A DNA stretch of 64,000 nucleotides from Deltaproteobacteria bacterium (lineage in GTDB: Bacteria; Desulfobacterota; Binatia; UBA9968; JAJDTQ01): assembly GCA_028818775.1 (NCBI GenBank), contig JAPPNE010000101.1, positions 1 through 64,000 of the forward strand, in the 5' to 3' direction. The notes beneath the pieces were generated by a model, which worked only from the letters and a program-made list of their open reading frames with translations, did no database searches and was not told the origin of the DNA. The position numbers and the translations under genes were made by a program. Below are positions 1 to 64,000 of this stretch, one piece after another; the first letter of the stretch is position 1; each line of letters begins with the position of its first letter.

Positions 1-2693
1 CACAGGCGAGCTCTTCAGGTCCTCCTTCATTCGTATTTTTGTGGGACAGCAGTGAGACGGTTCAGAGAACGTTTCAGGATCAATGGCTGCCGAAGCTCCT
101 TTCCCTCTTTACGGAGGATTCGGACAGCGGCTTCAAACGCCTGCGAGGTAGCGAGTTGACCCTAATCTTTGGCGGCAAATGGACTCACTGCGTGAGTTGC
201 AAGTCCGTACATCGTCCCGTGACTAGCATCGGGCACTGTCTCGACTGCGGAAGTCGAGACATCAGGGAACTTGAGCCAGATGCAGACCCCGTTTTTCTCG
301 CTCGCAAGGGATTCTACCGCAAGCCAGTCGTGGGAGCGCTGAGCGAACCACCGCGGGAACCACTGGCGCTTGTTGCGGCGGAACACACCGCTCAATTGAA
401 TGCGCCGCAAAACGAAGAGGTTTTCTCCAAGGCGGAAGAAAACGAATTACTCTTTCAGGACATAGAGCTGGGCGACCGAAGCAAGGGAACGACTGCTATA
501 GACGTGTTATCGAGCACGACTACGATGGAGGTCGGCATCGATATCGGAGCGTTGTCGGGTGTCGCCCTGCGAAATATGCCACCGGGCCGTGCAAACTATC
601 AACAGCGCTCGGGGCGGGCAGGCCGTCGTGGCAACGCTGTTGCCACAGTCGTAGCGTTCGGCAGCGCAGACAGCCATGATGAGCATTACTTCACTGAACC
701 CGACGGCATGATCCGCGGCAGCGTGGTCGATCCAAGATTGACTTTGGATAATCCCGAGATCGTTCGCCGGCATATCCGCGCATTCTTGTTGCAAAACTAC
801 CACCAAGATCGACTCCCCGAAGTTGATCCAAGTCAGCGACACGACCTGTTTGCAGTACTCGGTACAGTATCCGACTTCCGGAATGGTACAGCTATCCTCA
901 ATAGGGATGACTTCGCTAGCTGGCTAGATGACAACGGGGAGCAGTTGCGTGATCGGGTATCGTCCTGGATTCCACAAGAACTCTCGGTCCACGATCGAGG
1001 CCGTCTTCTTGACGAGATGACAGTTGACTGTCTCAAGGCAGTAGACGACGCGATCAGGCTGGGGCCGGAGGAGTCCGACATCCCGAGCGGCGATGAGGAT
1101 ACGCAGGCGGAAGACGTTCCGGAAGAAGGCGAGGACTTTCCGCAGCGGGCCTCGAACTCCGGTAAACTCCTGGACCGTCTTCTCTACTGTGGCGTGTTGC
1201 CTCGTTATGCATTCCCGACCGATGTTGCGACTTTTCACGTTTTTGATCGTGATCGATCTTCACGATTTCGTCCGATCATGCGCTTTGCACCTCAGCAGGG
1301 CCTTCCTGTTGCGCTAACACAGTATGCTCCGAGCAAGCAGGTATGGATTTCCGGCAAATGCTATACGTCGGGTGCCATCTATTCGGTCAACTCAGATGAG
1401 CGATACTCCGCTTGGGATTCCAAACGGATTTACATGGAATGTGGCGTATGCGGTTTTGCGAAAACCTATGCCGTCGGCGAGGTGGCTAGGAACGACACGC
1501 GTGACTGTGAAGCATGCGGCGCCGAAGAAGCATTCGGTCCTGGACGGTATTGGCTCCGGCCGCCGGGTTTTGCGCATCCGATCGAGGTCCAAGAGGTTAC
1601 TTCACCAGACGATGTGCCGGAAACGAGCTATGCAACTCGGGCTAAACTGTCGATGGGGACGCCGGACGAAGGGGCTGGGTGGGTACCGGTCAATGGTCGT
1701 GTTCGGGTGCTGCGATCGCGCGAGTATCTGCTGGTGTCGAATACTGGGCCAAAAAAAGAGGGTTATACCTACTGTACAAATTGCGGGCGCATCGAAGCGA
1801 GTACCGATCCTTCGCGAGTCCTGATGGGTGCCCATCGCAAGCCGTTTCCTGATGACGATGACAAACAGATCTGCGAAGGCATCAGCCCTACACGACATAT
1901 CGTTCTCGGCACAGACTTCATCACGGACATCGCCCTCTTTTCGATGCGCGTTGCCCCGCCGCTGAGCCTACGGCCTGATCATTCCTCGACAGCAGCAGCT
2001 CTCAGAACGGTGAGCGAGGCTTTTGCAAGTGCGGCGTGCCAGTTGCTGGAGATCGAACCGGGCGAATTGATGGCCGAATTCCGGCCAGCGTTGACGCCGG
2101 GCGGTATGAGGGGTCTTGAGGCAGAAGTGTTCCTCTACGATACCCTTCCGGGAGGAGCAGGATTCGCCAGCCAACTCGCCGGTCGCGGACTTGATTTGAT
2201 TCAATTGGCGCTTCGCGTAATGAAGTCTTGCCCCGAAAATTGTGGCGCATCCTGCTACCGTTGCCTGAGAAGCTTCAAGAACAGATTCGAGCACAGTCTT
2301 CTCGATCGGCATGTGGGCGCGGAGTTGTTGGACTATCTTCTAACCGGTGAACGGCCTCAATTCAGCCGTGAGCGGTTGCATTCGTCGACCACACTCCTCT
2401 ACCACGACCTGTGCCGCCAGTCTCCCGATGGAGTGCAACTCGGAACGGGTGTTACGGTACGCGTCAGCGGTGCAACGTTAACTGCACCTATCCTTGCCGA
2501 GACTGCCGCAGGCCGGAGGTTCATTGTTGCCTTGTCGGGGCCCCTTACCCCCGACTATCCCGCCGATCCGGCGGTTGCCGGCCTTCGCTCGGACGACAAG
2601 GACATCGCCCTCGTCGTCGAAAATGAGTTCGTCGTGCGCCACAATCTTCCCGCAGCCACCCGCAATGTGCTCCAGAAGCTCAACCAATTGTAG
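1..2693 (+). CDS. Helicase C-terminal part with DUF1998 domain (5' end outside window)
   Basis: The reading frame is open to the left edge (first full codon at base 3). The TTG at 39 is therefore probably not the true start, and the DEAD/DEAH N-terminal half should lie upstream. Numbering from 39, a zinc ribbon (C51, C54, C67, C70) is followed by a helicase C domain. This has an HTAQ segment near 117, motif V (VGIDIG) near 165-170 and motif VI QQRSGRAGRRG at 188-198. Two more CxxC pairs follow, then a DUF1998 region whose signature is CGASCYRCL with a downstream LDR. About 110 residues with no recognised domain close the protein. This architecture is known from MrfA-type repair helicases and from DISARM-like helicase/DUF1998 defence proteins. 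Wobble positions are less GC-rich than in downstream genes, which suggests transfer. A defence role is inference; the helicase/DUF1998 call is firm. Confidence 0.85.
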   Translation, partial: QASSSGPPSFVFLWDSSETVQRTFQDQWLPKLLSLFTEDSDSGFKRLRGSELTLIFGGKWTHCVSCKSVHRPVTSIGHCLDCGSRDIRELEPDADPVFLARKGFYRKPVVGALSEPPREPLALVAAEHTAQLNAPQNEEVFSKAEENELLFQDIELGDRSKGTTAIDVLSSTTTMEVGIDIGALSGVALRNMPPGRANYQQRSGRAGRRGNAVATVVAFGSADSHDEHYFTEPDGMIRGSVVDPRLTLDNPEIVRRHIRAFLLQNYHQDRLPEVDPSQRHDLFAVLGTVSDFRNGTAILNRDDFASWLDDNGEQLRDRVSSWIPQELSVHDRGRLLDEMTVDCLKAVDDAIRLGPEESDIPSGDEDTQAEDVPEEGEDFPQRASNSGKLLDRLLYCGVLPRYAFPTDVATFHVFDRDRSSRFRPIMRFAPQQGLPVALTQYAPSKQVWISGKCYTSGAIYSVNSDERYSAWDSKRIYMECGVCGFAKTYAVGEVARNDTRDCEACGAEEAFGPGRYWLRPPGFAHPIEVQEVTSPDDVPETSYATRAKLSMGTPDEGAGWVPVNGRVRVLRSREYLLVSNTGPKKEGYTYCTNCGRIEASTDPSRVLMGAHRKPFPDDDDKQICEGISPTRHIVLGTDFITDIALFSMRVAPPLSLRPDHSSTAAALRTVSEAFASAACQLLEIEPGELMAEFRPALTPGGMRGLEAEVFLYDTLPGGAGFASQLAGRGLDLIQLALRVMKSCPENCGASCYRCLRSFKNRFEHSLLDRHVGAELLDYLLTGERPQFSRERLHSSTTLLYHDLCRQSPDGVQLGTGVTVRVSGATLTAPILAETAAGRRFIVALSGPLTPDYPADPAVAGLRSDDKDIALVVENEFVVRHNLPAATRNVLQKLNQL

Positions 2694-2806
2694 AGGTGCC
2701 CATCCGTCGGTTCTGTGACTGGCCGGAGTACCAATCCCATCAGCCACAGACGCAGGCGCCAGCGGGAGATCTCAAGGCCATGACATGTGGGGTGTGGTTC
2801 TGCTTT

Positions 2807-3763
2807 CTATCCCGACTGGTGTGCGCTCTCCATCTCGGTGAGAAACCGTTCGGCGTCGATGGCGGCCATGCAGCCGCTACCCGCCGCAGTGACGGCCTGA
2901 CGGTAGATGCGGTCCTGGACGTCGCCGCACGCGAAGACGCCTTCCAGGGTGGTCCGGGTGCCGTCGTGGGTCTTGATGTAGCCTAGTTCGTCCATCTCCA
3001 GGACGCCCTCGAAGAGTTGCGAGTTGGGCTGGTGGCCGATGGCGATGAAGACGCCGTCGCAGGCGAAGCTCTCGTCCTTGCCCGTCTTCACGTTCCGCAG
3101 GGTGACGCCGATGACGCCTCCGTCCTGCGCGTCGCCGTGGATGTCCGCGACGGTGGTGTCCCAGATGAAATCGATCTTGGGGTTGGCCCGGGCGCGGTCC
3201 TGCATGATCCTGGAGGCGCGCAACTCGTCGCGGCGGTGCACGATGAAGACCTTGCTGGCGAACTTGGTGAGGAAGGTGGCCTCTTCCATGGCGGTGTCGC
3301 CGCCGCCCACCACGATGAGTTCCTTGTCCCTGAAGAAGAAGCCGTCGCAGGTGGCGCAGGCGGAGACGCCGTGGCCCATGAGCCGGTTCTCGGCTTCGAG
3401 CCCCAGCAGCTTGGCGGTGGCGCCGGTGGCGATGATCAGGGCGTCGCAGGTGTAGCGGTCCTTGCCGGCTTGCAGCGCGATGGGCCGCGTGCCCAGCTCC
3501 ACGGCGGTGACGTCGCCGAAGATGATTTTTGTGCCGAAGCGTTCTGCCTGTTTGCGGAACTGGTCCATCATGTCCGGGCCCATGATGCCTTCCGGGAAGC
3601 CGGGATAGTTCTCGACGTCGGTGGTGATGGTGAGTTGGCCGCCGGGCTGGGAGCCCTCGACCACCAGCGGTTCCAGGTTGGCGCGGGCCGTGTAGAGGGC
3701 GGCGGTGAGTCCGGCCGCCCCGGAACCGAGGATGATGACGCGGTAGTGGGTCTGGTCTGCCAT
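2807..3763 (-). CDS. trxB: Thioredoxin reductase
   Basis: NADPH-dependent flavoenzyme that reduces thioredoxin in the cytoplasm. The start is the ATG giving MADQTHYR, because the family's FAD motif GSGAAG (residues 13-18) follows at the usual distance; the longer upstream extension is not typical. The redox centre is CATC at C136/C139. An NADPH-binding GGGDTAMEE motif follows, and near the C-terminus the FAD-binding GDVQD. Its 318 residues are normal for bacterial TrxB. It is divergent from moaC across about 110 bases and convergent with the helicase gene. Confidence 0.95.
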
Positions 3764-3875
3764 GGGTTGCTTCTTACCATATGGTCTGTTGGCCTTGAAG
3801 GTCGGACAGCCGCGCCGGCTTGCTTTCGCGACCCCGGACGATACACTGTCCGGCGGACGGTTCGGAGGATTCATG

Positions 3876-4352
3876 ATGGCGAAGTTGTCTCACGTCGATG
3901 AGCAGGGCCGGGTACGGATGGTGGACGTCACCGGCAAGGACGTGACCCAGCGCGTGGCGGTGGCCCGCGGCGTGGTGACCATGCGCTCGGAGACCCTGGC
4001 GGCCATCGCCGAGGGGCAGATTCCCAAGGGCGACGTCCTCACGGTGGCGCGCATCGCCGGTATCATGGCGGCCAAGAAGACCTCCGAGCTCATTCCCATG
4101 TGCCATCCCCTCAACATCAGCGGGGTCGAGGTGAAGCTGACCCCCCGGCAGGAGCCGCCGTCCGTGGAGATGGAGGCCACCGTCCGCATCGCCGGCCGGA
4201 CCGGCGTGGAGATGGAGGCGCTCACCGCGGTCTCGGTGGCCGGGCTCACCATCTACGACATGTGCAAGGCCGTGGACCGGGATATGACCGTCGGCGAGAT
4301 CCGGCTGATGCACAAGAGCGGCGGCAAGAGCGGCACGTTCGAGAGGCTATAG
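3876..4352 (+). CDS. moaC: Cyclic pyranopterin monophosphate synthase
   Basis: MoaC converts the MoaA product of GTP into cyclic pyranopterin monophosphate, the first stage of molybdenum cofactor synthesis. Two ATG codons sit in tandem at 3873 and 3876. The second is chosen because GGAGG at 3864-3868 then lies 7 bases upstream. The 158-residue protein shows the family blocks MVDV, the PMCHPL motif and the [11 protein letters not shown] stretch, and the conserved C-terminal KSGGKSG. It stands alone with no other moa gene beside it. Mo-enzyme genes occur at 6.8 kb and 45.8 kb, so a molybdenum cofactor supply is needed. Confidence 0.95.
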
Positions 4353-4359
4353 GCCGCGT

Positions 4360-4419
4360 CCCGCGCTCATTTCTCCTAAAGTTTCCCCCAAACACGCCGA
4401 AATATTTCATGAGCGCGGG
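4360..4419. repeat. 11-bp perfect inverted repeat between moaC and radC
   Basis: CCCGCGCTCAT at 4360-4370 is repeated in inverted form as ATGAGCGCGGG at 4409-4419, with 38 AT-richer bases between. It starts 7 bases after the moaC stop codon. There is no T-run after the right arm, so it is not a standard intrinsic terminator. It could be an operator or an mRNA processing stem. Confidence 0.5.
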
Positions 4420-4491
4420 TACCGGTGCGCCCGCTCGCCGGGACTTCCCGCTTGGACGGGTGTCCGTCTTGTGTTCGTCAACCCGGGGTTC

Positions 4492-5178
4492 ATGATGACG
4501 CGAATCAACCAATGGCCGCTGGAGGACCGCCCGCGGGAGAAGCTGCTCGAACGGGGGGCGGAGCATCTGACGGAGGCGGAGCTGCTGGCGATCCTGCTGG
4601 GTACCGGCAGCGCCGGGCAGCAGCAGAGCGCCCTGGATCATGCCCGGCTCCTGTTGATGCATTTCGGCGGGCTTCAGGGCATCGACGATGCCTCCGTCTC
4701 CGAGCTCACGGGGCTCAAGGGCATGGGGCACGCCAAGGCCGCGCGTCTCAAGGCGTGCCTGGAGCTGGGGCGCCGGCGCGAGGACCTGCGCTGCGAGACC
4801 GGCCAGTTGCTCAGCTCGCCGGAGGAAGTGTTCCGCCACTTCCGGCCCCGGTGCGTCAACGCCAAGCGCGAGTCGTTCTACGTCGTCATGCTGAACAACC
4901 GGAACCGCAAGATCCGCGAAGTGAAGATCTCCGAGGGTTCGCTTACCGGGTCCGTGGTGCACCCGCGCGAGGTGTACAACCCCGTCATCCGCGAATCCGC
5001 CGCCGGCGTCATCTTCGTCCACAACCATCCCAGCGGCGATCCCTCGCCGAGCCGTGAGGACGTGGAGATCACGCACCGCCTCCGCCAGGTGGGCGAGGTG
5101 CTCGGCGTGCGCGTGCACGATCACGTGGTGGTGGGGCACGATCGCTTCTTCAGCTTCAACCGGGAGGGGCTTCTGTGA
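4492..5178 (+). CDS. radC: RadC family JAMM-domain protein
   Basis: The protein has an N-terminal UPF0758 helix-hairpin-helix region (GLKGMGHAKAARLKA) and a C-terminal JAB/MPN metalloprotein domain. The JAMM zinc signature HNHPSGDPSPSRED is complete. The biochemical role of RadC is unsettled; the older DNA-repair assignment is disputed. A GTG at 4471 would add seven residues. The tandem ATGs at 4492/4495 are preferred because the mature sequence MTRINQWPLEDRPREKL matches the family's usual N-terminus. No strong ribosome binding site is visible for any of these starts. The length, about 227 residues, is normal. Confidence 0.9.
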   Translation: MMTRINQWPLEDRPREKLLERGAEHLTEAELLAILLGTGSAGQQQSALDHARLLLMHFGGLQGIDDASVSELTGLKGMGHAKAARLKACLELGRRREDLRCETGQLLSSPEEVFRHFRPRCVNAKRESFYVVMLNNRNRKIREVKISEGSLTGSVVHPREVYNPVIRESAAGVIFVHNHPSGDPSPSREDVEITHRLRQVGEVLGVRVHDHVVVGHDRFFSFNREGLL

Positions 5179-5319
5179 AGCGGCTTGACCGCTCACCGCG
5201 CTACGGAGTACGTTAACCTGTCCATTTCGTTGAGGGAAAGGCTTCGCGCCCACGCACCCTGCGGCCCTTGACGGAATAGACGGGTTCATCCGCAATAGCG
5301 TTCAGGGAGGCCAAGCAGC

Positions 5320-6795
5320 ATGTCACAGACCAAGCATTTCTCCACGGATGTCGCCATCATCGGTTCCGGCGGAGCCGGCATCGCCGCGGGCATCGAGGCC
5401 CGCGAAGCCGGCGCTGGCGCCATCGCCTTCGAGAAAGCGGCGGACCTGGGCGGCGCCGCCATCATCTCCGGCGGCGGCTGCCTCATCGTGGGCACGCCGA
5501 TCCAGAAGGAAAACGGCATCATCGACACGCCGGACCTTGCCTTCAACGACTGGGTCAAGTGGGGCGGCCCCTCGGTGGACGAGGTATGGGCGCGCTACTA
5601 CATCGAGCACTCGCTCCACGACCTCTACTTCTGGGGCGAGCGCATGGGCGTCAAGTGGGTGGACATGAAGCAGCAGGAAGGCAACACGGTGGTGCGCTGG
5701 ACCCGGGCGCAGAACAGCGGCCTCGGCCTGATGACGAACCTCATCGCGGCCTTCCGCGAGCGCGGCGGCGAGATCGTGCCCAACACCGAGATCGTCGAGC
5801 TCAAGCGCGACAACGGCCGGGTCACCGGCTTCGTGGGCAAGGACGCGGCCACGGGCGAGGATGTGGAGGTGGATAGCAAGGTGGTGGTGGTGGCCACCGG
5901 CGGGTTCAACTCGAACCTCGACATGGTGCTGGAGGCCAACCCCAGGCTCAAGGGCGAGCGGGTCATGGAAGGCTCCGGCCGGGGCTCCACCGGCACCGGC
6001 CACCGGCTGGTGCGGCAGGCCGGCGGCTACCTGACCCACATGGACCACATCTGGTTCTATGTCTACGCCACCCCGGACTACCGCGACCCGAATGGTCGGC
6101 GCGGTCTGGTCTTCCGCCAGGCGCCGGGCTACATCTGGATCAACCAGCAGGGCCGTCGCTTCCACAACGAGGCACTGTCCGGCGGCAACTCGGCCACGCC
6201 GGCGTTGATGGCCCAGGAACCGCGCCATGCCTGGGCCGTGGTGGACACCCCGATTGTCGCCAAGATCGAGATCGCCGACCCTTACTACCGCGCCGGCGAC
6301 AAGGTGGACCGGGACAAGGTGCAGGAACTGCTCGACAACTCGCCGTTCATCAAGAAGGCGGATTCCCTGGAGGACTTGGGCCGGCGCATGGAAGTGGACG
6401 TGCCGGTCTTCCTCGACACGGTGGAGCGCTACAACCAGGCGTGCGAGCAGGGTCTGGAGAAAGAGCCCGAGTTCGGCAAGCCGCTGAAGCTCTCCAAGAA
6501 GTTCGACACCCCGCCTTACTACGCCATCCAGATCTTCCCGCTGGCGCGCAAGAACTTCGGCGGGGTCAAGACCGACATCCGCTGCCGGGTGCTGAACAAG
6601 CACTTCGAGCCGATCCCGGGCCTCTACGCCGCCGGAGAGGTGGCGGGCATGGCCGGCGGCCACATCAACGGCCGCGCGGGCCTCGAAGGGACCATGCTCG
6701 GACCATCCATCTTCAGCGGCAGGGTGGCCGGCGGCTGGGCGGCCCACGAGGCTGGCTGCGGCGACGGCTTCGTCGGCGTGCCCAACCGGGACTGA
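5320..6795 (+). CDS. FAD-dependent oxidoreductase, fumarate reductase flavoprotein family
   Basis: This is a flavoprotein of the fumarate reductase/succinate dehydrogenase/3-ketosteroid dehydrogenase superfamily. The FAD dinucleotide fold GSGGAG is at residues 16-21, followed by VVVVATGGFNSN in the middle and a C-terminal FAD-binding block YAAGEVAGMAGGHI. At 491 residues it has no signal peptide, so it is probably cytoplasmic. GGGAGGCC lies about 10 bases before the ATG. It heads an apparent operon with the molybdopterin oxidoreductase (36-base gap) and the OCD-family gene. Tricarballylate dehydrogenase-like annotation is possible, but the substrate cannot be read from sequence. Confidence 0.85.
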   Translation: MSQTKHFSTDVAIIGSGGAGIAAGIEAREAGAGAIAFEKAADLGGAAIISGGGCLIVGTPIQKENGIIDTPDLAFNDWVKWGGPSVDEVWARYYIEHSLHDLYFWGERMGVKWVDMKQQEGNTVVRWTRAQNSGLGLMTNLIAAFRERGGEIVPNTEIVELKRDNGRVTGFVGKDAATGEDVEVDSKVVVVATGGFNSNLDMVLEANPRLKGERVMEGSGRGSTGTGHRLVRQAGGYLTHMDHIWFYVYATPDYRDPNGRRGLVFRQAPGYIWINQQGRRFHNEALSGGNSATPALMAQEPRHAWAVVDTPIVAKIEIADPYYRAGDKVDRDKVQELLDNSPFIKKADSLEDLGRRMEVDVPVFLDTVERYNQACEQGLEKEPEFGKPLKLSKKFDTPPYYAIQIFPLARKNFGGVKTDIRCRVLNKHFEPIPGLYAAGEVAGMAGGHINGRAGLEGTMLGPSIFSGRVAGGWAAHEAGCGDGFVGVPNRD

Positions 6796-6831
6796 CCAGC
6801 CGCGGCCAGGCGCCAACCACGGGTCACTGAA

Positions 6832-9297
6832 ATGAGGACGGAACCACGAATCGAGAAGGTGCGGGGCTACTGCGTGCTGTGCACCGCCCACTGCGCCACC
6901 GTCGCCACGGTGGAGGACGGGCGCGTGACGCGGCTGGACCCCGACCACGATCATCCCAACGGCGGCGCCATCTGCGTCAAGGGCAAGGCGGCGCCGGAGT
7001 TGGTCTACAACGGCGAGCGCCTGGACTATCCCTTGCGGCGCACGAAACCCAAGGGCGCGGAGGATCCGGGCTGGGAACGCGTGAGTTGGGACGAGGCCCT
7101 GGATGACATCGCGACGCGGCTGCTGAGCATCCGGGAGCGCTACGGCGCCGAGGCCATCGCCATGGCCCGGGGCACCGCCAGCGGCACCTCGGTGGACGAC
7201 GTGAACCAATGGTCCACGCGGTTGCTCAACCGCATCGGCAGCCCCAACTCGCTTTCCACCACCCACGTGTGCAACTGGCACAAGGATACCGTGTTCAGCT
7301 ACACGTTCGGCGTGCCGCAGCCGTCGCCGGACGTGCTTCACAGCGGCGCCTTCCTCCTGTGGGGCCACAACCCGAGCTCCACGCAACTGATGCTCGCCAC
7401 GGACGTCGTCACCGCTCGCAAGCGCGGCATGAAGATCGTGGTGGTGGACCCGCGCAGGGTCGGCCTCGGCAGCCAGGCCGATGTGCTGTTGCAGGTGCGC
7501 CCGGGCGCCGACGGGGCTCTGGCCCTGGCCCTCGTCCACGTCATGATCGAGGAAGGGCGGTACGACGAGGCCTTCGTGCGCGACTGGACCAACGGCCCAT
7601 TCCTGCTGCGCACGGACACCGGAGAGCCGCTGACCGAGGCGGAGGTGGCGGCCGGAGGCAGCCCGGACCGGTACCTGGTATGGGACGAAGCGTCGAATCG
7701 GGCGGTGGTCTACGACCCGCGCGTCAAAGCGTTCGAGGCGGACGGCTTCCGGCCGATGGCCGCCACCGGGCCGGCGCCGAGCGATCGCTCCGGCGCGGGC
7801 AACGCAGCCGGCGTGCGGCCTGCGATTCTCGGGAGCTTTGCCGTGCCAACGAAGGACGGCGGCACAATCTCGTGCGAGCCGGCGTTCGCCGCCCTGGCGC
7901 GGCTCGCGTCGACCCACGCGCCGGAACGGTCGGAGAGCGTCACCCTTGTTCCCGCGGACAAGGTCCGCGAGGCCGCCCGCGTCCTCGGCGACAACCGGCC
8001 GGTGAGCATGTTCATGTGGAACGGCGTCGGCCAGCATACCAACGCGAGCCAGACCAGCCGGGCCATATCCATCCTGTACGCGTTGCTGGGGGACATCGAC
8101 GCGCCCGGGGGCAACCTGATGCTGCCCATGGCGCCGTTTCGCGGGGTGGACGGCAAGGAGTTCCTTCCCGCCGAGGCGGCGGCCAGGCGCATCGGCCGCG
8201 ACGAGAAGCCGTTGGGTCCGCCGGCCACCGTGGGCGCGTGCGCGGCCCACGACGTCTACACCGCCATCCTCGAAGACCGTCCGTATCCGGTCCGCGCCTT
8301 GATCAACCTGGGTTCCAACACCGTGCTTTCCAACGGCGACCCGGGACGAGGGCGGGAGGCCTTGTGCGCCCTGGAACTGGGGGTGGCCACCGAGCTGTTC
8401 ATGACCCCCACCGCCCAGCTCTGCGACTACGTGCTGCCGGCCACGAGCTTCCTGGAGATGGAGCACCTCTGCGGCGGGTTCCGCCACCGCGTGGATGCCC
8501 GCACCCACGTCCAGTACCGGCCGAAAGCCGTGGAACCGCTGGCGGAGCGGCGCTCGGACACCTGGGTGATATTCGAGCTGGCCATGCGCATGGGCTTCGG
8601 CGACGACTTCTGGGGCGGCGACGTGGAGGCGGCCTTTGCCTACCAGTTGGAACCCACCGGCATGACCCTGGACGAGCTCAAGTCGCACGCCGGCGGGGTG
8701 ACCCTGGAGAGCCCCCGGCGGTATCGGAAATATGCGGATGCCGACGGAGAGGGCCATCCGAAGGGCTTCAACAATCCTTCCGGCCGGGTGGAGATCTACT
8801 CGCACCGCATGGCGCGGCACGGGTTCCCGCCGCTGCCGGAATACCATGAGCCGGCCGTGAGCCCCGCGAGCCGGCCGGACGTCGCCGCCGAGTATCCGCT
8901 GGTCCTCACCAACGCCAAGTTCACGACGTTCGTCCACAGCCAGCACCGGACGCTGCCGAGCCTGCGCAAGGCCGCGCCGGAGCCCACCGCCGAGCTCCAC
9001 CCGGATACCGCGGGCGAACACGGCGTCGAACACAAGCAGTGGATGGTCGTGGAGAGCCCCAAGGGCGCGGTCAAGGTGCGGGCCAACCTCACCGCGCGGA
9101 TCATCCCCGGCGTGGTCTGCCTGCAGCACGGCTGGTGGCAACCCTGCCGGGAGCTGGAGCTTCCGGGCCACGATCCCTTCAGCGGAATCGGCGCCAATCC
9201 CAACGGGCTCGTGGACGCGGAGCACCGCGACCCCATCAGCGGCTCGCTGCCGCACCGGTCGTCCCTATGCCGGGTACGGCCGGCGGTTGACGCATAA
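6832..9297 (+). CDS. Molybdopterin oxidoreductase, DMSO reductase family
   Basis: A large Mo/W-bisMGD enzyme of the formate dehydrogenase/DMSO reductase superfamily. An N-terminal [4Fe-4S] motif is complete at C14, C17, C21 and C48 (CX2CX3CX26C). The molybdopterin domains follow, with a probable Mo-ligand cysteine in the THVCNWHKD segment, the TxxAxxCDYVLP-like block and a C-terminal dinucleotide-binding domain ending in GIGANPNGLVD. It is 821 residues long, with no Tat signal, so it is probably cytoplasmic. No iron-sulfur or membrane partner subunit is adjacent. The neighbours are a flavoprotein upstream and an OCD-family NAD enzyme 9 bases downstream, so electrons may pass to one of these. 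The substrate is unknown. Confidence 0.88.
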   Translation: MRTEPRIEKVRGYCVLCTAHCATVATVEDGRVTRLDPDHDHPNGGAICVKGKAAPELVYNGERLDYPLRRTKPKGAEDPGWERVSWDEALDDIATRLLSIRERYGAEAIAMARGTASGTSVDDVNQWSTRLLNRIGSPNSLSTTHVCNWHKDTVFSYTFGVPQPSPDVLHSGAFLLWGHNPSSTQLMLATDVVTARKRGMKIVVVDPRRVGLGSQADVLLQVRPGADGALALALVHVMIEEGRYDEAFVRDWTNGPFLLRTDTGEPLTEAEVAAGGSPDRYLVWDEASNRAVVYDPRVKAFEADGFRPMAATGPAPSDRSGAGNAAGVRPAILGSFAVPTKDGGTISCEPAFAALARLASTHAPERSESVTLVPADKVREAARVLGDNRPVSMFMWNGVGQHTNASQTSRAISILYALLGDIDAPGGNLMLPMAPFRGVDGKEFLPAEAAARRIGRDEKPLGPPATVGACAAHDVYTAILEDRPYPVRALINLGSNTVLSNGDPGRGREALCALELGVATELFMTPTAQLCDYVLPATSFLEMEHLCGGFRHRVDARTHVQYRPKAVEPLAERRSDTWVIFELAMRMGFGDDFWGGDVEAAFAYQLEPTGMTLDELKSHAGGVTLESPRRYRKYADADGEGHPKGFNNPSGRVEIYSHRMARHGFPPLPEYHEPAVSPASRPDVAAEYPLVLTNAKFTTFVHSQHRTLPSLRKAAPEPTAELHPDTAGEHGVEHKQWMVVESPKGAVKVRANLTARIIPGVVCLQHGWWQPCRELELPGHDPFSGIGANPNGLVDAEHRDPISGSLPHRSSLCRVRPAVDA

Positions 9298-9306
9298 GGA
9301 AGACAC

Positions 9307-10380
9307 ATGGTCCTCGTACTCAAGAATGAACAACTGGAAGACTTGGTGCCCATGGCGGAGGAGATCGACGCCATCGAGCAGGCCTATCGGGAGATGGGCG
9401 AGGGCGCCGCGGTCAATTCGCCCCGCGCCCGGATCCGGGTGCAGGCTCCGGGCAAGAAGCCCGGCTTCCAGTACTACTTCAACAACATCATGGGCCTCGT
9501 CCCCGGCATGAAGTCCATGGGACTCCGCATCGACTCGACCTTTTCCGACGAAGAGGAGGTGGCCGGCACCAAGCGGCGGATTTACCCCGGGGACTACGTG
9601 GGCCTTGTCTTCCTGTTCGACATGGAAGACTGCTCGCTGCTGTCCATCATGGACGACCACTACATCTCCATCTTCCGCGTGGGCGCCACCAGCGGCGTGG
9701 CGGCCAAGCACCTGGCGCGCAAGGACGCCCGGATCATGGGTCTCGTGGGCTCGGGCGAGCAGGCCAAGACGCAGCTCCTGGCGACCTGCGCCGTGCGCCA
9801 GCTCGACAAGGTAAAGGTCTACAGCCCCACCCGGGCCAACCGCGAGCGGTTCGCCGAGGAGATGACCGAGAAGGCCGGAGTGGAGATCGTGCCGGTGCAC
9901 TCCGCGGAAGAAGCCGTGCGCGGCAGCGACATCGTCACCGCCGCCACCAACACGGTGGACCCCGTCATCAACGGCGAGTGGCTCGAGAAGGGCGCCTTCG
10001 TCAACAGCATCGTGGGCGGGGACAGCTACCTGTCGCGCCACGAGCTCGACGACGCCGTGATCGAGCGCGCCGGCCTGATCGTGGTGGGTTTTCGCAGGCA
10101 GGTCTTTCTCGACAAACAGGCCGAGCTGTTCCCCCGCATCGAGCGCGGCCTCATCAAGGAGGAGGACCTGCACGAGCTGGGCGAGCTCCTCACCGGCCAG
10201 TGCCGTGGCCGCGAAAACGACGACGAGATCATCGTCTTCAAGAACAACACCGGCATGGGCATCCAGTTCGCCGCCACGGCCCGCATCCTCTACGAAGCCG
10301 CCCGCAAGCAGGGCATCGGCACCGAGCTCCCCTCCGAACTGTTCATCACCGACCGCAAGGGGAAGACCTACTCGCCGTAG
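9307..10380 (+). CDS. Ornithine cyclodeaminase/mu-crystallin family protein
   Basis: NAD(P)-dependent enzyme family that includes ornithine cyclodeaminase, alanine dehydrogenase and ketimine reductases. The Rossmann motif GLVGSGEQAKTQL, the preceding RVGATSGVAAKHLAR segment and the later VNSIVGGDSYLSRHELDD block are typical. The length of 357 residues is usual. AAGGAAG lies just before the ATG at 9307, and the gene follows the molybdopterin oxidoreductase by 9 bases, so co-transcription is likely. Its 3' end overlaps the convergent membrane-protein gene by 13 bases. The true substrate, possibly an imine or amino acid linked to the two upstream redox enzymes, is unknown. Confidence 0.88.
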   Translation: MVLVLKNEQLEDLVPMAEEIDAIEQAYREMGEGAAVNSPRARIRVQAPGKKPGFQYYFNNIMGLVPGMKSMGLRIDSTFSDEEEVAGTKRRIYPGDYVGLVFLFDMEDCSLLSIMDDHYISIFRVGATSGVAAKHLARKDARIMGLVGSGEQAKTQLLATCAVRQLDKVKVYSPTRANRERFAEEMTEKAGVEIVPVHSAEEAVRGSDIVTAATNTVDPVINGEWLEKGAFVNSIVGGDSYLSRHELDDAVIERAGLIVVGFRRQVFLDKQAELFPRIERGLIKEEDLHELGELLTGQCRGRENDDEIIVFKNNTGMGIQFAATARILYEAARKQGIGTELPSELFITDRKGKTYSP

Positions 10381-10883
10381 GCGGTGTCCCGTCCTTTTGC
10401 CGTTCGTAGCCTGTCAACCCAGAATTCGGCGGTCCAGGCCAGCGTCGAGGCCGCCATTGCGATCAGCAGACTGGCGCGCCACCATACGAGCACCGCTTCC
10501 GCGTCCCACTCGGTGAAAAGCGGCGCCGCCTCTGCCCCGATCCAGAGTAACCCTAGAGGCAGCAATAGTCGATCGGGTTTGGTCGACGGCTCAAGGAATG
10601 TCGTGTCCCCTTCCCAGGACAGCAGCAGCACGACCGTGAGGAGGTAGTAGAACAGGATTCTGATGGGAGGCTCGGCAGACGGTTCACCGGACTCTACGAG
10701 TGCCAGTCCCGACTCCACAAGTGCCAGCCCTGACTCGATGATCCATCCCACTGCCAGCAGATAGGCCGCAAGATGGGCGGCGCGCTCCAATCGCAGAAAC
10801 TTTTCGTACCGATCCCGGTCGTAGGGCCTTTGTCGAAAACCCGCCATGAGCCGGAAGCACAACGGTTCTCCAGGAATAGACAC
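10368..10883 (-). CDS. Four-TM membrane protein with LVWWR motif, copy A
   Basis: Unrecognised 171-residue membrane protein. The start is GTG at 10883, supported by GAGGAGAG a few bases upstream; an internal ATG at 10847 has no such site. Hydrophobic segments lie at roughly 34-56, 73-90, 105-124 and 133-156. Just before the last segment is the motif VLVWWRASLL. The membrane protein at 13504-14001 has LLVWWRGAVI in the same place, so the two look paralogous. A heptapeptide ESGLALV is repeated in tandem after the first hydrophobic segment, encoded by 21-base repeats. It lies downstream of the degenerate Cys-rich peptide copy, mirroring the copy B cassette. Immunity, sensing or transport roles are possible guesses only. 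Confidence 0.65.
   Translation of the reverse strand: MSIPGEPLCFRLMAGFRQRPYDRDRYEKFLRLERAAHLAAYLLAVGWIIESGLALVESGLALVESGEPSAEPPIRILFYYLLTVVLLLSWEGDTTFLEPSTKPDRLLLPLGLLWIGAEAAPLFTEWDAEAVLVWWRASLLIAMAASTLAWTAEFWVDRLRTAKGRDTAYGE
10690..10731. repeat. 21-base tandem repeat inside membrane protein A
   Basis: Two 21-base units (10690-10710 and 10711-10731), each beginning GACTC and containing GTGCCAG, are followed by the start of a third. They encode the repeated heptapeptide ESGLALV on the minus strand. Copy B of the membrane protein has no such repeat, so it looks like a recent in-frame expansion. Confidence 0.8.
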
Positions 10884-10956
10884 CTTGACTCTCCTCGCAA
10901 GTCCGGGGCCATGCCCCAGGAGTCACACGCCCACGTCGAATGGTGAGCGTGAACCG

Positions 10957-11165
10957 CACCGGTGTTGTCGAACGAGCGGGAACAACTGCACGAACACCCG
11001 CACGAACCACATCCACGGTCGCCGCACCCACAGCCGCAACCATCAACCTCCAGGTCGAAGTCCTCGTGCTCGCGATCCAGGATCCATGGGATCACGACGG
11101 ACCGGTTTTCCTCAGATAGGCCAACATTGCTGTTTTGTACTTCTCCTTCCTGTACTTTGAAAGCG
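10957..11165 (-). pseudogene. Frameshifted, truncated duplicate of the Cys-rich peptide gene (copy A)
   Basis: This segment is a near-identical duplicate of 14448-14666, including the ribosome binding site region. Relative to the intact copy, the first ATG is altered and only the second ATG remains. One base is missing near 11112-11117, so translation from that ATG stops after 11 codons. The frame that encodes the acidic leader and CGCGCG core is therefore cut off from its start, except for a GTG at 11095 with no ribosome binding site. The core is also shorter than in copy B. After it the sequence diverges, and the glycine-rich C-terminal half is absent. The 133-codon open frame that can be drawn here runs through unrelated sequence and overlaps membrane protein A, so I read it as a decayed copy. 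Confidence 0.75.
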
Positions 11166-11168
11166 CCA

Positions 11169-13133
11169 TCAGTCCAGGGGTGCCGCCCGGCCGCCGAGAT
11201 GCTGGGCGAGGAACCGCTCGACCCGCTGAGCGTATTTGAGCTTGTTGACAGTTTTCCTTATGCTGTGCCGCTCGTCTTGAAAGACAAGGTAGTCTAGGGG
11301 AGCGCTTCCCTTCCGAAGTTCCACGAGGAGCCGGTCGAAGTGTTCTTTCGGGACTCTCGGATCCTTGGCGCCGTGGAAGAGCAACAGGGGACGTTGGATT
11401 CGCCGGGCGTGAGTGACCGGTGAATACTGCTTGAGCTCTTGATAATCGGCCTCATTGTGCGTGTCGCCGGCGAAATGGAGCCACCAAGCCAACCTCTTAG
11501 GGTGTGTGCGGAAACCGTCTACAAGCAGGGTCAGGTCGGTCGGCGCCATGGCGCTGACGCCCGCAGCAAACTTGTGGGGCGCCTGCGCCATGGCCATCAG
11601 CGCGGCGTAGCCGCCGTAGCTGTGACCAAACACCGCGATCCGCTCAGGATCGGCATGGCCCTCGGCGATGGCCCAGTCCACCGCATCGATCAGGTCCTCC
11701 TGCATCTTCCTGCCCAATTGCCGGCGTCCCCGTTCCAGGAAACTCTTGCCGAAACCCATGGAGCCCCTGAAGTTCACTCTCAGCACCGCGTAGCCGCGAT
11801 TGGCGAGAAATTGGGTCTCGGCGTCGAACCCCCACACGTCCAACAGCCACGGACCGCCGTGGATCTTGAGGACCATGGGGAGACGCTTGCCGTCGGTACC
11901 GTTCGGGACGGTCAGGAGGCCGCTGATCGCGAGTCCATCGCGCGCGTTGAAGCGCACGAGTCGTGTCTCCGAAAAAATGTTTGCGTATTTGCGCAGCCGG
12001 TGTTCGACCAGGATCTCCTTGGTTCCAGACGGCCGGTCCACGAGGTAGGTGACGGCCGCCTGTCGGTCGGTTTCGACAGCGACTATGAGGCGGGTGTGGT
12101 CCAGACTCCCGTTGGAGAATGCATGCAGAATCGGGGCCGAGCCCAAGAGGTCCTCAAAGTCCTGTTGCAACCGTTGGTCAAAGAAATGATAGGAAGGAAG
12201 TGGGTCAAAATACAGGACACCCAACGCGTCGTAACGTCGAATGTCCGTCCAAAGTTTCGCCACGTCCACGTCCGGTGCCTCGAAGACGACGCTCTGCTCC
12301 CCCGTGTCTACGTCAAGCTCAATGACCGCAGCCGTGTCCCTGCCAGCGTTGGTCAGCACGCGTATCCAGGTGGCGTCTTCTGGGTTATTCTGGACAGGCA
12401 CCAGCTTGTCCCTGAACGTTCCGGTCAGCAGCGTCTTCCAATTGGCGTCCCCGCGGGCCGCCTGGAGTTTCCAGGCGCCGTCTGTGGTTTCCTGCACCCG
12501 TGCCACGACCTTGCCGCTTCGACTAACCAACCAATACGTTGTGTCTCCTTGATTTGTCGCCCGCAGGTCGTAGTCGCCGGTGTTGATATCGACTTCGTAA
12601 AGGTCGTATACGTTGTTCCGTCGGCGGTCCATCCGCACCAATACGGATCCGGGTTTGTCCAGCAACGTCAAATACCAATCAACATTGACGCCAGCGAACG
12701 GCGTGAGATCACGACCAGCATCCTGTGGCGAAAATGTATCGACCACGAACAGGTGTATCCTGAAGGGTATGTCCACGAGACGTCGCAAAAACACGTGCCT
12801 GCTGTCTAGCGCCCAGTGGAACCCGACAACGTGTTTGAGCATGTGCATGACGTAAGTATGGCCGCTACCGATCACCCGGATGTGTAGCTTGGTTTCGCCT
12901 TCGATGCGTTCAAACCACGCCAGCCGTTCTCCGTCGGGAGACAATTGGTGCCCCCAGCGCTGGACATGGTAAGTGTAGAACTCTTCGGCGGAAACGAGTC
13001 TGGGGAGTGGGGCGGCGCGAAGGGACGAATGGGTGGGCATCTCTGCAGCAGTGCCGCCGTGGCCGGAGAGTGTGAGAAGCAGAAAAATCATATAGGGAAG
13101 ACGAAAAACGTGTTTCGTGACTACCGACGTCAT
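11169..13133 (-). CDS. Secreted S9 family (prolyl oligopeptidase-like) serine peptidase
   Basis: An N-terminal signal peptide (hydrophobic core LPYMIFLLLTLSG, probable cleavage after GTAA) is followed by a beta-propeller-like region and a C-terminal alpha/beta-hydrolase domain. The nucleophile is S505 in GHSYGGY. The other triad residues are most likely D591 (KDPRVP) and H623 (DERHS). At 654 residues it matches the acylaminoacyl-peptidase/dipeptidyl-peptidase branch of S9. GGAGG precedes the ATG at good spacing. It lies between the two Cys-rich peptide/membrane protein cassettes, and its stop codon is 4 bases from the copy A duplicate. S9 enzymes act on short peptides or process ribosomal-peptide precursors in some pathways. 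A role in trimming the neighbouring peptide is attractive but inferred. Confidence 0.88.
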   Translation of the reverse strand: MTSVVTKHVFRLPYMIFLLLTLSGHGGTAAEMPTHSSLRAAPLPRLVSAEEFYTYHVQRWGHQLSPDGERLAWFERIEGETKLHIRVIGSGHTYVMHMLKHVVGFHWALDSRHVFLRRLVDIPFRIHLFVVDTFSPQDAGRDLTPFAGVNVDWYLTLLDKPGSVLVRMDRRRNNVYDLYEVDINTGDYDLRATNQGDTTYWLVSRSGKVVARVQETTDGAWKLQAARGDANWKTLLTGTFRDKLVPVQNNPEDATWIRVLTNAGRDTAAVIELDVDTGEQSVVFEAPDVDVAKLWTDIRRYDALGVLYFDPLPSYHFFDQRLQQDFEDLLGSAPILHAFSNGSLDHTRLIVAVETDRQAAVTYLVDRPSGTKEILVEHRLRKYANIFSETRLVRFNARDGLAISGLLTVPNGTDGKRLPMVLKIHGGPWLLDVWGFDAETQFLANRGYAVLRVNFRGSMGFGKSFLERGRRQLGRKMQEDLIDAVDWAIAEGHADPERIAVFGHSYGGYAALMAMAQAPHKFAAGVSAMAPTDLTLLVDGFRTHPKRLAWWLHFAGDTHNEADYQELKQYSPVTHARRIQRPLLLFHGAKDPRVPKEHFDRLLVELRKGSAPLDYLVFQDERHSIRKTVNKLKYAQRVERFLAQHLGGRAAPLD

Positions 13134-13503
13134 CTCGGTACCTCCGTCGATCGCACCATTGTCAATCGAGGCTATTCAATGACAATTTTAAGGATGAAAC
13201 CGCAATTTTCTTTGCCGTAAAACAGATTGGAGTGTGCCGCACGCGGAGAGGCATCAAACCCGAGATGCCGGAGTTGGCTGCGTAGTCTGGTGTCCGCTTG
13301 ACGGAGACGAGCGGTGAGCCTCCCTTATGTGACCGCGATTCGTCCCACGTGGCGGGGCGGCGTGACACAGATCCCTCAGGCAACCCTGATCTGCGGTCCG
13401 GCGGGTACGAAGTAGCCGTCACGGCGGAACATGTGGATTCAGCGGCAGCACTGCACTTCACCATCAACAGGGCCACCTCAAAGATTCCTCTTGTCTCAGA
13501 CCG
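13134..13503. other. 370-base stretch without a convincing gene
   Basis: Upstream of the S9 peptidase gene. The only notable structure is a 7-bp inverted repeat ATTGTCA (13158-13164) / TGACAAT (13180-13186) in an AT-rich patch 25-50 bases before the peptidase start, a possible operator or promoter. The reading frames here show no domain and no plausible ribosome binding site. Confidence 0.5.
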
Positions 13504-14001
13504 TCATCGTCTGGGCAAAACGGTCTCGGGTTTGGAGTGAATGGCGTAGATAAATTTTTCCACCACGTAGAGAAGTAACCAACCGGAGAACAAGACAATA
13601 ACAGCACCGCGCCACCAGACCAGCAGGTTCCCGAGGCGCCAGTCATTAACGAATGTTGCGGTTTCGGCCACCAATAGCAGGATCGTCAATGCGGATACGC
13701 TCAGTACAACCGAGAGGGAAAGGCTTACGAGATTCGTGTTTGCGTCCGATCTGACCGTAGGGGGCATTTTGGCCAGCGAACTGAGAACCACAAACATGAC
13801 TAGCGCCGGGAGTAAAACCCGGAACGGGGCGTAGTCGAAAACCTGCCCTTTGTAACCGACGTACCAAGCAGACCACAACATCACGAAGACAGATGTAAAG
13901 AGAGTTGTGCGGTACGTTGTAACTATAACAACCCGCAATTTGTTAAGGGCCTCTTCATCATCGGGTATTCGTCGTAAGGCCGGTATAATCCTGAGTTTCA
14001 T
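13504..14001 (-). CDS. Four-TM membrane protein with LVWWR motif, copy B
   Basis: Unrecognised 165-residue membrane protein starting at ATG 14001. Hydrophobic segments lie at about 32-50, 60-80, 90-112 and 128-150. The LLVWWRGAVI motif before the last segment matches copy A at 10368-10883, and both proteins have a charged N-terminal cytoplasmic stretch and similar length. A polar N-terminus (RRIPDDEEALNKLR) precedes the first segment. It lies 132 bases downstream of the intact Cys-rich peptide gene, with a strong hairpin between them. The position suggests that it is co-expressed at a lower level than the peptide, as for an immunity or export protein, but no family is recognised. Confidence 0.7.
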   Translation of the reverse strand: MKLRIIPALRRIPDDEEALNKLRVVIVTTYRTTLFTSVFVMLWSAWYVGYKGQVFDYAPFRVLLPALVMFVVLSSLAKMPPTVRSDANTNLVSLSLSVVLSVSALTILLLVAETATFVNDWRLGNLLVWWRGAVIVLFSGWLLLYVVEKFIYAIHSKPETVLPRR

Positions 14002-14087
14002 CGTTGTGTCTCGTTTCGTTACATGACGTGAAAAGGTAGTGCAATCTCTGTCATCGTAGTAGTGAAGGGGTCATCAGTGGGTAGGGG

Positions 14088-14125
14088 TTGGAAACAGCGT
14101 CATAAGCGGTTGACGCTGTTTCCAA
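14088..14125 (-). terminator. 15-bp perfect hairpin after the Cys-rich peptide gene
   Basis: TTGGAAACAGCGTCA at 14088-14102 pairs perfectly with TGACGCTGTTTCCAA at 14111-14125, leaving an 8-base loop. It starts 8 bases after the peptide stop codon on the minus strand and precedes the membrane protein gene. There is no clear T-run after it, so it may be a partial terminator or an mRNA-stabilising stem. Such stems often sit between a precursor peptide gene and the lower-expressed genes that follow it. Confidence 0.7.
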
Positions 14126-14133
14126 AGGTGAGG

Positions 14134-14634
14134 TCAGTCGACTAACCCATTGGCAATGTCAGATCCGACCTCCTTGCAATCTTCGTTGGTCATGGCGGTG
14201 GCCACAACTCCGGTGGTTGCGGTGGCAATGGCGCCAATTGCAGCGCCGATGGCCGCTCCGGGACCCGTAACTGATCCAGCGAGGGCTCCACCGATGGCGC
14301 CAGAAATACCGCCGACCGTGGAAGCCTCCTGCAGCGCTGCTGCGCACTCGTCCAAGGCTGACGGCTCTTCGTCGCGACCATCGCTAGCCGATGCGCTGGC
14401 ATCGTCGTCGCCCGACGACCCGTGTTCGCCGGTATCATCTCCATTGGCACCGGTGCTGTCGCACGAGCACGAACAACTGCACGACGTGCACGAACACCCG
14501 CACGAACCACATCCACCGTCGCCGCACCCACAGCCACAACCATCAACCTCCAGGTCGAAGTCCTCGTGCTCGAGATCCAGGATCCATGGGATCACGACGG
14601 ACCGGTTTTCCTCTGAATAAGCCAACATTTCCAT
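14134..14634 (-). CDS. Cys/Gly/Ser-rich peptide with acidic leader and glycine-zipper tail (candidate RiPP/bacteriocin precursor)
   Basis: 166 residues, unrecognised. Residues 1-32 are an acidic leader with ten Asp/Glu (NRSVVIPWILDLEHEDFDLE). Residues 33-58 contain 11 cysteines in 26 residues, almost all alternating with Gly or Ser (C33, 35, 37, 42, 45, 47, 49, 52, 54, 56, 58). Residues 60-96 are an Asp/Ser-rich linker. Residues 107-148 are a hydrophobic Gly/Ala-rich segment of glycine-zipper type, and two further cysteines are at 97 and 153. AGGAAGGAGGAG precedes the ATG. The Cys/Ser/Gly core resembles azole-forming precursor cores and the tail resembles class II bacteriocins, but no YcaO, LanM or radical SAM gene is nearby. 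A metal-binding protein is the main alternative. A decayed second copy lies at 10957-11165. Confidence 0.72.
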   Translation of the reverse strand: MEMLAYSEENRSVVIPWILDLEHEDFDLEVDGCGCGCGDGGCGSCGCSCTSCSCSCSCDSTGANGDDTGEHGSSGDDDASASASDGRDEEPSALDECAAALQEASTVGGISGAIGGALAGSVTGPGAAIGAAIGAIATATTGVVATAMTNEDCKEVGSDIANGLVD

Positions 14635-14684
14635 TTTGTACTCCTCCTTCCTGTATTTTGAAAGCGGACGGAACCGCCCTCACA

Positions 14685-14690
14685 AGTATA
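14685..14690 (-). promoter_or_regulatory. Possible -10 box for the Cys-rich peptide gene
   Basis: Read on the minus strand, TATACT (5 of 6 to TATAAT) lies 51 bases before the peptide start codon. No good -35 hexamer is visible at 16-18 bases, so an activator may be needed. The duplicated copy A shares only the last 20-30 bases before the gene and lacks this box. Confidence 0.3.
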
Positions 14691-14774
14691 ATCGCGGGGT
14701 GGAGCCCCGACTTTAGGAGGAGATCGCGATTTTTCCGAGAATCACGGGACGCTGTTCCACGAAGCAGCGGGAGC

Positions 14775-16061
14775 TCAGCCCGCCTTCACCGGCCTCCTCA
14801 CCAGCAGCGTCAGCCCCGCGCACAGAACCTGTACTCCGATGAACAGGACCAGCGACAGGTCGTAGTTGCCGGTGTAGTCGTAGAGGTAGCCGAAGAACGG
14901 GGCGCCGATGGCGGCGCAGAGCAGGAGGATGGGGAGGCTGAGGCCGCGGACGGTGCCGAGGGAGATGCGCCCGAAGTAGTTGGCCCACATGACTTCCTGG
15001 AGCACGTGGGCGCCGCCGAGGCCGGAGCCGTAGAGGAAGAACGCGACGTACAGCCACAGGAGGCCGCCGGTGTTCATGGCCACCACCAGGCCCACGGCCT
15101 GGACCACGAACATGAGCGCGGTGGCCCGGCGCACGCTCACCCGCTCGCTGATGAAGCCCCACAGGAGGCCGGAGCCGAGTTGGGTGGCGGCCATGACCGT
15201 GGCCACGGACGCCGCCGCCACCATGGAGTGGCCCAGGTCCGAGATGTAGGCGAGGACGTGCAGGTTGAAGCCGGCGATGCCGATGTCGACGGTGCTGAAG
15301 ATGAAGGTGATAAGCCAGAACGTGGGGGTGTGAAGGGCCTCCTGGCGGGTCCAGGTGACGTCCTCGGGGGCCGGGCCAACGGGCCGGGAGGCGGTCCGGC
15401 CGCGCCTGTCCGGGGCCGGAGCCGCGGCATAGTCGGGATCGCCGTCGGGGCGCAGCCCCATGTCCTCGGGGCTCCGGCGCATCCACAGCGCCGCCGGGAT
15501 CAGGGCGAGGACGACCACAAGCCCGCCGAAGAGGATCCACACCGAACGCCAGCCGATGACCGTCAGCAGGTAGGCGACCGCGAGCGCGATGGTGGTCTTG
15601 GAAACGCCTTGGCCCACGTGGGCGATGGCCAGCGCCCGTCCGCGCCGGCGTATGAACCAGCGGGAGATGGCGACGTTGACCACGAAGTAGCAGACGAAAG
15701 CGTGGCCGATGGACACCAGGGCGACGCGTACGGCCGCGAACTCCCAGAAGTTCCGGGCGTAGCCCAGCAGCACGAAACCCGCCACCGAGATGATCGAGCC
15801 GATGACCATGAGCCGGCGCGCGCCGTGGCGGTCCAGCAGCGAGCCGATCCAGGGCGTGACCCCGGCGTAGGCTACCAGCTCGACGGAGCGCATCAGCGAG
15901 AACGTGCCCCGGGAGACCCCCATCTCGGCGGTAATGGCCTTGAGCATGACGCCCAGGGTGCTGGAGAGATAGAACGCGCACGCCACCTGCACGAGAAAAC
16001 CGGTGGCGACGATGTACCAGCCGTAGAAGATCCTGGGTCTTGCCGGTGTCTGCATGCTCAC
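14775..16061 (-). CDS. MFS transporter, OFA/monocarboxylate-like (fourth of a tandem array)
   Basis: A 428-residue, twelve-TM major facilitator protein. The opening FYGWYIVATGFLVQVACAF, the SSTLGVMLKAITAE segment and the loop motif DRHGARRLM (motif A region) are shared with the two paralogues at 16058-17371 and 18683-19981. A charged central loop (RRSPEDMGLRPDGDP) divides the halves, as in those paralogues. GTG at 16061 overlaps the upstream stop codon by four bases (GTGA), so translation is probably coupled. The family carries monocarboxylates such as oxalate/formate; the substrate here is unknown. Confidence 0.85.
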   Translation of the reverse strand: MSMQTPARPRIFYGWYIVATGFLVQVACAFYLSSTLGVMLKAITAEMGVSRGTFSLMRSVELVAYAGVTPWIGSLLDRHGARRLMVIGSIISVAGFVLLGYARNFWEFAAVRVALVSIGHAFVCYFVVNVAISRWFIRRRGRALAIAHVGQGVSKTTIALAVAYLLTVIGWRSVWILFGGLVVVLALIPAALWMRRSPEDMGLRPDGDPDYAAAPAPDRRGRTASRPVGPAPEDVTWTRQEALHTPTFWLITFIFSTVDIGIAGFNLHVLAYISDLGHSMVAAASVATVMAATQLGSGLLWGFISERVSVRRATALMFVVQAVGLVVAMNTGGLLWLYVAFFLYGSGLGGAHVLQEVMWANYFGRISLGTVRGLSLPILLLCAAIGAPFFGYLYDYTGNYDLSLVLFIGVQVLCAGLTLLVRRPVKAG

Positions 16062-17371
16062 GCCGCCGCTTCGGCCCCGGCCGGCGGCCGCGGCCGCCTT
16101 ATCGTCAGCGTCAACATGGACGAGACCAGCAGCATGCCGATGAAAATATAGAAGGAGATCGTGTAGGACCCGGTGTAGTCATTCACGAAACCGAAGAACG
16201 GCGGACCGCAGACGCCGCACAGCAGGACGATCTGCAGGGCGGCGCCGCGCACCGTGCCCAGCGAGACCCGGCCAAAGTAGTTGGCCCACATGACCTCCTC
16301 CAGCACTTGCGCGCCGCCCAGCCCGAGTCCGTAGAAGAAGAACCCGAGGTAGATCGTGGAGAGGTCCTGCGCGTTCGCCGCCACGTACAGCCCAGCGGCC
16401 TCCACCAGGAACAGGAACGAGACGACTTTGCGGACGGTGACGCGCTCGCCGACGAAGCCCCACAGCAACCCGGAGGCCGCCTGGGTGCCGGCGATGACGG
16501 TCATGGTCAAGGCGGCCTGAAAGCCGCCGTATCCCAGGTCCGAGACGTAGGAGACGACGTGGAGGTTGAGGCCGGTGATGCCGATGTCCACCATGCCGAA
16601 TGCGACGATGATCAGCCAGAAGGTGGACGTGCGCCGCACCTCGTGCCGCGTCCAGCGGACTTCGGGTTCCGGCTCATTCCCGGTACCCGCCGTCCATCCC
16701 TGCGCGCCGCCCGCGGTCCCCATCGGCTCGCGGACGGGGGCGCCGTCCGGATGAAGGCCCATGTCCTCCGGGCTCCGGCGCATGAAGATCGCCACCGGGA
16801 TGACCGCGAGCAATACCACGAGCCCGCCGAACAGGGTCCACACCTGGCGCCAGGCGATGAACGTCAGCAACCAGCCCACCACCGCCGAGATGGCGATCTT
16901 GGCGATGCCGTGCCCCAGATGGGAAATGGCCAGGGCGCGCCCGCGCATCCGCACGAACCACCGGGCCACCGTGACGTTCACCACGAAGTAGCATACCAGT
17001 GCGTGGCCCACGGCCATCAGCGTCATGCGCACGGATGCGAACTGCGTGAAGGAAGCCACCTGCCCCAGCAGCAGGAATCCGATGGCCGAGAGGACGGCGC
17101 CGGTGACCATCATGCGCCGCGGTCCGTATTGGTCCAGCTTGGCCCCGATCCAGGGCGCCATGACCGCGTACAGGAGGTGTTCGCCCGAGCGCAGGAGCGA
17201 GAAAATGCCCCGGGAGACACCGAGATCGGTGGTGATGGGCTTCAGGAAGACGCTGAGGGTGCTGGAGAGGAAGAAAGCGCAGGAGATATTGGCCAGGAAA
17301 CCGGCGGCGACGATGTACCAGCCATAGAAGAGGCGCGGTTTCCCGCCGGGATAGGTGGAATCAGAGGTCAC
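16058..17371 (-). CDS. MFS transporter, OFA/monocarboxylate-like (third of a tandem array)
   Basis: A 437-residue twelve-TM major facilitator protein, closely related to both the gene after it and 18683-19981. It shares FYGWYIVAAGFLANISCAF, SSTLSVFLKPITTDLGVSRG, DQYGPRRMM and the central RRSPEDMGLHPDG loop. The start is GTG at 17371; CGGAGAGA lies about 12 bases upstream. It follows the 17420-18679 transporter by 48 bases and overlaps the next by four. The strong likeness to its neighbours suggests tandem duplication followed by substrate divergence. Confidence 0.85.
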   Translation of the reverse strand: MTSDSTYPGGKPRLFYGWYIVAAGFLANISCAFFLSSTLSVFLKPITTDLGVSRGIFSLLRSGEHLLYAVMAPWIGAKLDQYGPRRMMVTGAVLSAIGFLLLGQVASFTQFASVRMTLMAVGHALVCYFVVNVTVARWFVRMRGRALAISHLGHGIAKIAISAVVGWLLTFIAWRQVWTLFGGLVVLLAVIPVAIFMRRSPEDMGLHPDGAPVREPMGTAGGAQGWTAGTGNEPEPEVRWTRHEVRRTSTFWLIIVAFGMVDIGITGLNLHVVSYVSDLGYGGFQAALTMTVIAGTQAASGLLWGFVGERVTVRKVVSFLFLVEAAGLYVAANAQDLSTIYLGFFFYGLGLGGAQVLEEVMWANYFGRVSLGTVRGAALQIVLLCGVCGPPFFGFVNDYTGSYTISFYIFIGMLLVSSMLTLTIRRPRPPAGAEAAA

Positions 17372-17419
17372 GGTGCATGCATCTCTCCGAGAGTTTACTA
17401 GGCAATCGCCTCCCCGGAG

Positions 17420-18679
17420 TCAATCATTTCCCTTCGCCACGGCGGGGTCGTCCGGCCACAGCCGCCGGTCGAAGCGGCGCATCCAGTCGAGGCCCGTCAC
17501 CCAGACCGCCACCACCGAGGAGATCAGGAGCCCGTTGGCGACGTTGAACGAGGCAACGTAGTCGCCCGTGAGATCATGCAGCGCACCGCCCAGCCAGGCC
17601 CCGGCGGCCCCGCCGAAGCCCACGCTGGCGACGGAAAGGCCGAAGATGGTTCCGAAGCCCCGGCCGGAGAAGATGTCGGCGGTGATGGCGGAGAGGATCA
17701 CGGCGCGGGAACCGAAGGCGATGCCGAAGCCGCCGACGTAGACGTAAAGCAGCCACGGGTGCGCCGTGTCCGTGGCCAGGGTGAGGGCGGTGACGCCGAC
17801 GGACGCGCAAACGATGTTGAGGGTGTAGGCCGCCCGCTTGGTGAAGGCGTCCGCGATGTAACCGAAGGTCACGCGGCCGGCCGCGCTGACGAACGCCATC
17901 ACGCCGAAGACGCCGGCGGCCCAGATGTGACCGTAGCCGATGTCCACCACGTGGGCGACCTGATGGGTAATGACCAGCACGGTGCCGATGGACCCCAGCA
18001 AACGCGAGACGAAAAGGCTCCAGAACTGGATGCTCCTCAACGCCAGGCGCACCGACCACTGGCCGGCCGACGCGCCGCCGCTTCCCGTCGCCGCCCGCGC
18101 ATCGTGCGGGCTCGGGCGGTAGGTGCTCCACACGAGCGGCACCACGGCGATGAGGATGGCCGCCGCCAGCACCTGGAACACCCGCGGCCAGCCCCAAAGG
18201 GAGATCAGCCACTGACTGAGGGGAGAGAGGATGAGGGTTCCCACTCCCACCGCGCCGTAGACGATGCCCAGCACCAGCCCGCGGCGGGTGGGGAACCACT
18301 CCGACACCACCACTACGTGGGGCACCACGCCGCTGGCCGCGAATCCCAGCGACATCACCACCCCGAAATAGAGATACAGCTCCCACGCGGTGCTCACTTG
18401 GCTACAGAGGACCAGGCCGGCCGCCAGGAGGACGCCCCCGGCGGCCACGACGCGGCGCGGTCCCAGGCGGTCCGTGAGCCGTCCGATGAACGGCGACACC
18501 AGGGCATCCATGATGAGGCTCGCGGACTGAAGCCCGGCGGTGACGCCCCGGCTCCACTGAAACGTATCGAGAAGGGCCACGAAGAAGACGGCGAAGGACG
18601 TGTGCAGGCCGCGGACGAAGCCGAAAGTCAACGAGGCGGCGCCGGCGACGATCCACGATGGGTCGGGTTTTCGTAGCAT
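17420..18679 (-). CDS. MFS transporter, divergent member of the tandem array
   Basis: A 419-residue twelve-TM major facilitator protein. It lacks the FYGWYIV opening of its three neighbours and begins instead with PDPSWIVAGAASLTFGFVRG. It keeps the family loop motif DRLGPRRVV and lacks their central SPEDMG loop. It may thus descend from a different branch and have been inserted into the array. Its ATG lies 3 bases after the upstream transporter's stop codon, so the genes are almost certainly one transcript. The substrate is unknown. Confidence 0.85.
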   Translation of the reverse strand: MLRKPDPSWIVAGAASLTFGFVRGLHTSFAVFFVALLDTFQWSRGVTAGLQSASLIMDALVSPFIGRLTDRLGPRRVVAAGGVLLAAGLVLCSQVSTAWELYLYFGVVMSLGFAASGVVPHVVVVSEWFPTRRGLVLGIVYGAVGVGTLILSPLSQWLISLWGWPRVFQVLAAAILIAVVPLVWSTYRPSPHDARAATGSGGASAGQWSVRLALRSIQFWSLFVSRLLGSIGTVLVITHQVAHVVDIGYGHIWAAGVFGVMAFVSAAGRVTFGYIADAFTKRAAYTLNIVCASVGVTALTLATDTAHPWLLYVYVGGFGIAFGSRAVILSAITADIFSGRGFGTIFGLSVASVGFGGAAGAWLGGALHDLTGDYVASFNVANGLLISSVVAVWVTGLDWMRRFDRRLWPDDPAVAKGND

Positions 18680-18682
18680 GAA

Positions 18683-19981
18683 CTATCTCACGGACTCCCG
18701 CCGTCCCGGGTGGTCCGGCGGGGTCCCCGGCTTCCGCGGATGGCGGAGCAGCAGGACCAGGAACGCCGAGACCAGCAGGCCGGCGATGAAGGAGCTGAAA
18801 GACAGGAAGTAACTGCCGGTGTAGTCGTAGAAGAATCCGAAGAAGGGCGGGCCGGCGGTGGTGAACACGCGCGTGATCAGGAAGCCCAGTCCGCGCACCC
18901 GGCCCAGGGAGATGCGGCCGAAGTAGCTGGCCCACAGGAGCTCGCGGATCACCAGGCTTCCCCCCAGGCCGAATCCGTAGAGGAGGAACCCCAGGTACAC
19001 CGAGGTGATGCCCGACGCCGACAGCGCCAGGCCGAGTCCGCACGCCTGCACCGCGAACTGGGCGACGGCGGCCTTGCGCACGTCGATGCGGTCCGCGGTG
19101 AGGCCCCAGAAGAGCGTCGCGCCCATCTGCGTCAGGGCCATCATCCCCATGACCGTGGCGGCCACCTCGGGCGAGTAGCCGATGTCCGTGATGTAGGGAT
19201 AGACGTGGAGGTTCAGTCCGATGATGCCGACGCTGACGATGCCGAAGGAGAAGACCAACAGCCAGAAGGTGCTCGTGCGGACGGCTTCCTTGCGCGTCCA
19301 GGGGATGTCCACGGTGGGTGCCGGGAGGCTCTGCCGTTCCGGTGTCCGCCCGTGGGGAGGCTCGTAGGGGGCAAGGGCGCCGTCCGGCAGAAGCCCCATG
19401 TCCTCGGGACTGCGCCGGACCACCAGGAACGCCGGCAGCACCACCATGGCCCAGGTGAGGAGTCCGAACACGAGCCAGGTGTGGCGCCACCCCACCAGCG
19501 CGAAGAGCCACACGGCGAGGAGCGGCATGGTCGACTTGGCGATGCCGTTGCCGGTGTTGGCGATGGAGATGGCGCGCCCGCGCTTGCGCACGAACCATCG
19601 CGAGATCATCACATTGACCACCATGTAGCTGATGAGGGTGTCGCCCATGGTGACCGGGAGCCAGCGCAAGACCATGAACTGCCAGAACTCCTGCACTTGG
19701 CTCAGCAGGACGAAGCCGGCGCCTCCCACCAGCGCGCCCGTGATGATGAGCCAGCGCGCGCCGTAACGGTCGATGAGGGGGCCCACCAGGGCGGCCACCA
19801 CCGAGGACAGCATGACCTCGCCGCTGCGGATGAAGGAGAAGACGCCCCGGGAGATACCGAACTCCGCGGTCAGGGGCTTGAGAAAAACGCTGAGGGTGCT
19901 GGAGAGGGCGAAGGACGAGCCCAGGTAGCAGATGAAGCCGACGCCGACGATGTACCAGCCGTAGAAGATCTTGCGCGTCAC
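18683..19981 (-). CDS. MFS transporter, OFA/monocarboxylate-like (first of a tandem array)
   Basis: A 432-residue twelve-TM major facilitator protein, promoter-proximal in the four-gene minus-strand array. It shares FYGWYIVGVGF, SSTLSVFLKPLTAEFGISRG, DRYGARWLI and the central RRSPEDMGLLPDG loop with the two OFA-like paralogues downstream. The start is GTG at 19981 with no strong ribosome binding site in view. Inverted repeats upstream (20022-20096) are candidates for operator sites. No catabolic enzyme genes lie in the array, so the cargo cannot be inferred from neighbours. Confidence 0.85.
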   Translation of the reverse strand: MTRKIFYGWYIVGVGFICYLGSSFALSSTLSVFLKPLTAEFGISRGVFSFIRSGEVMLSSVVAALVGPLIDRYGARWLIITGALVGGAGFVLLSQVQEFWQFMVLRWLPVTMGDTLISYMVVNVMISRWFVRKRGRAISIANTGNGIAKSTMPLLAVWLFALVGWRHTWLVFGLLTWAMVVLPAFLVVRRSPEDMGLLPDGALAPYEPPHGRTPERQSLPAPTVDIPWTRKEAVRTSTFWLLVFSFGIVSVGIIGLNLHVYPYITDIGYSPEVAATVMGMMALTQMGATLFWGLTADRIDVRKAAVAQFAVQACGLGLALSASGITSVYLGFLLYGFGLGGSLVIRELLWASYFGRISLGRVRGLGFLITRVFTTAGPPFFGFFYDYTGSYFLSFSSFIAGLLVSAFLVLLLRHPRKPGTPPDHPGRRESVR

Positions 19982-20021
19982 GATATCGAGTGGTTCGAGG
20001 CAGCCTTTGAAACGGATAGTT

Positions 20022-20096
20022 CCCGTTTACTGGTGCGCTTGGGGAATGGCAAACGGCGCGCTCGCGCACATCCCGAGTACCGTTCACGTAAACGGG
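20022..20096. promoter_or_regulatory. Inverted repeats upstream of the MFS array
   Basis: CCCGTTTAC at 20022-20030 recurs inverted as GTAAACGGG at 20088-20096. The right copy lies within a shorter palindrome CCGTT-N6-AACGG at 20080-20095. Extra AACGG half-sites occur near 20011 and 20052. The spacing is suited to a dimeric regulator with looping, but no regulator gene of that type is adjacent. Confidence 0.4.
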
Positions 20097-20259
20097 CGCC
20101 GGCGGATGTACGGTCCACGAAAAAAGGCATGGTTCCAGGTGAAATGGCGCAGAATTTCTTGACTTGGGTCGTGTCGCGCCTTAACCTTAAACCGAGAACA
20201 AATAGTTGGAAAAAGAAAAGGGAACCGGTCTCGGTCTAATGAGGAAGGACGGTACCGAG

Positions 20260-20694
20260 ATGAGGGAAGAAACGAAAACCACGGAGGTTGCCGGAACGGC
20301 CGCGGAGGCTCGGGAACAGCCCCGGGAACGCCTCGCGGCGGAAGCGTTCGACGCGGTCATGCTGTTCGACGCCGACGGTGTGGACGCGGCACAATACGCG
20401 GAGACCATCCAGCGCAAGACGCCGCTGGAGCCCGAGAAGCTCCTGCTGCTGGCTCTGCTCGAGGACGCCCTCTCCTGCTACCGCAAGTACCTGTTCGCCC
20501 GGACCGCCAAGAGGCAGACGGAGTTCCGGGAAGCCGAGGAATGGATCTTCGATACGGAGGACACCCGCTTCGTCTCCTTCGACAACGTCTGCGGCATTCT
20601 GGGCATCGAGCCCAGCTACCTGCGCCGGGGGCTTCGGGAGTGGAAGGCGGACAAGGTCGCGGCGCGCGCCAGCGCCATGGGCGAAGCCGCGTGA
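20260..20694 (+). CDS. Small conserved protein of unknown function
   Basis: About 144 residues, no firm family name. The start is chosen at ATG 20260 because GAGGAAGG lies at 20241-20248; ATG 20239 and TTG 20206 are in frame but less well supported. The middle region (EDALSCYRKYLF, then FREAEEWIFDTED) and the C-terminal FVSFDNVCGILGIEPSYLRRGLREWK look like a conserved small protein I associate with deltaproteobacterium-like and Tectomicrobia genomes. The end resembles a helix-turn-helix-like fold. It may be regulatory and lies between the MFS array (divergent) and the ThyX-like gene (convergent). Confidence 0.65.
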   Translation: MREETKTTEVAGTAAEAREQPRERLAAEAFDAVMLFDADGVDAAQYAETIQRKTPLEPEKLLLLALLEDALSCYRKYLFARTAKRQTEFREAEEWIFDTEDTRFVSFDNVCGILGIEPSYLRRGLREWKADKVAARASAMGEAA

Positions 20695-20723
20695 CACACC
20701 CGACCGGGGCGAGCGCGCGTCCG

Positions 20724-22370
20724 CTACCGCCCGGATTTCTTGAATTCCGTGCGCAGCTCGGAAGCGAGCCGCCCCAGCCGGTAGGTCTTCCAGTCGATGA
20801 ACTTGGCGTAACCCGCCAGTCGCGGGTGCACCCTTCCGATCTCACGCCACATCTTCTGCGTGATGTCCCGGTAGTCGGGATGCCCCTGGGGCAGCGTCCG
20901 CAGCTCGCCGATGTGCACCGCCTCCCGCAGGTTCATCTTCATGTACCAGCGCACCCGATAGGCGAACGGCACCACGTACTGGGCCTCGCGCGGGTGGTCC
21001 GCATGAATGCGGTGGTGGACTTCCGCCGCCCGCTCCATGCAGCGCCGGTACGCATCGCCGAAGCCGGCCTCGACGATCTCGGGCGGCGTGTCGTAGCCGT
21101 GCGCGGTGGTGAAGTCCTGGCGTTCCTGGGTGAGCAGCCGGTGCCGCTGCAGGTCCCGGTAGATGCCCAGGTTGCCGATGATGTCGAAGGTGTAGAAGAC
21201 CTGCTCCAGCGCGCGTCCCGGCTTCTCGCGCCGGTGCCGGCGGTCCTTCATGTAGGCGTCGAGCACCGCCTGCCGCCGTTCCTCCGGCATGTCCGCCGCC
21301 AGCTCGCGCAACCGTGACAGGGGTTCGCGCGTGTGCGGGTACAGGATGGCGGCGATGACCCGCTCCTCCGCCTGGCGGTCGTAGTCCACGAGCGTCACGT
21401 TCCCGGTTTCCCGCGCCGTCTCCGTGACCAGTTCCCGCGCCAACGCGCGCGTCCCGCTGAAAGTTTCCGACAGCCAAGCGCTCGCCCGCGCCCGCTTGAC
21501 GAACGACGGGATGAGCGCGTCGAGCTCCCCGCGCATGGCGGAGCCGAGGTCGCGTATTTCGGCGAGGTCACTGGAGTAGCACTTCGACAGCAGGTACTCG
21601 TAGGCCTGTCCGACGCCGAAGAGCCCGACGTTGGTGCGTGTGGCCGCCGGCAGGTAGCCCCGCAGGATGTCGCACGCATGGGCGCGCACGGTGGAACGGT
21701 AGGCGCTCTCGGCCCACCTGGCGAGCTTCTCGTCCTTCCGCGCGTCGGCGTAGGAGATGGGGTCGCCGGTTCGCGGGTTGCGCAGTTCCGTCTCCTCCAG
21801 CGGCAGGGACTTGCGCACGTGCTCGATCACCGGCTCCATCTGGCGCGAGTACGAGTCGAACAGAAGCTCCATGAGCTCCAGGTAGTCGCGCCGGTGCGGC
21901 GAAGCGTCCAGGGTCGGCTCGACGTAGTACAGGTAGCGGCCGGAGGCGTCCTTGCGGTCGAAGCGCACGTAGCGGGTGGACTTCTCCAGCGGCGCCATGC
22001 CGATGCGCGCGTCCTCCAGGACCTTGGCGGCCACGTTGGAGATGTCCTCGCAAGCCACGTGGGCGCCGCCGAGCTGCGCCACCGAGTCGTCGCCGTAACC
22101 CACGAGCACCCGGTCGTAGAAGGCGCGGGCGCGCCGCACCGCCGGGTCGTCGGGTGCCGCGGGCTCCGGTACCCCGAGGGCGGGGGAGAGGTCGGCGTCT
22201 CCCAGGAACTCGTCCAGGAACGTGCGCCGGAGGTCCCTGGCCGAGCGGCTGTAGCGGGAAAACAGCGCTCCGGCCACCTCCTGGGGCAGGCGCAGGCCGA
22301 AGACCGGCCGGTCCACGTTGGTGAAGAAGGGCGCGAGCCGCTCGCGCTCCGCGGGACTGAAGGGTTCCAT
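20724..22370 (-). CDS. Double-length ThyX-like FAD-dependent thymidylate synthase family protein
   Basis: 548 residues, more than twice a normal ThyX subunit, with two ThyX-like halves. The N-terminal half has EKSTRYVRFD, resembling the substrate-binding end of the ThyX motif. The C-terminal half has RHRLLTQERQDF from about residue 409, in place of the canonical RHRxxSxNExSxRY, followed by typical helices with LREAVHIGELR. In ThyX the motif binds dUMP and FAD for dTMP synthesis with methylene-tetrahydrofolate. The deviations mean that catalysis is uncertain. It is divergent from tkt by about 170 bases. The family call is firm; thymidylate synthase activity is inference. Confidence 0.75.
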   Translation of the reverse strand: MEPFSPAERERLAPFFTNVDRPVFGLRLPQEVAGALFSRYSRSARDLRRTFLDEFLGDADLSPALGVPEPAAPDDPAVRRARAFYDRVLVGYGDDSVAQLGGAHVACEDISNVAAKVLEDARIGMAPLEKSTRYVRFDRKDASGRYLYYVEPTLDASPHRRDYLELMELLFDSYSRQMEPVIEHVRKSLPLEETELRNPRTGDPISYADARKDEKLARWAESAYRSTVRAHACDILRGYLPAATRTNVGLFGVGQAYEYLLSKCYSSDLAEIRDLGSAMRGELDALIPSFVKRARASAWLSETFSGTRALARELVTETARETGNVTLVDYDRQAEERVIAAILYPHTREPLSRLRELAADMPEERRQAVLDAYMKDRRHRREKPGRALEQVFYTFDIIGNLGIYRDLQRHRLLTQERQDFTTAHGYDTPPEIVEAGFGDAYRRCMERAAEVHHRIHADHPREAQYVVPFAYRVRWYMKMNLREAVHIGELRTLPQGHPDYRDITQKMWREIGRVHPRLAGYAKFIDWKTYRLGRLASELRTEFKKSGR

Positions 22371-22543
22371 GGATGTCGGGCTCGATCGGAAAGAATTGAG
22401 TTAACAGTTGCGGATCGGCCAGATCAAGTGAAAAGCTGGTGAAATGGCGCCCGAAGGCACCGGTCCGCATTGTGCGCGGCCCGGATCATCTGGCACACTT
22501 GAGTTGAGAACAAGAAGCTCACGCGCCAAGGAGTCCATCGTCC

Positions 22544-24610
22544 ATGAGCGACGCCCGTCTCGACGAATTGTGCATCAACACCATCCGCACCCTGTCCATC
22601 GACGGAGTCCAGCAGGCCAATTCCGGTCATCCGGGCACGCCCATGGCCATGGCACCGGTGGCCTACTGCCTGTGGCAGCGCTTCCTTCGTTTCGATCCCG
22701 ACGATCCCATCTGGCCCAACCGGGACCGCTTTGTGCTGTCCGCGGGCCACGCCTCCATGCTCCTCTACTCGCTGCTGCACCTGACCGCGGTCAAGGCGGT
22801 GAGCAAGGACTACGAGACCCTGGGGGACCTGTCGGTGCCGTTGGAGGCTCTGAAACAGTTCCGCCAGCTCGACAGCCGCTGCCCGGGTCATCCCGAGTAC
22901 CGCTGGACTTCGGGGGTGGAGACCACCACGGGCCCCCTAGGCCAGGGCGTCGCCACCAGCGTGGGCATGGCCATCGCCGGAAGCTGGATGGCCGCGCGCT
23001 ACAACCGGCCCGGCTTCGAGGACCTGGTCGACTTCGACGTCTACGCCCTGTGCGGCGACGGCTGCATGATGGAGGGGGTGTGCAACGAGGCCGCGTCCCT
23101 CGCCGCGCACCTCAAGCTCTCCAAGCTGTGCTGGATCTACGACAACAACCGCATCACCATCGAGGGCCACACCGCCCTGGCCTTTTCCGACGACGTGGCC
23201 ACGCGCTTCCTGGGCCACGGCTGGAACGTGGTGCGCGTGGGCGACGCCAACGACCTGGAGATGCTGGAGCGGGCGTTCCGCACGTTCCACGACACCACCG
23301 ACCGGCCCACCCTGATCATCGTCGACAGCCACATCGGTTACGGCTCGCCCAACAAGCAGGACACCAGCGGCGCCCACGGCGAGCCGCTGGGGGTGGAGGA
23401 GGTGAAGCTTACCAAGAAGCGCTACGGCTGGCCGGAGGACGCGCGCTTCCACGTTCCCGACGGCGTGCGCGAGCATTTCCGGGCGGGCATGGGAGAACGC
23501 GGCAAGGCCCTGCGGGATGCCTGGTTCGCGCGCATCGAGGACTACCGGGCGCGCTATCCGGAGCTGGCGGACGAGCTTTACCGGATGCAGCACCGCCAGC
23601 TTCCCGAGGGCTGGGACCGGGACCTGCCGGAGTTCCCCGCGGACCCCAAGGGGCTGGCCGGCCGGGACGCCTCGGGAAAGGTGCTGAACGCGCTGGCGCG
23701 GAACGTGCCGTGGCTCATGGGCGGCGCCGCGGACCTCGCCCCGTCCACCAAGACGCGCCTCACCTTCGACGGCGCCGGCGATTTCTCGGCCGAGAACCGT
23801 GCCGGGCGCAACCTCCACTTCGGCGTCCGCGAGCACGCCATGGCCTCGGTCATGAACGGCATGGCGCTGATCAAGGTGCGCGCCTTCGGCTCGGGCTTCC
23901 TCATCTTCAGCGACTACGCGCGCGGCGCCATCCGCCTGAGCGCCCTCATGGAGCTGCCGGTGGTCCACGTCTTCACCCACGATTCCATCGGCGTGGGCGA
24001 GGACGGGCCGACGCACCAGCCGGTGGAGCACCTGGCCTCGCTCCGGGCGGTGCCCGGCCTGATGGTGCTGCGCCCGGCCGACGCCAACGAGGTGACCGCG
24101 GCCTGGAAGGTCATCATGGAGCGGCACCACGAGCCCGCGGTGCTGGTGTTGACGCGCCAGGCGCTGCCGACCCTGGACCGCGAGCGTTACGCCTCGGCCG
24201 ACGGCGTAACCCGGGGCGCCTATGTGCTTGCCGATGCACCCGGCGGCAAGCCCGAGGTGCTGCTGCTCGCCACCGGCAGCGAGGTGTCGCTGTGCGTTGA
24301 GGCCCACGAGACCCTGACCGCGGAGGGCGTCCGGGCGCGGGTGGTGAGCATGCCCTGCTGGGAACTGTTCGACGACCAGGACGAGGACTACCGCGACAGC
24401 GTGATCCCGCCGGAGGTCACGGCACGGGTGTCGGTGGAGCAGGCGTCGGTGTTCGGCTGGAGCAAGTACACCGGCCTCACCGGCCACCAGATCGGCATGC
24501 GCTCCTTCGGCGCCTCGGCGCCCCTCAAGGACCTGCAGAAGAAGTTCGGTTTCACCGCGGCCGACGTGGTCGCCGCGGCCAAGGCGCAGCTCGCACGGAG
24601 GAAAACATGA
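22544..24610 (+). CDS. tkt: Transketolase
   Basis: Thiamine-diphosphate enzyme of the non-oxidative pentose phosphate pathway, moving two-carbon units between sugar phosphates. It opens with NTIRTLSIDGVQQANSGHPG and contains GPLGQG, then GDGCMMEGVCNEA, the ThDP-binding motif region. Later come the pyrimidine-domain segments GVREHAMASVMNGMAL and HDSIGVGEDGPTHQPVE. The 688-residue length is normal. AAGGAG lies 10 bases before the ATG. It is the first gene of a tkt-tal-rpe operon and overlaps tal by four bases. Confidence 0.97.
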   Translation: MSDARLDELCINTIRTLSIDGVQQANSGHPGTPMAMAPVAYCLWQRFLRFDPDDPIWPNRDRFVLSAGHASMLLYSLLHLTAVKAVSKDYETLGDLSVPLEALKQFRQLDSRCPGHPEYRWTSGVETTTGPLGQGVATSVGMAIAGSWMAARYNRPGFEDLVDFDVYALCGDGCMMEGVCNEAASLAAHLKLSKLCWIYDNNRITIEGHTALAFSDDVATRFLGHGWNVVRVGDANDLEMLERAFRTFHDTTDRPTLIIVDSHIGYGSPNKQDTSGAHGEPLGVEEVKLTKKRYGWPEDARFHVPDGVREHFRAGMGERGKALRDAWFARIEDYRARYPELADELYRMQHRQLPEGWDRDLPEFPADPKGLAGRDASGKVLNALARNVPWLMGGAADLAPSTKTRLTFDGAGDFSAENRAGRNLHFGVREHAMASVMNGMALIKVRAFGSGFLIFSDYARGAIRLSALMELPVVHVFTHDSIGVGEDGPTHQPVEHLASLRAVPGLMVLRPADANEVTAAWKVIMERHHEPAVLVLTRQALPTLDRERYASADGVTRGAYVLADAPGGKPEVLLLATGSEVSLCVEAHETLTAEGVRARVVSMPCWELFDDQDEDYRDSVIPPEVTARVSVEQASVFGWSKYTGLTGHQIGMRSFGASAPLKDLQKKFGFTAADVVAAAKAQLARRKT

Positions 24611-25752
24611 ACCCGTTGAAAGCCCTGAACGAACACGGCCAGTCCGTCTGGCTCGACTTCATCCAACGGAAGCTGCTCACCGGCGGCGAGTTGCAGCGCC
24701 TTGTGGAAGAGGACGGCCTCAAGGGGGTCACGTCCAATCCCGCCATCTTCGAGAAGGCCGTGGCGGACAGCGACGACTACGACGATCTCATCGCGCGCAT
24801 GGGCGGCGACGGATCGGCGGACCCCAAGGCCGTCTACGAGGCCATCGCCACCCGCGACATCCAGGAGGCGGCGGACGTGCTGCGGAAGGTGTACGACGAG
24901 ACCGACGGACGCGACGGCTACGTCAGCCTGGAGGTGTCGCCCTACCTGGCCCACGACACCGAGGCGACGGTGGCCGAGGCCCGGCGCCTGTGGAACACGG
25001 TGGCGCGGGACAACCTGATGATCAAGGTGCCCGGCACGCCCGCCGGGGTGCCGGCCATCGAGCGCCTGATCGGCGAGGGCATCAGCGTCAACGTGACCCT
25101 GCTGTTCGCCCGGGAAGCCTACGAGCAGGTGGCCCAGGCCTACATCCGGGGGCTGGCCAGGGCGGCCGCCGACGGCCGCGACGTGGCGCGCATCGCCAGC
25201 GTCGCGAGCTTCTTCATCTCGCGCATCGACTCGCTGGTGGACGACACCCTCATGAAGCGCATGGAGACCGCCGACGAGCACGAGAAGGAACGTCTGCGCG
25301 CTCTCATGGGCCAGGTCGCCATCGCCAACGCCAAGGTGACGTACAAGCGCTACAAGGAGATCCTCCAGGGCGAGGGCTGGCAGGCGCTGTCGGGCAAGGG
25401 CGCCCGGCCCCAGCGGCTCCTGTGGGCCAGCACCAGCACCAAGAACCCGGACTACCCCGACGTGCTGTACGTCGACGAGCTGATCGGCGCGGACACGGTC
25501 AACACCATTCCGCCGGCCACGCTGGACGCCTTCCGGGACCACGGCAAGGCGCGGCAGAGCCTGGAAGAGGACGTGGAGGGAGCGGCCGAGACCATGGCGG
25601 CCCTGGAGGCGGCGGGCGTGTCCATGAAGGAAGTGACGGACAAGCTCCTGGACGACGGGGTGCGGCTCTTCTCCGAGGCGTTCGACAAGCTGCTCGCGGC
25701 GGTCGAGGCGGAATGCCGGAAGGCGGCGGACCGGGGCGGCGACTCGTCCTGA
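24607..25752 (+). CDS. tal: Transaldolase
   Basis: Transfers a dihydroxyacetone unit between sugar phosphates in the pentose phosphate pathway. The Schiff-base lysine lies in NLMIKVPGT, preceded by GVTSNPAIFEKA. The 381-residue length fits the longer Tal branch seen in actinobacteria and many other phyla. Its ATG overlaps the tkt stop (ATGA), so the two are translationally coupled. rpe follows after 42 bases. Confidence 0.96.
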   Translation: MNPLKALNEHGQSVWLDFIQRKLLTGGELQRLVEEDGLKGVTSNPAIFEKAVADSDDYDDLIARMGGDGSADPKAVYEAIATRDIQEAADVLRKVYDETDGRDGYVSLEVSPYLAHDTEATVAEARRLWNTVARDNLMIKVPGTPAGVPAIERLIGEGISVNVTLLFAREAYEQVAQAYIRGLARAAADGRDVARIASVASFFISRIDSLVDDTLMKRMETADEHEKERLRALMGQVAIANAKVTYKRYKEILQGEGWQALSGKGARPQRLLWASTSTKNPDYPDVLYVDELIGADTVNTIPPATLDAFRDHGKARQSLEEDVEGAAETMAALEAAGVSMKEVTDKLLDDGVRLFSEAFDKLLAAVEAECRKAADRGGDSS

Positions 25753-25794
25753 AGGATCGAAGGGCGCGCGGCGCCACAGGCGACCAAGGCAGAC

Positions 25795-26466
25795 ATGAGC
25801 AAATTCGAGATACTCCCCTCCATCCTCTCGGCGGATTTCCGCACCCTCGGACAGCAGATCGCCGAGGTGGACGAGGCCGGCGCCGACGCCATCCACGTGG
25901 ACGTGATGGACGGCCGCTTCGTGCCCAACATCACCATCGGCCCGCTCATCGTCGAGGCCGCCCGCCGCAGCACCGAACTGCCCCTGGACGTGCACCTGAT
26001 GATCGTCGAGCCGGAGCGCTACCTGGAAGACTTCGCCAAGGCCGGTGCCGACACGCTGCTGGTGCACCAGGAGGCCTGCCCGCATCTCCACGGCACCGTG
26101 CAGCAGATCAAGTCCCTGGGCAAGAAGGCCGGCGTTGTGCTCAACCCGGCCACGCCGCTGGCCACGCTGGACGAGATCTTGCCGGAACTGGACCAGGTCC
26201 TGATCATGAGCGTGAACCCGGGCTTCGGCGGCCAGAGCTTCATCGAGAGCAGCGTGGACAAGCTGCGCCGCCTCCGGCGCACGCTCGACGAGCGCGGCCT
26301 GGAGACCGCCGTGGAGATCGACGGCGGCATCGGTCCGGACAACGCCGCCCGGGTCGTGGCCGCCGGCGCCCGCCTGCTGGTGGCCGGTTCCTCCGTCTAC
26401 AAGGCGCCGGGAGGCGCCGCCGAAGGCGTCAGGCGCCTGAGGGCCAGCGTGCCCACGGAGTCATAG
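25795..26466 (+). CDS. rpe: Ribulose-phosphate 3-epimerase
   Basis: Interconverts ribulose 5-phosphate and xylulose 5-phosphate. The TIM-barrel signatures are clear: LPSILSADF at the start, HVDVMDGRFVPN, the HLMI motif, SVNPGFGGQSF and the phosphate-binding VEIDGGIG. The 223 residues are standard. As last gene of the tkt-tal-rpe operon it completes a non-oxidative pentose phosphate set. Convergent with the next gene, 25 bases away. Confidence 0.97.
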   Translation: MSKFEILPSILSADFRTLGQQIAEVDEAGADAIHVDVMDGRFVPNITIGPLIVEAARRSTELPLDVHLMIVEPERYLEDFAKAGADTLLVHQEACPHLHGTVQQIKSLGKKAGVVLNPATPLATLDEILPELDQVLIMSVNPGFGGQSFIESSVDKLRRLRRTLDERGLETAVEIDGGIGPDNAARVVAAGARLLVAGSSVYKAPGGAAEGVRRLRASVPTES

Positions 26467-26491
26467 CGCGCGCGTTCCCTTGATTTTCGCT

Positions 26492-27298
26492 TCACTGCGG
26501 CGGGAACCTGACATCGACCCGCCGCTCTTCCCCGGCTTCCACCACCACCCGCCGCGACGCTTCCCCCAGCCGTTCGTGCCAGAAACGGGCCTCGTAGGTC
26601 CCCGGCGGGATGTCCTCGATCACGTAACGGCCGCGCGAGTCGGTCACCGCGAAGAACGGGTTGGACGAAACCACGATGTAGGCGCTCATCCACGCGTGGT
26701 GCAACTCGCAGATGATCTTCAGGAGGCCGGGCCGATCCAGGGTGCGCTTGACCCGGCGCCACCAGGGCAGCCCGTCGTTGAACACGGTGCGCGGCCCCAG
26801 GCGCGCGTGCGCGTCGTGGAGGATGGGGTCGCTGTTCAGGAGGAGGAGGGTGCTGCCCACCTGGGCCGCCTGCACGTGGGGGGCGAAGCGGCAGCCGATG
26901 TTGTCGAGCTGGATGGCGCCGGGTGGCCGTGCGTGGCCTTCAAGACCCGTCCCGCTCAGGGTCACCACGACGTTCTTCAGGCCGCCCTCGGGACCGACAA
27001 CGAGACTCTGGTCGGGAACGGCGGAGCCGCAGAAGGCCCGTTCCTTGTGGACGCGCAAAACGCCGGGCCGTGGCGGGTGTCCGCCGATGCGCAAGGTGCC
27101 GGCCAGCGCGCCGGTGTTGCTGGAAAAGCGGTTTGGTTCGGGGACTCGGGATTCCGCGCGGTCCAAGGCTTGGCCCGCTGCCGGTGACGCGGCGGTCAGG
27201 ATGAAAAACGCGAGGACCAGCCGGAAGAAAGGGAAACGGGAAGGCTCGATCGGGCCTTCCCGTTTCCCTGATGGTTTGCCGTAGTGTAACTGCCTCAC
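26492..27298 (-). CDS. Secreted cupredoxin-like/carboxypeptidase-regulatory-like domain protein
   Basis: An N-terminal hydrophobic stretch (FRLVLAFFILTAASPAAGQA) is a signal peptide. The middle shows a cupredoxin-like region with histidine and cysteine ligand candidates (LHDAHARLG, then CELHHAWMSAY). The C-terminus has a carboxypeptidase regulatory-like beta fold (VTDSRGRYVIEDIPPGTYEARFWHERLG). Proteins of this build are often called methylamine utilisation-like, but no such pathway is nearby. The GTG start at 27298 is doubtful, because a 16-bp hairpin falls in its first codons. The signal peptide would make sense with a later start, though only a CTG is available. Function: probably a periplasmic copper-binding protein. 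Confidence 0.65.
   Translation of the reverse strand: MRQLHYGKPSGKREGPIEPSRFPFFRLVLAFFILTAASPAAGQALDRAESRVPEPNRFSSNTGALAGTLRIGGHPPRPGVLRVHKERAFCGSAVPDQSLVVGPEGGLKNVVVTLSGTGLEGHARPPGAIQLDNIGCRFAPHVQAAQVGSTLLLLNSDPILHDAHARLGPRTVFNDGLPWWRRVKRTLDRPGLLKIICELHHAWMSAYIVVSSNPFFAVTDSRGRYVIEDIPPGTYEARFWHERLGEASRRVVVEAGEERRVDVRFPPQ
27230..27269 (-). terminator. 16-bp perfect hairpin, probable terminator of the upstream binding-protein gene
   Basis: AGGGAAACGGGAAGGC (27230-27245) pairs perfectly with GCCTTCCCGTTTCCCT (27254-27269) around an 8-base loop. Read on the minus strand it is followed by TTTCTTCC, a fair U-rich tail. It lies about 75 bases after the stop of the 27344-28267 gene and overlaps the proposed N-terminal codons of the next gene, which casts doubt on that start. 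Confidence 0.7.
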
Positions 27299-27343
27299 CC
27301 GGAGGCGCTCAAGCGGCTCTGCCGAGCCTTCCGCCGGCGTCCG

Positions 27344-28267
27344 CTATACCGCGTGGCCGCTCGACTGGACCTCCGGGTTCACCAGCTCCACGGCCGGCTT
27401 GTCCTCGTCGAGCAGGCCCCAGCTCTTGATCCATGCGGCGGTCCGCTCCAGCTCCTCGGCGGGAATCGGCGCCGGATCCACCACCACGAGGCGGCTCTCG
27501 CGCAGGTCGTCGACGGTCAGGGCGGCGATCTCCGGATCGTCCTTGTGGTAGTCGATGAAGTACTGCAGGTACTTTCTCTTGTCGGCGTTGACCCGGCGCA
27601 CGGCCTCGCGCACCGCGCGGTTGAACATCGCGTAGGTCTCGGCGTCCACGGTGTCCGCGGCGACCTCGGTGCCGTGCAACGAAGCGGCCACCACGATGCG
27701 GCACCCCTTCTTCTCCGCCAGCGTCAGGTACGGCTCGGTCAGCGTGGTGGACTCGATCTCGCCCTTCATCACCGATTCCAGGCGGTAGCGCGAGCCGCGC
27801 GGCGCCTGACAGAGGTTGATCTGGTCGCGGGTGAGGAACCCCTCGAGCATGTGCAGCGCCAGGTAGTGGGTGCCGAAGTAGAAGGGTACGCCCACCAGGC
27901 GGTTGGCGAGTTGCTGGGCCGTCTGCACCGGCGAGTCGGGCCGGACCACGAGCCCGGCGTACGCGATGATGGAGCGGCGGCCGATCTGCCGGCCGTTGTC
28001 GACCACCGAATCCTGCACGCGGCAGTAGTTGCCCCACTCACACGCGTTGTACATGTCGGCCTTGCCCTGCTCGAAGAGCATGCCGTGGCTCGCATGCGGG
28101 TTCGCGTCCTTGGGGTTGGTGAGGTCGGTGTGGGTCTGGATGTCGCCCGTCCCTCTGTCGGCGAACTCGACCTGCAGGCCTTCCTTCTCGAACAGCCCTT
28201 CGTTGTAGGCCACCAACTCACACAGCCCTTGAAACGGCGCGGTGCTCTCCAGAACCAGCTTCTTCAT
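27344..28267 (-). CDS. NMT1/THI5-like substrate-binding protein, apparently without signal peptide
   Basis: A 307-residue type 2 periplasmic-binding fold of the SsuA/TauA/THI5 group. The opening APFQGLCELVAYNEGLFEKEGLQVEFADRG is typical, and a hinge region with LVVRPDSPVQTAQQLANRLVGVPF follows. No hydrophobic signal sequence precedes it; the first residues are MKKLVLEST. Thus it is cytoplasmic or secreted in another way, or it may have an enzyme-like or sensor function. AAGGAGAG precedes the ATG. No permease or ATPase gene lies beside it; the divergent neighbour is an MFS protein. Confidence 0.8.
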   Translation of the reverse strand: MKKLVLESTAPFQGLCELVAYNEGLFEKEGLQVEFADRGTGDIQTHTDLTNPKDANPHASHGMLFEQGKADMYNACEWGNYCRVQDSVVDNGRQIGRRSIIAYAGLVVRPDSPVQTAQQLANRLVGVPFYFGTHYLALHMLEGFLTRDQINLCQAPRGSRYRLESVMKGEIESTTLTEPYLTLAEKKGCRIVVAASLHGTEVAADTVDAETYAMFNRAVREAVRRVNADKRKYLQYFIDYHKDDPEIAALTVDDLRESRLVVVDPAPIPAEELERTAAWIKSWGLLDEDKPAVELVNPEVQSSGHAV

Positions 28268-28432
28268 CGTTCGCTCTCCTTTATCTTAGAGTTCTTCAGG
28301 GGTTACGCAGAACCATTGCTCACTGGAAAGTGCATACCACAAGTCCAACCCGGATCGCAAGAAGCCGGGTGTCAGGGGTTTGACAGGAGAGTTGTCTCCG
28401 AACTTCCTTCGTGCCACACTCGCTCGTGCGCC

Positions 28433-29761
28433 ATGCCAGAGTCTTCTTCACGACCGGCCGCCCCGCGAGTCCAGACCGGGCAGTCGCCGGGCGCCGCCCA
28501 CCAGGACGGATCGTACAAGGACGTCGCCCAATCCACCGTCTCCTTCGGGGCGTTGCGCCACCGCCACTTCCGCGCCTACTTCTGCTTTACGATGCTGTCC
28601 ATGATGGCGGACAACATCGAGCACGTCATCAGCTACTGGGTCATATTCGAGCTGTTCCGGTGGCCGGAGCTGCAGGGCTTCGCGGTCATCAGCCACTGGT
28701 CGCCGTTCCTGCTGCTGTCCTGGTACGTGGGCCTGCTGTCGGACCGTTTCGACTGCCGCCGGGTGATCCAGTGGGCCATGGTGCTCTACTTCGTGCTGAC
28801 CATCGCCTGGGCCTGGTTCATCATCACGGGCACGCTCACGGTAGGGATCACGTGCGCGCTGCTGGTGGTGCACGGCGTCGCCGGAGTGCTGTGGAGCCCG
28901 GGCAGCCAGCTCATTTTGCACGACATGGTAGGGCCGGAGTTCCTCCAGAGCGCGGTGCGCCTCAACGCCACGGGGCGGCAGTTGGGGATCCTCGCGGGGC
29001 CGGCCGTGGGCGGCTGGATGATGTGGCAACTGGGCCCGGCATGGGGCCTGGTGGTGAACGCCATGTTCTACATCCCCCTGACGCTGTGGCTCTTCACCGT
29101 CCCCTACACGGGACACGGCGCCAGCACCAAGACCGTGAAGGCGCGCCGGACCACCTGGGCGCGTTCCCTGGAGGCCCTGCGCGAGGCCCGCACCAATCGC
29201 GTCATCGTCTCCATGGTGTGCCTCGTGGGCCTCTCCTCGCTGATCGTCGGCAACGCCTTCCAGGCGCAGATGCCCGGCTTCGCGCTCAGGCTGGGCCAGG
29301 GCGAGGCGGGCTACAGCGTGCTGCTGGCCGCCAACGGCGCCGGCGCCTTCGCGAGCGGCGTGCTGCTGGAGAGCCGCGGGTTCCTCCAGGCGCGGGCGCG
29401 CACGGCCGTGCTTCTGGCCATCCTGTGGTGTACGGCCCTCGGCATGTTCGCGTTCACGCCGTACTTCTACGTGGCGGTGGGCCTGCTTTTCCTGGCCGGC
29501 TTCCTGAACCTGGCCTTCCTCACCATGTCGCAGACGCTGGTCCAGCTCATCTCGCCGGCGCACCTGCGCGGGCAGTTGATCGGCCTGTTCATCATGTCCG
29601 GCCTCGGGCTGCGCACCTTCAGCGGCTTCACCGTGGGGGTCATGGGCGGCGTCGTCGGCATCCAGTGGTCCCTGGGACTGAGCTGCGCCGTGCTGCTCGC
29701 GGTCATGCTCTTCCTGCTCGTCGTCACCGCCCGCGCCCGCGACGACGAGGCCGTCGCCTGA
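28433..29761 (+). CDS. MFS exporter, EntS/MFS_3-like
   Basis: About 442 residues with twelve hydrophobic segments. The opening FGALRHRHFRAYFCFTMLSMMADNIEHVISYWVIFEL and the loop LLSDRFDCRRVI match exporters of the MFS_3/enterobactin exporter type. The start chosen is ATG 28433, after which the polar N-terminus MPESSSRPAA leads into the first segment; the longer upstream frame is antisense to the binding-protein gene. It is divergent from 27344-28267 across 165 bases that hold a TTGACA hexamer but no good -10. The substrate is unknown. Confidence 0.82.
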   Translation: MPESSSRPAAPRVQTGQSPGAAHQDGSYKDVAQSTVSFGALRHRHFRAYFCFTMLSMMADNIEHVISYWVIFELFRWPELQGFAVISHWSPFLLLSWYVGLLSDRFDCRRVIQWAMVLYFVLTIAWAWFIITGTLTVGITCALLVVHGVAGVLWSPGSQLILHDMVGPEFLQSAVRLNATGRQLGILAGPAVGGWMMWQLGPAWGLVVNAMFYIPLTLWLFTVPYTGHGASTKTVKARRTTWARSLEALREARTNRVIVSMVCLVGLSSLIVGNAFQAQMPGFALRLGQGEAGYSVLLAANGAGAFASGVLLESRGFLQARARTAVLLAILWCTALGMFAFTPYFYVAVGLLFLAGFLNLAFLTMSQTLVQLISPAHLRGQLIGLFIMSGLGLRTFSGFTVGVMGGVVGIQWSLGLSCAVLLAVMLFLLVVTARARDDEAVA

Positions 29762-29834
29762 ACACGCGCGGCATCGGGCCGGCCGAGGTCCTGGCCGGCT
29801 TGCGCGCGTGCCGGCGGCGTGGCACACGAACCCC

Positions 29835-30335
29835 ATGCCTTCCACCAAGACCCCGTCCACGAAGACCCTCTACCTGGCCAATCCCTACGGCTTCTCGGCG
29901 CAGCAGCGGGAGGGGCCGCTGGCGGCGCTGACGACGGCGCTGGAAGCGCTCGGAGTGGAGGTGTGGGAGCCGTTCGCGCGCAACAACCAGGTGGACAAGG
30001 CGGGGGCCGGCTGGGCATACCGCATCGGTCAGGCCGATCTCCGCGATGTGCGCGACGCGGACGGGCTGTTCGCGGTGGTCAACGGCTGTCCCCCGGATGA
30101 GGGCGTCATGGTGGAGCTGGGCATGGCCATCGCCTGGGAAAAGCCGGTTTTCCTGTTTCGGGACGACTTCAGGCGCTGCACCGACAGCGAGGCGTATCCG
30201 CTGAACCTGATGGTCTTCACCGGGCTTCCGCGGTCCGGCTGGGAGGCCTACTGGTACACCTCGGTGGAGGACATCGGCAACCCCGACAAGGCGCTGGCGC
30301 GGTGGGTGAGGGAAGGACTCCCCGGTGGTTGTTGA
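29835..30335 (+). CDS. Nucleoside 2-deoxyribosyltransferase family protein
   Basis: A 166-residue protein of the N-deoxyribosyltransferase fold. The opening LYLANPYGFSAQQREGPL and the catalytic-Glu segment DEGVMVELGMAIAWEKPVFLF are typical of the group. Such enzymes exchange or hydrolyse bases on deoxynucleosides or deoxynucleotides, for example in nucleotide salvage. ATG 29835 is preferred to an ATG at 29808 because only this start begins at the fold's usual distance. It follows the MFS gene by 73 bases. Exact substrate unknown. Confidence 0.78.
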   Translation: MPSTKTPSTKTLYLANPYGFSAQQREGPLAALTTALEALGVEVWEPFARNNQVDKAGAGWAYRIGQADLRDVRDADGLFAVVNGCPPDEGVMVELGMAIAWEKPVFLFRDDFRRCTDSEAYPLNLMVFTGLPRSGWEAYWYTSVEDIGNPDKALARWVREGLPGGC

Positions 30336-30415
30336 CACGGTATCGCTTGATCTATTAACTTCTCACTGGTTCAAATAGTGACTCCAAGCAGAATAGAACA
30401 CGTACGCTGTTCGAG

Positions 30416-30865
30416 ATGACTGTCATGAAGACAGCGCTTCCCCGGCTTTCCCTCGACCTTGAGCCCGAGCTTTCGTCAGCGCTCAAGGACTTGGCCGAGG
30501 CGGTTGCGCGTTTTGGCGAGGCCAACGGACTTTCCGAGGCGCAGATTCACAACCTGAGCCTGGCCCTGGACGAACTGGCGACCAACACGATTTCGTACGG
30601 GTTCGCGGATGCGGACCGGCAGGAACTGCGCGTGGAGTTGCGCATCGAGGCCGACCAGGTAGTGGCCCAACTCGATGACAGCGGCATCGCTTTCAATCCG
30701 TTCGAGGAAGTCTCCGAGCCCGATCTCCATGCCTCCATCGACGACCGTCCCATCGGCGGCCTCGGCGTCTTCCTGACCAGGACTCTTTTCCCGAATCCCG
30801 ACTACCAACGTGTTGACGGATACAACCGAATTACTCTACGCGCCCCCGTGAAAGGAGACAGTTGA
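30416..30865 (+). CDS. RsbW-like anti-sigma-type ATP-binding protein
   Basis: A 149-residue HATPase_c_2 domain protein, the partner-switching kinase type that binds or releases a sigma factor or other target. Motifs visible: the N-box LALDELATNTISYGF, then the G1-type DDSGIAFNP and IGGLGVFLTRTL. A second ATG at 30425 is possible. The stop codon overlaps the next gene's ATG by one base (TGATG), so the STAS gene is coupled. No sigma factor gene is in the window, so the regulated target is unknown. Confidence 0.87.
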   Translation: MTVMKTALPRLSLDLEPELSSALKDLAEAVARFGEANGLSEAQIHNLSLALDELATNTISYGFADADRQELRVELRIEADQVVAQLDDSGIAFNPFEEVSEPDLHASIDDRPIGGLGVFLTRTLFPNPDYQRVDGYNRITLRAPVKGDS

Positions 30866-31215
30866 TGGCAACCGGAAGCGTTTTGGACCTCACCACCGAG
30901 ACCGAGGGCGACACCACGGTCGTCATTCCCGCGGGCCGCATTGATGGCAGCACGGCCAGCCCTTTTCAGGAGTCTCTGCTGAAGCTCATCGAAGGAGGCA
31001 AGGGCTCCCTCGTCGTGGACTTCGAGAACATCGAATACATCAGCAGCGCCGGGCTCCGGGTTCTGCTGCTGGCCGCGAAACAGTTGCAGGCGGGGGGCCG
31101 AAAGATCGTCCTCTGCGCCATGCGGGACCACATAGCCGAGGTCTTCAAGATCAGCGGTTTCAGCGAGATCCTGGCCATTCACCCGACGCGGCAGGACGCC
31201 ATCGATGCCGGATAA
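30865..31215 (+). CDS. STAS-domain anti-sigma factor antagonist (RsbV/SpoIIAA-like)
   Basis: A 116-residue single STAS domain. The conserved phospho-serine segment ENIEYISSAGLRVLL is intact; in the family, the upstream kinase phosphorylates its first serine. AAAGGAGA lies a few bases before ATG 30865. It sits between an RsbW-like kinase and an RsbU-like phosphatase, completing a partner-switching set. It overlaps the downstream gene by 11 bases. Confidence 0.92.
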   Translation: MATGSVLDLTTETEGDTTVVIPAGRIDGSTASPFQESLLKLIEGGKGSLVVDFENIEYISSAGLRVLLLAAKQLQAGGRKIVLCAMRDHIAEVFKISGFSEILAIHPTRQDAIDAG

Positions 31216-32413
31216 CCTCGAAGAAGCCATCTCCGAGGCTCTGGCCGAGGCGACGGACGGGCCCATCAAGATCCTGGTGGTGGACGACGAGGTGGATCTT
31301 GAGGCCCTGGTGCTGCAGAAGTTTCGCCGACGCATCCGCAGGAACGAGTTGGTGTTCGAGTTCGCGCACAACGGGCAGGAAGCCATGGAGAAGCTCGATG
31401 TGGACGACGAAATTTCGATGGTCATCTCCGACATCAACATGCCCGTGATGGACGGCCTCGCGCTGCTCAAGCAACTGAACGAGACCCGCCCCAACATTCG
31501 CTCGGTGATCGTGTCGGCCTACGGCGACATGAACAACATCCGCACGGCGATGAACCGCGGGGCGTTCGATTTCGTCACCAAGCCCATCGACTTCAACGAT
31601 CTCGAGATCACCATCGACAAGACCCTGAGGCACTTGGCGCTGGTGCGCGAGGCCTTGTCCAACCGGGATCAGTTGGTGGCCCTGAGCCGGGAGCTGGACG
31701 TGGCGCGGGACATGCAGGCGTCGGTGCTGCCGCGCAGCTTTCCCTCCACCGCGCGCTACAACACGCACGGGCTCATGGTGCCGGCGAAGGAGGTCGGGGG
31801 CGACTTCTATGATTTCGTTCCCCTGGGAGAGGACAAGATCGGCGTGGCCATCGGCGACGTGTCGGGCAAGGGCGTCCCGGCCGCGCTGTTCATGATGGCT
31901 TGCCGCACGCTGCTCCGAAGCCACGCGCTGGAGGGCGGACGGCCGGACGAGGCTCTCGCCTACGTCAACAACCTGCTGGCCGACGACAACGAAAGCTGCA
32001 TGTTCGTCACCCTGTTCTACGGCGTCTTCGACTCCGGGAGCGGCGTCTTCAACTACTGCAACGGAGGCCACAACCCTCCTCGCCTCGTGCGCAGGGGCGG
32101 GCAGGTGACGGCCCTGCCCACCACCAGGGACGTGGCGCTGGGCGTGCTTCCCGGCCACGCGTTCGGCCAGGAAACCCTCCAGCTCGAGTCCGGCGACCTG
32201 CTGTTCTTCTACACGGACGGTGTTACCGAGGCCGAGGGACCGGGATCGGAGGAACTCGGCGAGGACCGGCTCGACGCCCTGCTCGCCACGCTCGACGACA
32301 CCTCGTGCGACGACGTCACCTCCCGGGTGCTCGACCAGGTGCGTGAGTTCGCCGCCGGGAACCCGCAATCGGACGACATTACCTGCGTGGCATTGCGCTA
32401 TCTCGGAGGCTAG
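31205..32413 (+). CDS. Response regulator with RsbU/SpoIIE-like PP2C phosphatase output
   Basis: A 402-residue two-domain protein. Receiver domain about 20-135: acidic pocket in VVDDEV, phospho-acceptor D76 in VISDINMPVMDG and the conserved lysine K126 in VTKP. A short coiled linker follows. The PPM/SpoIIE phosphatase domain is at about 185-400 with GGDFYDF, GDVSGKG, DGVTEAEG and SDDIT metal/active-site blocks. It should dephosphorylate the adjacent STAS protein when the receiver is phosphorylated. The probable kinase is the histidine kinase two genes downstream. It overlaps genes on both sides (11 bases upstream, 1 base downstream). Confidence 0.92.
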   Translation: MPDNLEEAISEALAEATDGPIKILVVDDEVDLEALVLQKFRRRIRRNELVFEFAHNGQEAMEKLDVDDEISMVISDINMPVMDGLALLKQLNETRPNIRSVIVSAYGDMNNIRTAMNRGAFDFVTKPIDFNDLEITIDKTLRHLALVREALSNRDQLVALSRELDVARDMQASVLPRSFPSTARYNTHGLMVPAKEVGGDFYDFVPLGEDKIGVAIGDVSGKGVPAALFMMACRTLLRSHALEGGRPDEALAYVNNLLADDNESCMFVTLFYGVFDSGSGVFNYCNGGHNPPRLVRRGGQVTALPTTRDVALGVLPGHAFGQETLQLESGDLLFFYTDGVTEAEGPGSEELGEDRLDALLATLDDTSCDDVTSRVLDQVREFAAGNPQSDDITCVALRYLGG

Positions 32414-33630
32414 TGAGGGGGTTGGCGCGATACGTGGCGGCATGGCTGCTGCCGGCCTTGGCCATCCTCGCGTCCGTGGCCTTGGCGCCGCCGGGCGAAC
32501 TGTCGGCGCAAACCCCGACCGCGAGCGCGAATGCCCAAGGGGTTCGCCCGGACGCCGTCGTGTTCGGGCAATCCTGCGCCTTGAGCGGCCCCGCCAAGGC
32601 CTTGGGAGAGGGGATGCGCCTGGGCATTGCGGCGGCCTTCGAGGAGGCCAACCGGGCCGGCGGCATTCACGGACGGCAACTGCGCCTGGAGACCCGCGAC
32701 GACCGCTACGAGCCCGAGGCGGCCATCGCCAACACCAACCATCTCATCGGCGAGAAGCGGGTCTTCGCGTTGATCGGCGCCGTGGGGACGCCCACGTCGA
32801 AGGCGGCGGAACCCATCGCCACCGAGGCCGGCGTTCCCTACGTCGGCGCCTTTACGGGCGCGGAGTTCCTGCGCGACGCGCGCCGGCGTCCCACCGTCAT
32901 CAACGTACGCGCCTCCTACTACCAGGAGACCGAGGAGATGGTCGAGCGCCTCACCCGCGACCTGGGAGTGCAGCGCATCGGCATCCTCTACCAGGACGAT
33001 TCCTACGGGCGCGCCGGGCTCGCGGGTACGCTTCAGGCACTCCACCGGCGCGGCATGACGCTGGTGGCGGAGGCCACCTATCCGCGCAATACCCGGGCGG
33101 TCAAGACCGCGGTGCTGGACCTGCGCGAGGGCAGGCCCGAGGCGGTCATCATCGTCGGCGCCTACGAGCCCGTGGCGGAATTCATCAAGTGGTCCCGCTA
33201 CCTGGACTTCAATCCCGTCTTCGTGAACATTTCCTTCGTCGGCAGCTCGGCGCTGGCAAGAGCGCTGGGTCCGTCGGGCGAGAACGTCATCGTGACCCAG
33301 GTGGTGCCCTTTCCCCACGACCGGTGGATTCCGGTTGTCGGGCAATACCATGAAGCGCTGCGCGCGGTGGCCGCCAGCGCGGAACCGGGCTTCGTTTCTC
33401 TGGAGGGATACCTGACCGGAAGGGTCGCCGTGGAGGCGCTGCGCCGGGCCGGACCGAACCCCACGCGCGAGGGGTTCATCCGCGCGCTGCAGAAGGCCGG
33501 CACCATGGATCTCGGCGGCTTCCTGCTGCTTTACGGGGAGTCCGACAACCAGGGCTCCGACCGGGTGTACCTGACCGTGATCGACGGCTCCGAGCGCTTC
33601 CGTTCGATCCGGCATCTGGAGCGGCCTTGA
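32413..33630 (+). CDS. Periplasmic binding protein, branched-chain amino acid (Leu/Ile/Val) type
   Basis: 405 residues with an N-terminal signal peptide (VAAWLLPALAILASVALAPPG, cleavage near LSAQT). The type 1 periplasmic-binding fold begins at VVFGQSCALSGPAKALGEGMRLG, with EEANRAGGIHGR next. It starts with GTG at 32413, overlapping the previous stop by one base. It lies between the response regulator and the sensor kinase, with no ABC transporter permease or ATPase, so it may serve as the kinase's extracytoplasmic sensor protein. The ligand is unknown. Confidence 0.88.
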   Translation: MRGLARYVAAWLLPALAILASVALAPPGELSAQTPTASANAQGVRPDAVVFGQSCALSGPAKALGEGMRLGIAAAFEEANRAGGIHGRQLRLETRDDRYEPEAAIANTNHLIGEKRVFALIGAVGTPTSKAAEPIATEAGVPYVGAFTGAEFLRDARRRPTVINVRASYYQETEEMVERLTRDLGVQRIGILYQDDSYGRAGLAGTLQALHRRGMTLVAEATYPRNTRAVKTAVLDLREGRPEAVIIVGAYEPVAEFIKWSRYLDFNPVFVNISFVGSSALARALGPSGENVIVTQVVPFPHDRWIPVVGQYHEALRAVAASAEPGFVSLEGYLTGRVAVEALRRAGPNPTREGFIRALQKAGTMDLGGFLLLYGESDNQGSDRVYLTVIDGSERFRSIRHLERP

Positions 33631-35780
33631 GTCTCGCCAACCTTCTCGCACGCGTCGAGAGCCGGCGTATCGGCCTCGGCGTGAAGATGTACGCCGCCTT
33701 CGGCGCGGGAGTGCTGCTGATGCTGGCGGCCAGCGTGGTGGCGCTGGTGTCGTTCGGCGTCGTGAGCAACTCGCAACGGCACATTACCGAACGGAGCGTG
33801 CCCAGCCTGGTGGCGGCCATTCGCGCCGCGCAGCAGAGTTCGGCGCTGGTCGACGCGGCGCCGCGGCTTGTTTCGGTCTCGTCCGCGGAGGAGCTCACCG
33901 AGGTCAGGGCAGCCATCGCCAGGGACAAGGAACTGCTCAACAATCTGATCGAAGAGCTGCGGGAGCAGGATTCGCTGGAGAATCAGCAACAGGCGGATAC
34001 GCTTCGTTCCCTTGCCGATGCCCTCACCACGACGCTGGAAAAGATCGAGCGGTCGTCCTCGCGACGACGGGAACTCAAACGCCGGCTGGACACGCGGGAA
34101 GCCGAGATCCCGGTCATGACCCGGCAGATCGACCGCATCCTGGTGCCCGAGATCGACGGTCAGGCTTTCTTCCTCGCCACGGGCCTGAGGGAACTCGGCG
34201 ACAGCCCCGCACCTCCGGCGGAACGAACCTCGTACGCGGAACAGGTACGGTACCGCGATCTGCTGACGCTGCACACGCAGGCCAACCTCGCCGCGAGGCT
34301 GCTCGCGGAAGCCACGGTGCTGAACGACCGCACCTTGATCCAGCCCGTCCGAGAGCGCTACAACGCGGCGCTCGGCTCGTTCGAGCGCGCGTTCCGTTCT
34401 TCCGAGGCCCACGCGTCCCCCACGCGCATGCTCGACTTCGAGTTCGAACGCCTCAAGTCCCTGGGGCAGGGGGCCGAGGGAATCTTCGACCTGCAGGAAG
34501 CCATCTTGCGCCAGGCGGAAATGGAGGCGCGTTACATCGACGAGAATCGCGCCACCGCGGCCAGCCTGCTGGCCACCATGGACCGGGTGGTGGCGGTGGC
34601 GGACCGCCAGGCGGACGCGGCCAGCGACGCCTCCACCGCGGCGGTGAGCACCGGCATGGTGGTGTTGGTGCTGCTCAACGTGCTGAACGTCATCGGCGCC
34701 GTCGCGCTCGGCGTCTTCGTCGGCCGCTATCTGATCCGGCGCATGACCGGGCTGGCGGCGTCCATGCGTTCCATGGCCGAGGGCAACCTCGAGGTGCCGG
34801 TGGAGGTGAGGGGCAACGACGAGGTCACCGACATGGCGGAAGCCCTGGAGGTATTCCGGCGTCACGCCCTGGAAGTGCAGCGGCTCAATCTCGTGGAGAA
34901 GCTGGCCGACGAGCTGAAGGACAAGAACACCGAGCTGGAGCAGACTCTCCAGGACCTGAAGACGGCCCAGAACCAGGTGGTCATGCAGGAGAAGCTGGCC
35001 TCCCTGGGGCAACTCGCCGCCGGCATCGCGCACGAGATCAAGAACCCGCTCAATTTCGTCAACAACTTCTCGGAGGTTTCAGGCGAGCTCATCGAGGAGG
35101 TGCGGGAGGTCCTGGGCGAGGTCCGTGAGAAAGTGCCGGAGGACGCGCGGGATGAGATCGAGGGAATCCTGGACGACCTGACCTCGAACCTCGAGAAGAT
35201 CAACCAGCACGGCAAGCGCGCCGACGGCATCGTGCGCAGCATGCTGGACCACTCGCGCGCCCAGTCCGGCGAAAGGCGCTCGGTGGATCTGAACGCGCTG
35301 CTCAAGCAGTACGCCGACCTCGCCTATCACGCCATGCGCGCCAAGGACCAGCAGTTCAACGTGACGTGGGAAGAGGACCTCGATAGCGGGATGGGGGAGA
35401 TCGAGGTCGTGCCCCAGGACTTGAGCCGAGTCTTCCTCAACCTCATCACCAACGCCTGCCAAGCGACCTTCGAACGGGCCAGGAATTCCGACGGCGGCTA
35501 TCAGCCGTGTATCCGGTTGTCGAGCAAGCGCGAAGACGATCGAGCCGAGTTCCGCATCAGGGACAACGGCCCCGGTATTCCGCAGGACATGATCAAGAAG
35601 ATCTTCGAGCCCTTCGTCACCACCAAGCCTACCGGGGAAGGCACCGGACTCGGCCTGTCCCTCTCCCAGGACATCGTGTCCCAGCACGGGGGCCACTTGG
35701 GCGTGAAGTCGGAGCCGGGCGTGTTCACGGAGTTCTCGGTCACGATCCCGACTGAAGGAGCGGAAGCCGCCACGGCCTGA
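33627..35780 (+). CDS. Sensor histidine kinase with large periplasmic domain and HAMP
   Basis: 717 residues. TM1 is at about 22-45, a mainly helical periplasmic region runs to about 345, TM2 at about 347-370, then a HAMP domain and a coiled coil. The phospho-acceptor is H469 in AGIAHEIKNPLN. The ATP-binding domain has FLNLITNACQA (N box), DNGPGI (G1), GTGLGLSLS (G2). The layout resembles TorS- or NIT-like sensors. TTG at 33627 overlaps the preceding stop codon by four bases (TTGA), so translational coupling is likely. The binding protein just upstream is the probable ligand receptor for its periplasmic part, and the response regulator/phosphatase gene is the probable partner. Confidence 0.92.
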   Translation: MSLANLLARVESRRIGLGVKMYAAFGAGVLLMLAASVVALVSFGVVSNSQRHITERSVPSLVAAIRAAQQSSALVDAAPRLVSVSSAEELTEVRAAIARDKELLNNLIEELREQDSLENQQQADTLRSLADALTTTLEKIERSSSRRRELKRRLDTREAEIPVMTRQIDRILVPEIDGQAFFLATGLRELGDSPAPPAERTSYAEQVRYRDLLTLHTQANLAARLLAEATVLNDRTLIQPVRERYNAALGSFERAFRSSEAHASPTRMLDFEFERLKSLGQGAEGIFDLQEAILRQAEMEARYIDENRATAASLLATMDRVVAVADRQADAASDASTAAVSTGMVVLVLLNVLNVIGAVALGVFVGRYLIRRMTGLAASMRSMAEGNLEVPVEVRGNDEVTDMAEALEVFRRHALEVQRLNLVEKLADELKDKNTELEQTLQDLKTAQNQVVMQEKLASLGQLAAGIAHEIKNPLNFVNNFSEVSGELIEEVREVLGEVREKVPEDARDEIEGILDDLTSNLEKINQHGKRADGIVRSMLDHSRAQSGERRSVDLNALLKQYADLAYHAMRAKDQQFNVTWEEDLDSGMGEIEVVPQDLSRVFLNLITNACQATFERARNSDGGYQPCIRLSSKREDDRAEFRIRDNGPGIPQDMIKKIFEPFVTTKPTGEGTGLGLSLSQDIVSQHGGHLGVKSEPGVFTEFSVTIPTEGAEAATA

Positions 35781-35820
35781 CCTTCATGGACCTCCAGGCC
35801 GCCCGGTCGTCGGTCGATTG

Positions 35821-35854
35821 CCCGCCGGGAGACATCACGGCCATTCCCGGCGGG
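35821..35854. terminator. Hairpin between convergent kinase and amt genes
   Basis: CCCGCCGGGA (35821-35830) pairs perfectly with TCCCGGCGGG (35845-35854), loop 14 bases. It lies between the 3' ends of the histidine kinase gene and amt and could serve both as a bidirectional terminator, although no T-run follows. Confidence 0.6.
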
Positions 35855-35864
35855 CGTCCGCGTC

Positions 35865-37295
35865 TCAGCCGCTGCCACGAACTTCGTCGGCGTCGTCGGG
35901 ATCGGGCATGACCACGAACTCGGGATAGGCTTCGATGCCGAGCTCGCCGGCGTCCTGGCCGAGCTCTTCGACCGATAGTGAAACCCGCACTCCCATGAGC
36001 TGCCTCAGCACCATCCAGACCACCCACGAAACCGCGAACACGTACACGCCGATGGCCACCACTCCCAGGAGTTGAACGCCGAAGTTGCCGCCGGCCACGA
36101 TGCAGGTCGCCAGGGTTCCCCAGATGCCCGCGAACAGGTGCACCGGAATCGCGCCCACCACGTCGTCCACCTTGAGTATTTCAAGCAGCCGCAACCCCGC
36201 GACGCAGATGCCGCCGCCGATGGCGCCGATGATCACCGCCCAGTAGTGGCTCGCGAAGTCGGGCCCGGCGGTAATGGCCACCAAGCCCGCCAGGGCGCCG
36301 TTGAGGCCGGCCATCAGGTCGACCCGTCCGAGCAGGGGCCGCTCGATGACCAGAGCGACCAGGAACCCGGCGCCGCCGGCCAGGTTGGTGTTGACCAGTA
36401 TGTGGCTGATGGCCACCGCGTCCGTGGCGCCGCCCAGGGCCAGTTGCGATCCGCCGTTGAAGCCGAACCACCCGAACCACAGGATGAAGACGCCCAGGGT
36501 GACGATGGGGATGTTGGACGGTGGCGTCGCCTTGACGCTGCCGTCGGCCCGGAACTTGCCGCGCCGGGCTCCCACGACGATGGCGCCCGCCAGGGCCGCC
36601 CAGCCGCCGGTGGAATGGACGATGGTGGAGCCGGCGAAGTCCTTGAAGCCCATGGCGCCCAGCCACCCGCCGCCCCAGGTCCAGGCGCCGACGATGGGGT
36701 AGATGACGCCCGTCAGGAGGATGATGAAGACGAAGAAGGTCCAAAGCCTCACCCGCTCGGCGAGGGTGCCGGAGACGATGGACGCGGTGGTGGCCACGAA
36801 CACCATCTGGAAGAACCAGTCCGACATGGTTGCATAGCCGGAGGATTTGAGGACCGCCTCGGTGGCCGCCGCCTTTGCCGTGTCGTCGGCGCTCAGCAAG
36901 GCGATTTCCTCACCCGTCGGCCCGTAGAAGGGCGTGAAGCTGCCGATGACGCTGCCGACGTCGACGTACATCAGGTTGTAGCCGATGAAAAAGTACATGA
37001 TCCCGGCGATGGCGTAGAGCCCCATGTTCTTGAGGCAGATCATGGACACGTTCTTGGTGCGCACCGAACCCGACTCGAGCATGGTGAAGCCCGCGCACAT
37101 CCACATCACCAGGCATCCCCAGATGAGGAACGAGAAGGTGTTCAGGACGAATTGCAACTCCTTGTCCACGGCCGCTTCCGCGGTGGTGGCCAACCAGAAG
37201 AAACCCAACGCGGCGGCGAGGCCGCCGGCGATGGCCAGGCGGCCGAAATGCCCGCCGAGGAAGGAAACCTTCGTGGAAATCCCGTATCTGCTCAT
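35865..37295 (-). CDS. amt: Ammonium transporter
   Basis: 476 residues of the Amt/Mep/Rh family, carrying ammonium across the inner membrane. A hydrophobic leader (LAIAGGLAAALGFFWLATTAEAA) resembles a signal sequence, as in some AmtB proteins. About eleven TM segments follow. Family blocks: FTMLESGSVRTKN, GSTIVHSTGGWAALAGA and WFGWFGFNGGS. The C-terminal tail is longer than usual and acidic, ending PDPDDADEVRGSG. It lies 90 bases after glnA on the same strand. No PII (glnB/glnK) gene is adjacent, which is unusual for an amt locus. Confidence 0.94.
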   Translation of the reverse strand: MSRYGISTKVSFLGGHFGRLAIAGGLAAALGFFWLATTAEAAVDKELQFVLNTFSFLIWGCLVMWMCAGFTMLESGSVRTKNVSMICLKNMGLYAIAGIMYFFIGYNLMYVDVGSVIGSFTPFYGPTGEEIALLSADDTAKAAATEAVLKSSGYATMSDWFFQMVFVATTASIVSGTLAERVRLWTFFVFIILLTGVIYPIVGAWTWGGGWLGAMGFKDFAGSTIVHSTGGWAALAGAIVVGARRGKFRADGSVKATPPSNIPIVTLGVFILWFGWFGFNGGSQLALGGATDAVAISHILVNTNLAGGAGFLVALVIERPLLGRVDLMAGLNGALAGLVAITAGPDFASHYWAVIIGAIGGGICVAGLRLLEILKVDDVVGAIPVHLFAGIWGTLATCIVAGGNFGVQLLGVVAIGVYVFAVSWVVWMVLRQLMGVRVSLSVEELGQDAGELGIEAYPEFVVMPDPDDADEVRGSG

Positions 37296-37385
37296 GTTAG
37301 CGGCACCTCCGTTCTGGTCGATTCAGTCTGCAAACCCAAGGCCCGTAACGATACTCGTCACCGCGCCCGTCGCCTCGGACAGACA

Positions 37386-38801
37386 CTAGATGTGGTAGTA
37401 GTGGAAGAACTCCGCCGGCACGGGGTGGAGAAAGACATCCCTCGATTCCTGCTCCTTGAACGCGATGTAGTGGTCGATGATGTCCTGTGTGAAGACTCCT
37501 CCCTCCAGCAGGTAGTCGTGGTCCGCGCCGAGGGCCGCAACAGCTTCCTCCATGGACGTGGGGACGGAGGGGATGTTGGCCGCTTCCTCGGGCGAGAGCT
37601 CGTAGATGTCCGCGTCGGTGGGGTCACCGGGGTCGATGCGGTTGCGGATGCCGTCAAGCCCCGCCATCAGCATGGCCGAGAACGCCAGGTAGGTGTTGGC
37701 GGAGGGGTCGGGGGGACGGAACTCAAGGCGTTTGCTGGCCGGCGAGGTCTCGTACGTGGGGATGCGCACCGCCGCGGAGCGGTTGCGCGCGGAGTAGGCG
37801 AGGTAGACCGGGGCCTCGAAACCCGGCACCAGGCGCTTGTAGGAATTGGTCGTGGGGGCGCAGAAGGCCAGCAGGGACGGGCTGTGCTTGAGCAGGCCGC
37901 CGATGTAGTATCGCGCCAGCTCCGACAACTCCGCGTAGCTGCCGGCCTCATAGAAGAGCGGGGTGTCGCCGAGCCACAGCGACTGGTGCACGTGCATGCC
38001 GCTGCCGTTGTCCCCGAACAGCGGCTTGGGCATGAACGTGGCGGTCTTGCCGTGGGCCCTGGCCACGTTGCGCACGATGTGCTTGTACCACTGGGTCTCG
38101 TCGGCCTTCCGGCGCAGGGTCTGGAAGCGGGTGGCGATCTCCCCCTGGCCGCCCGTGGCCACTTCGTGGTGGTGGACCTCGAACTCCATACCCACTTGCC
38201 CCATCTTCTCCGCCATCTCCCAGCGCAGGTCGGCTAGCTGGTCGAACGGCGGGATGGGCGAATAGCCCTGCTTGGGCGGGATCTTGTAGCCCTGGTTGCG
38301 ATCACCCTCCTCCCGCGCCGAGTTCCAGTCGGCCTCATCCGAGTCCACGATATGGAAGGACGAGTTGGGCTTGAGTCCGAAGCGCACGTTGTCGAACACG
38401 AAGAACTCGAGCTCCGGGCCGAAGAACGCCTTGTCGGCAATGCCGGTGGCGGCAAGATGGGCTTCCGCCTTGGTGGCGACCCAGCGCGGATCGCGGCTGT
38501 AGCGCTCGCCGTTGACGGGGTCGACCACGTCGCAGATGAGCTTGAGCGAGGGCTCCGGCTCCACCGGATCGATCCGCGCGGAGTCGAGGTCGGGCACCAG
38601 CAGCATGTCCGACTGGTCGATGGACTGGAAGCCCCGCAGGCTGGAGCCGTCGAAGCCCTGGCCGCGCTCGATGAGGCTTTCCTTCACCTTGGAAGGGGGT
38701 ATCGAAAAGTGTTGCCAGCGGCCTATGAGGTCGGTGACGAGAAGGTCGACGCGCCGAACGCCGTTATCGGCCATCAGTTTCTGGACATCCGAAAGTGTCA
38801 T
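37386..38801 (-). CDS. glnA: Glutamine synthetase, type I
   Basis: 471 residues, canonical GSI length. It shows FDGSSLRGF, the metal-binding EFEVHHHEVATGGQGEI, HVHQSLW, PTTNSYKRLVPG and RLEFRPPDPSANTYLA. A tyrosine at 400 in DADIYELSPEE matches the adenylylation site of GSI-beta enzymes, so control by adenylylation is possible (known family trait, not tested). AAGGAG precedes the ATG. It lies 15 bases after the transglutaminase gene, so it may be transcribed with the ATP-grasp/alpha-E/transglutaminase cluster as well as with amt. Confidence 0.96.
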   Translation of the reverse strand: MTLSDVQKLMADNGVRRVDLLVTDLIGRWQHFSIPPSKVKESLIERGQGFDGSSLRGFQSIDQSDMLLVPDLDSARIDPVEPEPSLKLICDVVDPVNGERYSRDPRWVATKAEAHLAATGIADKAFFGPELEFFVFDNVRFGLKPNSSFHIVDSDEADWNSAREEGDRNQGYKIPPKQGYSPIPPFDQLADLRWEMAEKMGQVGMEFEVHHHEVATGGQGEIATRFQTLRRKADETQWYKHIVRNVARAHGKTATFMPKPLFGDNGSGMHVHQSLWLGDTPLFYEAGSYAELSELARYYIGGLLKHSPSLLAFCAPTTNSYKRLVPGFEAPVYLAYSARNRSAAVRIPTYETSPASKRLEFRPPDPSANTYLAFSAMLMAGLDGIRNRIDPGDPTDADIYELSPEEAANIPSVPTSMEEAVAALGADHDYLLEGGVFTQDIIDHYIAFKEQESRDVFLHPVPAEFFHYYHI

Positions 38802-38816
38802 GGTCGCTCCTTATGT

Positions 38817-39701
38817 TCAGGTCCACAGATCTTGATCGGGCGAGTCCGCGTCATCAATGCGTTCGATTACCACTTCCGTGTCGAGGACGGAACCGGCGGC
38901 GCCACGAAACGTGCCGCGAGTCGGCGGCACGTCGGCGTAGTCCCGCCCCACGGCTACGCGGATGTGACGCTCGTCGCCCTCGGTGTCGTTGGTGGGGTCG
39001 AAGCCGATCCACCCGGAGCCGGGGAACCAGGCTTCCACCCACGCGTGGCTCTCGCCTTCCGCCAGCCCCGCCACGGTCGGTCCCAGGTAGCCCGAGACGT
39101 AGCGGCACGGGATTCCCCACCCGCGCAGGACCGCCGCCATCACGTGGGCGTAGTCCTGGCACACGCCCCGGCCGGTCTCGAGAATGCGGTCGATGGGCGA
39201 ATCCACCGTGGTCTCGCCGGGTGCATACTCCAGCACGCTGTAAAGCGTGGCGCAAAGTTCGCGAGTGCTGACCAGCGGGTCGTCGCCGGGCGCGATGCCG
39301 TGGGTTTCCAGAAACTTCTCCAGGGTCGGCGTCGGCGCCACAAAATGGCTGGGGTGCAGCATCGGCCAGAACGCGACGTTGTGGGCGGTCCGCCCCAGCC
39401 GTGTCCAGGCCTCGGAGTCCAACCGTTCCGGCGCACGCCCCAACGGCCCCAACTCCACCGTCGAGCGGGCGACCACGCGAAGTTCGTCACGAACCCGCGG
39501 CCGCTCGAGGAAATGCCCGGTGTTGCCGAAGGGATCGGTGAACTCGAACAGTGTGCCGTCCGGCTGGGTCTCGACGAAGAACTCCCGCACCAATTGCACG
39601 CGGTCACGGAGAGGGCAGACGTAGAGCGTCATCACCGAGTCCTCCGCCGGCGCGGCATAGCGAAAGCACATGCGGTGCTCGATCCGGTAGGTCACGGTCA
39701 C
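38817..39701 (-). CDS. Transglutaminase-like protein with N-terminal Bact_transglu_N domain
   Basis: 294 residues. An N-terminal beta-rich domain (RIEHRMCFRYAAPAEDSVMTL) is followed by a papain-fold transglutaminase core. Catalytic Cys is in GRGVCQDYAHV, His in GESHAWVEAW and Asp in GFDPTNDT. GTG 39701 overlaps the stop of the alpha-E gene by four bases (GTGA); an upstream open extension is only antisense reading. It is the third gene of the conserved CP-ATP-grasp/alpha-E/transglutaminase triplet, a group proposed to form or cut peptide-like amide bonds. Substrate unknown. Confidence 0.9.
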   Translation of the reverse strand: MTVTYRIEHRMCFRYAAPAEDSVMTLYVCPLRDRVQLVREFFVETQPDGTLFEFTDPFGNTGHFLERPRVRDELRVVARSTVELGPLGRAPERLDSEAWTRLGRTAHNVAFWPMLHPSHFVAPTPTLEKFLETHGIAPGDDPLVSTRELCATLYSVLEYAPGETTVDSPIDRILETGRGVCQDYAHVMAAVLRGWGIPCRYVSGYLGPTVAGLAEGESHAWVEAWFPGSGWIGFDPTNDTEGDERHIRVAVGRDYADVPPTRGTFRGAAGSVLDTEVVIERIDDADSPDQDLWT

Positions 39702-40669
39702 GTGGCGAGCTCCTGCGGGAGAGAATGGGTGACGTAGGCGGCCATGGTGAGATCGTGGAGCACGCGGCCGTCCTGTGCCACGGAGCGGAAGAATTCGCCG
39801 GCCTCTCCGGAAAGGCCGGTGGGCTCTACCTCGATGGATGCGGCCAGGCGCAGCGCCATGCGGTGCGGCGCCGCCATGGGGTAGCGGGCGCCCACCGGAT
39901 CGATTCCGGCCAGCAGACGGGCGATGCGCTGGGCGGCGAAGCGCAGGGAGCGAGGGACCTCCGGGTCCTGGGTGAGGAGGCCCAGCGCCTGCTGCCGTTC
40001 GATGTTGGTGGAATGGCGCCGGCAGTAGACTTCGTAGGCGCTGCACACGCGCAAGAGGTCCGCCCACGACAGCGCGTTTGCCCCCGCGTCCTCTCGGTTG
40101 AACTCGACCCAGCCCGCCAGCAGCTCGGCCTGATGCTGCAGCCGCTCGATGAACCGGCCCAGCTCCAGGAAGCGCCACGCTTCGTCCCGCGGCATGACCG
40201 CCTCTACGACTCCGGCCAGCAGATGCAGCCGATCGACGGCCTCGCCCACCAGGGCCGACGGTCCGCGGGTCCATGCGGTGGTGAAATCGCTGTCGCGTAT
40301 CCACAGGTAACCCTGGTTGAGGCAGGTCCAGACCGGCAGCGGCAGTTCCGCCCGTACCCGTTGGCCGTTCTCTCGCGCGTGCTCCCAGCAGGACAACAGC
40401 GAGTCGGGGTTCGCCCGTTCTTCCACGAGCTTGCCGGCGAGGGTGTAGGCGTCCGGTATGACGACCGTTTCGGCGTCGTCACCGTCGACGTGCGAACTCA
40501 CGGACGGTTGTCCGAGGATGCGGTACACCGCCTGCCACCCCAGGGTCAACTCGTCCACCGGCCGGTCCGGGAGGCGGTTGAGCTGAAAGCGCAGCAGCCG
40601 CGCCGTGTGCTCGATGCGCTCCGCGTGACGCCCCAGCCAGTAGAACTCGGCCGCTAGGCGTGCGAGCAT
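39698..40669 (-). CDS. Alpha-E (DUF403) domain protein
   Basis: 323 mainly helical residues of the alpha-E family. Starting at ATG 40669 it opens MLARLAAEFYWLGRHAERIEHTARLLR, the typical beginning of the family, and ends with LHDLTMAAYVTHSLPQELAT. The family is defined by conserved Glu/Arg-rich helices and is almost always encoded with a circularly permuted ATP-grasp protein and a transglutaminase, as here. Its reaction is unknown; it may bind the ATP-grasp ligase or its product. Starts 26 bases after the ATP-grasp stop and overlaps the transglutaminase start by four bases. Confidence 0.9.
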   Translation of the reverse strand: MLARLAAEFYWLGRHAERIEHTARLLRFQLNRLPDRPVDELTLGWQAVYRILGQPSVSSHVDGDDAETVVIPDAYTLAGKLVEERANPDSLLSCWEHARENGQRVRAELPLPVWTCLNQGYLWIRDSDFTTAWTRGPSALVGEAVDRLHLLAGVVEAVMPRDEAWRFLELGRFIERLQHQAELLAGWVEFNREDAGANALSWADLLRVCSAYEVYCRRHSTNIERQQALGLLTQDPEVPRSLRFAAQRIARLLAGIDPVGARYPMAAPHRMALRLAASIEVEPTGLSGEAGEFFRSVAQDGRVLHDLTMAAYVTHSLPQELAT

Positions 40670-40695
40670 CGTCCGTTCCTCTTCGCCGACCGCAC

Positions 40696-42156
40696 TCAAT
40701 CCTCCACGATCCACAGATCCTTGCAGCCCCCGCCCTGGCTGGAATTGACCACCAGGCTGCCGCGGCGCAACGCCACCCGGCACAGCCCTCCCGGAACGAC
40801 GTGCTGCTCGTCCCGGCCCTGCAGCACGAACGGACGCAGGTCGACGTGGCGCGGCTCGATGGCGCCGTCGATGAAGCACGGCGCGCGCGACAGGGCGAGC
40901 ACCGGTTGCGCGATGAAGTTGGCGGGATCGGCGCGCAGCCGCTCGGCGTAGCGGGCGCGCTCGTCCGCGCTCGCATGGGGGCCCACCAGCATGCCGTAGC
41001 CTCCGGCTCCGCCCACTTCCTTGACCACCAGCTCTTCCAGGTGCTCCAGGGTGTAGGCCAGGCTCGACGGCTCGCGGCACAGATGGGTCTCGATGTTGGC
41101 GAGGATGGGTTCCTCGCCCAGGAAATAGCGGATGATCTCCGGGACGTACGCGTACAGGCTCTTGTCGTCGGCCACTCCGGTGCCGGGCGCGTTGGCCACC
41201 ACGACGTTGCCGGCGCGATACGCGTGGAAGAGCCCCGCCGCTCCCAGGACCGAGTCGGAGCGGAAGTGCACCGGATCGAGAAAGTCGTCATCTATCCTCC
41301 GGTACAGCACGTCCACGCGGCGCAGGCCCGAGGTGGTGCGGGCATAGAGCCCGCTGTCGCGCAGGAGCAGGTCCTGCCCCTCGACGAGATCGATGCCCAT
41401 CTCGCCGGCGAGAAAGGCATGTTCATAGTACGCGGCGTTGTGCATGCCGGGGGTCAGGATCGCGACATTGGGAGTGTCTTGAGAGGGTCGCAGCGACGCC
41501 AGGGTGGCGTAGAGCAGCTCGGCGTAGTCCGAGACCTCGCGCACCCGGTTCGCGCGGTAGAGCCGCGGGAAGGCCTCCTTGATGGCGTTCCGGCAGGCAA
41601 GCATGTACGACACCCCGGAGGGCACCCGCAGGTTGTCCTCGAGCACGGCGAAACCGTCGTGGGTGCGCACCACGTCGGTGCCGCAGACGGCGACGTAGAC
41701 GTCGTGCGGTACCTTGACGCCGCGCATCTCCATGCGGTACTGCGGACAGCCCAGCACCAGGTCGATGGGAACGATCCTGTCCCTGAGGCACCGTCCCTCG
41801 TGGTAGACGTCCTTGAGAAAGAGGTTGAGGGCCGCCAGCCGCTGTTTGAGCCCGCGCTCGAGGTGGTCCCACTCCGCCGCCGTCAACACCCGCGGGACAC
41901 AATCGATGGGAATGATCTGTTCGGTGGCCTTGTCGGCATCGAGCACCGTGAACGTGATGCCTTCGTGGAGGAAGTGCCGGTAGACGCCGTCCTGGAGCTT
42001 GACTAAATCCTCTGGCCCCAGTTCCGCCAACGCCGCGTGCAGTCTGCGGGACGCGGCGCGCGGATTGCCGCGAGGCTCGAACATTTCATCGTAAAAAAGC
42101 GTATCCAGGTCGTAGCCTGAAAAAACTCCGCCTCCCGCTGCTCGAAGCTGCGACAC
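40696..42156 (-). CDS. Circularly permuted ATP-grasp type 2 protein (DUF404/DUF407)
   Basis: About 486 residues. GTG 42156 is chosen because GGAGG stands five bases upstream and because reading further up would run into the tRNA-Ala gene. Family blocks: GVYRHFLHEGITFTV, IDCVPRVLTAAEWDHLERGLKQR, the acidic ATP-grasp segment FAVLEDNLRVPSGVSYM and LVVKEVGGAGGYGMLVGP. ATP-grasp enzymes ligate a carboxylate to an amine or thiol. In the cluster it should form an amide or peptide bond and act with alpha-E and transglutaminase proteins. Product and substrate are unknown. Confidence 0.9.
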   Translation of the reverse strand: MSQLRAAGGGVFSGYDLDTLFYDEMFEPRGNPRAASRRLHAALAELGPEDLVKLQDGVYRHFLHEGITFTVLDADKATEQIIPIDCVPRVLTAAEWDHLERGLKQRLAALNLFLKDVYHEGRCLRDRIVPIDLVLGCPQYRMEMRGVKVPHDVYVAVCGTDVVRTHDGFAVLEDNLRVPSGVSYMLACRNAIKEAFPRLYRANRVREVSDYAELLYATLASLRPSQDTPNVAILTPGMHNAAYYEHAFLAGEMGIDLVEGQDLLLRDSGLYARTTSGLRRVDVLYRRIDDDFLDPVHFRSDSVLGAAGLFHAYRAGNVVVANAPGTGVADDKSLYAYVPEIIRYFLGEEPILANIETHLCREPSSLAYTLEHLEELVVKEVGGAGGYGMLVGPHASADERARYAERLRADPANFIAQPVLALSRAPCFIDGAIEPRHVDLRPFVLQGRDEQHVVPGGLCRVALRRGSLVVNSSQGGGCKDLWIVED

Positions 42157-42185
42157 ACCGCCTCCGGACGGATTCCTGGAAAACG

Positions 42186-42261
<76 letters not shown>

Positions 42262-42384
42262 ACGCCCGGGAACTGAGGCGGTCACGGACCCGTCAGGGTC
42301 CTCGACCACCGGCTGGATAGGAAAGCATAGCCGAAACGCGGGCCGGGAGGCAAGAGGGTGGGGGGCGGGTCCCGGTGGGGCGCA

Positions 42385-44094
42385 TCAGGAGCGGCCGGGC
42401 CGGCCGACCTTCAGCATCTCGGCGGCGTGCCGTTCCGCCTGGGCGGTCACCTCGACCCCCGCCAGCATCCGCGCCAGCTCGCCCACGCGCTCCGCCTCCT
42501 CGAGCTTCCGCACCGTGGTGAACGTGCGGCCCTCGTCAACGGTCTTCTCCACCACGTAGTGCGAGTGCGCCAGTGCGGCGATGGGGGCGAGGTGGGTCAC
42601 GCAGATCACCTGGTGGGACCGCGCCACCGCGGCGAGCTTGCGGCCCACCATCTCGGCCACGCCGCCGCCGATGCCGGCGTCCACCTCGTCGAACAGCAGG
42701 GTGGGGATCTCGCTCCCGGTCAACACGACGGACTTGAGCGCCAGCATGAGGCGCGACAGTTCGCCGCCCGAGGCGGTCCGGGCCAGCGGTCGGACCGCGT
42801 GGCCGGGGTTCGGCGAGAAGAAGAACTCGGGGTCGTCGACCCCGTCCGGTCCGATGCGCCTGCCCCCCATGACGAACGGCGGCTGGTCGGGGGTGTCGCC
42901 GCGCGCGTGGAAACGCACCTCGAACGTCGTGTTGGGCAGTCCGATCTGGCCGGCTTCCTGCTCCATGCGGCGCTGGAGCGTCCTGGCCGCGCGCTTGCGC
43001 AGCCGCGACAGTTCCTCCGCCGTCGCCCACGCCGAGTCCCGCGCGACCTCGAACTCCCGCGTCAGCGCGGCCAGATTCTCCGTGCCGCGGTCGATGACCG
43101 CGAGCTCCTCCTTCGCCCGTTCGGCCAGCGCCAGGATCTCTTCCACCGGCGCGCGGTACTTTCGCCGCAGCCGGCTGATCTCGGCCAGGCGGTCCTCGAT
43201 CCGTTCCAGCTCGCGCGGGTCGAATTGCAGCCGGTCCGCGTACTGGCGTATCAGCGCCGCGGCCTCGTCGAGCTGCGCCGCCGATCCCTCCAGCAGCGTC
43301 ACCGCCTCGGACAACGCGCCGTCGATCTCCGCCATGTCACGGAGGCGCGGGATGAACCGTCCCAGCGCTCCCACCACCGCGTTGTCATCCTCGTAGAGGA
43401 GGCTCTCGCCCTCCTTGCAGGTCTGGTAGAGCTTCTCGGAATGGACGATCAGCCGGCGCCTGTCCAGCAGCGTTTCTTCCTCGCCGGCTTCGAGCCTCGC
43501 GTCTTCGATCTCTTCCGCCTGGGCGCGCAGGAAGGCTTCTTCCCGAGCCGCGTCCTCGAGCTTCTCCCGGAGGTCGCACACCCGCTGCCAGGCGTCCGCG
43601 AACGCCGTGAAGCGCTCCTTCATGGCGGCTGCCTTGGGCTCGAGGCCGCCGTGGGCATCGAGCAGGGCGAGGTGGGTTTCGGTGCGCAGCAGCGTGTGCT
43701 GCTCGTGTTGCCCGTAGATGTGGATGAGGCCGGCGCCGATTTCGGCCAGGAGCGTGCGCGCGGTCAGGGCGCCGTTGAGATAGATGCGGCCGCGGCCCCC
43801 GCGGGTTACCACTCTCTTCAGCACCAACTCGTCGTCGTCCCCGCAGCCGGCCGCCTCGAGGGCGCCGCGCGTGGGCGCCGGCATGTCCGCGAACAGGGCC
43901 TCCACGGTGGCGTCGGTCTCACCCTCGCGGATCAGGTCGGACGACGCCCGGCCTCCCAGGATGAGGTTCAAGGCGGCGAGGACCATGGTCTTGCCGGCGC
44001 CAGTCTCGCCCGTAAGCACGTTCAGCCCGGGCTCGAGCTCCAACTCGGCCTGGTCGATGACGGCGATGTTGCGGATGCGGAGCTGCTGCAGCAT
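42385..44094 (-). CDS. recN: DNA repair protein RecN
   Basis: SMC-like ATPase of double-strand break repair, 569 residues. Walker A in [14 protein letters not shown] near residue 30, long coiled-coil arms in the middle (about 160-380), then the ABC signature [14 protein letters not shown] and Walker [13 protein letters not shown]. The opening [29 protein letters not shown] is diagnostic. It follows nadK by 36 bases on the same strand, a common arrangement. Confidence 0.97.
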
Positions 44095-44130
44095 GGAAGC
44101 GACACCCGGCGCGACGCGTCACACGTCGCA

Positions 44131-44982
44131 CTAACGCTCTCCCCACTTGAGCTTGTTGCGGAGCACGTCGAAATACGACCGCGTCGGCATCCGCACCAGC
44201 GACACGGGCGACTTGTGCCGGCGCACCTCCACGCGGTCGCCGTTGTTGAGGAGTATGCCCTCCTGGCCGTCGGGGATCAGGATGACGGTGTCTCCGGAGG
44301 ACCTCAGGGTCGACCGGATGCGGGCGTCGCTGGCGATGACGATGGGCCGGTTGGTGGTGAGCGTGTGCGGACAGATGGGACAGAGAATGATGGCGCTCAT
44401 GGCGGGATGAAGGATCGGGCCGCCGGCCGCCAGCGAATACGCCGTCGATCCCGTGGGCGTGGAGATGATGAGGCCGTCGGCCCGGTACGTGCACAGGTAA
44501 TCGCTGCCGACGTAGGTTTCCAGGTCGATGATCTTGGAGCGGGCGCCCTTGGTGATGACCGCGTCGTTGAGGATGCGCAGGTGCCGTACGCCATCCTTGC
44601 CCGCGATGCTGACCTGCAAGGTCATGCGTTTTTCGATGGTGTAGTTCTCGGCGATGGTGCTGGTGAGCACCTCTTCGAGCTCGTCCAACGCGATCTCGGT
44701 GATGAACCCGAGGCCCCCGAGGTTCACTCCGACGACGGGCACCTCCGGCCGTTCCACCAGGCGGGCGATGCTCAGGAGCGTGCCGTCCCCGCCCAGGACG
44801 ACAATCAGGTCGGCACGTTCGGCCATCTCCTCCTTGCGCGCGACGCGCCCGCCCGCGGTGCCGAACTCGGCCTCCACCAGCACCTCCATCCCGCGGCCCT
44901 CCAGCCACGGAATGGTCCCGCGCATGATCTTCTCGGCCTTCTCCTCTCCGTACTTCGCGACGATTCCGACGACTTTGATCAT
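44131..44982 (-). CDS. nadK: NAD kinase
   Basis: Phosphorylates NAD to NADP. 283 residues, start at ATG 44982 giving MIKVVGIVAKYGEEKA; a longer open frame upstream is antisense to the nitroreductase gene. Family motifs: VVLGGDGTLLSIAR (GGDG), VVGVNLGGLGFITEI and the substrate-binding ISTPTGSTAYSLAAGGPI. It heads the nadK-recN pair and is divergent from the nitroreductase gene. Confidence 0.96.
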   Translation of the reverse strand: MIKVVGIVAKYGEEKAEKIMRGTIPWLEGRGMEVLVEAEFGTAGGRVARKEEMAERADLIVVLGGDGTLLSIARLVERPEVPVVGVNLGGLGFITEIALDELEEVLTSTIAENYTIEKRMTLQVSIAGKDGVRHLRILNDAVITKGARSKIIDLETYVGSDYLCTYRADGLIISTPTGSTAYSLAAGGPILHPAMSAIILCPICPHTLTTNRPIVIASDARIRSTLRSSGDTVILIPDGQEGILLNNGDRVEVRRHKSPVSLVRMPTRSYFDVLRNKLKWGER

Positions 44983-45126
44983 GGTCCTGCGGCAGAAGTA
45001 CCACAGGGTAGTCAAGGATGCCATCTTGTGTTTGAACGTGGTGAACGCCGGCGGAGCCGGCCTTTGGACTTCATGCGGGGTCGCGCGCGGCGTTCGGAGA
45101 CACGCGGGTCGGCCGCGAAGGAGGCG

Positions 45127-45777
45127 ATGGTGGACATACGGGAACTGCTGGACGTGATGGCGGCGCGCCGCAGCGTGCGCGTGTACAGGAGCGGGCGGAT
45201 CACCGACGAACAGTTGCGGCTCGTGTTCGAGGCGGCCCGGCTCGCGCCGTCCGGGGCCAACAGCCAGCCATGGGAGTTCATCGTGACCCGGGACCGGGCG
45301 AAGATGCGCAAGGTGCGCGCGATCTACTCCGCCGAATGGAAGCAGCGCAAGCTCGAGGATCCGGTGAACTACAAGGGTCTCAAGAAGGACTACGTGGGCG
45401 ACGTGAGCGCCCTGGTCCTGGTGTGCGGCGACGCCCGCACCCGGCGGGTCTACCTCACCACGCGCCAGCCCTCGGACCGTGAGAAGCTCTTCCAGGCCAA
45501 CGTGGCCAACGCGGTGGAGCACATGATGCTGGCCGCGGCGAGCATGGGCTTCGGTACGGTGTGGGTCTCGGTGCGCAAGGAAGTGGAACCGGAGCTGCGC
45601 GCGCTGTTCGAGGTGCCGCGTCCGCTGCGCCTGCTATGGGTGATGCCCGTGGGGCGCCCGCGCGCCTGGCCCAAGCCCAAGCCGCGCCGCAAGCTCGACG
45701 ACTTCGTCCACTGGGAAACCTACGACCGGAGCAAGCTGCGCCCCGAGTCCCGGATCACGTCCTGGCCCAAGTCGTAG
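45127..45777 (+). CDS. Nitroreductase family protein
   Basis: 216-residue FMN-dependent oxidoreductase. Opening MAARRSVRVYRSGRITDEQ and the block EAARLAPSGANSQPWEFIV are typical of the FMN-binding N-terminus, with GFGTVWVSV later. AAGGAGG lies just before ATG 45127. The long frame upstream is antisense to recN/nadK and is not part of the gene. Some members of the family act on nitroaromatics, others are dehalogenases or BluB-like. The substrate here is unknown. Confidence 0.87.
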   Translation: MVDIRELLDVMAARRSVRVYRSGRITDEQLRLVFEAARLAPSGANSQPWEFIVTRDRAKMRKVRAIYSAEWKQRKLEDPVNYKGLKKDYVGDVSALVLVCGDARTRRVYLTTRQPSDREKLFQANVANAVEHMMLAAASMGFGTVWVSVRKEVEPELRALFEVPRPLRLLWVMPVGRPRAWPKPKPRRKLDDFVHWETYDRSKLRPESRITSWPKS

Positions 45778-45807
45778 AACGTCGTCCCGAAACGCCATTC
45801 CCGCCCT

Positions 45808-48147
45808 TCACCCTTCCCGCAGCGCGTTGTAGACCTTCTCCGCCGTGATGGGCAGGTCCAGGATGCGCACCCCCACCGCGTTCTCCACCGCGTTGGCGAT
45901 GGCCGGCGCCGTGGGCACGATGCTCATCTCCCCAATGGCCTTGGCGTTGTAGGGACCGGGGCCGGTCTGGTCCTCCACCAGCACGGTCTCCAGCGGCGGC
46001 AGGTCCTTCACACAGGGCACGCAGTAGTCGCCCAGGTTGAGGGTGGTGACCCGCGGCCCGTCCTTGACCATCTCCTCCATCACCGCGTAGCCCAGGCCCT
46101 GCACGAAGCCGCCGTCGATCTGGCCCTGGTGGCCCAAGGGGTTGATGACGGTGCCGACGTCGTGGGCGGTCACCACCTTCTTCACGTCCACGGTGCCGGT
46201 CTCCCGGTCCACCGCCACCTCCGCCACCTGCACGAAGAAGGCCGGCACCGGCGAGCGCTCGGGACGGTAGGACTTGCGCACCGACAGCGCCTGCTCCTCG
46301 GCGATGAGCTTTCCGGCCACGTCCGCGAATGCCAGGGACGCGCCGCCGGCGCTGAAGCTGCCGTCCGCCAGGGCCACCGCGTCGGGCCGGCAGCCCAGGG
46401 CCTGGGCGGCGGCCTCGGTCATCCGGTCGCGCAGCTCCTCCACCGCTTCCACCAGGCCGCGCCCCACCATGGCGGTGATCTTGCTGCCGCCCGGCTCGGC
46501 GTCGGTGTCGAAGGTGTCGGTGTCGCCGCGCGCCACCTGCACGCGGTCCGCCGGCAGGGTGAGCATCTCGGCGGTGATCTGGCGCAGCAGGGTGTGCGTG
46601 CCGGTGCCGATGTCGGGGATGGCGGTGAGCACGGTGACGCCGCCGCCGGCGTCGCAGGTGATCTCCAGGTTTACCGTGCCGCTGCCGCCGGTGTGGCGGA
46701 AGGAGAGGGCCATGCCCCGGCCTGTGTCCGGGCCGGCGGGCGCGTCGTTCCATCCCGCCGCCTCGAGCGCGGCCTCGATGGTCTCGCGGCAGCGGATCTT
46801 CTGCATGCCGCGCTTGTTGGGCAACTCGTCGCCGTCCTGCATCAGGTTTCTGAGCCGCAGCGCCACCGGGTCCATGTCCAGCTCCCGCGCCAGCATGTCC
46901 AGCAGCGACTCGATGGCGAACACCGTCTGCGGCTGCCCCGGCGACTTCATGTAACCGCCGGGCACCCCGTTGGTGTAGACGTTGCGGGTGCGGATGGCGT
47001 AGTGGGCGATGCGGTAGGCGTTGACGATGAAGGTGCCGTCGATCTCCGAGGGCTTGAAGCCGGAGTAGGCGCCGCTGTCGAAGTAGATGTCGCTGTCCAG
47101 GGCCGTCAGGGTGCCGTCGCGTTTGGCGCCGAGCTTGACGCGCATCACCGAAGGGTGGCGCGGGTCGCCGGCCATGAGTTCCTCGGTGTAGTTCATCACC
47201 ATCTTCACCGGGCGCCCCGCGGCCTTGGAGAGGTAGTAACAGACCGGCACGTCCATCTGGGAGCCCTTGCCGCCGAAGTCGCCGCCGAGGGCGACGCCGT
47301 GGACGTGGATGTTCGCCTCTTCCAGCTCCAGTTGCGCGGCCAGCATCTGCTTGAGCCGGAACGGCGCCTTGCACGACGCCCACACGTCGATGCGGTCCGG
47401 GTCCCCGGCCGACACCACGGTGGCGTGGGGCTCCAGGTACACCTGGTGCACCCCGGGCGTGCGGAAGGTGTGCTCGACCACCACCTCGGCCTGCGCCATC
47501 CCTTGCGCCACGTCGCCGGCGCTGTGTTCCTTGAGGGACAGCGCGTTGGGCCGGTCCTCCGGCCGGCCGGGCACGCCGGCGTAGCCCGCGAGCCCCTCGT
47601 GGATCACCGGCGCACCGTCCGCAAGGGCTTCCTCGATGCCGGCCACCGCGGGCAGCTCCTCGTATTCCACCTCGATGAGCGCCAGCGCCTCTTCGGCCGC
47701 GTCCGCCGTCTCCGCGGCCACCGCGGCGATCTTGTCGCCGATGAAGCGCACCTTGTCACGCGCCAGCACCGGCAGGTCCTGAAGGCTCACGCCCACGCGG
47801 AAATCGGGCACGTCGGCGCCGGTCAGCACCGCGCGCACCCCGGGCACTTGCCGCGCCCGCGACGCGTCCACCCGCACCAGCCGGGCGTGCGCCATGGTGC
47901 TGCGCAAACACTTGCCCCACAGCGCCTCCGGCGCGTCCACGTCCGCCGTGTACACCATCCGCCCGGAAACCTTGTCCGGCCCCTCCACGCGTCCTACCGG
48001 TTGCCCTACGACCTTGAGATCCATGGTTGCTCCTGTTGTTGCCTTGGTTGAAGCCCCTGCGAACTTCTCCGGCCATCCGTCGCGGGACAGATCCGGTGCG
48101 GCATCCGGGTCAAAATCGCGGGTAGCAGAGTCCTCTTTCCCGTTCAT
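45808..48147 (-). CDS. Xanthine dehydrogenase family molybdopterin-binding subunit
   Basis: 779-residue large subunit of a molybdenum hydroxylase. The N-terminal Ald_Xan_dh domain (GRVEGPDKVSGRMVYTADVD, DKIAAVAAETADAAEEAL) is followed by the molybdopterin domains, with GGDFGGKG, GYMKSPGQPQTVFAIES and a C-terminal AIGEMS containing the catalytic glutamate. Such subunits normally work with a small [2Fe-2S] subunit and an FAD subunit, neither of which is encoded beside it. About 35 residues of extra charged N-terminus precede the domain; another ATG (about residue 42) could be the start. Divergent from the D-aminoacylase gene. Substrate unknown. Confidence 0.88.
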   Translation of the reverse strand: MNGKEDSATRDFDPDAAPDLSRDGWPEKFAGASTKATTGATMDLKVVGQPVGRVEGPDKVSGRMVYTADVDAPEALWGKCLRSTMAHARLVRVDASRARQVPGVRAVLTGADVPDFRVGVSLQDLPVLARDKVRFIGDKIAAVAAETADAAEEALALIEVEYEELPAVAGIEEALADGAPVIHEGLAGYAGVPGRPEDRPNALSLKEHSAGDVAQGMAQAEVVVEHTFRTPGVHQVYLEPHATVVSAGDPDRIDVWASCKAPFRLKQMLAAQLELEEANIHVHGVALGGDFGGKGSQMDVPVCYYLSKAAGRPVKMVMNYTEELMAGDPRHPSVMRVKLGAKRDGTLTALDSDIYFDSGAYSGFKPSEIDGTFIVNAYRIAHYAIRTRNVYTNGVPGGYMKSPGQPQTVFAIESLLDMLARELDMDPVALRLRNLMQDGDELPNKRGMQKIRCRETIEAALEAAGWNDAPAGPDTGRGMALSFRHTGGSGTVNLEITCDAGGGVTVLTAIPDIGTGTHTLLRQITAEMLTLPADRVQVARGDTDTFDTDAEPGGSKITAMVGRGLVEAVEELRDRMTEAAAQALGCRPDAVALADGSFSAGGASLAFADVAGKLIAEEQALSVRKSYRPERSPVPAFFVQVAEVAVDRETGTVDVKKVVTAHDVGTVINPLGHQGQIDGGFVQGLGYAVMEEMVKDGPRVTTLNLGDYCVPCVKDLPPLETVLVEDQTGPGPYNAKAIGEMSIVPTAPAIANAVENAVGVRILDLPITAEKVYNALREG

Positions 48148-48209
48148 TGGGCCCTTCCTGTCTGTGCCGCCTTGGTATTGTCCGCGGAGTTTGACACCAT
48201 CGGTTCAGG

Positions 48210-48238
48210 TTGCACAACCCCGCTCGATTCAATATGCT
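48210..48238 (+). promoter_or_regulatory. Possible promoter of the D-aminoacylase gene
   Basis: TTGCAC at 48210-48215 and TATGCT at 48233-48238 are separated by 17 bases, within the 170-base divergent spacer and about 80 bases before the start codon. A TTGACA at 48191-48196 has no good -10 at normal spacing. Weak matches only. Confidence 0.3.
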
Positions 48239-48317
48239 GCATCCGCCGACAGCGTGTCGCGGCAGGGTCTTGCGCGGCGCGCCATCCCCAGGCGCAACCA
48301 CGAAGGAGGACTTGTCC

Positions 48318-50018
48318 ATGGAATATGATCTGCTGATTCGCGGCGGGCGCGTGGCCGACGGTTCCGGGCTGCCGTCCCATACGGCGGACGTGGGCGTGAA
48401 GGACGGCAAGATCGCCGGGGTGGGCCGCCTCAGCGGCTCGGCGAACCGGACCATCGACGCGGCCGGGCTGGTGGTGTCTCCGGGCTTCATCGACCACCAC
48501 ACGCACATGGACGCGCAGATCCTCTGGGATCCCTACGGCACCTCCGAGCCGCAGCACGGCATCACCTCCATCGTCATGGGCAACTGCGGCCTGGCGCTGG
48601 CGCCGGTGAGCGACGGCGGCGAGGACGCGCTGGTGAAGAGCTTCGTGCGCGTGGAGGCGATCCCGCGCTTCGCCCTGGAGAAGGGCGTGACCTGGGGCTG
48701 GCACAGCTACGGCGAGTACCTGGACTCCCTGGAAGGCCGGCTCGGCATCAACGCCGGCGGTTTGGTGGGACACATCGCGGTGCGCCAGAACGTCATGGGC
48801 GAGGAATCGGTGGAACGCACGGCCACGGCCGGCGAGGTGCAGACCATGAAGGGCCTCGTGCGGGGGGCCATGGAGGCGGGCGCGCTCGGGTTTTCCACCA
48901 ACCGCAACGAGCGGCACATGCGCGAGGACGGCAAGCCCGTGGCGAGCCGGCTGGCGGACAACGACGAGCTGTACGCCCTGTGCGACGTGCTCGGCGAGAT
49001 GAACAGCGGCATCATCGAGACCATCCTCGGCCGCAACAAGCTGGAGCACTTCGACATCTACCACGACCTGGCGAGCCGGACGCAGCGTCCGATCATCTGG
49101 CAGAGCGTGCACCACCGCTGGGCGGAGCCCACGCTGTGGCAGGAGCAGTTGGACGCGGTGTCGCGCATCTTCCGCGACGGCTACCGCGCCTACGGCCTCA
49201 GCCAGACGGTGCCGCTGGTGCGCCACTTCAACCTGCGGAACGCCCAACTCTTCGACGAGTTCCCCACCTGGAAGAACATCATGTTCCTGCCCGTGGAGGC
49301 GCGCCTGCAGGCCTTCGCCGACCCGGCCACGCGCGCCAAGCTGCGCGAGGACCTGGCCACCAAGCGCTTGACCAACTTCCACCGGCGCTGGGACATCGTG
49401 CAGGTGGAGAAGGTCGCCAAGGAAGAGAACAAGCGCTACGAGGGCAAGAGCGTGGCGGAGGTGGCGGCCATGCGCAACCAGGACCCGGTGGACGCGTTCC
49501 TCGACCTGTCGCTGGACGAGGATCTGCTCACCACCTTCCAGAACGCCAACACGGGCGGCGATCCCCAGGCCATGGGCGAGATCCTGCGCAGTCCCTACGT
49601 GCTGGTGGGCACCTCGGACGCCGGCGCCCACGTGATGTACGGCGCGGACTTCGGCTACGGCACCACGCTGCTGGGGCTGTGGGTGCGCGAGCGCGGCATC
49701 ATGACGCTGGAAGAGGCGGTGCACAAGCTCACCTTCCACGTGGCTTCGGTTTACGGTCTGGAAGGCCGGGGGCTGATCCGGCCGGGCTACGCCGCGGACC
49801 TCACCCTGTTCGATCCCGAGACCGTGCGCGCCTACGAGCCCGAGTGGGCCGAGGACTACCCGGCCGGCACCAAGCGGCTGATCCAGCGTTCCGACGGCAT
49901 CCACTACACCATCGTCAACGGCGGCGTGATCTACGAGGACGGCCGCCTGAGCGGCGACCTGCCCGGCCAGGTACTGCGGGGCGGCGGTTACGCGCCCAGC
50001 CGCGCGGCGGCCGCGTAG
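48318..50018 (+). CDS. D-aminoacylase/N-acyl-D-amino-acid deacylase family amidohydrolase
   Basis: 566 residues of the metal-dependent amidohydrolase superfamily. ATG 48318 is supported by AAGGAGG upstream; earlier in-frame codons have no such site. Visible are the beta-sandwich opening YDLLIRGGRVADGSG, the metal site DHHTHMDAQ, and SDAGAHVMYG holding the late catalytic aspartate, then GRGLIRPGYAADLTLFDPE. The family removes acyl groups from D-amino acids or cleaves related amides. The exact substrate and any link with the divergent Mo-hydroxylase are unknown. Confidence 0.87.
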   Translation: MEYDLLIRGGRVADGSGLPSHTADVGVKDGKIAGVGRLSGSANRTIDAAGLVVSPGFIDHHTHMDAQILWDPYGTSEPQHGITSIVMGNCGLALAPVSDGGEDALVKSFVRVEAIPRFALEKGVTWGWHSYGEYLDSLEGRLGINAGGLVGHIAVRQNVMGEESVERTATAGEVQTMKGLVRGAMEAGALGFSTNRNERHMREDGKPVASRLADNDELYALCDVLGEMNSGIIETILGRNKLEHFDIYHDLASRTQRPIIWQSVHHRWAEPTLWQEQLDAVSRIFRDGYRAYGLSQTVPLVRHFNLRNAQLFDEFPTWKNIMFLPVEARLQAFADPATRAKLREDLATKRLTNFHRRWDIVQVEKVAKEENKRYEGKSVAEVAAMRNQDPVDAFLDLSLDEDLLTTFQNANTGGDPQAMGEILRSPYVLVGTSDAGAHVMYGADFGYGTTLLGLWVRERGIMTLEEAVHKLTFHVASVYGLEGRGLIRPGYAADLTLFDPETVRAYEPEWAEDYPAGTKRLIQRSDGIHYTIVNGGVIYEDGRLSGDLPGQVLRGGGYAPSRAAAA

Positions 50019-50032
50019 GGCCGTCCCGTCAT

Positions 50033-50156
50033 GTCATTCCCGCGCAAGCTTGCCCTCGACCCCGATCGGGGGCGGGAATCCAGGGGTGGGGAGGTGGGGA
50101 AACGCCGCTGGAGCGCCCCACCACCGCCCCTGGATTCCCGCTTTCGCGGGAATGAC
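50033..50156. repeat. REP-like composite inverted repeat
   Basis: GTCATTCCCGCG at 50033-50044 and GCGGGAATCCAGGGG near 50072-50086 are mirrored by CCCCTGGATTCCCGC from 50127 and CGCGGGAATGAC to 50156. The right copy itself forms an 8-bp stem around TTTC. A related element lies at 59189-59230. This is a short intergenic repeat family known in many genomes of this type. Confidence 0.8.
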
Positions 50157-50222
50157 GGAGGGTGGGCGGGAGTGACGGTTCGGATGGTGCTTCATGGAAG
50201 CTGAGTCGGTTCGGAGGAAAGC

Positions 50223-50540
50223 GTGGGAGTGACCTACATACCGGTGGCGCGCGCGGATGAGCTGGAGCCGGGGCAGCGCAAGGCGGTGGAGTTGAACGGG
50301 CGCGCGCTCGTGGTGACGCGCCTGGAGAACGATTACTTCGCGTTCTCGCGCTACTGTCCGCACGAGAGCGCGGACCTGATGAACGGCCCCATCCTGGCGG
50401 GCAAGGTCCGCTGCGACAACCACGGCTATTGTTTCGACCTCAACTCGGGGGAGTGCGTGCTGCCCAAGGGAGCGGACCCGCTGACGGTGCTGCCGGTGGA
50501 GGAGCGCGGCGAGGACCTCTGCATCCGCATCGAGTGGTAG
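50223..50540 (+). CDS. Rieske [2Fe-2S] ferredoxin-like protein
   Basis: 105-residue soluble Rieske protein. The cluster ligands are C45 and H47 (YCPHES) with C64 and H67 (CDNHGY). The usual Rieske spacing and the closing block GECVLPKGADPLTVLPV fit ferredoxin components of dioxygenases or nitrite reductase-like NirD proteins. GTG 50223 is preceded by GGAGG at good spacing. No oxygenase or reductase gene is next to it; hemH follows after 71 bases. Its redox partner is unknown. Confidence 0.88.
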   Translation: MGVTYIPVARADELEPGQRKAVELNGRALVVTRLENDYFAFSRYCPHESADLMNGPILAGKVRCDNHGYCFDLNSGECVLPKGADPLTVLPVEERGEDLCIRIEW

Positions 50541-50611
50541 TCGCGCGCCGGCCCGCGCCGGAGCCGGGCGAGACGCTGGCACCGTCCTGCAACCTAGCCC
50601 TCCGCCACGAC

Positions 50612-51526
50612 ATGAACCGATTCGATGCGATCCTGCTGATCGCTTTCGGCGGCCCCGAGAACCCCGACGAAATCCGTCCGTTCCTCGAGCGCGTGACCGA
50701 GGGGCGGGGCATCCCGCGGGCGCGCCTCGACGAGGTGGCGCACCACTACGAACTGATCGGCGGGCGCTCGCCGTTGAACGAGCTCACACGCAGGCAGGCG
50801 CAAGGGTTGCGTGAACGGCTCCAGAGGGACGGCCGCGCGACGCCCGTCCACGTGGGCATGCGCAACTGGCGCCCGTACCTGAACGAGACCCTGGAGGCGC
50901 TCGCGGCCGACGGCTGCCGGCGCGTGCGCGGCATCGTCCTTTCCGCCTTCCAGACCGAGGCCTCTTGGGAACGCTACATGGACAGCGTGGAGGCCGCGCT
51001 CGCGGCCTTGGGGGAACGGGCTCCCAAGGTCGAGTACGCCGAACCCTGGGCCGGCCATCCCCTGTTCATCCGCGCCGTGGCCGACCGCGTCGCCGCCACC
51101 CTGGAAGGTCTCCCGCCGGCGTCCCGTGGCGCCCCGTTGGTGTTTACCGCCCACAGCGTTCCTCGTTCCATGGCCGACGCTTCGCCCTACGCGGAGCAGT
51201 TCGCCGGCGCCGCGCGGCGGGTGGCCGAGGCCGTGGGCGGCACGCGCTGGCATCTGGCGTACCAGAGCCGCAGCGGGAGCCCCAGGGACCCGTGGCTGGA
51301 GCCCGACGTGTGCGACGTGATCGAGGAACTCGCCCGGGCCGGCGAGAAGGCGGTGGTCGTGGTGCCCATCGGTTTCGTCTGCGACCACGTCGAGGTGCTG
51401 TACGACCTCGACGTGGAGGCCCGCCGGAAAACCCTCGACCTGAGAATGGCGTACCATCGGGCGCCCGCCGTGAACGACCACCCGCTCTTCATCGACATGC
51501 TCGCGGCAGTGGCGGAGAGTTCCTGA
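50612..51526 (+). CDS. hemH: Ferrochelatase
   Basis: Inserts ferrous iron into protoporphyrin IX in the last step of haem synthesis. 304 residues from ATG 50612 (MNRFDAILLIAFGGPENPDEIRPFLERV). The catalytic His is in FTAHSVPR, and the late segment VVPIGFVCDHVEVLYDLD is diagnostic. A longer frame upstream has no ribosome binding site. The best alternative is coproporphyrin ferrochelatase, which shares these motifs. The adjacent Rieske gene may be unrelated. Confidence 0.9.
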   Translation: MNRFDAILLIAFGGPENPDEIRPFLERVTEGRGIPRARLDEVAHHYELIGGRSPLNELTRRQAQGLRERLQRDGRATPVHVGMRNWRPYLNETLEALAADGCRRVRGIVLSAFQTEASWERYMDSVEAALAALGERAPKVEYAEPWAGHPLFIRAVADRVAATLEGLPPASRGAPLVFTAHSVPRSMADASPYAEQFAGAARRVAEAVGGTRWHLAYQSRSGSPRDPWLEPDVCDVIEELARAGEKAVVVVPIGFVCDHVEVLYDLDVEARRKTLDLRMAYHRAPAVNDHPLFIDMLAAVAESS

Positions 51527-51625
51527 GCACCCCGCTCCCGTATTGACCGTGCCCGTTCCTGCCTATAGGATGGCACTGCGGACGGCGCGGGTGCCCCGCT
51601 CATGCCCGGCCGCGGGGAGGGGATC

Positions 51626-52630
51626 ATGTTCCGCCGATTCCTGAGAGTGCTTGCGGCAGCGGCCGTTGCGGCGCTGACCCTCGTTTCCGCGGTTTCCGCG
51701 GACGATTCCAGGACGATTCGCGTGGCCTTCGCCGGCTTCGGCGCCAGCACGGTGGTCACCTGGATCGCCAGGGACAACGGCCTGTTCGGCAAGTACGGCC
51801 TCGACATCGATCCCGTGTACATCGACGGCGCCGCCGCGGGCGGCGTGCAGAGCCTTTTGGGGGTGGACATCTTCGTGGCCTCCGAGGACGTGATGCCCAC
51901 GCTGGAGGCCATCAGCGGCGGTGCCGACCTGGTGTTCGTCGGCGGCCACGCGAGTCCCGAGAACTACCGTTTCGGCGTGGCGTCGTACGTCGACGACCTG
52001 GCTCAGCTCAAGGGCAAGAAGGTCGGTGTCTCGAACCTGGGGCGCAAGTCCGATCTGATCGCGCGCATTCTCCTGAGACGCGCGGGACTGAATCCGGTGG
52101 ACGACGTGGAGATGGTGCCCATCGGCTTCTCTCCCCAGAGGGCCGCCGCCCTTTACCGCAACGTCGTCCAGGGCGCGCCGCTGGTGCCCAACGTGGCGGC
52201 GCAGGTCCGACAATGGGGCGTCAAGGTGCTCGACCTCGGCCAGGTGCACCTGACCACCGACCTGCTGGTGACCAGCCGTTCCTTCAGCGAGGGCCGTCCG
52301 CACGAGCTGCGGCGTTTTCTCATGGCCTATCTCAACGGCATCCAGCACTTCCTGGCTGAACGCGCCGACACCATGCGCCTCATCGACAAGTACGTGACCA
52401 TGACCCGGGGCGCGACCCTCCCGGCCACGTACAACGCGCTGGCGCAGCGCCTGGAACCGCTGCCCGTCCCGCGCATGGAGGGGGTGCAGGCCCTGATCGA
52501 CGCGGTGGCGGTGACGGACGCGCGCGCGCGCCGGCTCGACCCGCAACGCTTCCTGGAGCTGGACGCGCTGAAGCGGCTCGACAAGGGCGGCTTCGTCAAG
52601 GGACTCTACGCGGAGAAGATCAAGCTCTAG
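51626..52630 (+). CDS. NMT1/THI5-like periplasmic substrate-binding protein
   Basis: About 334 residues; ATG 51626 is preferred to ATG 51602 because GGGGAGGGG stands before it. A signal peptide (FRRFLRVLAAAAVAALTLVSAVSA) is followed by a type 2 binding fold (VAFAGFGASTVVTWIARDNGLFGKYGLD, LKGKKVGVSNLGRKSDLIARILLRRAGL). Members bind taurine, nitrate, pyrimidine or aromatic ligands. No permease or ATPase gene lies beside it, so it may be used with a distant transporter. Confidence 0.85.
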   Translation: MFRRFLRVLAAAAVAALTLVSAVSADDSRTIRVAFAGFGASTVVTWIARDNGLFGKYGLDIDPVYIDGAAAGGVQSLLGVDIFVASEDVMPTLEAISGGADLVFVGGHASPENYRFGVASYVDDLAQLKGKKVGVSNLGRKSDLIARILLRRAGLNPVDDVEMVPIGFSPQRAAALYRNVVQGAPLVPNVAAQVRQWGVKVLDLGQVHLTTDLLVTSRSFSEGRPHELRRFLMAYLNGIQHFLAERADTMRLIDKYVTMTRGATLPATYNALAQRLEPLPVPRMEGVQALIDAVAVTDARARRLDPQRFLELDALKRLDKGGFVKGLYAEKIKL

Positions 52631-52733
52631 GCGACTGCCCGGCAAAATTGCAATCACCGGCCGTATCCCCTAGAATGAAGGCACTCTGGGCTTTGGGCCG
52701 CTTCCAAGCCCGGCCGGATTCGCCTTCAAGCGC

Positions 52734-53477
52734 ATGTATACGCTCAAGCTGGCCCTGATCCTCTGTTTAAGCCTTCTGGAGAGCATTCCCATCATTGTCC
52801 TCGGACTCGCCGACCCCTACGGCAGGCGCGTCTATCCGTTCTTCCGTTTCTGGTCCTGGTGCATTCTCAAGACCGGCGGCGTGGCCGTCCGGGTGCGCCG
52901 GACCGGGGACCTGGACCCGGCCCGGGCGTACGTCTTCATGGCCAACCACCAGAGCAACATCGACATCCCGGTGCTGGTGCAGGCGCTGGCGCCGATCCAG
53001 TTGCGCTGGATGGCGAAGCGCGAGTTGCTGCGTGTTCCGTTCTTCGGCTGGGCGCTGTGGGCGTCCAAGCACGTCCTGGTCAAGCGCAGCCGCTCGAAGG
53101 ACATGGTGGCGGCCATGGACAGCGCCCGCGACAAGCTCGGCCGGGGAATTTCCGTGGTGGTGTTCCCCGAGGGCACGCGCAGCATGGACGGCCGGCTGTT
53201 GCCCTTCAAGCGCGGCGGCTTCCGCCTGGCCGAGAAGGCCGGCGTGCCCATCGTCCCCATCGCCGTGAGCGGGTCGGGCCTCCTGATGCCGCGGGGCGAT
53301 TGGCGCCTCCGCTCCGGCGAGGTGGAGGTCCACATCGGCGAGGTCATCGCCGCCGAGGCCGAGGGCGACCGTTCACGCGGACAGATGGAACGCGTTCGCG
53401 AGGCCATCGCCGCGTGTCTGGCGCCGCGGCACGAACCCGACCCGGCCGAAGGCCGCCGGACCCGGCAGGCGCAATAG
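52734..53477 (+). CDS. plsC: 1-acyl-sn-glycerol-3-phosphate acyltransferase
   Basis: 247-residue membrane-bound acyltransferase making phosphatidic acid. One N-terminal TM helix (LKLALILCLSLLESIPIIVLGL), the NHxxxxD catalytic motif in MANHQSNIDIPV, then FPEGTRS for substrate binding and VPIVPIAVSG. A charged C-terminal tail follows. Its stop codon abuts the ATG of the ribonuclease J gene, so they form a transcription unit. Confidence 0.92.
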   Translation: MYTLKLALILCLSLLESIPIIVLGLADPYGRRVYPFFRFWSWCILKTGGVAVRVRRTGDLDPARAYVFMANHQSNIDIPVLVQALAPIQLRWMAKRELLRVPFFGWALWASKHVLVKRSRSKDMVAAMDSARDKLGRGISVVVFPEGTRSMDGRLLPFKRGGFRLAEKAGVPIVPIAVSGSGLLMPRGDWRLRSGEVEVHIGEVIAAEAEGDRSRGQMERVREAIAACLAPRHEPDPAEGRRTRQAQ

Positions 53478-55133
53478 ATGGACCCCTTGAGAGTCATACC
53501 CCTGGGAGGCCTGGGCGAGTTCGGCAGCAACATGCTGGCGCTCGAATGGGGCGACGACGTCATCGTGGTGGACTGCGGCGTCATGTTCCCGAGTCCCGAG
53601 CAACTGGGCATCGACCTCGTCATTCCCGACATCAGCTACCTCGTGGAACAGGGAAAGGTCCCCCGGGCGATCATCCTCACCCACGCCCACGAGGACCACA
53701 TCGGCGCGTTGCCCTATGTCCTCCAGCACTGCCCGGTGCCGGTTTTCGGCACGCGCCTGACCCTGGGCTTCGTGCGCCACAAGCTGCGCGAGCACCGGCT
53801 CGAGGAGGCCACCGAGCTGGTGGAGATGGTTCCGGGCGAACGCTTCTCCGTGGGGCCCTTTGCGATCGAGGGGATTCCGGTCACCCACAGCCTGGTGGAC
53901 TGCGTCGCCCTGGCCATCGAGACGCCGGTGGGCATCGTCGTCCACAGCGGCGATTTCAAGATCGACAACACTCCGGTGGCAGGGGAGAACTTCGACTTCC
54001 ACCGCTTCGCGGCCTATGGCGACCGCGGCGTCCTGCTGCTGCTTTCGGACTCCACCAACGTGGAGAACCGGGGCACGACGCCCTCGGAGCGCAGCGTCGG
54101 GCAGGGGCTTCGGGGCATCTTCGCCTCCAGTCCGGGCCGTGTCTTCATCTCCACCTTCGCCTCCCACATCCCGCGCATCCAGCAGGTGGCGGAGGTGGCG
54201 GCGGATTTCGGGCGCAAGCTGGTGCTCAGCGGAAGGAGCATCATCAACAACACCGGCATCGCTTCGGACCTGGGCTACCTGCGCCTTCCTCATGACGTGA
54301 TGACGGACGGCCAGAGCTGGCAGGACGTGGCCGGCGACCGGCTCTGTTTCCTCACCACCGGCAGCCAGGGGGAGCCCCTTTCCGTGCTCCACCGGGTCGC
54401 CTTCGACGAGCACCGCACCATCCGCCTGCGGCCGGGCGACACGGTGGTGTTGTCGGCGCGGTTCATCCCGGGAAACGAGAAGATCATCAGCAACCTCATC
54501 AACCACCTCTACAAGCGCGGCGCCCAAGTCCACTACGAGCGCACGTCGGAAATCCACGTTTCGGGGCACGCGAGCCAGGAAGAGCTGAAGACCATGCTCC
54601 AGCTCACCCGGCCGCGCTACTTCGTGCCGCTACACGGGGAGTACCGCCAGCTCTCCAAGCACGTGGAGTTGGCCCGCGCCGTGGGCATCCCCGCCGGCAA
54701 CTGCTTCCTGCTGGAGAACGGCGACGTGCTGGAGCTGGACGGGGAGGATGCCTGGCGCGTGGAGCCGGTGTCCACCGGCAAGGTCTTCGTGGACGGCAAG
54801 GGCGTCGGCGACGTGGAGGACATCGTCATCCGCGACCGCCGGCACCTGAGCGAGGACGGGCTCGTGCTGGTGGCCATGGCGGTGCACCCGCGCACCGGCG
54901 AGGTGACCGCGGGGCCGGACCTCCTGGCGCGCGGCTTCATGCGTTCGGAGGAAGAAGACGACGTCCTCGGCACGGCGAAGGATGCGCTGTGGGCCTATCT
55001 CGACGGCTGCGGCGCCGAGACGCGCACGGACTCGGTGGAGTTGAAGGAAGGCATCCGCCGGTCGCTGCGGCGGTTCTTCGAGAAACGGCTGCACCGCCGC
55101 CCGGTGATCGTGCCCTATATCATGGAGATGTAG
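53478..55133 (+). CDS. rnj: Ribonuclease J
   Basis: Metallo-beta-lactamase/beta-CASP ribonuclease (5' to 3' exo- and endonuclease) of mRNA decay and rRNA maturation. The 551 residues open LRVIPLGGLGEFGSNML, carry the zinc motif HAHEDH at 69-74 and show the beta-CASP region with SGRSIINNTG and HVSGHASQEELKTML near the C-terminus. RNase J is typical of Firmicutes, deltaproteobacterium-like and some other phyla. Directly after plsC with no spacing. Confidence 0.96.
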   Translation: MDPLRVIPLGGLGEFGSNMLALEWGDDVIVVDCGVMFPSPEQLGIDLVIPDISYLVEQGKVPRAIILTHAHEDHIGALPYVLQHCPVPVFGTRLTLGFVRHKLREHRLEEATELVEMVPGERFSVGPFAIEGIPVTHSLVDCVALAIETPVGIVVHSGDFKIDNTPVAGENFDFHRFAAYGDRGVLLLLSDSTNVENRGTTPSERSVGQGLRGIFASSPGRVFISTFASHIPRIQQVAEVAADFGRKLVLSGRSIINNTGIASDLGYLRLPHDVMTDGQSWQDVAGDRLCFLTTGSQGEPLSVLHRVAFDEHRTIRLRPGDTVVLSARFIPGNEKIISNLINHLYKRGAQVHYERTSEIHVSGHASQEELKTMLQLTRPRYFVPLHGEYRQLSKHVELARAVGIPAGNCFLLENGDVLELDGEDAWRVEPVSTGKVFVDGKGVGDVEDIVIRDRRHLSEDGLVLVAMAVHPRTGEVTAGPDLLARGFMRSEEEDDVLGTAKDALWAYLDGCGAETRTDSVELKEGIRRSLRRFFEKRLHRRPVIVPYIMEM

Positions 55134-55153
55134 GCGAATGGAGATGTAGGCGA
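55122..55153. repeat. 16-base tandem duplication across the rnj stop codon
   Basis: ATGGAGATGTAGGCGA occurs twice in perfect tandem (55122-55137 and 55138-55153). It duplicates the last codons and the stop of the ribonuclease J gene, leaving a second MEM-stop mini-frame 8 bases before the ftsK ATG. It looks like a recent slippage event. Confidence 0.9.
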
Positions 55154-55160
55154 GTCGCTC

Positions 55161-57419
55161 ATGGAGAACGGCACTCGAATCAATCGTGAACTGTGGGGCG
55201 TGGTGGCGCTGGTGGGCGCCTGCTTCGCGGTCCTGAGCCTGGCTTCCTACAGCCCCCTGGACCGTTCCTTCAACGTCCCGTCGGGCTCGCAGGATACCCT
55301 CAACCTCGGCGGCATGGTGGGCGCCTACACGGCCGATGCGCTGCTGCAGGGGCTGGGTCTCACCGCCTACCTGGTGCCGCTGCTGCTGGTTTGGCTGGCC
55401 CTGCGCCTGTTCCGCCGCGAGCCGCGCAGGCTGCGGCTCCTCCAGCTCTTCGGCAGCGGCGTGCTCCTGTGGGGCCTTGCGATCCTGATCAGCCTCGTGC
55501 ACGAGGCGGAGCTGGCGCGGGACGGCGGCGGCGCCCTGGGGGGCTTCTCGCGGGCGTTGCTCACGGAGATGTTCGGCTATGCCGGGACCTGCGTGATCAC
55601 GGCGTTCCTGCTCTTGCTGGCGGGCATGCTGCTGTCCCAGACGTCCATGCTCAACTGGTGGGGTGGTCTTGCCGGAGCTCCCGGCCGGCTCCGCTCTTCG
55701 ATGGACGCGGCCGCGGCGTCCGCGCGCCGGCTGACGCCGGGACGGGAAGCCCGCGCCAACGTCAAGAAGGAGCACAAGGATTTCGAGCCCCCGCCGATCA
55801 TCCTCGACGAGGTCATCAGGCAGGAGGCGCCGGAGGAGCCCAGGGCGCGGAGCAAGAAGGCCAAGGTGAAGGCCAGGGCCAAGGCGAAGCGCATGCCGGA
55901 GCCGGATCAGTTCGTCTTCCCGGAACTCGGTAACGGCTACACCCTGCCGCCCATGGCGTTCCTCGATTCGCCCCCCCGGGAAAAGACCGGCGTCGACAAG
56001 GCCTCGCTGGAAGCCAATTGTCTGGTGCTGCAGCGGAAGCTTCAGGACTTCGGCATCGAGGGCGAGGTGCTGGCGGCGCGGCCCGGACCGGTCATCACGG
56101 TGTACGAGTTCCGCCCCGCTCCCGGCGTCATGGTGCGCCGCATCGTGGGCGTGGCCGACGACCTCGCCATGGCCCTGAGCGCGGTGAGCATCCGCATCCT
56201 GGCGCCGATCCCGGGCGAGTCCGTGGTCGGCATCGAGGTGCCCAACACCCGGCGGGAGAAGGTCTTTCTGCGGGAGATCCTGGAAGACCCGGTCTACGCC
56301 GACTCGGGCGCGAGCCTGCCGCTGGCCCTGGGCAAGGACGTCGCCGGCGCGCCTTTCGCCACCGACCTCTCGCGCATGCCGCACCTGCTGGTGGCGGGCG
56401 CCACCGGCACGGGCAAGTCCGTGTCGCTCAACTCGATGATCCTGAGCATCCTCTACCGCGCCACGCCGGACGACGTGCGCTTCATCATGATCGATCCCAA
56501 GATGCTCGAGCTGACGCCGTACGAGGGTCTGCCGCACCTCCTGACGCCGGTGGTGACCGATCCCAAGGAGGCGCGCGCCGCCCTGTTCTGGGCGGTGCAG
56601 GAGATGGACCGGCGCTATCGCCTGATGCGCGACAAGGGCGCGCGCAACATCGACAACTACAACCGCATCCTGGAGAAGGAGCCGCCGCCCGCCCCGCCGT
56701 CCGCGGACCCCTCCGAGGCGGAGCTGGGCGGACGCCTGGACGGGAGCGAGGAACTGGAGCACGCGCGCCTGCCGCGGGTGGTGATCCTCATCGATGAGTT
56801 GGCGGACCTGATGATGTCCGTGGGACGGGACATCGAGGAGCACATCACGCGCCTGGCCCAGAAGGCCCGGGCCGCGGGGATCCACATGGTGCTGGCCACC
56901 CAGCGGCCGTCGGTGGACGTGATCACCGGGCTCATCAAGGCCAACTTTCCCGCCAGGGTGTCCTTTCAGGTGACCTCGCGCATCGACTCGCGCACGATCC
57001 TGGACGGCCAAGGAGCGGAGCAGCTCCTGGGTGACGGCGACCTGCTCTTCCTGCCGCCCGGCACGGCGCGGCTGATCCGGCTCCACGGCCCCTACGTGTC
57101 CAACCGGGAAATCGGCAAGGTCACCGATTTCATCAAGCAGCAGGGGAGGCCGGAGTACCGGCCGGACATCCTCGAGGCGGCCGCGGAAGGAGGCGGGGAT
57201 TTCGACGGCCTGGACGATGATTACGACGAGATGTACGACCAAGCCGTCATGGTGGTTACCGAGACCCGGCAGGCGTCCATCTCCATGGTCCAGCGGCGCC
57301 TCAGGGTGGGCTACAACCGCGCCGCGCGCATGATCGAGAAGATGGAGCGGGAGGGGGTCGTGGGGCCAGCGGAGGGGGCCAAGCCGCGCGAGGTTCTGGC
57401 GCCGAAGATCGAGGAATGA
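55161..57419 (+). CDS. ftsK: DNA translocase FtsK
   Basis: 752-residue FtsK/SpoIIIE. About four N-terminal TM helices (residues 12-170, with LWGVVALVGACFAVLSLASY first), a Lys/Glu-rich linker with a run of basic residues at about 230-250, then the RecA-like motor with Walker A at 413-420 (GATGTGKS) and Walker B in VVILIDELADLM. The C-terminal gamma winged-helix (QASISMVQRRLRVGYNRAARMIEKME) reads KOPS sites. It is shorter than E. coli FtsK, because the linker is short. Works at the septum to move chromosome termini. Confidence 0.97.
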   Translation: MENGTRINRELWGVVALVGACFAVLSLASYSPLDRSFNVPSGSQDTLNLGGMVGAYTADALLQGLGLTAYLVPLLLVWLALRLFRREPRRLRLLQLFGSGVLLWGLAILISLVHEAELARDGGGALGGFSRALLTEMFGYAGTCVITAFLLLLAGMLLSQTSMLNWWGGLAGAPGRLRSSMDAAAASARRLTPGREARANVKKEHKDFEPPPIILDEVIRQEAPEEPRARSKKAKVKARAKAKRMPEPDQFVFPELGNGYTLPPMAFLDSPPREKTGVDKASLEANCLVLQRKLQDFGIEGEVLAARPGPVITVYEFRPAPGVMVRRIVGVADDLAMALSAVSIRILAPIPGESVVGIEVPNTRREKVFLREILEDPVYADSGASLPLALGKDVAGAPFATDLSRMPHLLVAGATGTGKSVSLNSMILSILYRATPDDVRFIMIDPKMLELTPYEGLPHLLTPVVTDPKEARAALFWAVQEMDRRYRLMRDKGARNIDNYNRILEKEPPPAPPSADPSEAELGGRLDGSEELEHARLPRVVILIDELADLMMSVGRDIEEHITRLAQKARAAGIHMVLATQRPSVDVITGLIKANFPARVSFQVTSRIDSRTILDGQGAEQLLGDGDLLFLPPGTARLIRLHGPYVSNREIGKVTDFIKQQGRPEYRPDILEAAAEGGGDFDGLDDDYDEMYDQAVMVVTETRQASISMVQRRLRVGYNRAARMIEKMEREGVVGPAEGAKPREVLAPKIEE

Positions 57420-57443
57420 CGAGACAGACCATGGAAGCCCGAC

Positions 57444-58151
57444 ATGCGTAGACACCGCGACCTTGACGGCGGCCGCCTGTTGCGGTTCCGGAGCACCTGC
57501 CGGCCGGCTTTGGCGGTAGTGCTCGGATGCGTGGCGGTCCTGACGGCGTTGGCACCGCAAGCCGGCGCACGCAACGCGGCGGAGGTGGTGCGGGAAGTGC
57601 AGCGGCGCTACGACTCCACGCGGGACTACAGCGCCGAGTTCCACCAGACCACCGAGTACCGCACGCTCAACCGGAGCATCTCGGGCAGGGGCAGCTTCTA
57701 CTTCAGCCGGCCCGGGAAAATGCTCTGGCGCTACGAAGAGCCGGCGGGGCAGTTCGTGCTTTCCGACGGACGCTATCTCTACTTCTACCAACCCGCCGAA
57801 CGCCAGGTCATCAAGACCGCCGTGCGCGGGGCATTTCGATCGGACCTGCCGTTGTCGTTCCTGCTGGGTATCGGCAAGCTGGAACGGGATTTTCGCGCGG
57901 AGTTGCTGGAAGGCAGCGCCGACGGCCACCGGCTCAGGCTGATCCCCAGACGGGCCAACACCGGGCTCCGCGAGATCATCCTCACGGCCGACGCCGAGCG
58001 CTACGACATCCGCCAGGTGCGCATCGAGGACGGGGGCGGCAACCTGTGGACCTTCGGCTTCGAGAACATCCGGCGCGGGGTCGTCCTGGACCCCTCGGTG
58101 TTCCGGCTGAAAGTGCCGCAAGGTGTTGATATCGTTGAATTCGGCTCCTGA
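57444..58151 (+). CDS. lolA: Outer-membrane lipoprotein carrier protein LolA
   Basis: Periplasmic chaperone that takes lipoproteins to the outer membrane. 235 residues: an Arg-rich start and hydrophobic signal segment (ALAVVLGCVAVLTALAPQAGA), then VVREVQRRYDSTRDYSAEFHQTTEY and the beta-fold with GRGSFYFSRPGKMLWRYEEPAGQFVLSDG. Its place after ftsK is widely conserved. It implies an outer membrane. Confidence 0.94.
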   Translation: MRRHRDLDGGRLLRFRSTCRPALAVVLGCVAVLTALAPQAGARNAAEVVREVQRRYDSTRDYSAEFHQTTEYRTLNRSISGRGSFYFSRPGKMLWRYEEPAGQFVLSDGRYLYFYQPAERQVIKTAVRGAFRSDLPLSFLLGIGKLERDFRAELLEGSADGHRLRLIPRRANTGLREIILTADAERYDIRQVRIEDGGGNLWTFGFENIRRGVVLDPSVFRLKVPQGVDIVEFGS

Positions 58152-58228
58152 CCCGTCAGAGGCGCCTTATTCGGTTGACTCCGTCTTCAAATAGTGGTCA
58201 ATTGGGTTTCTTCCCAGGAGATACCACC

Positions 58229-58654
58229 ATGAGAAAAGACGTATTGAAGAAGTTCCGGGAGACCCTGCTCGGCATGAAGAGCCAGCTCCTGGATGACCTT
58301 CCCGACCGGCTCAAGCAAGAGGTCGAAAGCACCAAGGACGAAGGGCGCGACACTTACGATCTGGCCAGCGACGAGCGGGATCGCGAGATCAACATGATCC
58401 TCAACGACCGCGAGCGCACCAAGCTGATGGCCATCGAAGACGCGTTGGCCCGGCTGGGCGAGGGCTCCTATGGCGAGTGCGAGGAATGCGGCGAGGACAT
58501 AGGGGTGGGCCGGCTCAAGGTGATGCCGTTCACGCGGCTGTGCGTGCGCTGCCAGGAAGAGCTGGAACGGGAATCCCGGATGATGAAGAACTTTGACGAG
58601 GACCGTACGTTCCGCCGTCTCACCACGAACGATACGGAGGAAGAGAGCTACTAG
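58229..58654 (+). CDS. dksA: DksA/TraR family zinc-finger transcription regulator
   Basis: 141 residues from ATG 58229, after an upstream AGGAG. N-terminal coiled coil (helix KKFRETLLGMKSQLLDDL, then LASDERDREINMILNDRERTKL) and a four-cysteine finger at C84, C87, C105, C108 (CEEC, CVRC). DksA binds the RNA polymerase secondary channel and acts with ppGpp. Shares its operon with lolA and the following cupin. Confidence 0.94.
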   Translation: MRKDVLKKFRETLLGMKSQLLDDLPDRLKQEVESTKDEGRDTYDLASDERDREINMILNDRERTKLMAIEDALARLGEGSYGECEECGEDIGVGRLKVMPFTRLCVRCQEELERESRMMKNFDEDRTFRRLTTNDTEEESY

Positions 58655-58657
58655 GCC

Positions 58658-59056
58658 ATGAAGTATTTCTTTTCCAGGGAAGACGCGGAAGTCGTGCGCA
58701 TCGAGGGGGAAGCGCCGCGCACGCTTTACCCCTGTGTCGAGCCGCGCACGACCGGGACGCGCCACTTCTCCATGGGCCTCCAGCAAGTCGATCCGCACAG
58801 CGAGATTCCACTACACTCCCACGACGACTTCGAAGAGATACTGTTCGTGTTCGGCGGTCGGGCGACGGCCACCGTGGGAAACGAGACCGCGGAGATCGTC
58901 CCGGGCTCGGTCGTGTTCATTCCGCCCCGCACCAACCACGGGTTCGTCAACGACCATGACGAACCGCTGTGGATCACGTGGACCTTCTCGCCCCAGGGCT
59001 TTGAAGGCTATATCCGCGGCGTGGCCCAGGGCACTGTGCAGCTCAAGACCGTATAG
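58658..59056 (+). CDS. Cupin domain protein
   Basis: 132-residue single cupin barrel. Motif 1 (HSHDDFEEILFVFGG) and motif 2 (IPPRTNHGFVN) supply three histidines and a glutamate for a metal. It starts 3 bases after the DksA stop codon, so co-transcribed. Cupins range from small isomerases to dioxygenases and sensors; no specific role is visible. Confidence 0.88.
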   Translation: MKYFFSREDAEVVRIEGEAPRTLYPCVEPRTTGTRHFSMGLQQVDPHSEIPLHSHDDFEEILFVFGGRATATVGNETAEIVPGSVVFIPPRTNHGFVNDHDEPLWITWTFSPQGFEGYIRGVAQGTVQLKTV

Positions 59057-59188
59057 GCGCGCGCGTCATTCCCCGTAGGGCGGCAGCAGGCCCAGCGGAG
59101 CCCCGGCCCGCCGGAAGTCGCGGTTCACTTTTGGAAGCATCCGCCACTTATCGAAAGCCCCGGCTCATTTATACGTCATTCCCGCCCC

Positions 59189-59230
59189 CTCCACCCGTCA
59201 TTCCCGCGGACGCGGGAAACCAGGGGTGGA
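59189..59230. repeat. REP-like element
   Basis: GTCATTCCCGCG followed by GACGCGGGAA forms a short stem, and outer arms TCCACCC and GGGGTGGA extend it. It shares GTCATTCCCGCG and CAGGGGTGG with the element at 50033-50156. A second, unpaired GTCATTCCCGCC copy lies just upstream (about 59175-59186). Confidence 0.75.
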
Positions 59231-59274
59231 GAGGGGCAAGGCTTGCTCGCTCCCAAGCCCCGCAAGGAGGCCCC

Positions 59275-60093
59275 ATGCTCCAGGACAGGATCGGTTTCAT
59301 CGGCGCCGGCAAGATGGGCAGCGCCATCATCAAGGGAATCCTGCGCGCCGGGCTGGTGGACCGGGACCGGCTGGCCGCGAGCGATCCCATCGAGGCGTTG
59401 GGGAAGGCTTTGGTCGACGAAACCGGCGTCCGGTTCGTGCAGGACAACGTCGAGTTGGCGCGGTCGTCGGACATCGTGGTTCTGGCGGTCAAGCCCCAGG
59501 TCATCGACGCGGTGTTGCAGGAACTCGCCGGCACGCCGCTGGACGGCAAGCTGGTGGTGTCCATCGCGGCCGGAGTGCCGTTGGCGCGCATCGAGGGGCT
59601 GCTGCCCGAAGGGACGCGCGCCGTCCGGGTCATGCCCAACACGCCCTGCCTCGTGGGCGCGGCCGCCTCGGCCTACGCCGGAGGCCGCTGGGCGAAGGAT
59701 GAAGACCTCGACCGGGTCGGACAGATCCTCTCGAGCGTCGGCCTCGCGGTCACCGTGGAGGAGCATCATCTCGATGCCGTCACCGCCTTGAGCGGCAGCG
59801 GGCCTGCCTACGTCTTCCTGTTCATCGAGGCGCTCACCGCGGGCGGGGTGCAGATGGGACTCGGCCGGGACGTCGCCCTGAAGCTGGCGCTGCAAACCGT
59901 CTACGGCTCCGCCGTCATGGCAAGGGAGTCCAAGGAGCACCTCGCCGAGTTGCGCGACGCCGTCACGTCGCCGGCCGGGACCACCGCCGCGGGCCTTTTC
60001 GCCCTGGAGCAGGGCGCGTTCCGCGCCACCGTCATGGAGGCCGTGCTGCAGGCCGCGGAACGCTCGGAAGCCCTGGGGAGAGGCGAGCACTAG
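59275..60093 (+). CDS. proC: Pyrroline-5-carboxylate reductase
   Basis: Last step of proline synthesis. 272 residues from ATG 59275, preceded by AAGGAGG; an earlier in-frame ATG would begin in the REP-like repeat region. Rossmann motif IGFIGAGKMGSAIIKG at the start, VVLAVKPQV and the C-terminal family block DAVTALSGSGPAYVFLFIEAL with RDAVTSPAGTTAAGL. Normal length. Confidence 0.96.
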   Translation: MLQDRIGFIGAGKMGSAIIKGILRAGLVDRDRLAASDPIEALGKALVDETGVRFVQDNVELARSSDIVVLAVKPQVIDAVLQELAGTPLDGKLVVSIAAGVPLARIEGLLPEGTRAVRVMPNTPCLVGAAASAYAGGRWAKDEDLDRVGQILSSVGLAVTVEEHHLDAVTALSGSGPAYVFLFIEALTAGGVQMGLGRDVALKLALQTVYGSAVMARESKEHLAELRDAVTSPAGTTAAGLFALEQGAFRATVMEAVLQAAERSEALGRGEH

Positions 60094-60110
60094 CTCGACG
60101 CAGGACACGA

Positions 60111-61106
60111 GTGTCCCGGCCCCGCCGCTTCGAGGACATGGACCGCCATCTGTTGAACGGACCGCGAGTGTACCGCCTGGCGCTTGTGCTGGCGTGGCTC
60201 TTGGCCGCGGCGGCCCTCGCGCACGCGCAGGCCGGCCCGGCGCCGGACCTGGAAAAGCAGGCGCACGAGAAGCTCGTCGAGGCGCGCGGGAATGCCCGCG
60301 CCGAACGCTACGCGGAAGCTCTGAGCCAGCTCGGCGAGGCGGCGTCGCTGGCCGAACAGGCGGGGAGCACGCTGATCCTGGCCCTGGCGCTCCACAACGC
60401 GGCGGAGGTGCGCCTGCTCAAGGGCGAGCCGCTGGACGCCTTGAGGGACTACTACCGCGTCCTGGGCGTCTATACCGAGCTGGGCCACCCATCCGGCGTC
60501 AAGCTGGCGCAAGATCGCATCGACATCCTGTTGCGGCTCTTCACGAAACCGCGGACCCCGCCCACGCCCGTGGCCGAGGTTCCGGCATCGCCCGGCTCCG
60601 CGCCGCCGACCGGGCCCGGGACCGGCGCGGCGCCGGTAGAGCCCCCGCGGACGGAAGAGACGGACCGGCTGGCGCTCATCGACCAGGCCGTGGAGCGGGT
60701 CCGGCGGCGGCAACGCGGCGGGGATACGCCTGAAATTCCACCGGTCGAGGGCGTCCGCGTGACCCGCACCGAGCCGAGCGAAGAGCCCGACGACCCGCGC
60801 AAGTGGGCCTATGTCGAGTCGCTGCGGCGGAAGATCGGCGGCAACGCGCGCTACCCCGAATACGCCAGGCGGACGCGCCAGCAGGGGGTGGTGGACGTGG
60901 TCTTTGCCGTGCGTGAGAACGGCGAGGTCGAAGGCGTCAAGCTGTCCGGTTCGTCCGGCTTCATCGTGCTGGACGTGGAGGCGTTGCGCAACGTTCGCGA
61001 ATCCGCGCCCTTCGGTCCCGTACCCGTCGGCGTCGCCGAGAGCCCCATGACCGTGCGCCTGACGTTGAACTACGAGCTGCCGGACACGTCCGCGGTCGCG
61101 CCGTGA
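60111..61106 (+). CDS. TonB C-terminal domain protein with TPR-like N-terminus
   Basis: 331 residues, GTG start at 60111. A signal or membrane segment (YRLALVLAWLLAAAALAHAQA at about 20-40), then a helical, TPR-like region (about 45-140) and a Pro-rich linker. The C-terminal TonB-like domain is at about 265-325 (YPEYARRTRQQGVVDVVFAVRENGEVEGVKL). It is thus an energy transducer-like protein, but the Gly/Pro linker and the TPR portion are atypical of TonB, and no ExbB/ExbD genes are near. Follows proC by 17 bases. Confidence 0.75.
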   Translation: MSRPRRFEDMDRHLLNGPRVYRLALVLAWLLAAAALAHAQAGPAPDLEKQAHEKLVEARGNARAERYAEALSQLGEAASLAEQAGSTLILALALHNAAEVRLLKGEPLDALRDYYRVLGVYTELGHPSGVKLAQDRIDILLRLFTKPRTPPTPVAEVPASPGSAPPTGPGTGAAPVEPPRTEETDRLALIDQAVERVRRRQRGGDTPEIPPVEGVRVTRTEPSEEPDDPRKWAYVESLRRKIGGNARYPEYARRTRQQGVVDVVFAVRENGEVEGVKLSGSSGFIVLDVEALRNVRESAPFGPVPVGVAESPMTVRLTLNYELPDTSAVAP

Positions 61107-61186
61107 TCCAACGCCGGTCTTCCCGCGCAACCGTTCATCCCGGCAGGTGAGTTTCCGAACGTCGGTCGTGTCCCGACGACACGCCG

Positions 61187-62017
61187 TCAGGGGTTGCGGC
61201 CCGCGCGCGCCAGTGGCTCGATGGTGGTAAGGCGGGCCAGGGCGTAGCCGTGGAGCGGCTGGATCTCCAACGCGCGTACGTAGTCGAGGTCGGCGCGCGC
61301 GTGAAAGCCGAGGGCGCCGGCATTGCGAGCGCGCAGGACGTACACCTCCGCAAGCCACCTGTCATCCACGGCCAGCCCCAATTCCGCAACCTCCAGGAAG
61401 TTCAGGGACTCGCGATGGTTGCCCAGGAAGTAATGCGCGCGGGCAACGAAGTAATGACTGTAGGGATTGCTCGAGTCCACCCGGATGGCCTGTTCGAAAC
61501 GCGCCAGCGCGGCCTCGTTCCTCTCCGCCCGGAGAAGCGCCTGCCCCTGCTGCAACAGCTTCATCGAAGCCTCGCGCTGCGGCAAGCCCGCACCCGCCAG
61601 CGCGGCAAGGTCCGGCAGCGGGTAGGCGTCCCCGGTGTCGCGGTCCGATTGGACATCTGCCCCGGTGGCGGGCGCGGTCGGCGCTGGCCGTGGTGCGAGC
61701 GCCGTCGTTCCGGGACGCGGCGCGTCCGGTTCCCCTTCTTCGGGTTCCGGCCTCGGGACGAGTGGTTGCGTTTCGGGCCGGGTCAGTGTTTGGGTCGCCG
61801 TGGGTGTCTCGGGCACGGTCCCGCCGGCAGGCGGCGGCGGTTTCGGCGCCGAGCCGGTCAGATCCTCTTCCACGATCGTTCCCTGGCGCAACAGCGGCGA
61901 CGCCGGGTCGTTCGGGACCGCGGGCCGGTTCTGCGCCACCGCCGCCGCACAAACGAACGATGCCGCCAGGCAGAGCACTCCGGAGACCGTCCACGCCTGC
62001 GAAAAGGGTTTCGTCAT
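61187..62017 (-). CDS. Secreted TPR-domain protein with Pro-rich linker
   Basis: 276 residues from ATG 62017. Signal peptide WTVSGVLCLAASFVCAAAVAQ, a long Pro/Thr-rich low-complexity linker (about 60-150) and C-terminal tetratricopeptide repeats (LLRAERNEAALARFEQAIRVDSSNPYSHYF and AVDDRWLAEVYVLRARNAGALGFHARADLDYVRAL). TPRs mediate protein contacts, so a periplasmic scaffold role is likely. Convergent with the TonB-like gene, whose own N-terminus also looks TPR-like, so they may act in one complex. The 48-residue membrane protein gene lies 35 bases upstream on the same strand. Confidence 0.78.
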   Translation of the reverse strand: MTKPFSQAWTVSGVLCLAASFVCAAAVAQNRPAVPNDPASPLLRQGTIVEEDLTGSAPKPPPPAGGTVPETPTATQTLTRPETQPLVPRPEPEEGEPDAPRPGTTALAPRPAPTAPATGADVQSDRDTGDAYPLPDLAALAGAGLPQREASMKLLQQGQALLRAERNEAALARFEQAIRVDSSNPYSHYFVARAHYFLGNHRESLNFLEVAELGLAVDDRWLAEVYVLRARNAGALGFHARADLDYVRALEIQPLHGYALARLTTIEPLARAGRNP

Positions 62018-62052
62018 TCTCTCGGTTCCACTCCCCACGGCTGCCGCGCGCC

Positions 62053-62199
62053 TCACAAGAGGATCACCGCCACCACCGTGCCCAGCGCGAACGGCACCAG
62101 CGCCGCCGGAGGCAGGTTCCCGCTGACCGTATCGAGAACCACCAACATCGACAGTCCGATGAACACAAGACCCGGATAGGTCACAAGAAGCTCGATCAT
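62053..62199 (-). CDS. Small membrane protein (48 aa)
   Basis: A short gene read directly: MIELLVTYPGLVFIGLSMLV opens a 48-residue, very hydrophobic protein with two likely TM helices (about 8-22 and 28-47) joined by a polar turn with Asp, Thr, Ser, Gly and Asn. It starts at ATG 62199 and ends 35 bases before the TPR gene on the same strand, so it may be its operon partner. The ribosome binding site is weak (GGCATGGATC). I do not recognise a family. Could be a fortuitous frame, but its hydrophobicity pattern argues for coding. Confidence 0.5.
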   Translation of the reverse strand: MIELLVTYPGLVFIGLSMLVVLDTVSGNLPPAALVPFALGTVVAVILL

Positions 62200-62467
62200 G
62201 GATCCATGCCGGCGCCCGTCGACCCGGCCCGGGGAGAGCCCGGAAGCGTGGCGCCGGAGCAGCTTCCATTGTGGGTCGCGGGTGTCGGGGTGTCAAGGAG
62301 AGAGGAGAGTGGGCGGCGGGCAGGCCCCCCAGCGTCAAGGGCCGTCCGAGGGCGGGTCCGTGCCCAATACTTCCACGGGACGGGTGAACAGACAGTACGC
62401 ACCGTCCGGGATCACGGGTTCCATTGAATGCCGGACTACCTTGGCCGTATCGATGCAGTTCCGCGGA

Positions 62468-62854
62468 TCACCATAGACGAGAGACTCCATATCTGTCGAA
62501 CACGGAGTCGATTGAGACAACGGTCAGGTTGTGCGTCAATGCTTGGGCGATCAGCATTCGATCAAAGGGATCGCGGTGGGCACCGGGCAATCGGCCGGCA
62601 CGTTCCGCATCTTTGACGGTGATTTCAAGTTCCTCGAAGCCCTGGCTGGCGATGCTGGCGGTCACGTCGCGAGCGACGGCCTCCGCCTCCGGTAGTTTGC
62701 CGACGCGATGCTTGGTAGTGATTTCCCAAGCCGTGGCCGCGCTGACCACCACGTCGTTCGAACTGTCGTCCACTGCGCGACGAGCCGCTGGGGAGAGCCG
62801 CCTGTTGCCTGCGAGCCACCACATGAAAGCATGGGTATCGAGAAGGAGCCTCAT
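62468..62854 (-). CDS. PIN-domain ribonuclease toxin (VapC-like)
   Basis: 128-residue PIN domain, the toxin half of a type II toxin-antitoxin pair. Acidic residues expected at the Mg-dependent active site are present: D6 in LLLDTHAFMWW, E44 in AAWEIT-like ATAWEITTKH, and D95/D98 in HRDPFDRML, with D116 later. It begins 6 bases after the antitoxin gene. VapC toxins cut tRNA or rRNA; this target is unknown. Confidence 0.92.
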   Translation of the reverse strand: MRLLLDTHAFMWWLAGNRRLSPAARRAVDDSSNDVVVSAATAWEITTKHRVGKLPEAEAVARDVTASIASQGFEELEITVKDAERAGRLPGAHRDPFDRMLIAQALTHNLTVVSIDSVFDRYGVSRLW

Positions 62855-62860
62855 GTCGAT

Positions 62861-63091
62861 TCAGCTTTCCCAAGCTGCCAATTCTTCCTCCGGCAGTGGA
62901 TCGAGGATGCTGTCGTCCACCACGATTTGTCCTCGCATGGCGCCAAACTGCCGCTTGCCGCGCGGTTTGCAGCGCACCAGCCGCGCGACCGGCTCACCCC
63001 GCCGCGCGATGACCACATCTTCGCCTGCCTCGACCTGCGCCAACAGGCGGGAAAGCTGAGTCTTGGCTTGATGGACGTTGACCACGGGCAT
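62861..63091 (-). CDS. Phd/YefM-family antitoxin
   Basis: 76-residue antitoxin. The N-terminal DNA-binding part (VVNVHQAKTQLSRLLAQVEAGEDVVIARRGEPVARLV) is typical of the prevent-host-death family. The C-terminus (ILDPLPEEELAAW) should wrap the PIN toxin. GGGAGG precedes the ATG. It is upstream of the toxin gene, as usual, and should repress its own promoter. Confidence 0.92.
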   Translation of the reverse strand: MPVVNVHQAKTQLSRLLAQVEAGEDVVIARRGEPVARLVRCKPRGKRQFGAMRGQIVVDDSILDPLPEEELAAWES

Positions 63092-63124
63092 GATTTGGCC
63101 TCCCTGAGTAGAAACTTAGCTAAC

Positions 63125-63154
63125 AATATGACTAGATGTAGGGAGCTATGTCAA
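63125..63154 (-). promoter_or_regulatory. Promoter of the toxin-antitoxin pair
   Basis: On the minus strand a perfect TTGACA (63149-63154) is followed after 18 bases by CATATT (63125-63130), 34 bases before the antitoxin start. The -10 lies inside CTAGTCATATTGTTAG, an imperfect palindrome that could be the antitoxin operator. This is one of the few AT-rich patches of the window. Confidence 0.6.
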
Positions 63155-63390
63155 GCGGGACCAGTGGCTCAAACGGTAATGCCCGTCTCGTGCATGACAA
63201 TGTAATGCGCTGTGACGGACAGGCAAGTCTAGGGGCGTCATCCGCGAGCCAGCCATGACGGCAGTTGCAGGAGATGTGGCCTTGTACGGAGGGGCCGTCG
63301 ACGCGGTGAGAGGGTTGGCGGCCGGACGCATTGGCCCCGGATTTGCGTTCCCGAAAATAGAGACTGAAGATATAATGAGCGGGAGGATGA

Positions 63391-63522
63391 AGACACAGCC
63401 CCGTCATCCTGGGCGAGGAAGACGATGCAGCCCTGCTGGGCGTCGTCACGCTGGAAATTCTGGGGCTGGTGCTCAATCCCTTCAACCGGACCTTGCAGCC
63501 GATGCGCGTGACGCAGGCCTGA
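63391..63522 (+). pseudogene. C-terminal remnant of a clan AA (retropepsin-like) aspartic protease gene
   Basis: The frame ending with TGA at 63520-63522 encodes VILGEEDDAALLGVVTLE then ILGLVLNPFNRTLQPM. This is the typical end of a bacterial retroviral-like aspartic protease: the ALLG-VTLE block, then the LxxDPxxxxLxP-like tail. A stop codon at 63388-63390 is in frame directly upstream and no start codon lies between, so only about 43 residues survive and the catalytic DTG half is gone. It is a pseudogene fragment. Confidence 0.65.
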
Positions 63523-63628
63523 GTCCGCCTGTTGAGTGACAACACGTGTTCTTGCCCCACCCTCGCGGCCAGCAACTCCGCACGGCTGTCGGGATGCGGC
63601 GAGTCCTCGGCCGTAGAACCCTACGTCC

Positions 63629-63662
63629 GGTTGACAAAAGGTTGCGGTTGACATACGGTTGC
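63629..63662. repeat. 17-base tandem direct repeat upstream of the Xre-like gene
   Basis: GGTTGACAAAAGGTTGC (63629-63645) is followed at once by GGTTGACATACGGTTGC (63646-63662), 15 of 17 identical. Each contains TTGACA. It ends 19 bases before the start codon and overlaps where a promoter should be, so it could be the gene product's own operator. Confidence 0.7.
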
Positions 63663-63681
63663 ATACTGAAGGAGAGCCCAT

Positions 63682-64000
63682 ATGACCACGGAGACGGTGA
63701 CTCAGAGGCTGGAGCCCGAGGAGGCGGCCGAACAGCTCTTTGCCGCGCACGCTCAGGATGGCGTCTGGCTCGATCGCTTCACCGAAAGCCTCGCGGGCCG
63801 CCGCGCCGGGGCGTCCCTCGCGCGTACCATAGATGCGTGGGACTTGAGCCAGGCGGACGCCGGGCGGCTTTTCCATGTGAGCCGTCAGGCGTTCGGGAAG
63901 TGGCTGCGTTACGGCGCGCCCGCGGAGCGCGCGGCGGCCGTCGCGGATCTGGCGGCCGCCACCGATCTGCTGGTGCGCCATCTCAAGCGCGACCGGATTC
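63682..64000 (+). CDS. Xre-type HTH protein, probable antitoxin (3' end outside window)
   Basis: 106 codons are visible before the right edge. A helical start (MTTETVTQRLEPEEAAEQLF) leads into a helix-turn-helix region, DLSQADAGRLFHVSRQAFGKWLRYG, like Xre/MbcA/ParS-type antitoxins, then AAAVADLAAATDLLVRHLKRDRI. GAAGGAGAG lies 6 bases before the ATG. Such antitoxins pair with RES-domain toxins, which would lie just outside the window. Upstream tandem repeats may be its operator. Confidence 0.7.
   Translation, partial: MTTETVTQRLEPEEAAEQLFAAHAQDGVWLDRFTESLAGRRAGASLARTIDAWDLSQADAGRLFHVSRQAFGKWLRYGAPAERAAAVADLAAATDLLVRHLKRDRI

Follow-up and report, generated by a model that had tools for sequence, protein, structure and literature searches.

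A candidate split RiPP pathway: Cys-rich precursors with a constant leader and variable C-termini in an uncultured bacterial genus

The 64,000-nucleotide stretch of Deltaproteobacteria DNA that we analysed (the window) carries, on its minus strand, genes for a Cys-rich peptide and four-transmembrane (4TM) proteins around an exported peptidase. What does such a locus make, and where is the chemistry encoded? A preliminary description had read it as a RiPP or bacteriocin locus built from a duplicated cassette, a Cys-rich peptide gene then a 4TM protein, twice, with the chemistry either novel or encoded elsewhere.

The peptide gene of the first cassette is intact. Its open reading frame (14134–14634, minus strand) follows a strong Shine-Dalgarno sequence (AGGAAGGAGGAG) and encodes 166 residues, rich in Cys, Gly and Ser, which make up a leader, a CX-repeat tract, an acidic linker and a variable C-terminal domain. 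The hydrophilic leader (residues 1–32, SVVIPWILDLEHEDFDLEVDG; 14539–14634, minus strand) includes W17, L19, E29 and G32, which are invariant across 18 family members. The CX tract (residues 33–58; 14461–14538, minus strand) contains 11 Cys and an invariant GCGCG, and a tract of this kind is present in 18/18 intact members. The window precursor has no EGKCG in its repeats and no DUF2282 match in Pfam. Between Cys97 and Cys153 (14176–14346, minus strand) lies a variable, glycine-zipper-like hydrophobic region, for which Pfam matches are weak (E = 0.009). The AlphaFold model of the window peptide (pLDDT 49) is too poor for a fold search, and no toxin fold was recognised in the precursor.

This precursor belongs to a family present in every one of the nine genomes of the genus, all uncultured bacteria, and in none of the 139 other genomes of the class; a search of viral contigs returned no relatives. 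The consensus leader is PWxLDxxxxDLDLE[IV][HD]GCGCGCG, followed by a (CX)n tract. Short members (69–81 aa) end there, and long members continue through an acidic linker into a C-terminal domain that varies and usually has two Cys, spaced 48–64 residues apart in 10 of the 13. Across the nine genomes, precursors occupy two syntenic sites and some others, a recurrence that places the family beyond chance. Conservation is mosaic: at one site, leaders and CX tracts are 74–100% identical, with C-termini only 5–32% identical.

Each cassette has a 4TM gene, one encoding 165 aa (13504–14001, minus strand; four hydrophobic helices) and the other 171 aa (10368–10883, minus strand), and both proteins have, as first described, an LVWWR motif ahead of the last helix. 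They are homologous (22% identical) and, with five further proteins, form a single HMM family. In the nine genomes of the genus, 7/7 genes of this family adjoin a precursor and none lies elsewhere; some long precursors lack a 4TM gene. Pfam gave no DoxX match for the family, and the AlphaFold model (pLDDT 52) was too poor for a fold search. Divergence of the C-terminus and divergence of the 4TM protein did not correlate significantly (Mantel 73/720).

Of the second peptide gene only a relic is left (10895–11122, minus strand), as its DNA shows when aligned with copy 1 and an intact orthologous module in another genome (G005). Over 220 bp the relic matches copy 1 at 89% identity, yet its start codon now reads ACA instead of ATG, the loss of one base pair has shifted the frame of the leader, two Cys codons are gone and, relative to the G005 module, approximately 460 bp encoding the C-terminal domain have been deleted. 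The 4TM gene beside it is intact, 62% identical in protein to that of G005, with a dN/dS of 0.38. The window thus holds one complete cassette and one relic cassette with an intact 4TM gene. The alignment excludes two intact peptide cassettes; what stands of the reported duplication is the first cassette, both membrane-protein genes and the existence of a second module. The earlier suggestion that the small membrane protein serves immunity or export is plausible for immunity: every family member adjoins a precursor, and one was kept beside a precursor that lost its C-terminus. The 165-aa protein would then be the immunity protein of the intact precursor, and the second module an orphan immunity gene whose toxin half has been deleted.

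The caveat that the chemistry might lie elsewhere was borne out: an MNIO (DUF692, PF05114), a DUF2063-like partner and an HlyB-type exporter are encoded elsewhere in the genome. A genus-specific MNIO clade is present in 8/9 genomes (E = 3.6e-65 or better; 81–97% identical), and the exception is a genome of 76% completeness. No other MNIO of the class exceeds 38% identity to this clade, which has the same range within the class as the leader family. For this MNIO the nearest NCBIfam models are the BufB equivalog, at 202.5 bits against a cut-off of 310, and the HvfB equivalog, at 188.5 bits against 360. The motifs HGVGLS, SEHLAW, ENISY, LLDVEN, MHAAG, ADNH and LERDND, which we take to be iron ligands or catalytic residues, align with 3bww, TglH or MbnB, so the presumed iron site is conserved at the sequence level.

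MNIO, partner and HlyB genes are adjacent in 9/9 MNIO loci. The partner (244–289 aa) matches DUF2063 weakly (E = 0.002–0.16, below cut-off), and a profile search against solved structures gave chance matches only, with no homologue. The exporter is of HlyB type (E = 4.7e-160; subfamily score below cut-off); a C39 peptidase region is absent from that of the window's genome and, in G003, is weak and has no recognisable catalytic motif. A type I HlyD (E = 4e-98, above cut-off) is found in 9/9 genomes, one in each except G003, whose two match its two MNIO loci. In the complete genome G003, one locus (L035) contains, contiguously, precursor, MNIO, partner, HlyB, HlyD and TauD genes. Precursor and MNIO are unlinked in 8/9 genomes, including that of the window, where MNIO, partner and HlyB lie on one contig (C25) and HlyD and a TauD-type dioxygenase on another (C36). 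HlyD and TauD genes stand beside short precursors, the pair following a precursor in five genomes, and the pair alternates between precursor loci and MNIO loci. In three MNIO-bearing genomes the HlyD site has no precursor.

Between the cassettes lies the expected exported, prolyl-oligopeptidase-family S9 serine peptidase (11169–13133, minus strand; PF00326, E = 9e-51), with a 75% identical orthologue beside the G004 precursor. Close relatives, defined as at least 50% identical over most of their length, occur only in the window's genome, G004 and G003 (two copies). Three of these four genes lie in precursor loci and the fourth adjoins a Sel1 gene, but most precursor loci have no S9 gene. As part of the layout first described, the peptidase is therefore less well supported: it is linked to the system but not essential to it, and a role as core maturation enzyme is not supported, as most loci lack one. 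The conserved flanks of hot spot A are an ornithine-cyclodeaminase-like gene (9307–10380, plus strand), found likewise in the loci of G002, G004, G005, G006 and G007, and an MFS transporter gene (14775–16061, minus strand), found likewise in hot spot A loci. A Sel1 gene adjoins precursors with 'LGMDPVAExTGEHYDP' C-termini in 3/3 cases; this is suggestive of dedicated immunity, but Sel1 relatives are widespread elsewhere and we did not retain the idea.

These patterns lead us to propose a RiPP pathway that is split over the genome, with one of its 'cargo' sites in the window. The constant leader would be recognised by the DUF2063-like partner, and the MNIO iron enzyme would oxidise Cys in the CX tract, its proposed substrate, probably to thiooxazole-type metal ligands; the product would then exit through the HlyB/HlyD type I system. 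Short members could be plain metallophores. In long members the variable domain, which is hydrophobic for the most part and probably held closed by a disulfide, would be a membrane-active bacteriocin domain, with the adjacent 4TM protein as its immunity. That the family comprises MNIO-modified, type I-secreted RiPP precursors is, on the genomic evidence, very likely: the RiPP half of the original reading is supported by the co-occurrence of MNIO, partner and HlyB/HlyD and by their contiguity in G003. Whether long members are bacteriocins, joining a metal-binding segment to a membrane-active domain against which the 4TM protein protects, we judge an even question. The proposal as a whole, RiPP pathway and 4TM-protected bacteriocins together, we favour modestly. 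A bolder version, which we offer tentatively and think doubtful, is that these are polymorphic bacteriocins in which a ribosomally encoded, MNIO-built CX metallophore carries one of several exchangeable membrane-active killing domains, each paired with a dedicated immunity protein; one common MNIO/type I secretion set would make and export them all in trans, and the metallophore could even serve as a Trojan-horse uptake tag.

The strongest competing explanation is metal handling without antagonism, in which the product is an exported, MNIO-modified metallophore for copper or another soft metal, similar to captophorins and bufferins. The C-terminal domain would anchor or organise it, and the 4TM protein would help to place it or take it up, a part that DoxX may play in bufferin loci. 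The known products of MNIO-PME pairs are thiooxazole peptides that bind copper (PMC12668002, PMC12452194), thiooxazoles being reported to absorb near 305 nm (PMC12668002). The MNIO is nearest to BufB and HvfB, and short members consist of leader and CX tract alone. However, no precursor has a Sec signal and type I secretion genes are present in the loci. The C-terminal halves are far more variable than the rest, and a housekeeping metal binder would not need such variation. Nor did we see a DoxX, sigma factor or metal regulator gene beside precursors, and the 4TM family itself is not DoxX-like by Pfam. We regard this explanation as less probable than our own proposal.

An unmodified Cys-rich protein secreted by the type I system, such as an adhesin, matrix or structural peptide, would leave the MNIO to act on another substrate and make the G003 linkage incidental. 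The separation of precursor and MNIO in most genomes fits this idea, as do the low complexity of the poly-CG/CS tracts and the existence of disulfide-rich secreted proteins. The shared range of MNIO clade and leader family, the contiguous G003 locus and the alternation of HlyD-TauD between the two kinds of loci make it improbable. Poly Cys-Gly/Ser tracts also resemble TOMM cores such as those of microcin B17 and heterocycloanthracin, and the window's genome encodes one YcaO (contig C97, E = 1.6e-96) that might cyclise the Cys tract to thiazoles. We reject this chemistry, now largely refuted and very improbable, since no YcaO is encoded in two near-complete genomes with intact precursors, G001 (99% complete) and G005 (97%), and since the C97 enzyme has its own locus, with a small precursor-like ORF and two bacteriocin-type ABC transporters. 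That ORF ends in ISAGLCCCW and looks NHLP-like by eye.

If the preferred reading of a split MNIO pathway is correct, the family would add modular precursors exported by HlyB/HlyD to a field where the 2025 landscape paper finds Sec signals on most MNIO substrates and copper handling to be the best-supported product role. The pathway genes are scattered, so cluster-based mining misses the family. Should the variable halves kill, MNIO metallophores would gain a tie to bacterial rivalry, and the family would represent a natural route for coupling a metal-binding tag of ribosomal origin to a range of effector domains. It is also a tangible lead for chemistry in a genus that has not been cultured. 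In the Entotheonella sponge-symbiont paper we found no mention of MNIO RiPPs.

Among known systems, captophorins and bufferins, the MNIO-PME1 thiooxazole metallophores that include BufA, fontiphorin and oxazolin (PMC12668002, PMC12452194), share with this family an MNIO and a Cys-rich precursor with many Cys-Gly dyads, and their DUF2063-type partner has a putative counterpart here. In contrast, the MNIO of this family falls below the BufB and HvfB cut-offs and its partner is no more than DUF2063-like; a leader replaces the Sec signal, export genes are HlyB/HlyD, and the precursor has CX repeats in place of DUF2282, EGKCG or Cys-Lys type features. The variable C-terminal domain with its 4TM neighbour and the division of the pathway over the genome also differ. 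Compared by description only, adjamnio-I, a group of putative MNIO precursors (PMC12452194 Table 2), is compatible with the G003 locus L035 in length range, Cys number and the order precursor, MNIO, PME-type 2, although precursor and MNIO genes stand apart in most genomes of the genus studied here. An NHLP/YcaO (TOMM) locus exists in the window's genome, on C97, but has a different precursor and exporters, and two genomes with the CX family have no YcaO. In its proposed mode of action the family resembles class II microcins, among them siderophore microcins like MccE492 (PMC7472721, PMC8021565): a small secreted peptide, ABC and HlyD-type export and, here as candidates, a hydrophobic membrane-active part and an immunity gene. 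No sequence relation to them was found, and the exporter here has no recognisable C39 peptidase that would cut a double-glycine leader. Siderophore microcins have a metal-chelating moiety attached to them, whereas here the peptide's own sequence would supply the metal-binding part, made by the MNIO.

On the minus strand of the window, a Cys/Gly/Ser-rich ORF of 166 aa (14134-14634) is followed by a 165-aa protein with four hydrophobic helices (the 4TM protein; 13504-14001), an exported S9 peptidase (11169-13133; PF00326, E 9e-51), leader-like DNA that aligns with the first peptide gene (11122-10895), and a second membrane protein of 171 aa (10368-10883); ORFs were called mechanically and helices counted from a hydropathy scan only. 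Neither the 166-aa peptide nor either membrane protein received a Pfam or NCBIfam assignment, and glycine-zipper matches at the peptide's C-terminus were weak and under the cut-off (E 0.009).

Whole-genome searches for the peptide's leader gave 20 matches, with at least one in each of the genus's nine genomes (G000, the window's own, to G008), and none in the 139 remaining genomes of the class; among 395 genomes drawn from the phylum, the only match was the window's own. The leader's consensus reads VAIPWxLDPxxDDLDLEIHGCGCGCG, where W17, L19, E29, and GCGCG are invariant, and a (CG/CS/CA)n tract, the CX tract, comes after it. Two of the matches are relics: one is the second copy in the window, the other a fragment of 27 codons in G003. 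Five short members (L020, L031-L034; 69-81 aa) stop at the end of the CX tract, and 13 long members continue through an acidic Ser/Gly linker into a variable domain. In ten of these long members, the domain has a pair of Cys spaced 48-64 residues apart. The other three are L025 (at a contig end, one Cys seen), the first of two in L024 (apparently truncated), and a 300-aa G003 member with no Cys in this domain. Four members at one site share 74-100% identity over leader and CX tract and just 5-32% over the C-terminal part. In G007, the tandem precursors of L024 (8668-9844) are such that the first's short C-terminus resembles the start of the second's.

Precursors recur at two sites. Hot spot A, between MFS transporters and an ornithine-cyclodeaminase-like gene with a molybdopterin oxidoreductase, holds the loci of the window, G002, G004, G005, G006, and G007, and probably that of G008, which lies at a contig end. 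Four tandem MFS transporter genes on the window's minus strand (14775-19981) are kept beside this site in other genomes. Hot spot B, between GPP34-like and EutA-like genes, holds precursors in G000, G001, G003, G005, G006, and G007. A neutral reading is a single family occupying a few fixed sites with exchangeable cargo.

The pairing of peptide and LVWWR membrane protein held up in an HMM search of the nine genomes, most of which are drafts: all seven 4TM genes adjoin a precursor and none lies elsewhere, although linkage counts overstate the evidence because nine genomes of one genus are non-independent samples. The xWWR motif keeps its W and R in every member (SWR in G003), and the intact precursors beside 4TM genes have two-Cys hydrophobic C-termini. 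Three precursors ending in LGMDPVAExTGEHYDP... adjoin instead a Sel1-repeat protein, relatives of which also occur without precursors. The peptidase proposed as the third element is missing from most precursor loci; the S9 peptidase of L035 (G003) is 51-53% identical to the window's. Elsewhere in G003 (L140, 8059-11172), a Sel1-repeat gene stands directly before an S9 gene of the same peptidase subfamily as the window's, in a locus where no precursor was seen, and Sel1 and S9 may be a pair of their own.

Of the duplicated cassette described earlier, the first peptide gene and both membrane-protein genes stand, but the second peptide gene is a relic. It shares 89% DNA identity with the first over 220 bp, Shine-Dalgarno region included, yet its start codon has changed from ATG to ACA, the leader has lost one base, causing a frameshift, and two Cys codons are altered. 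Its alignment to the orthologous module of G005 (L022), which is intact, falls into two blocks around a ~460 bp deletion that takes out most of the C-terminal domain. The membrane-protein gene behind it is intact, with 62% identity to its G005 counterpart and a dN/dS of 0.38 by a simple Nei-Gojobori count. This is how an orphan immunity gene would look, short of proof. Another decayed precursor, in G003 (L072, 1501-1584; G003:C1:1007252), consists of a 27-codon leader remnant (MQLHSDSLQRGSIVVPWVLDPQNDLDL, then stop).

The suggestion that any modifying chemistry might be encoded elsewhere fits what we found. A genus-specific clade of MNIO (DUF692 iron enzyme; PF05114) is present in eight of the nine genomes and missing from one that is 76% complete. 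Its members share 81-97% identity with one another and no more than 38% with the remaining MNIOs detected in the class; they keep the iron-site motifs in comparison with 3bww, TglH, and MbnB, and are related to BufB and HvfB at scores under the equivalog cut-offs (202.5 versus 310 bits and 188.5 versus 360). Each of the nine MNIO loci continues with genes for a DUF2063-like partner and a HlyB-type ABC exporter. L035 in G003 reads precursor, MNIO, partner, HlyB, HlyD, TauD, SDR, S9 peptidase, and a second MNIO locus there (L048) reads MNIO, partner, HlyB, HlyD, TauD, SDR. L035 (57-10151) is a whole-pathway duplicate in which a 300-aa precursor whose C-terminus is long and rich in Ala lies by a second MNIO set. 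At hot spot B, a HlyD-TauD pair accompanies the precursor in G000, G001, G005, G006, and G007, behind the precursor or its 4TM gene. The pathway parts of the window's genome thus lie at three places: the window's contig C101, C25 (MNIO, partner, and HlyB), and C36 (short precursor, HlyD, and TauD). The TauD/TfdA-type 2-oxoglutarate dioxygenase adjoins the system's HlyD in all seven fully read loci (for example L020, 10756-11757; L035, 2908-4128), and may perform a second modification or be unrelated. The window's genome also has a separate YcaO locus with two bacteriocin-type ABC transporters (L019, G000:C97, 2410-12692), in which a 91-aa ORF ending ISAGLCCCW looks NHLP-like and the YcaO gene extends past the contig end.

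From sequence and gene order, on which every functional statement here is based, we propose that the partner would bind the leader, the MNIO would oxidize Cys of the CX tract, and HlyB/HlyD would export the product; that the precursor is handled by this MNIO/type I secretion (T1SS) pathway is very probable. MNIO-PME1 enzymes form 5-thiooxazoles on Cys, the tested enzyme preferring Cys-Gly, and their products are linked to copper (PMC12668002). By analogy, we infer that this chemistry might carry over to the CX tract; short members would in that case serve as metallophores. The role of the long members would be to deliver a membrane-active domain, from which the 4TM protein would shield the producer; chances are even that these long members are bacteriocins, and the whole proposal, an MNIO-modified, T1SS-exported family with bacteriocins and 4TM immunity among its long members, seems slightly favored. 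Because the G000 exporter lacks a C39-like region and the G003 exporter has no recognizable C39 catalytic motif, some other protease would have to remove the leader, if it is removed at all; the exported S9 enzyme is a candidate for this role, though most precursor loci are without it.

RiPPs modified by MNIOs already form an established class, one that is still growing. In its main text, the 2025 landscape paper (PMC12452194) makes no mention of HlyD, an ABC transporter, or type I secretion, and a library search for papers on both MNIO and type I secretion turned up none. Its adjamnio-I group comprises precursors of 122-293 aa with 8-21 Cys, in the order precursor, MNIO, PME-type 2 (PMC12452194). 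Compared by length, Cys number, and gene order as described, the two layouts are compatible, and the genus family and adjamnio-I may overlap.
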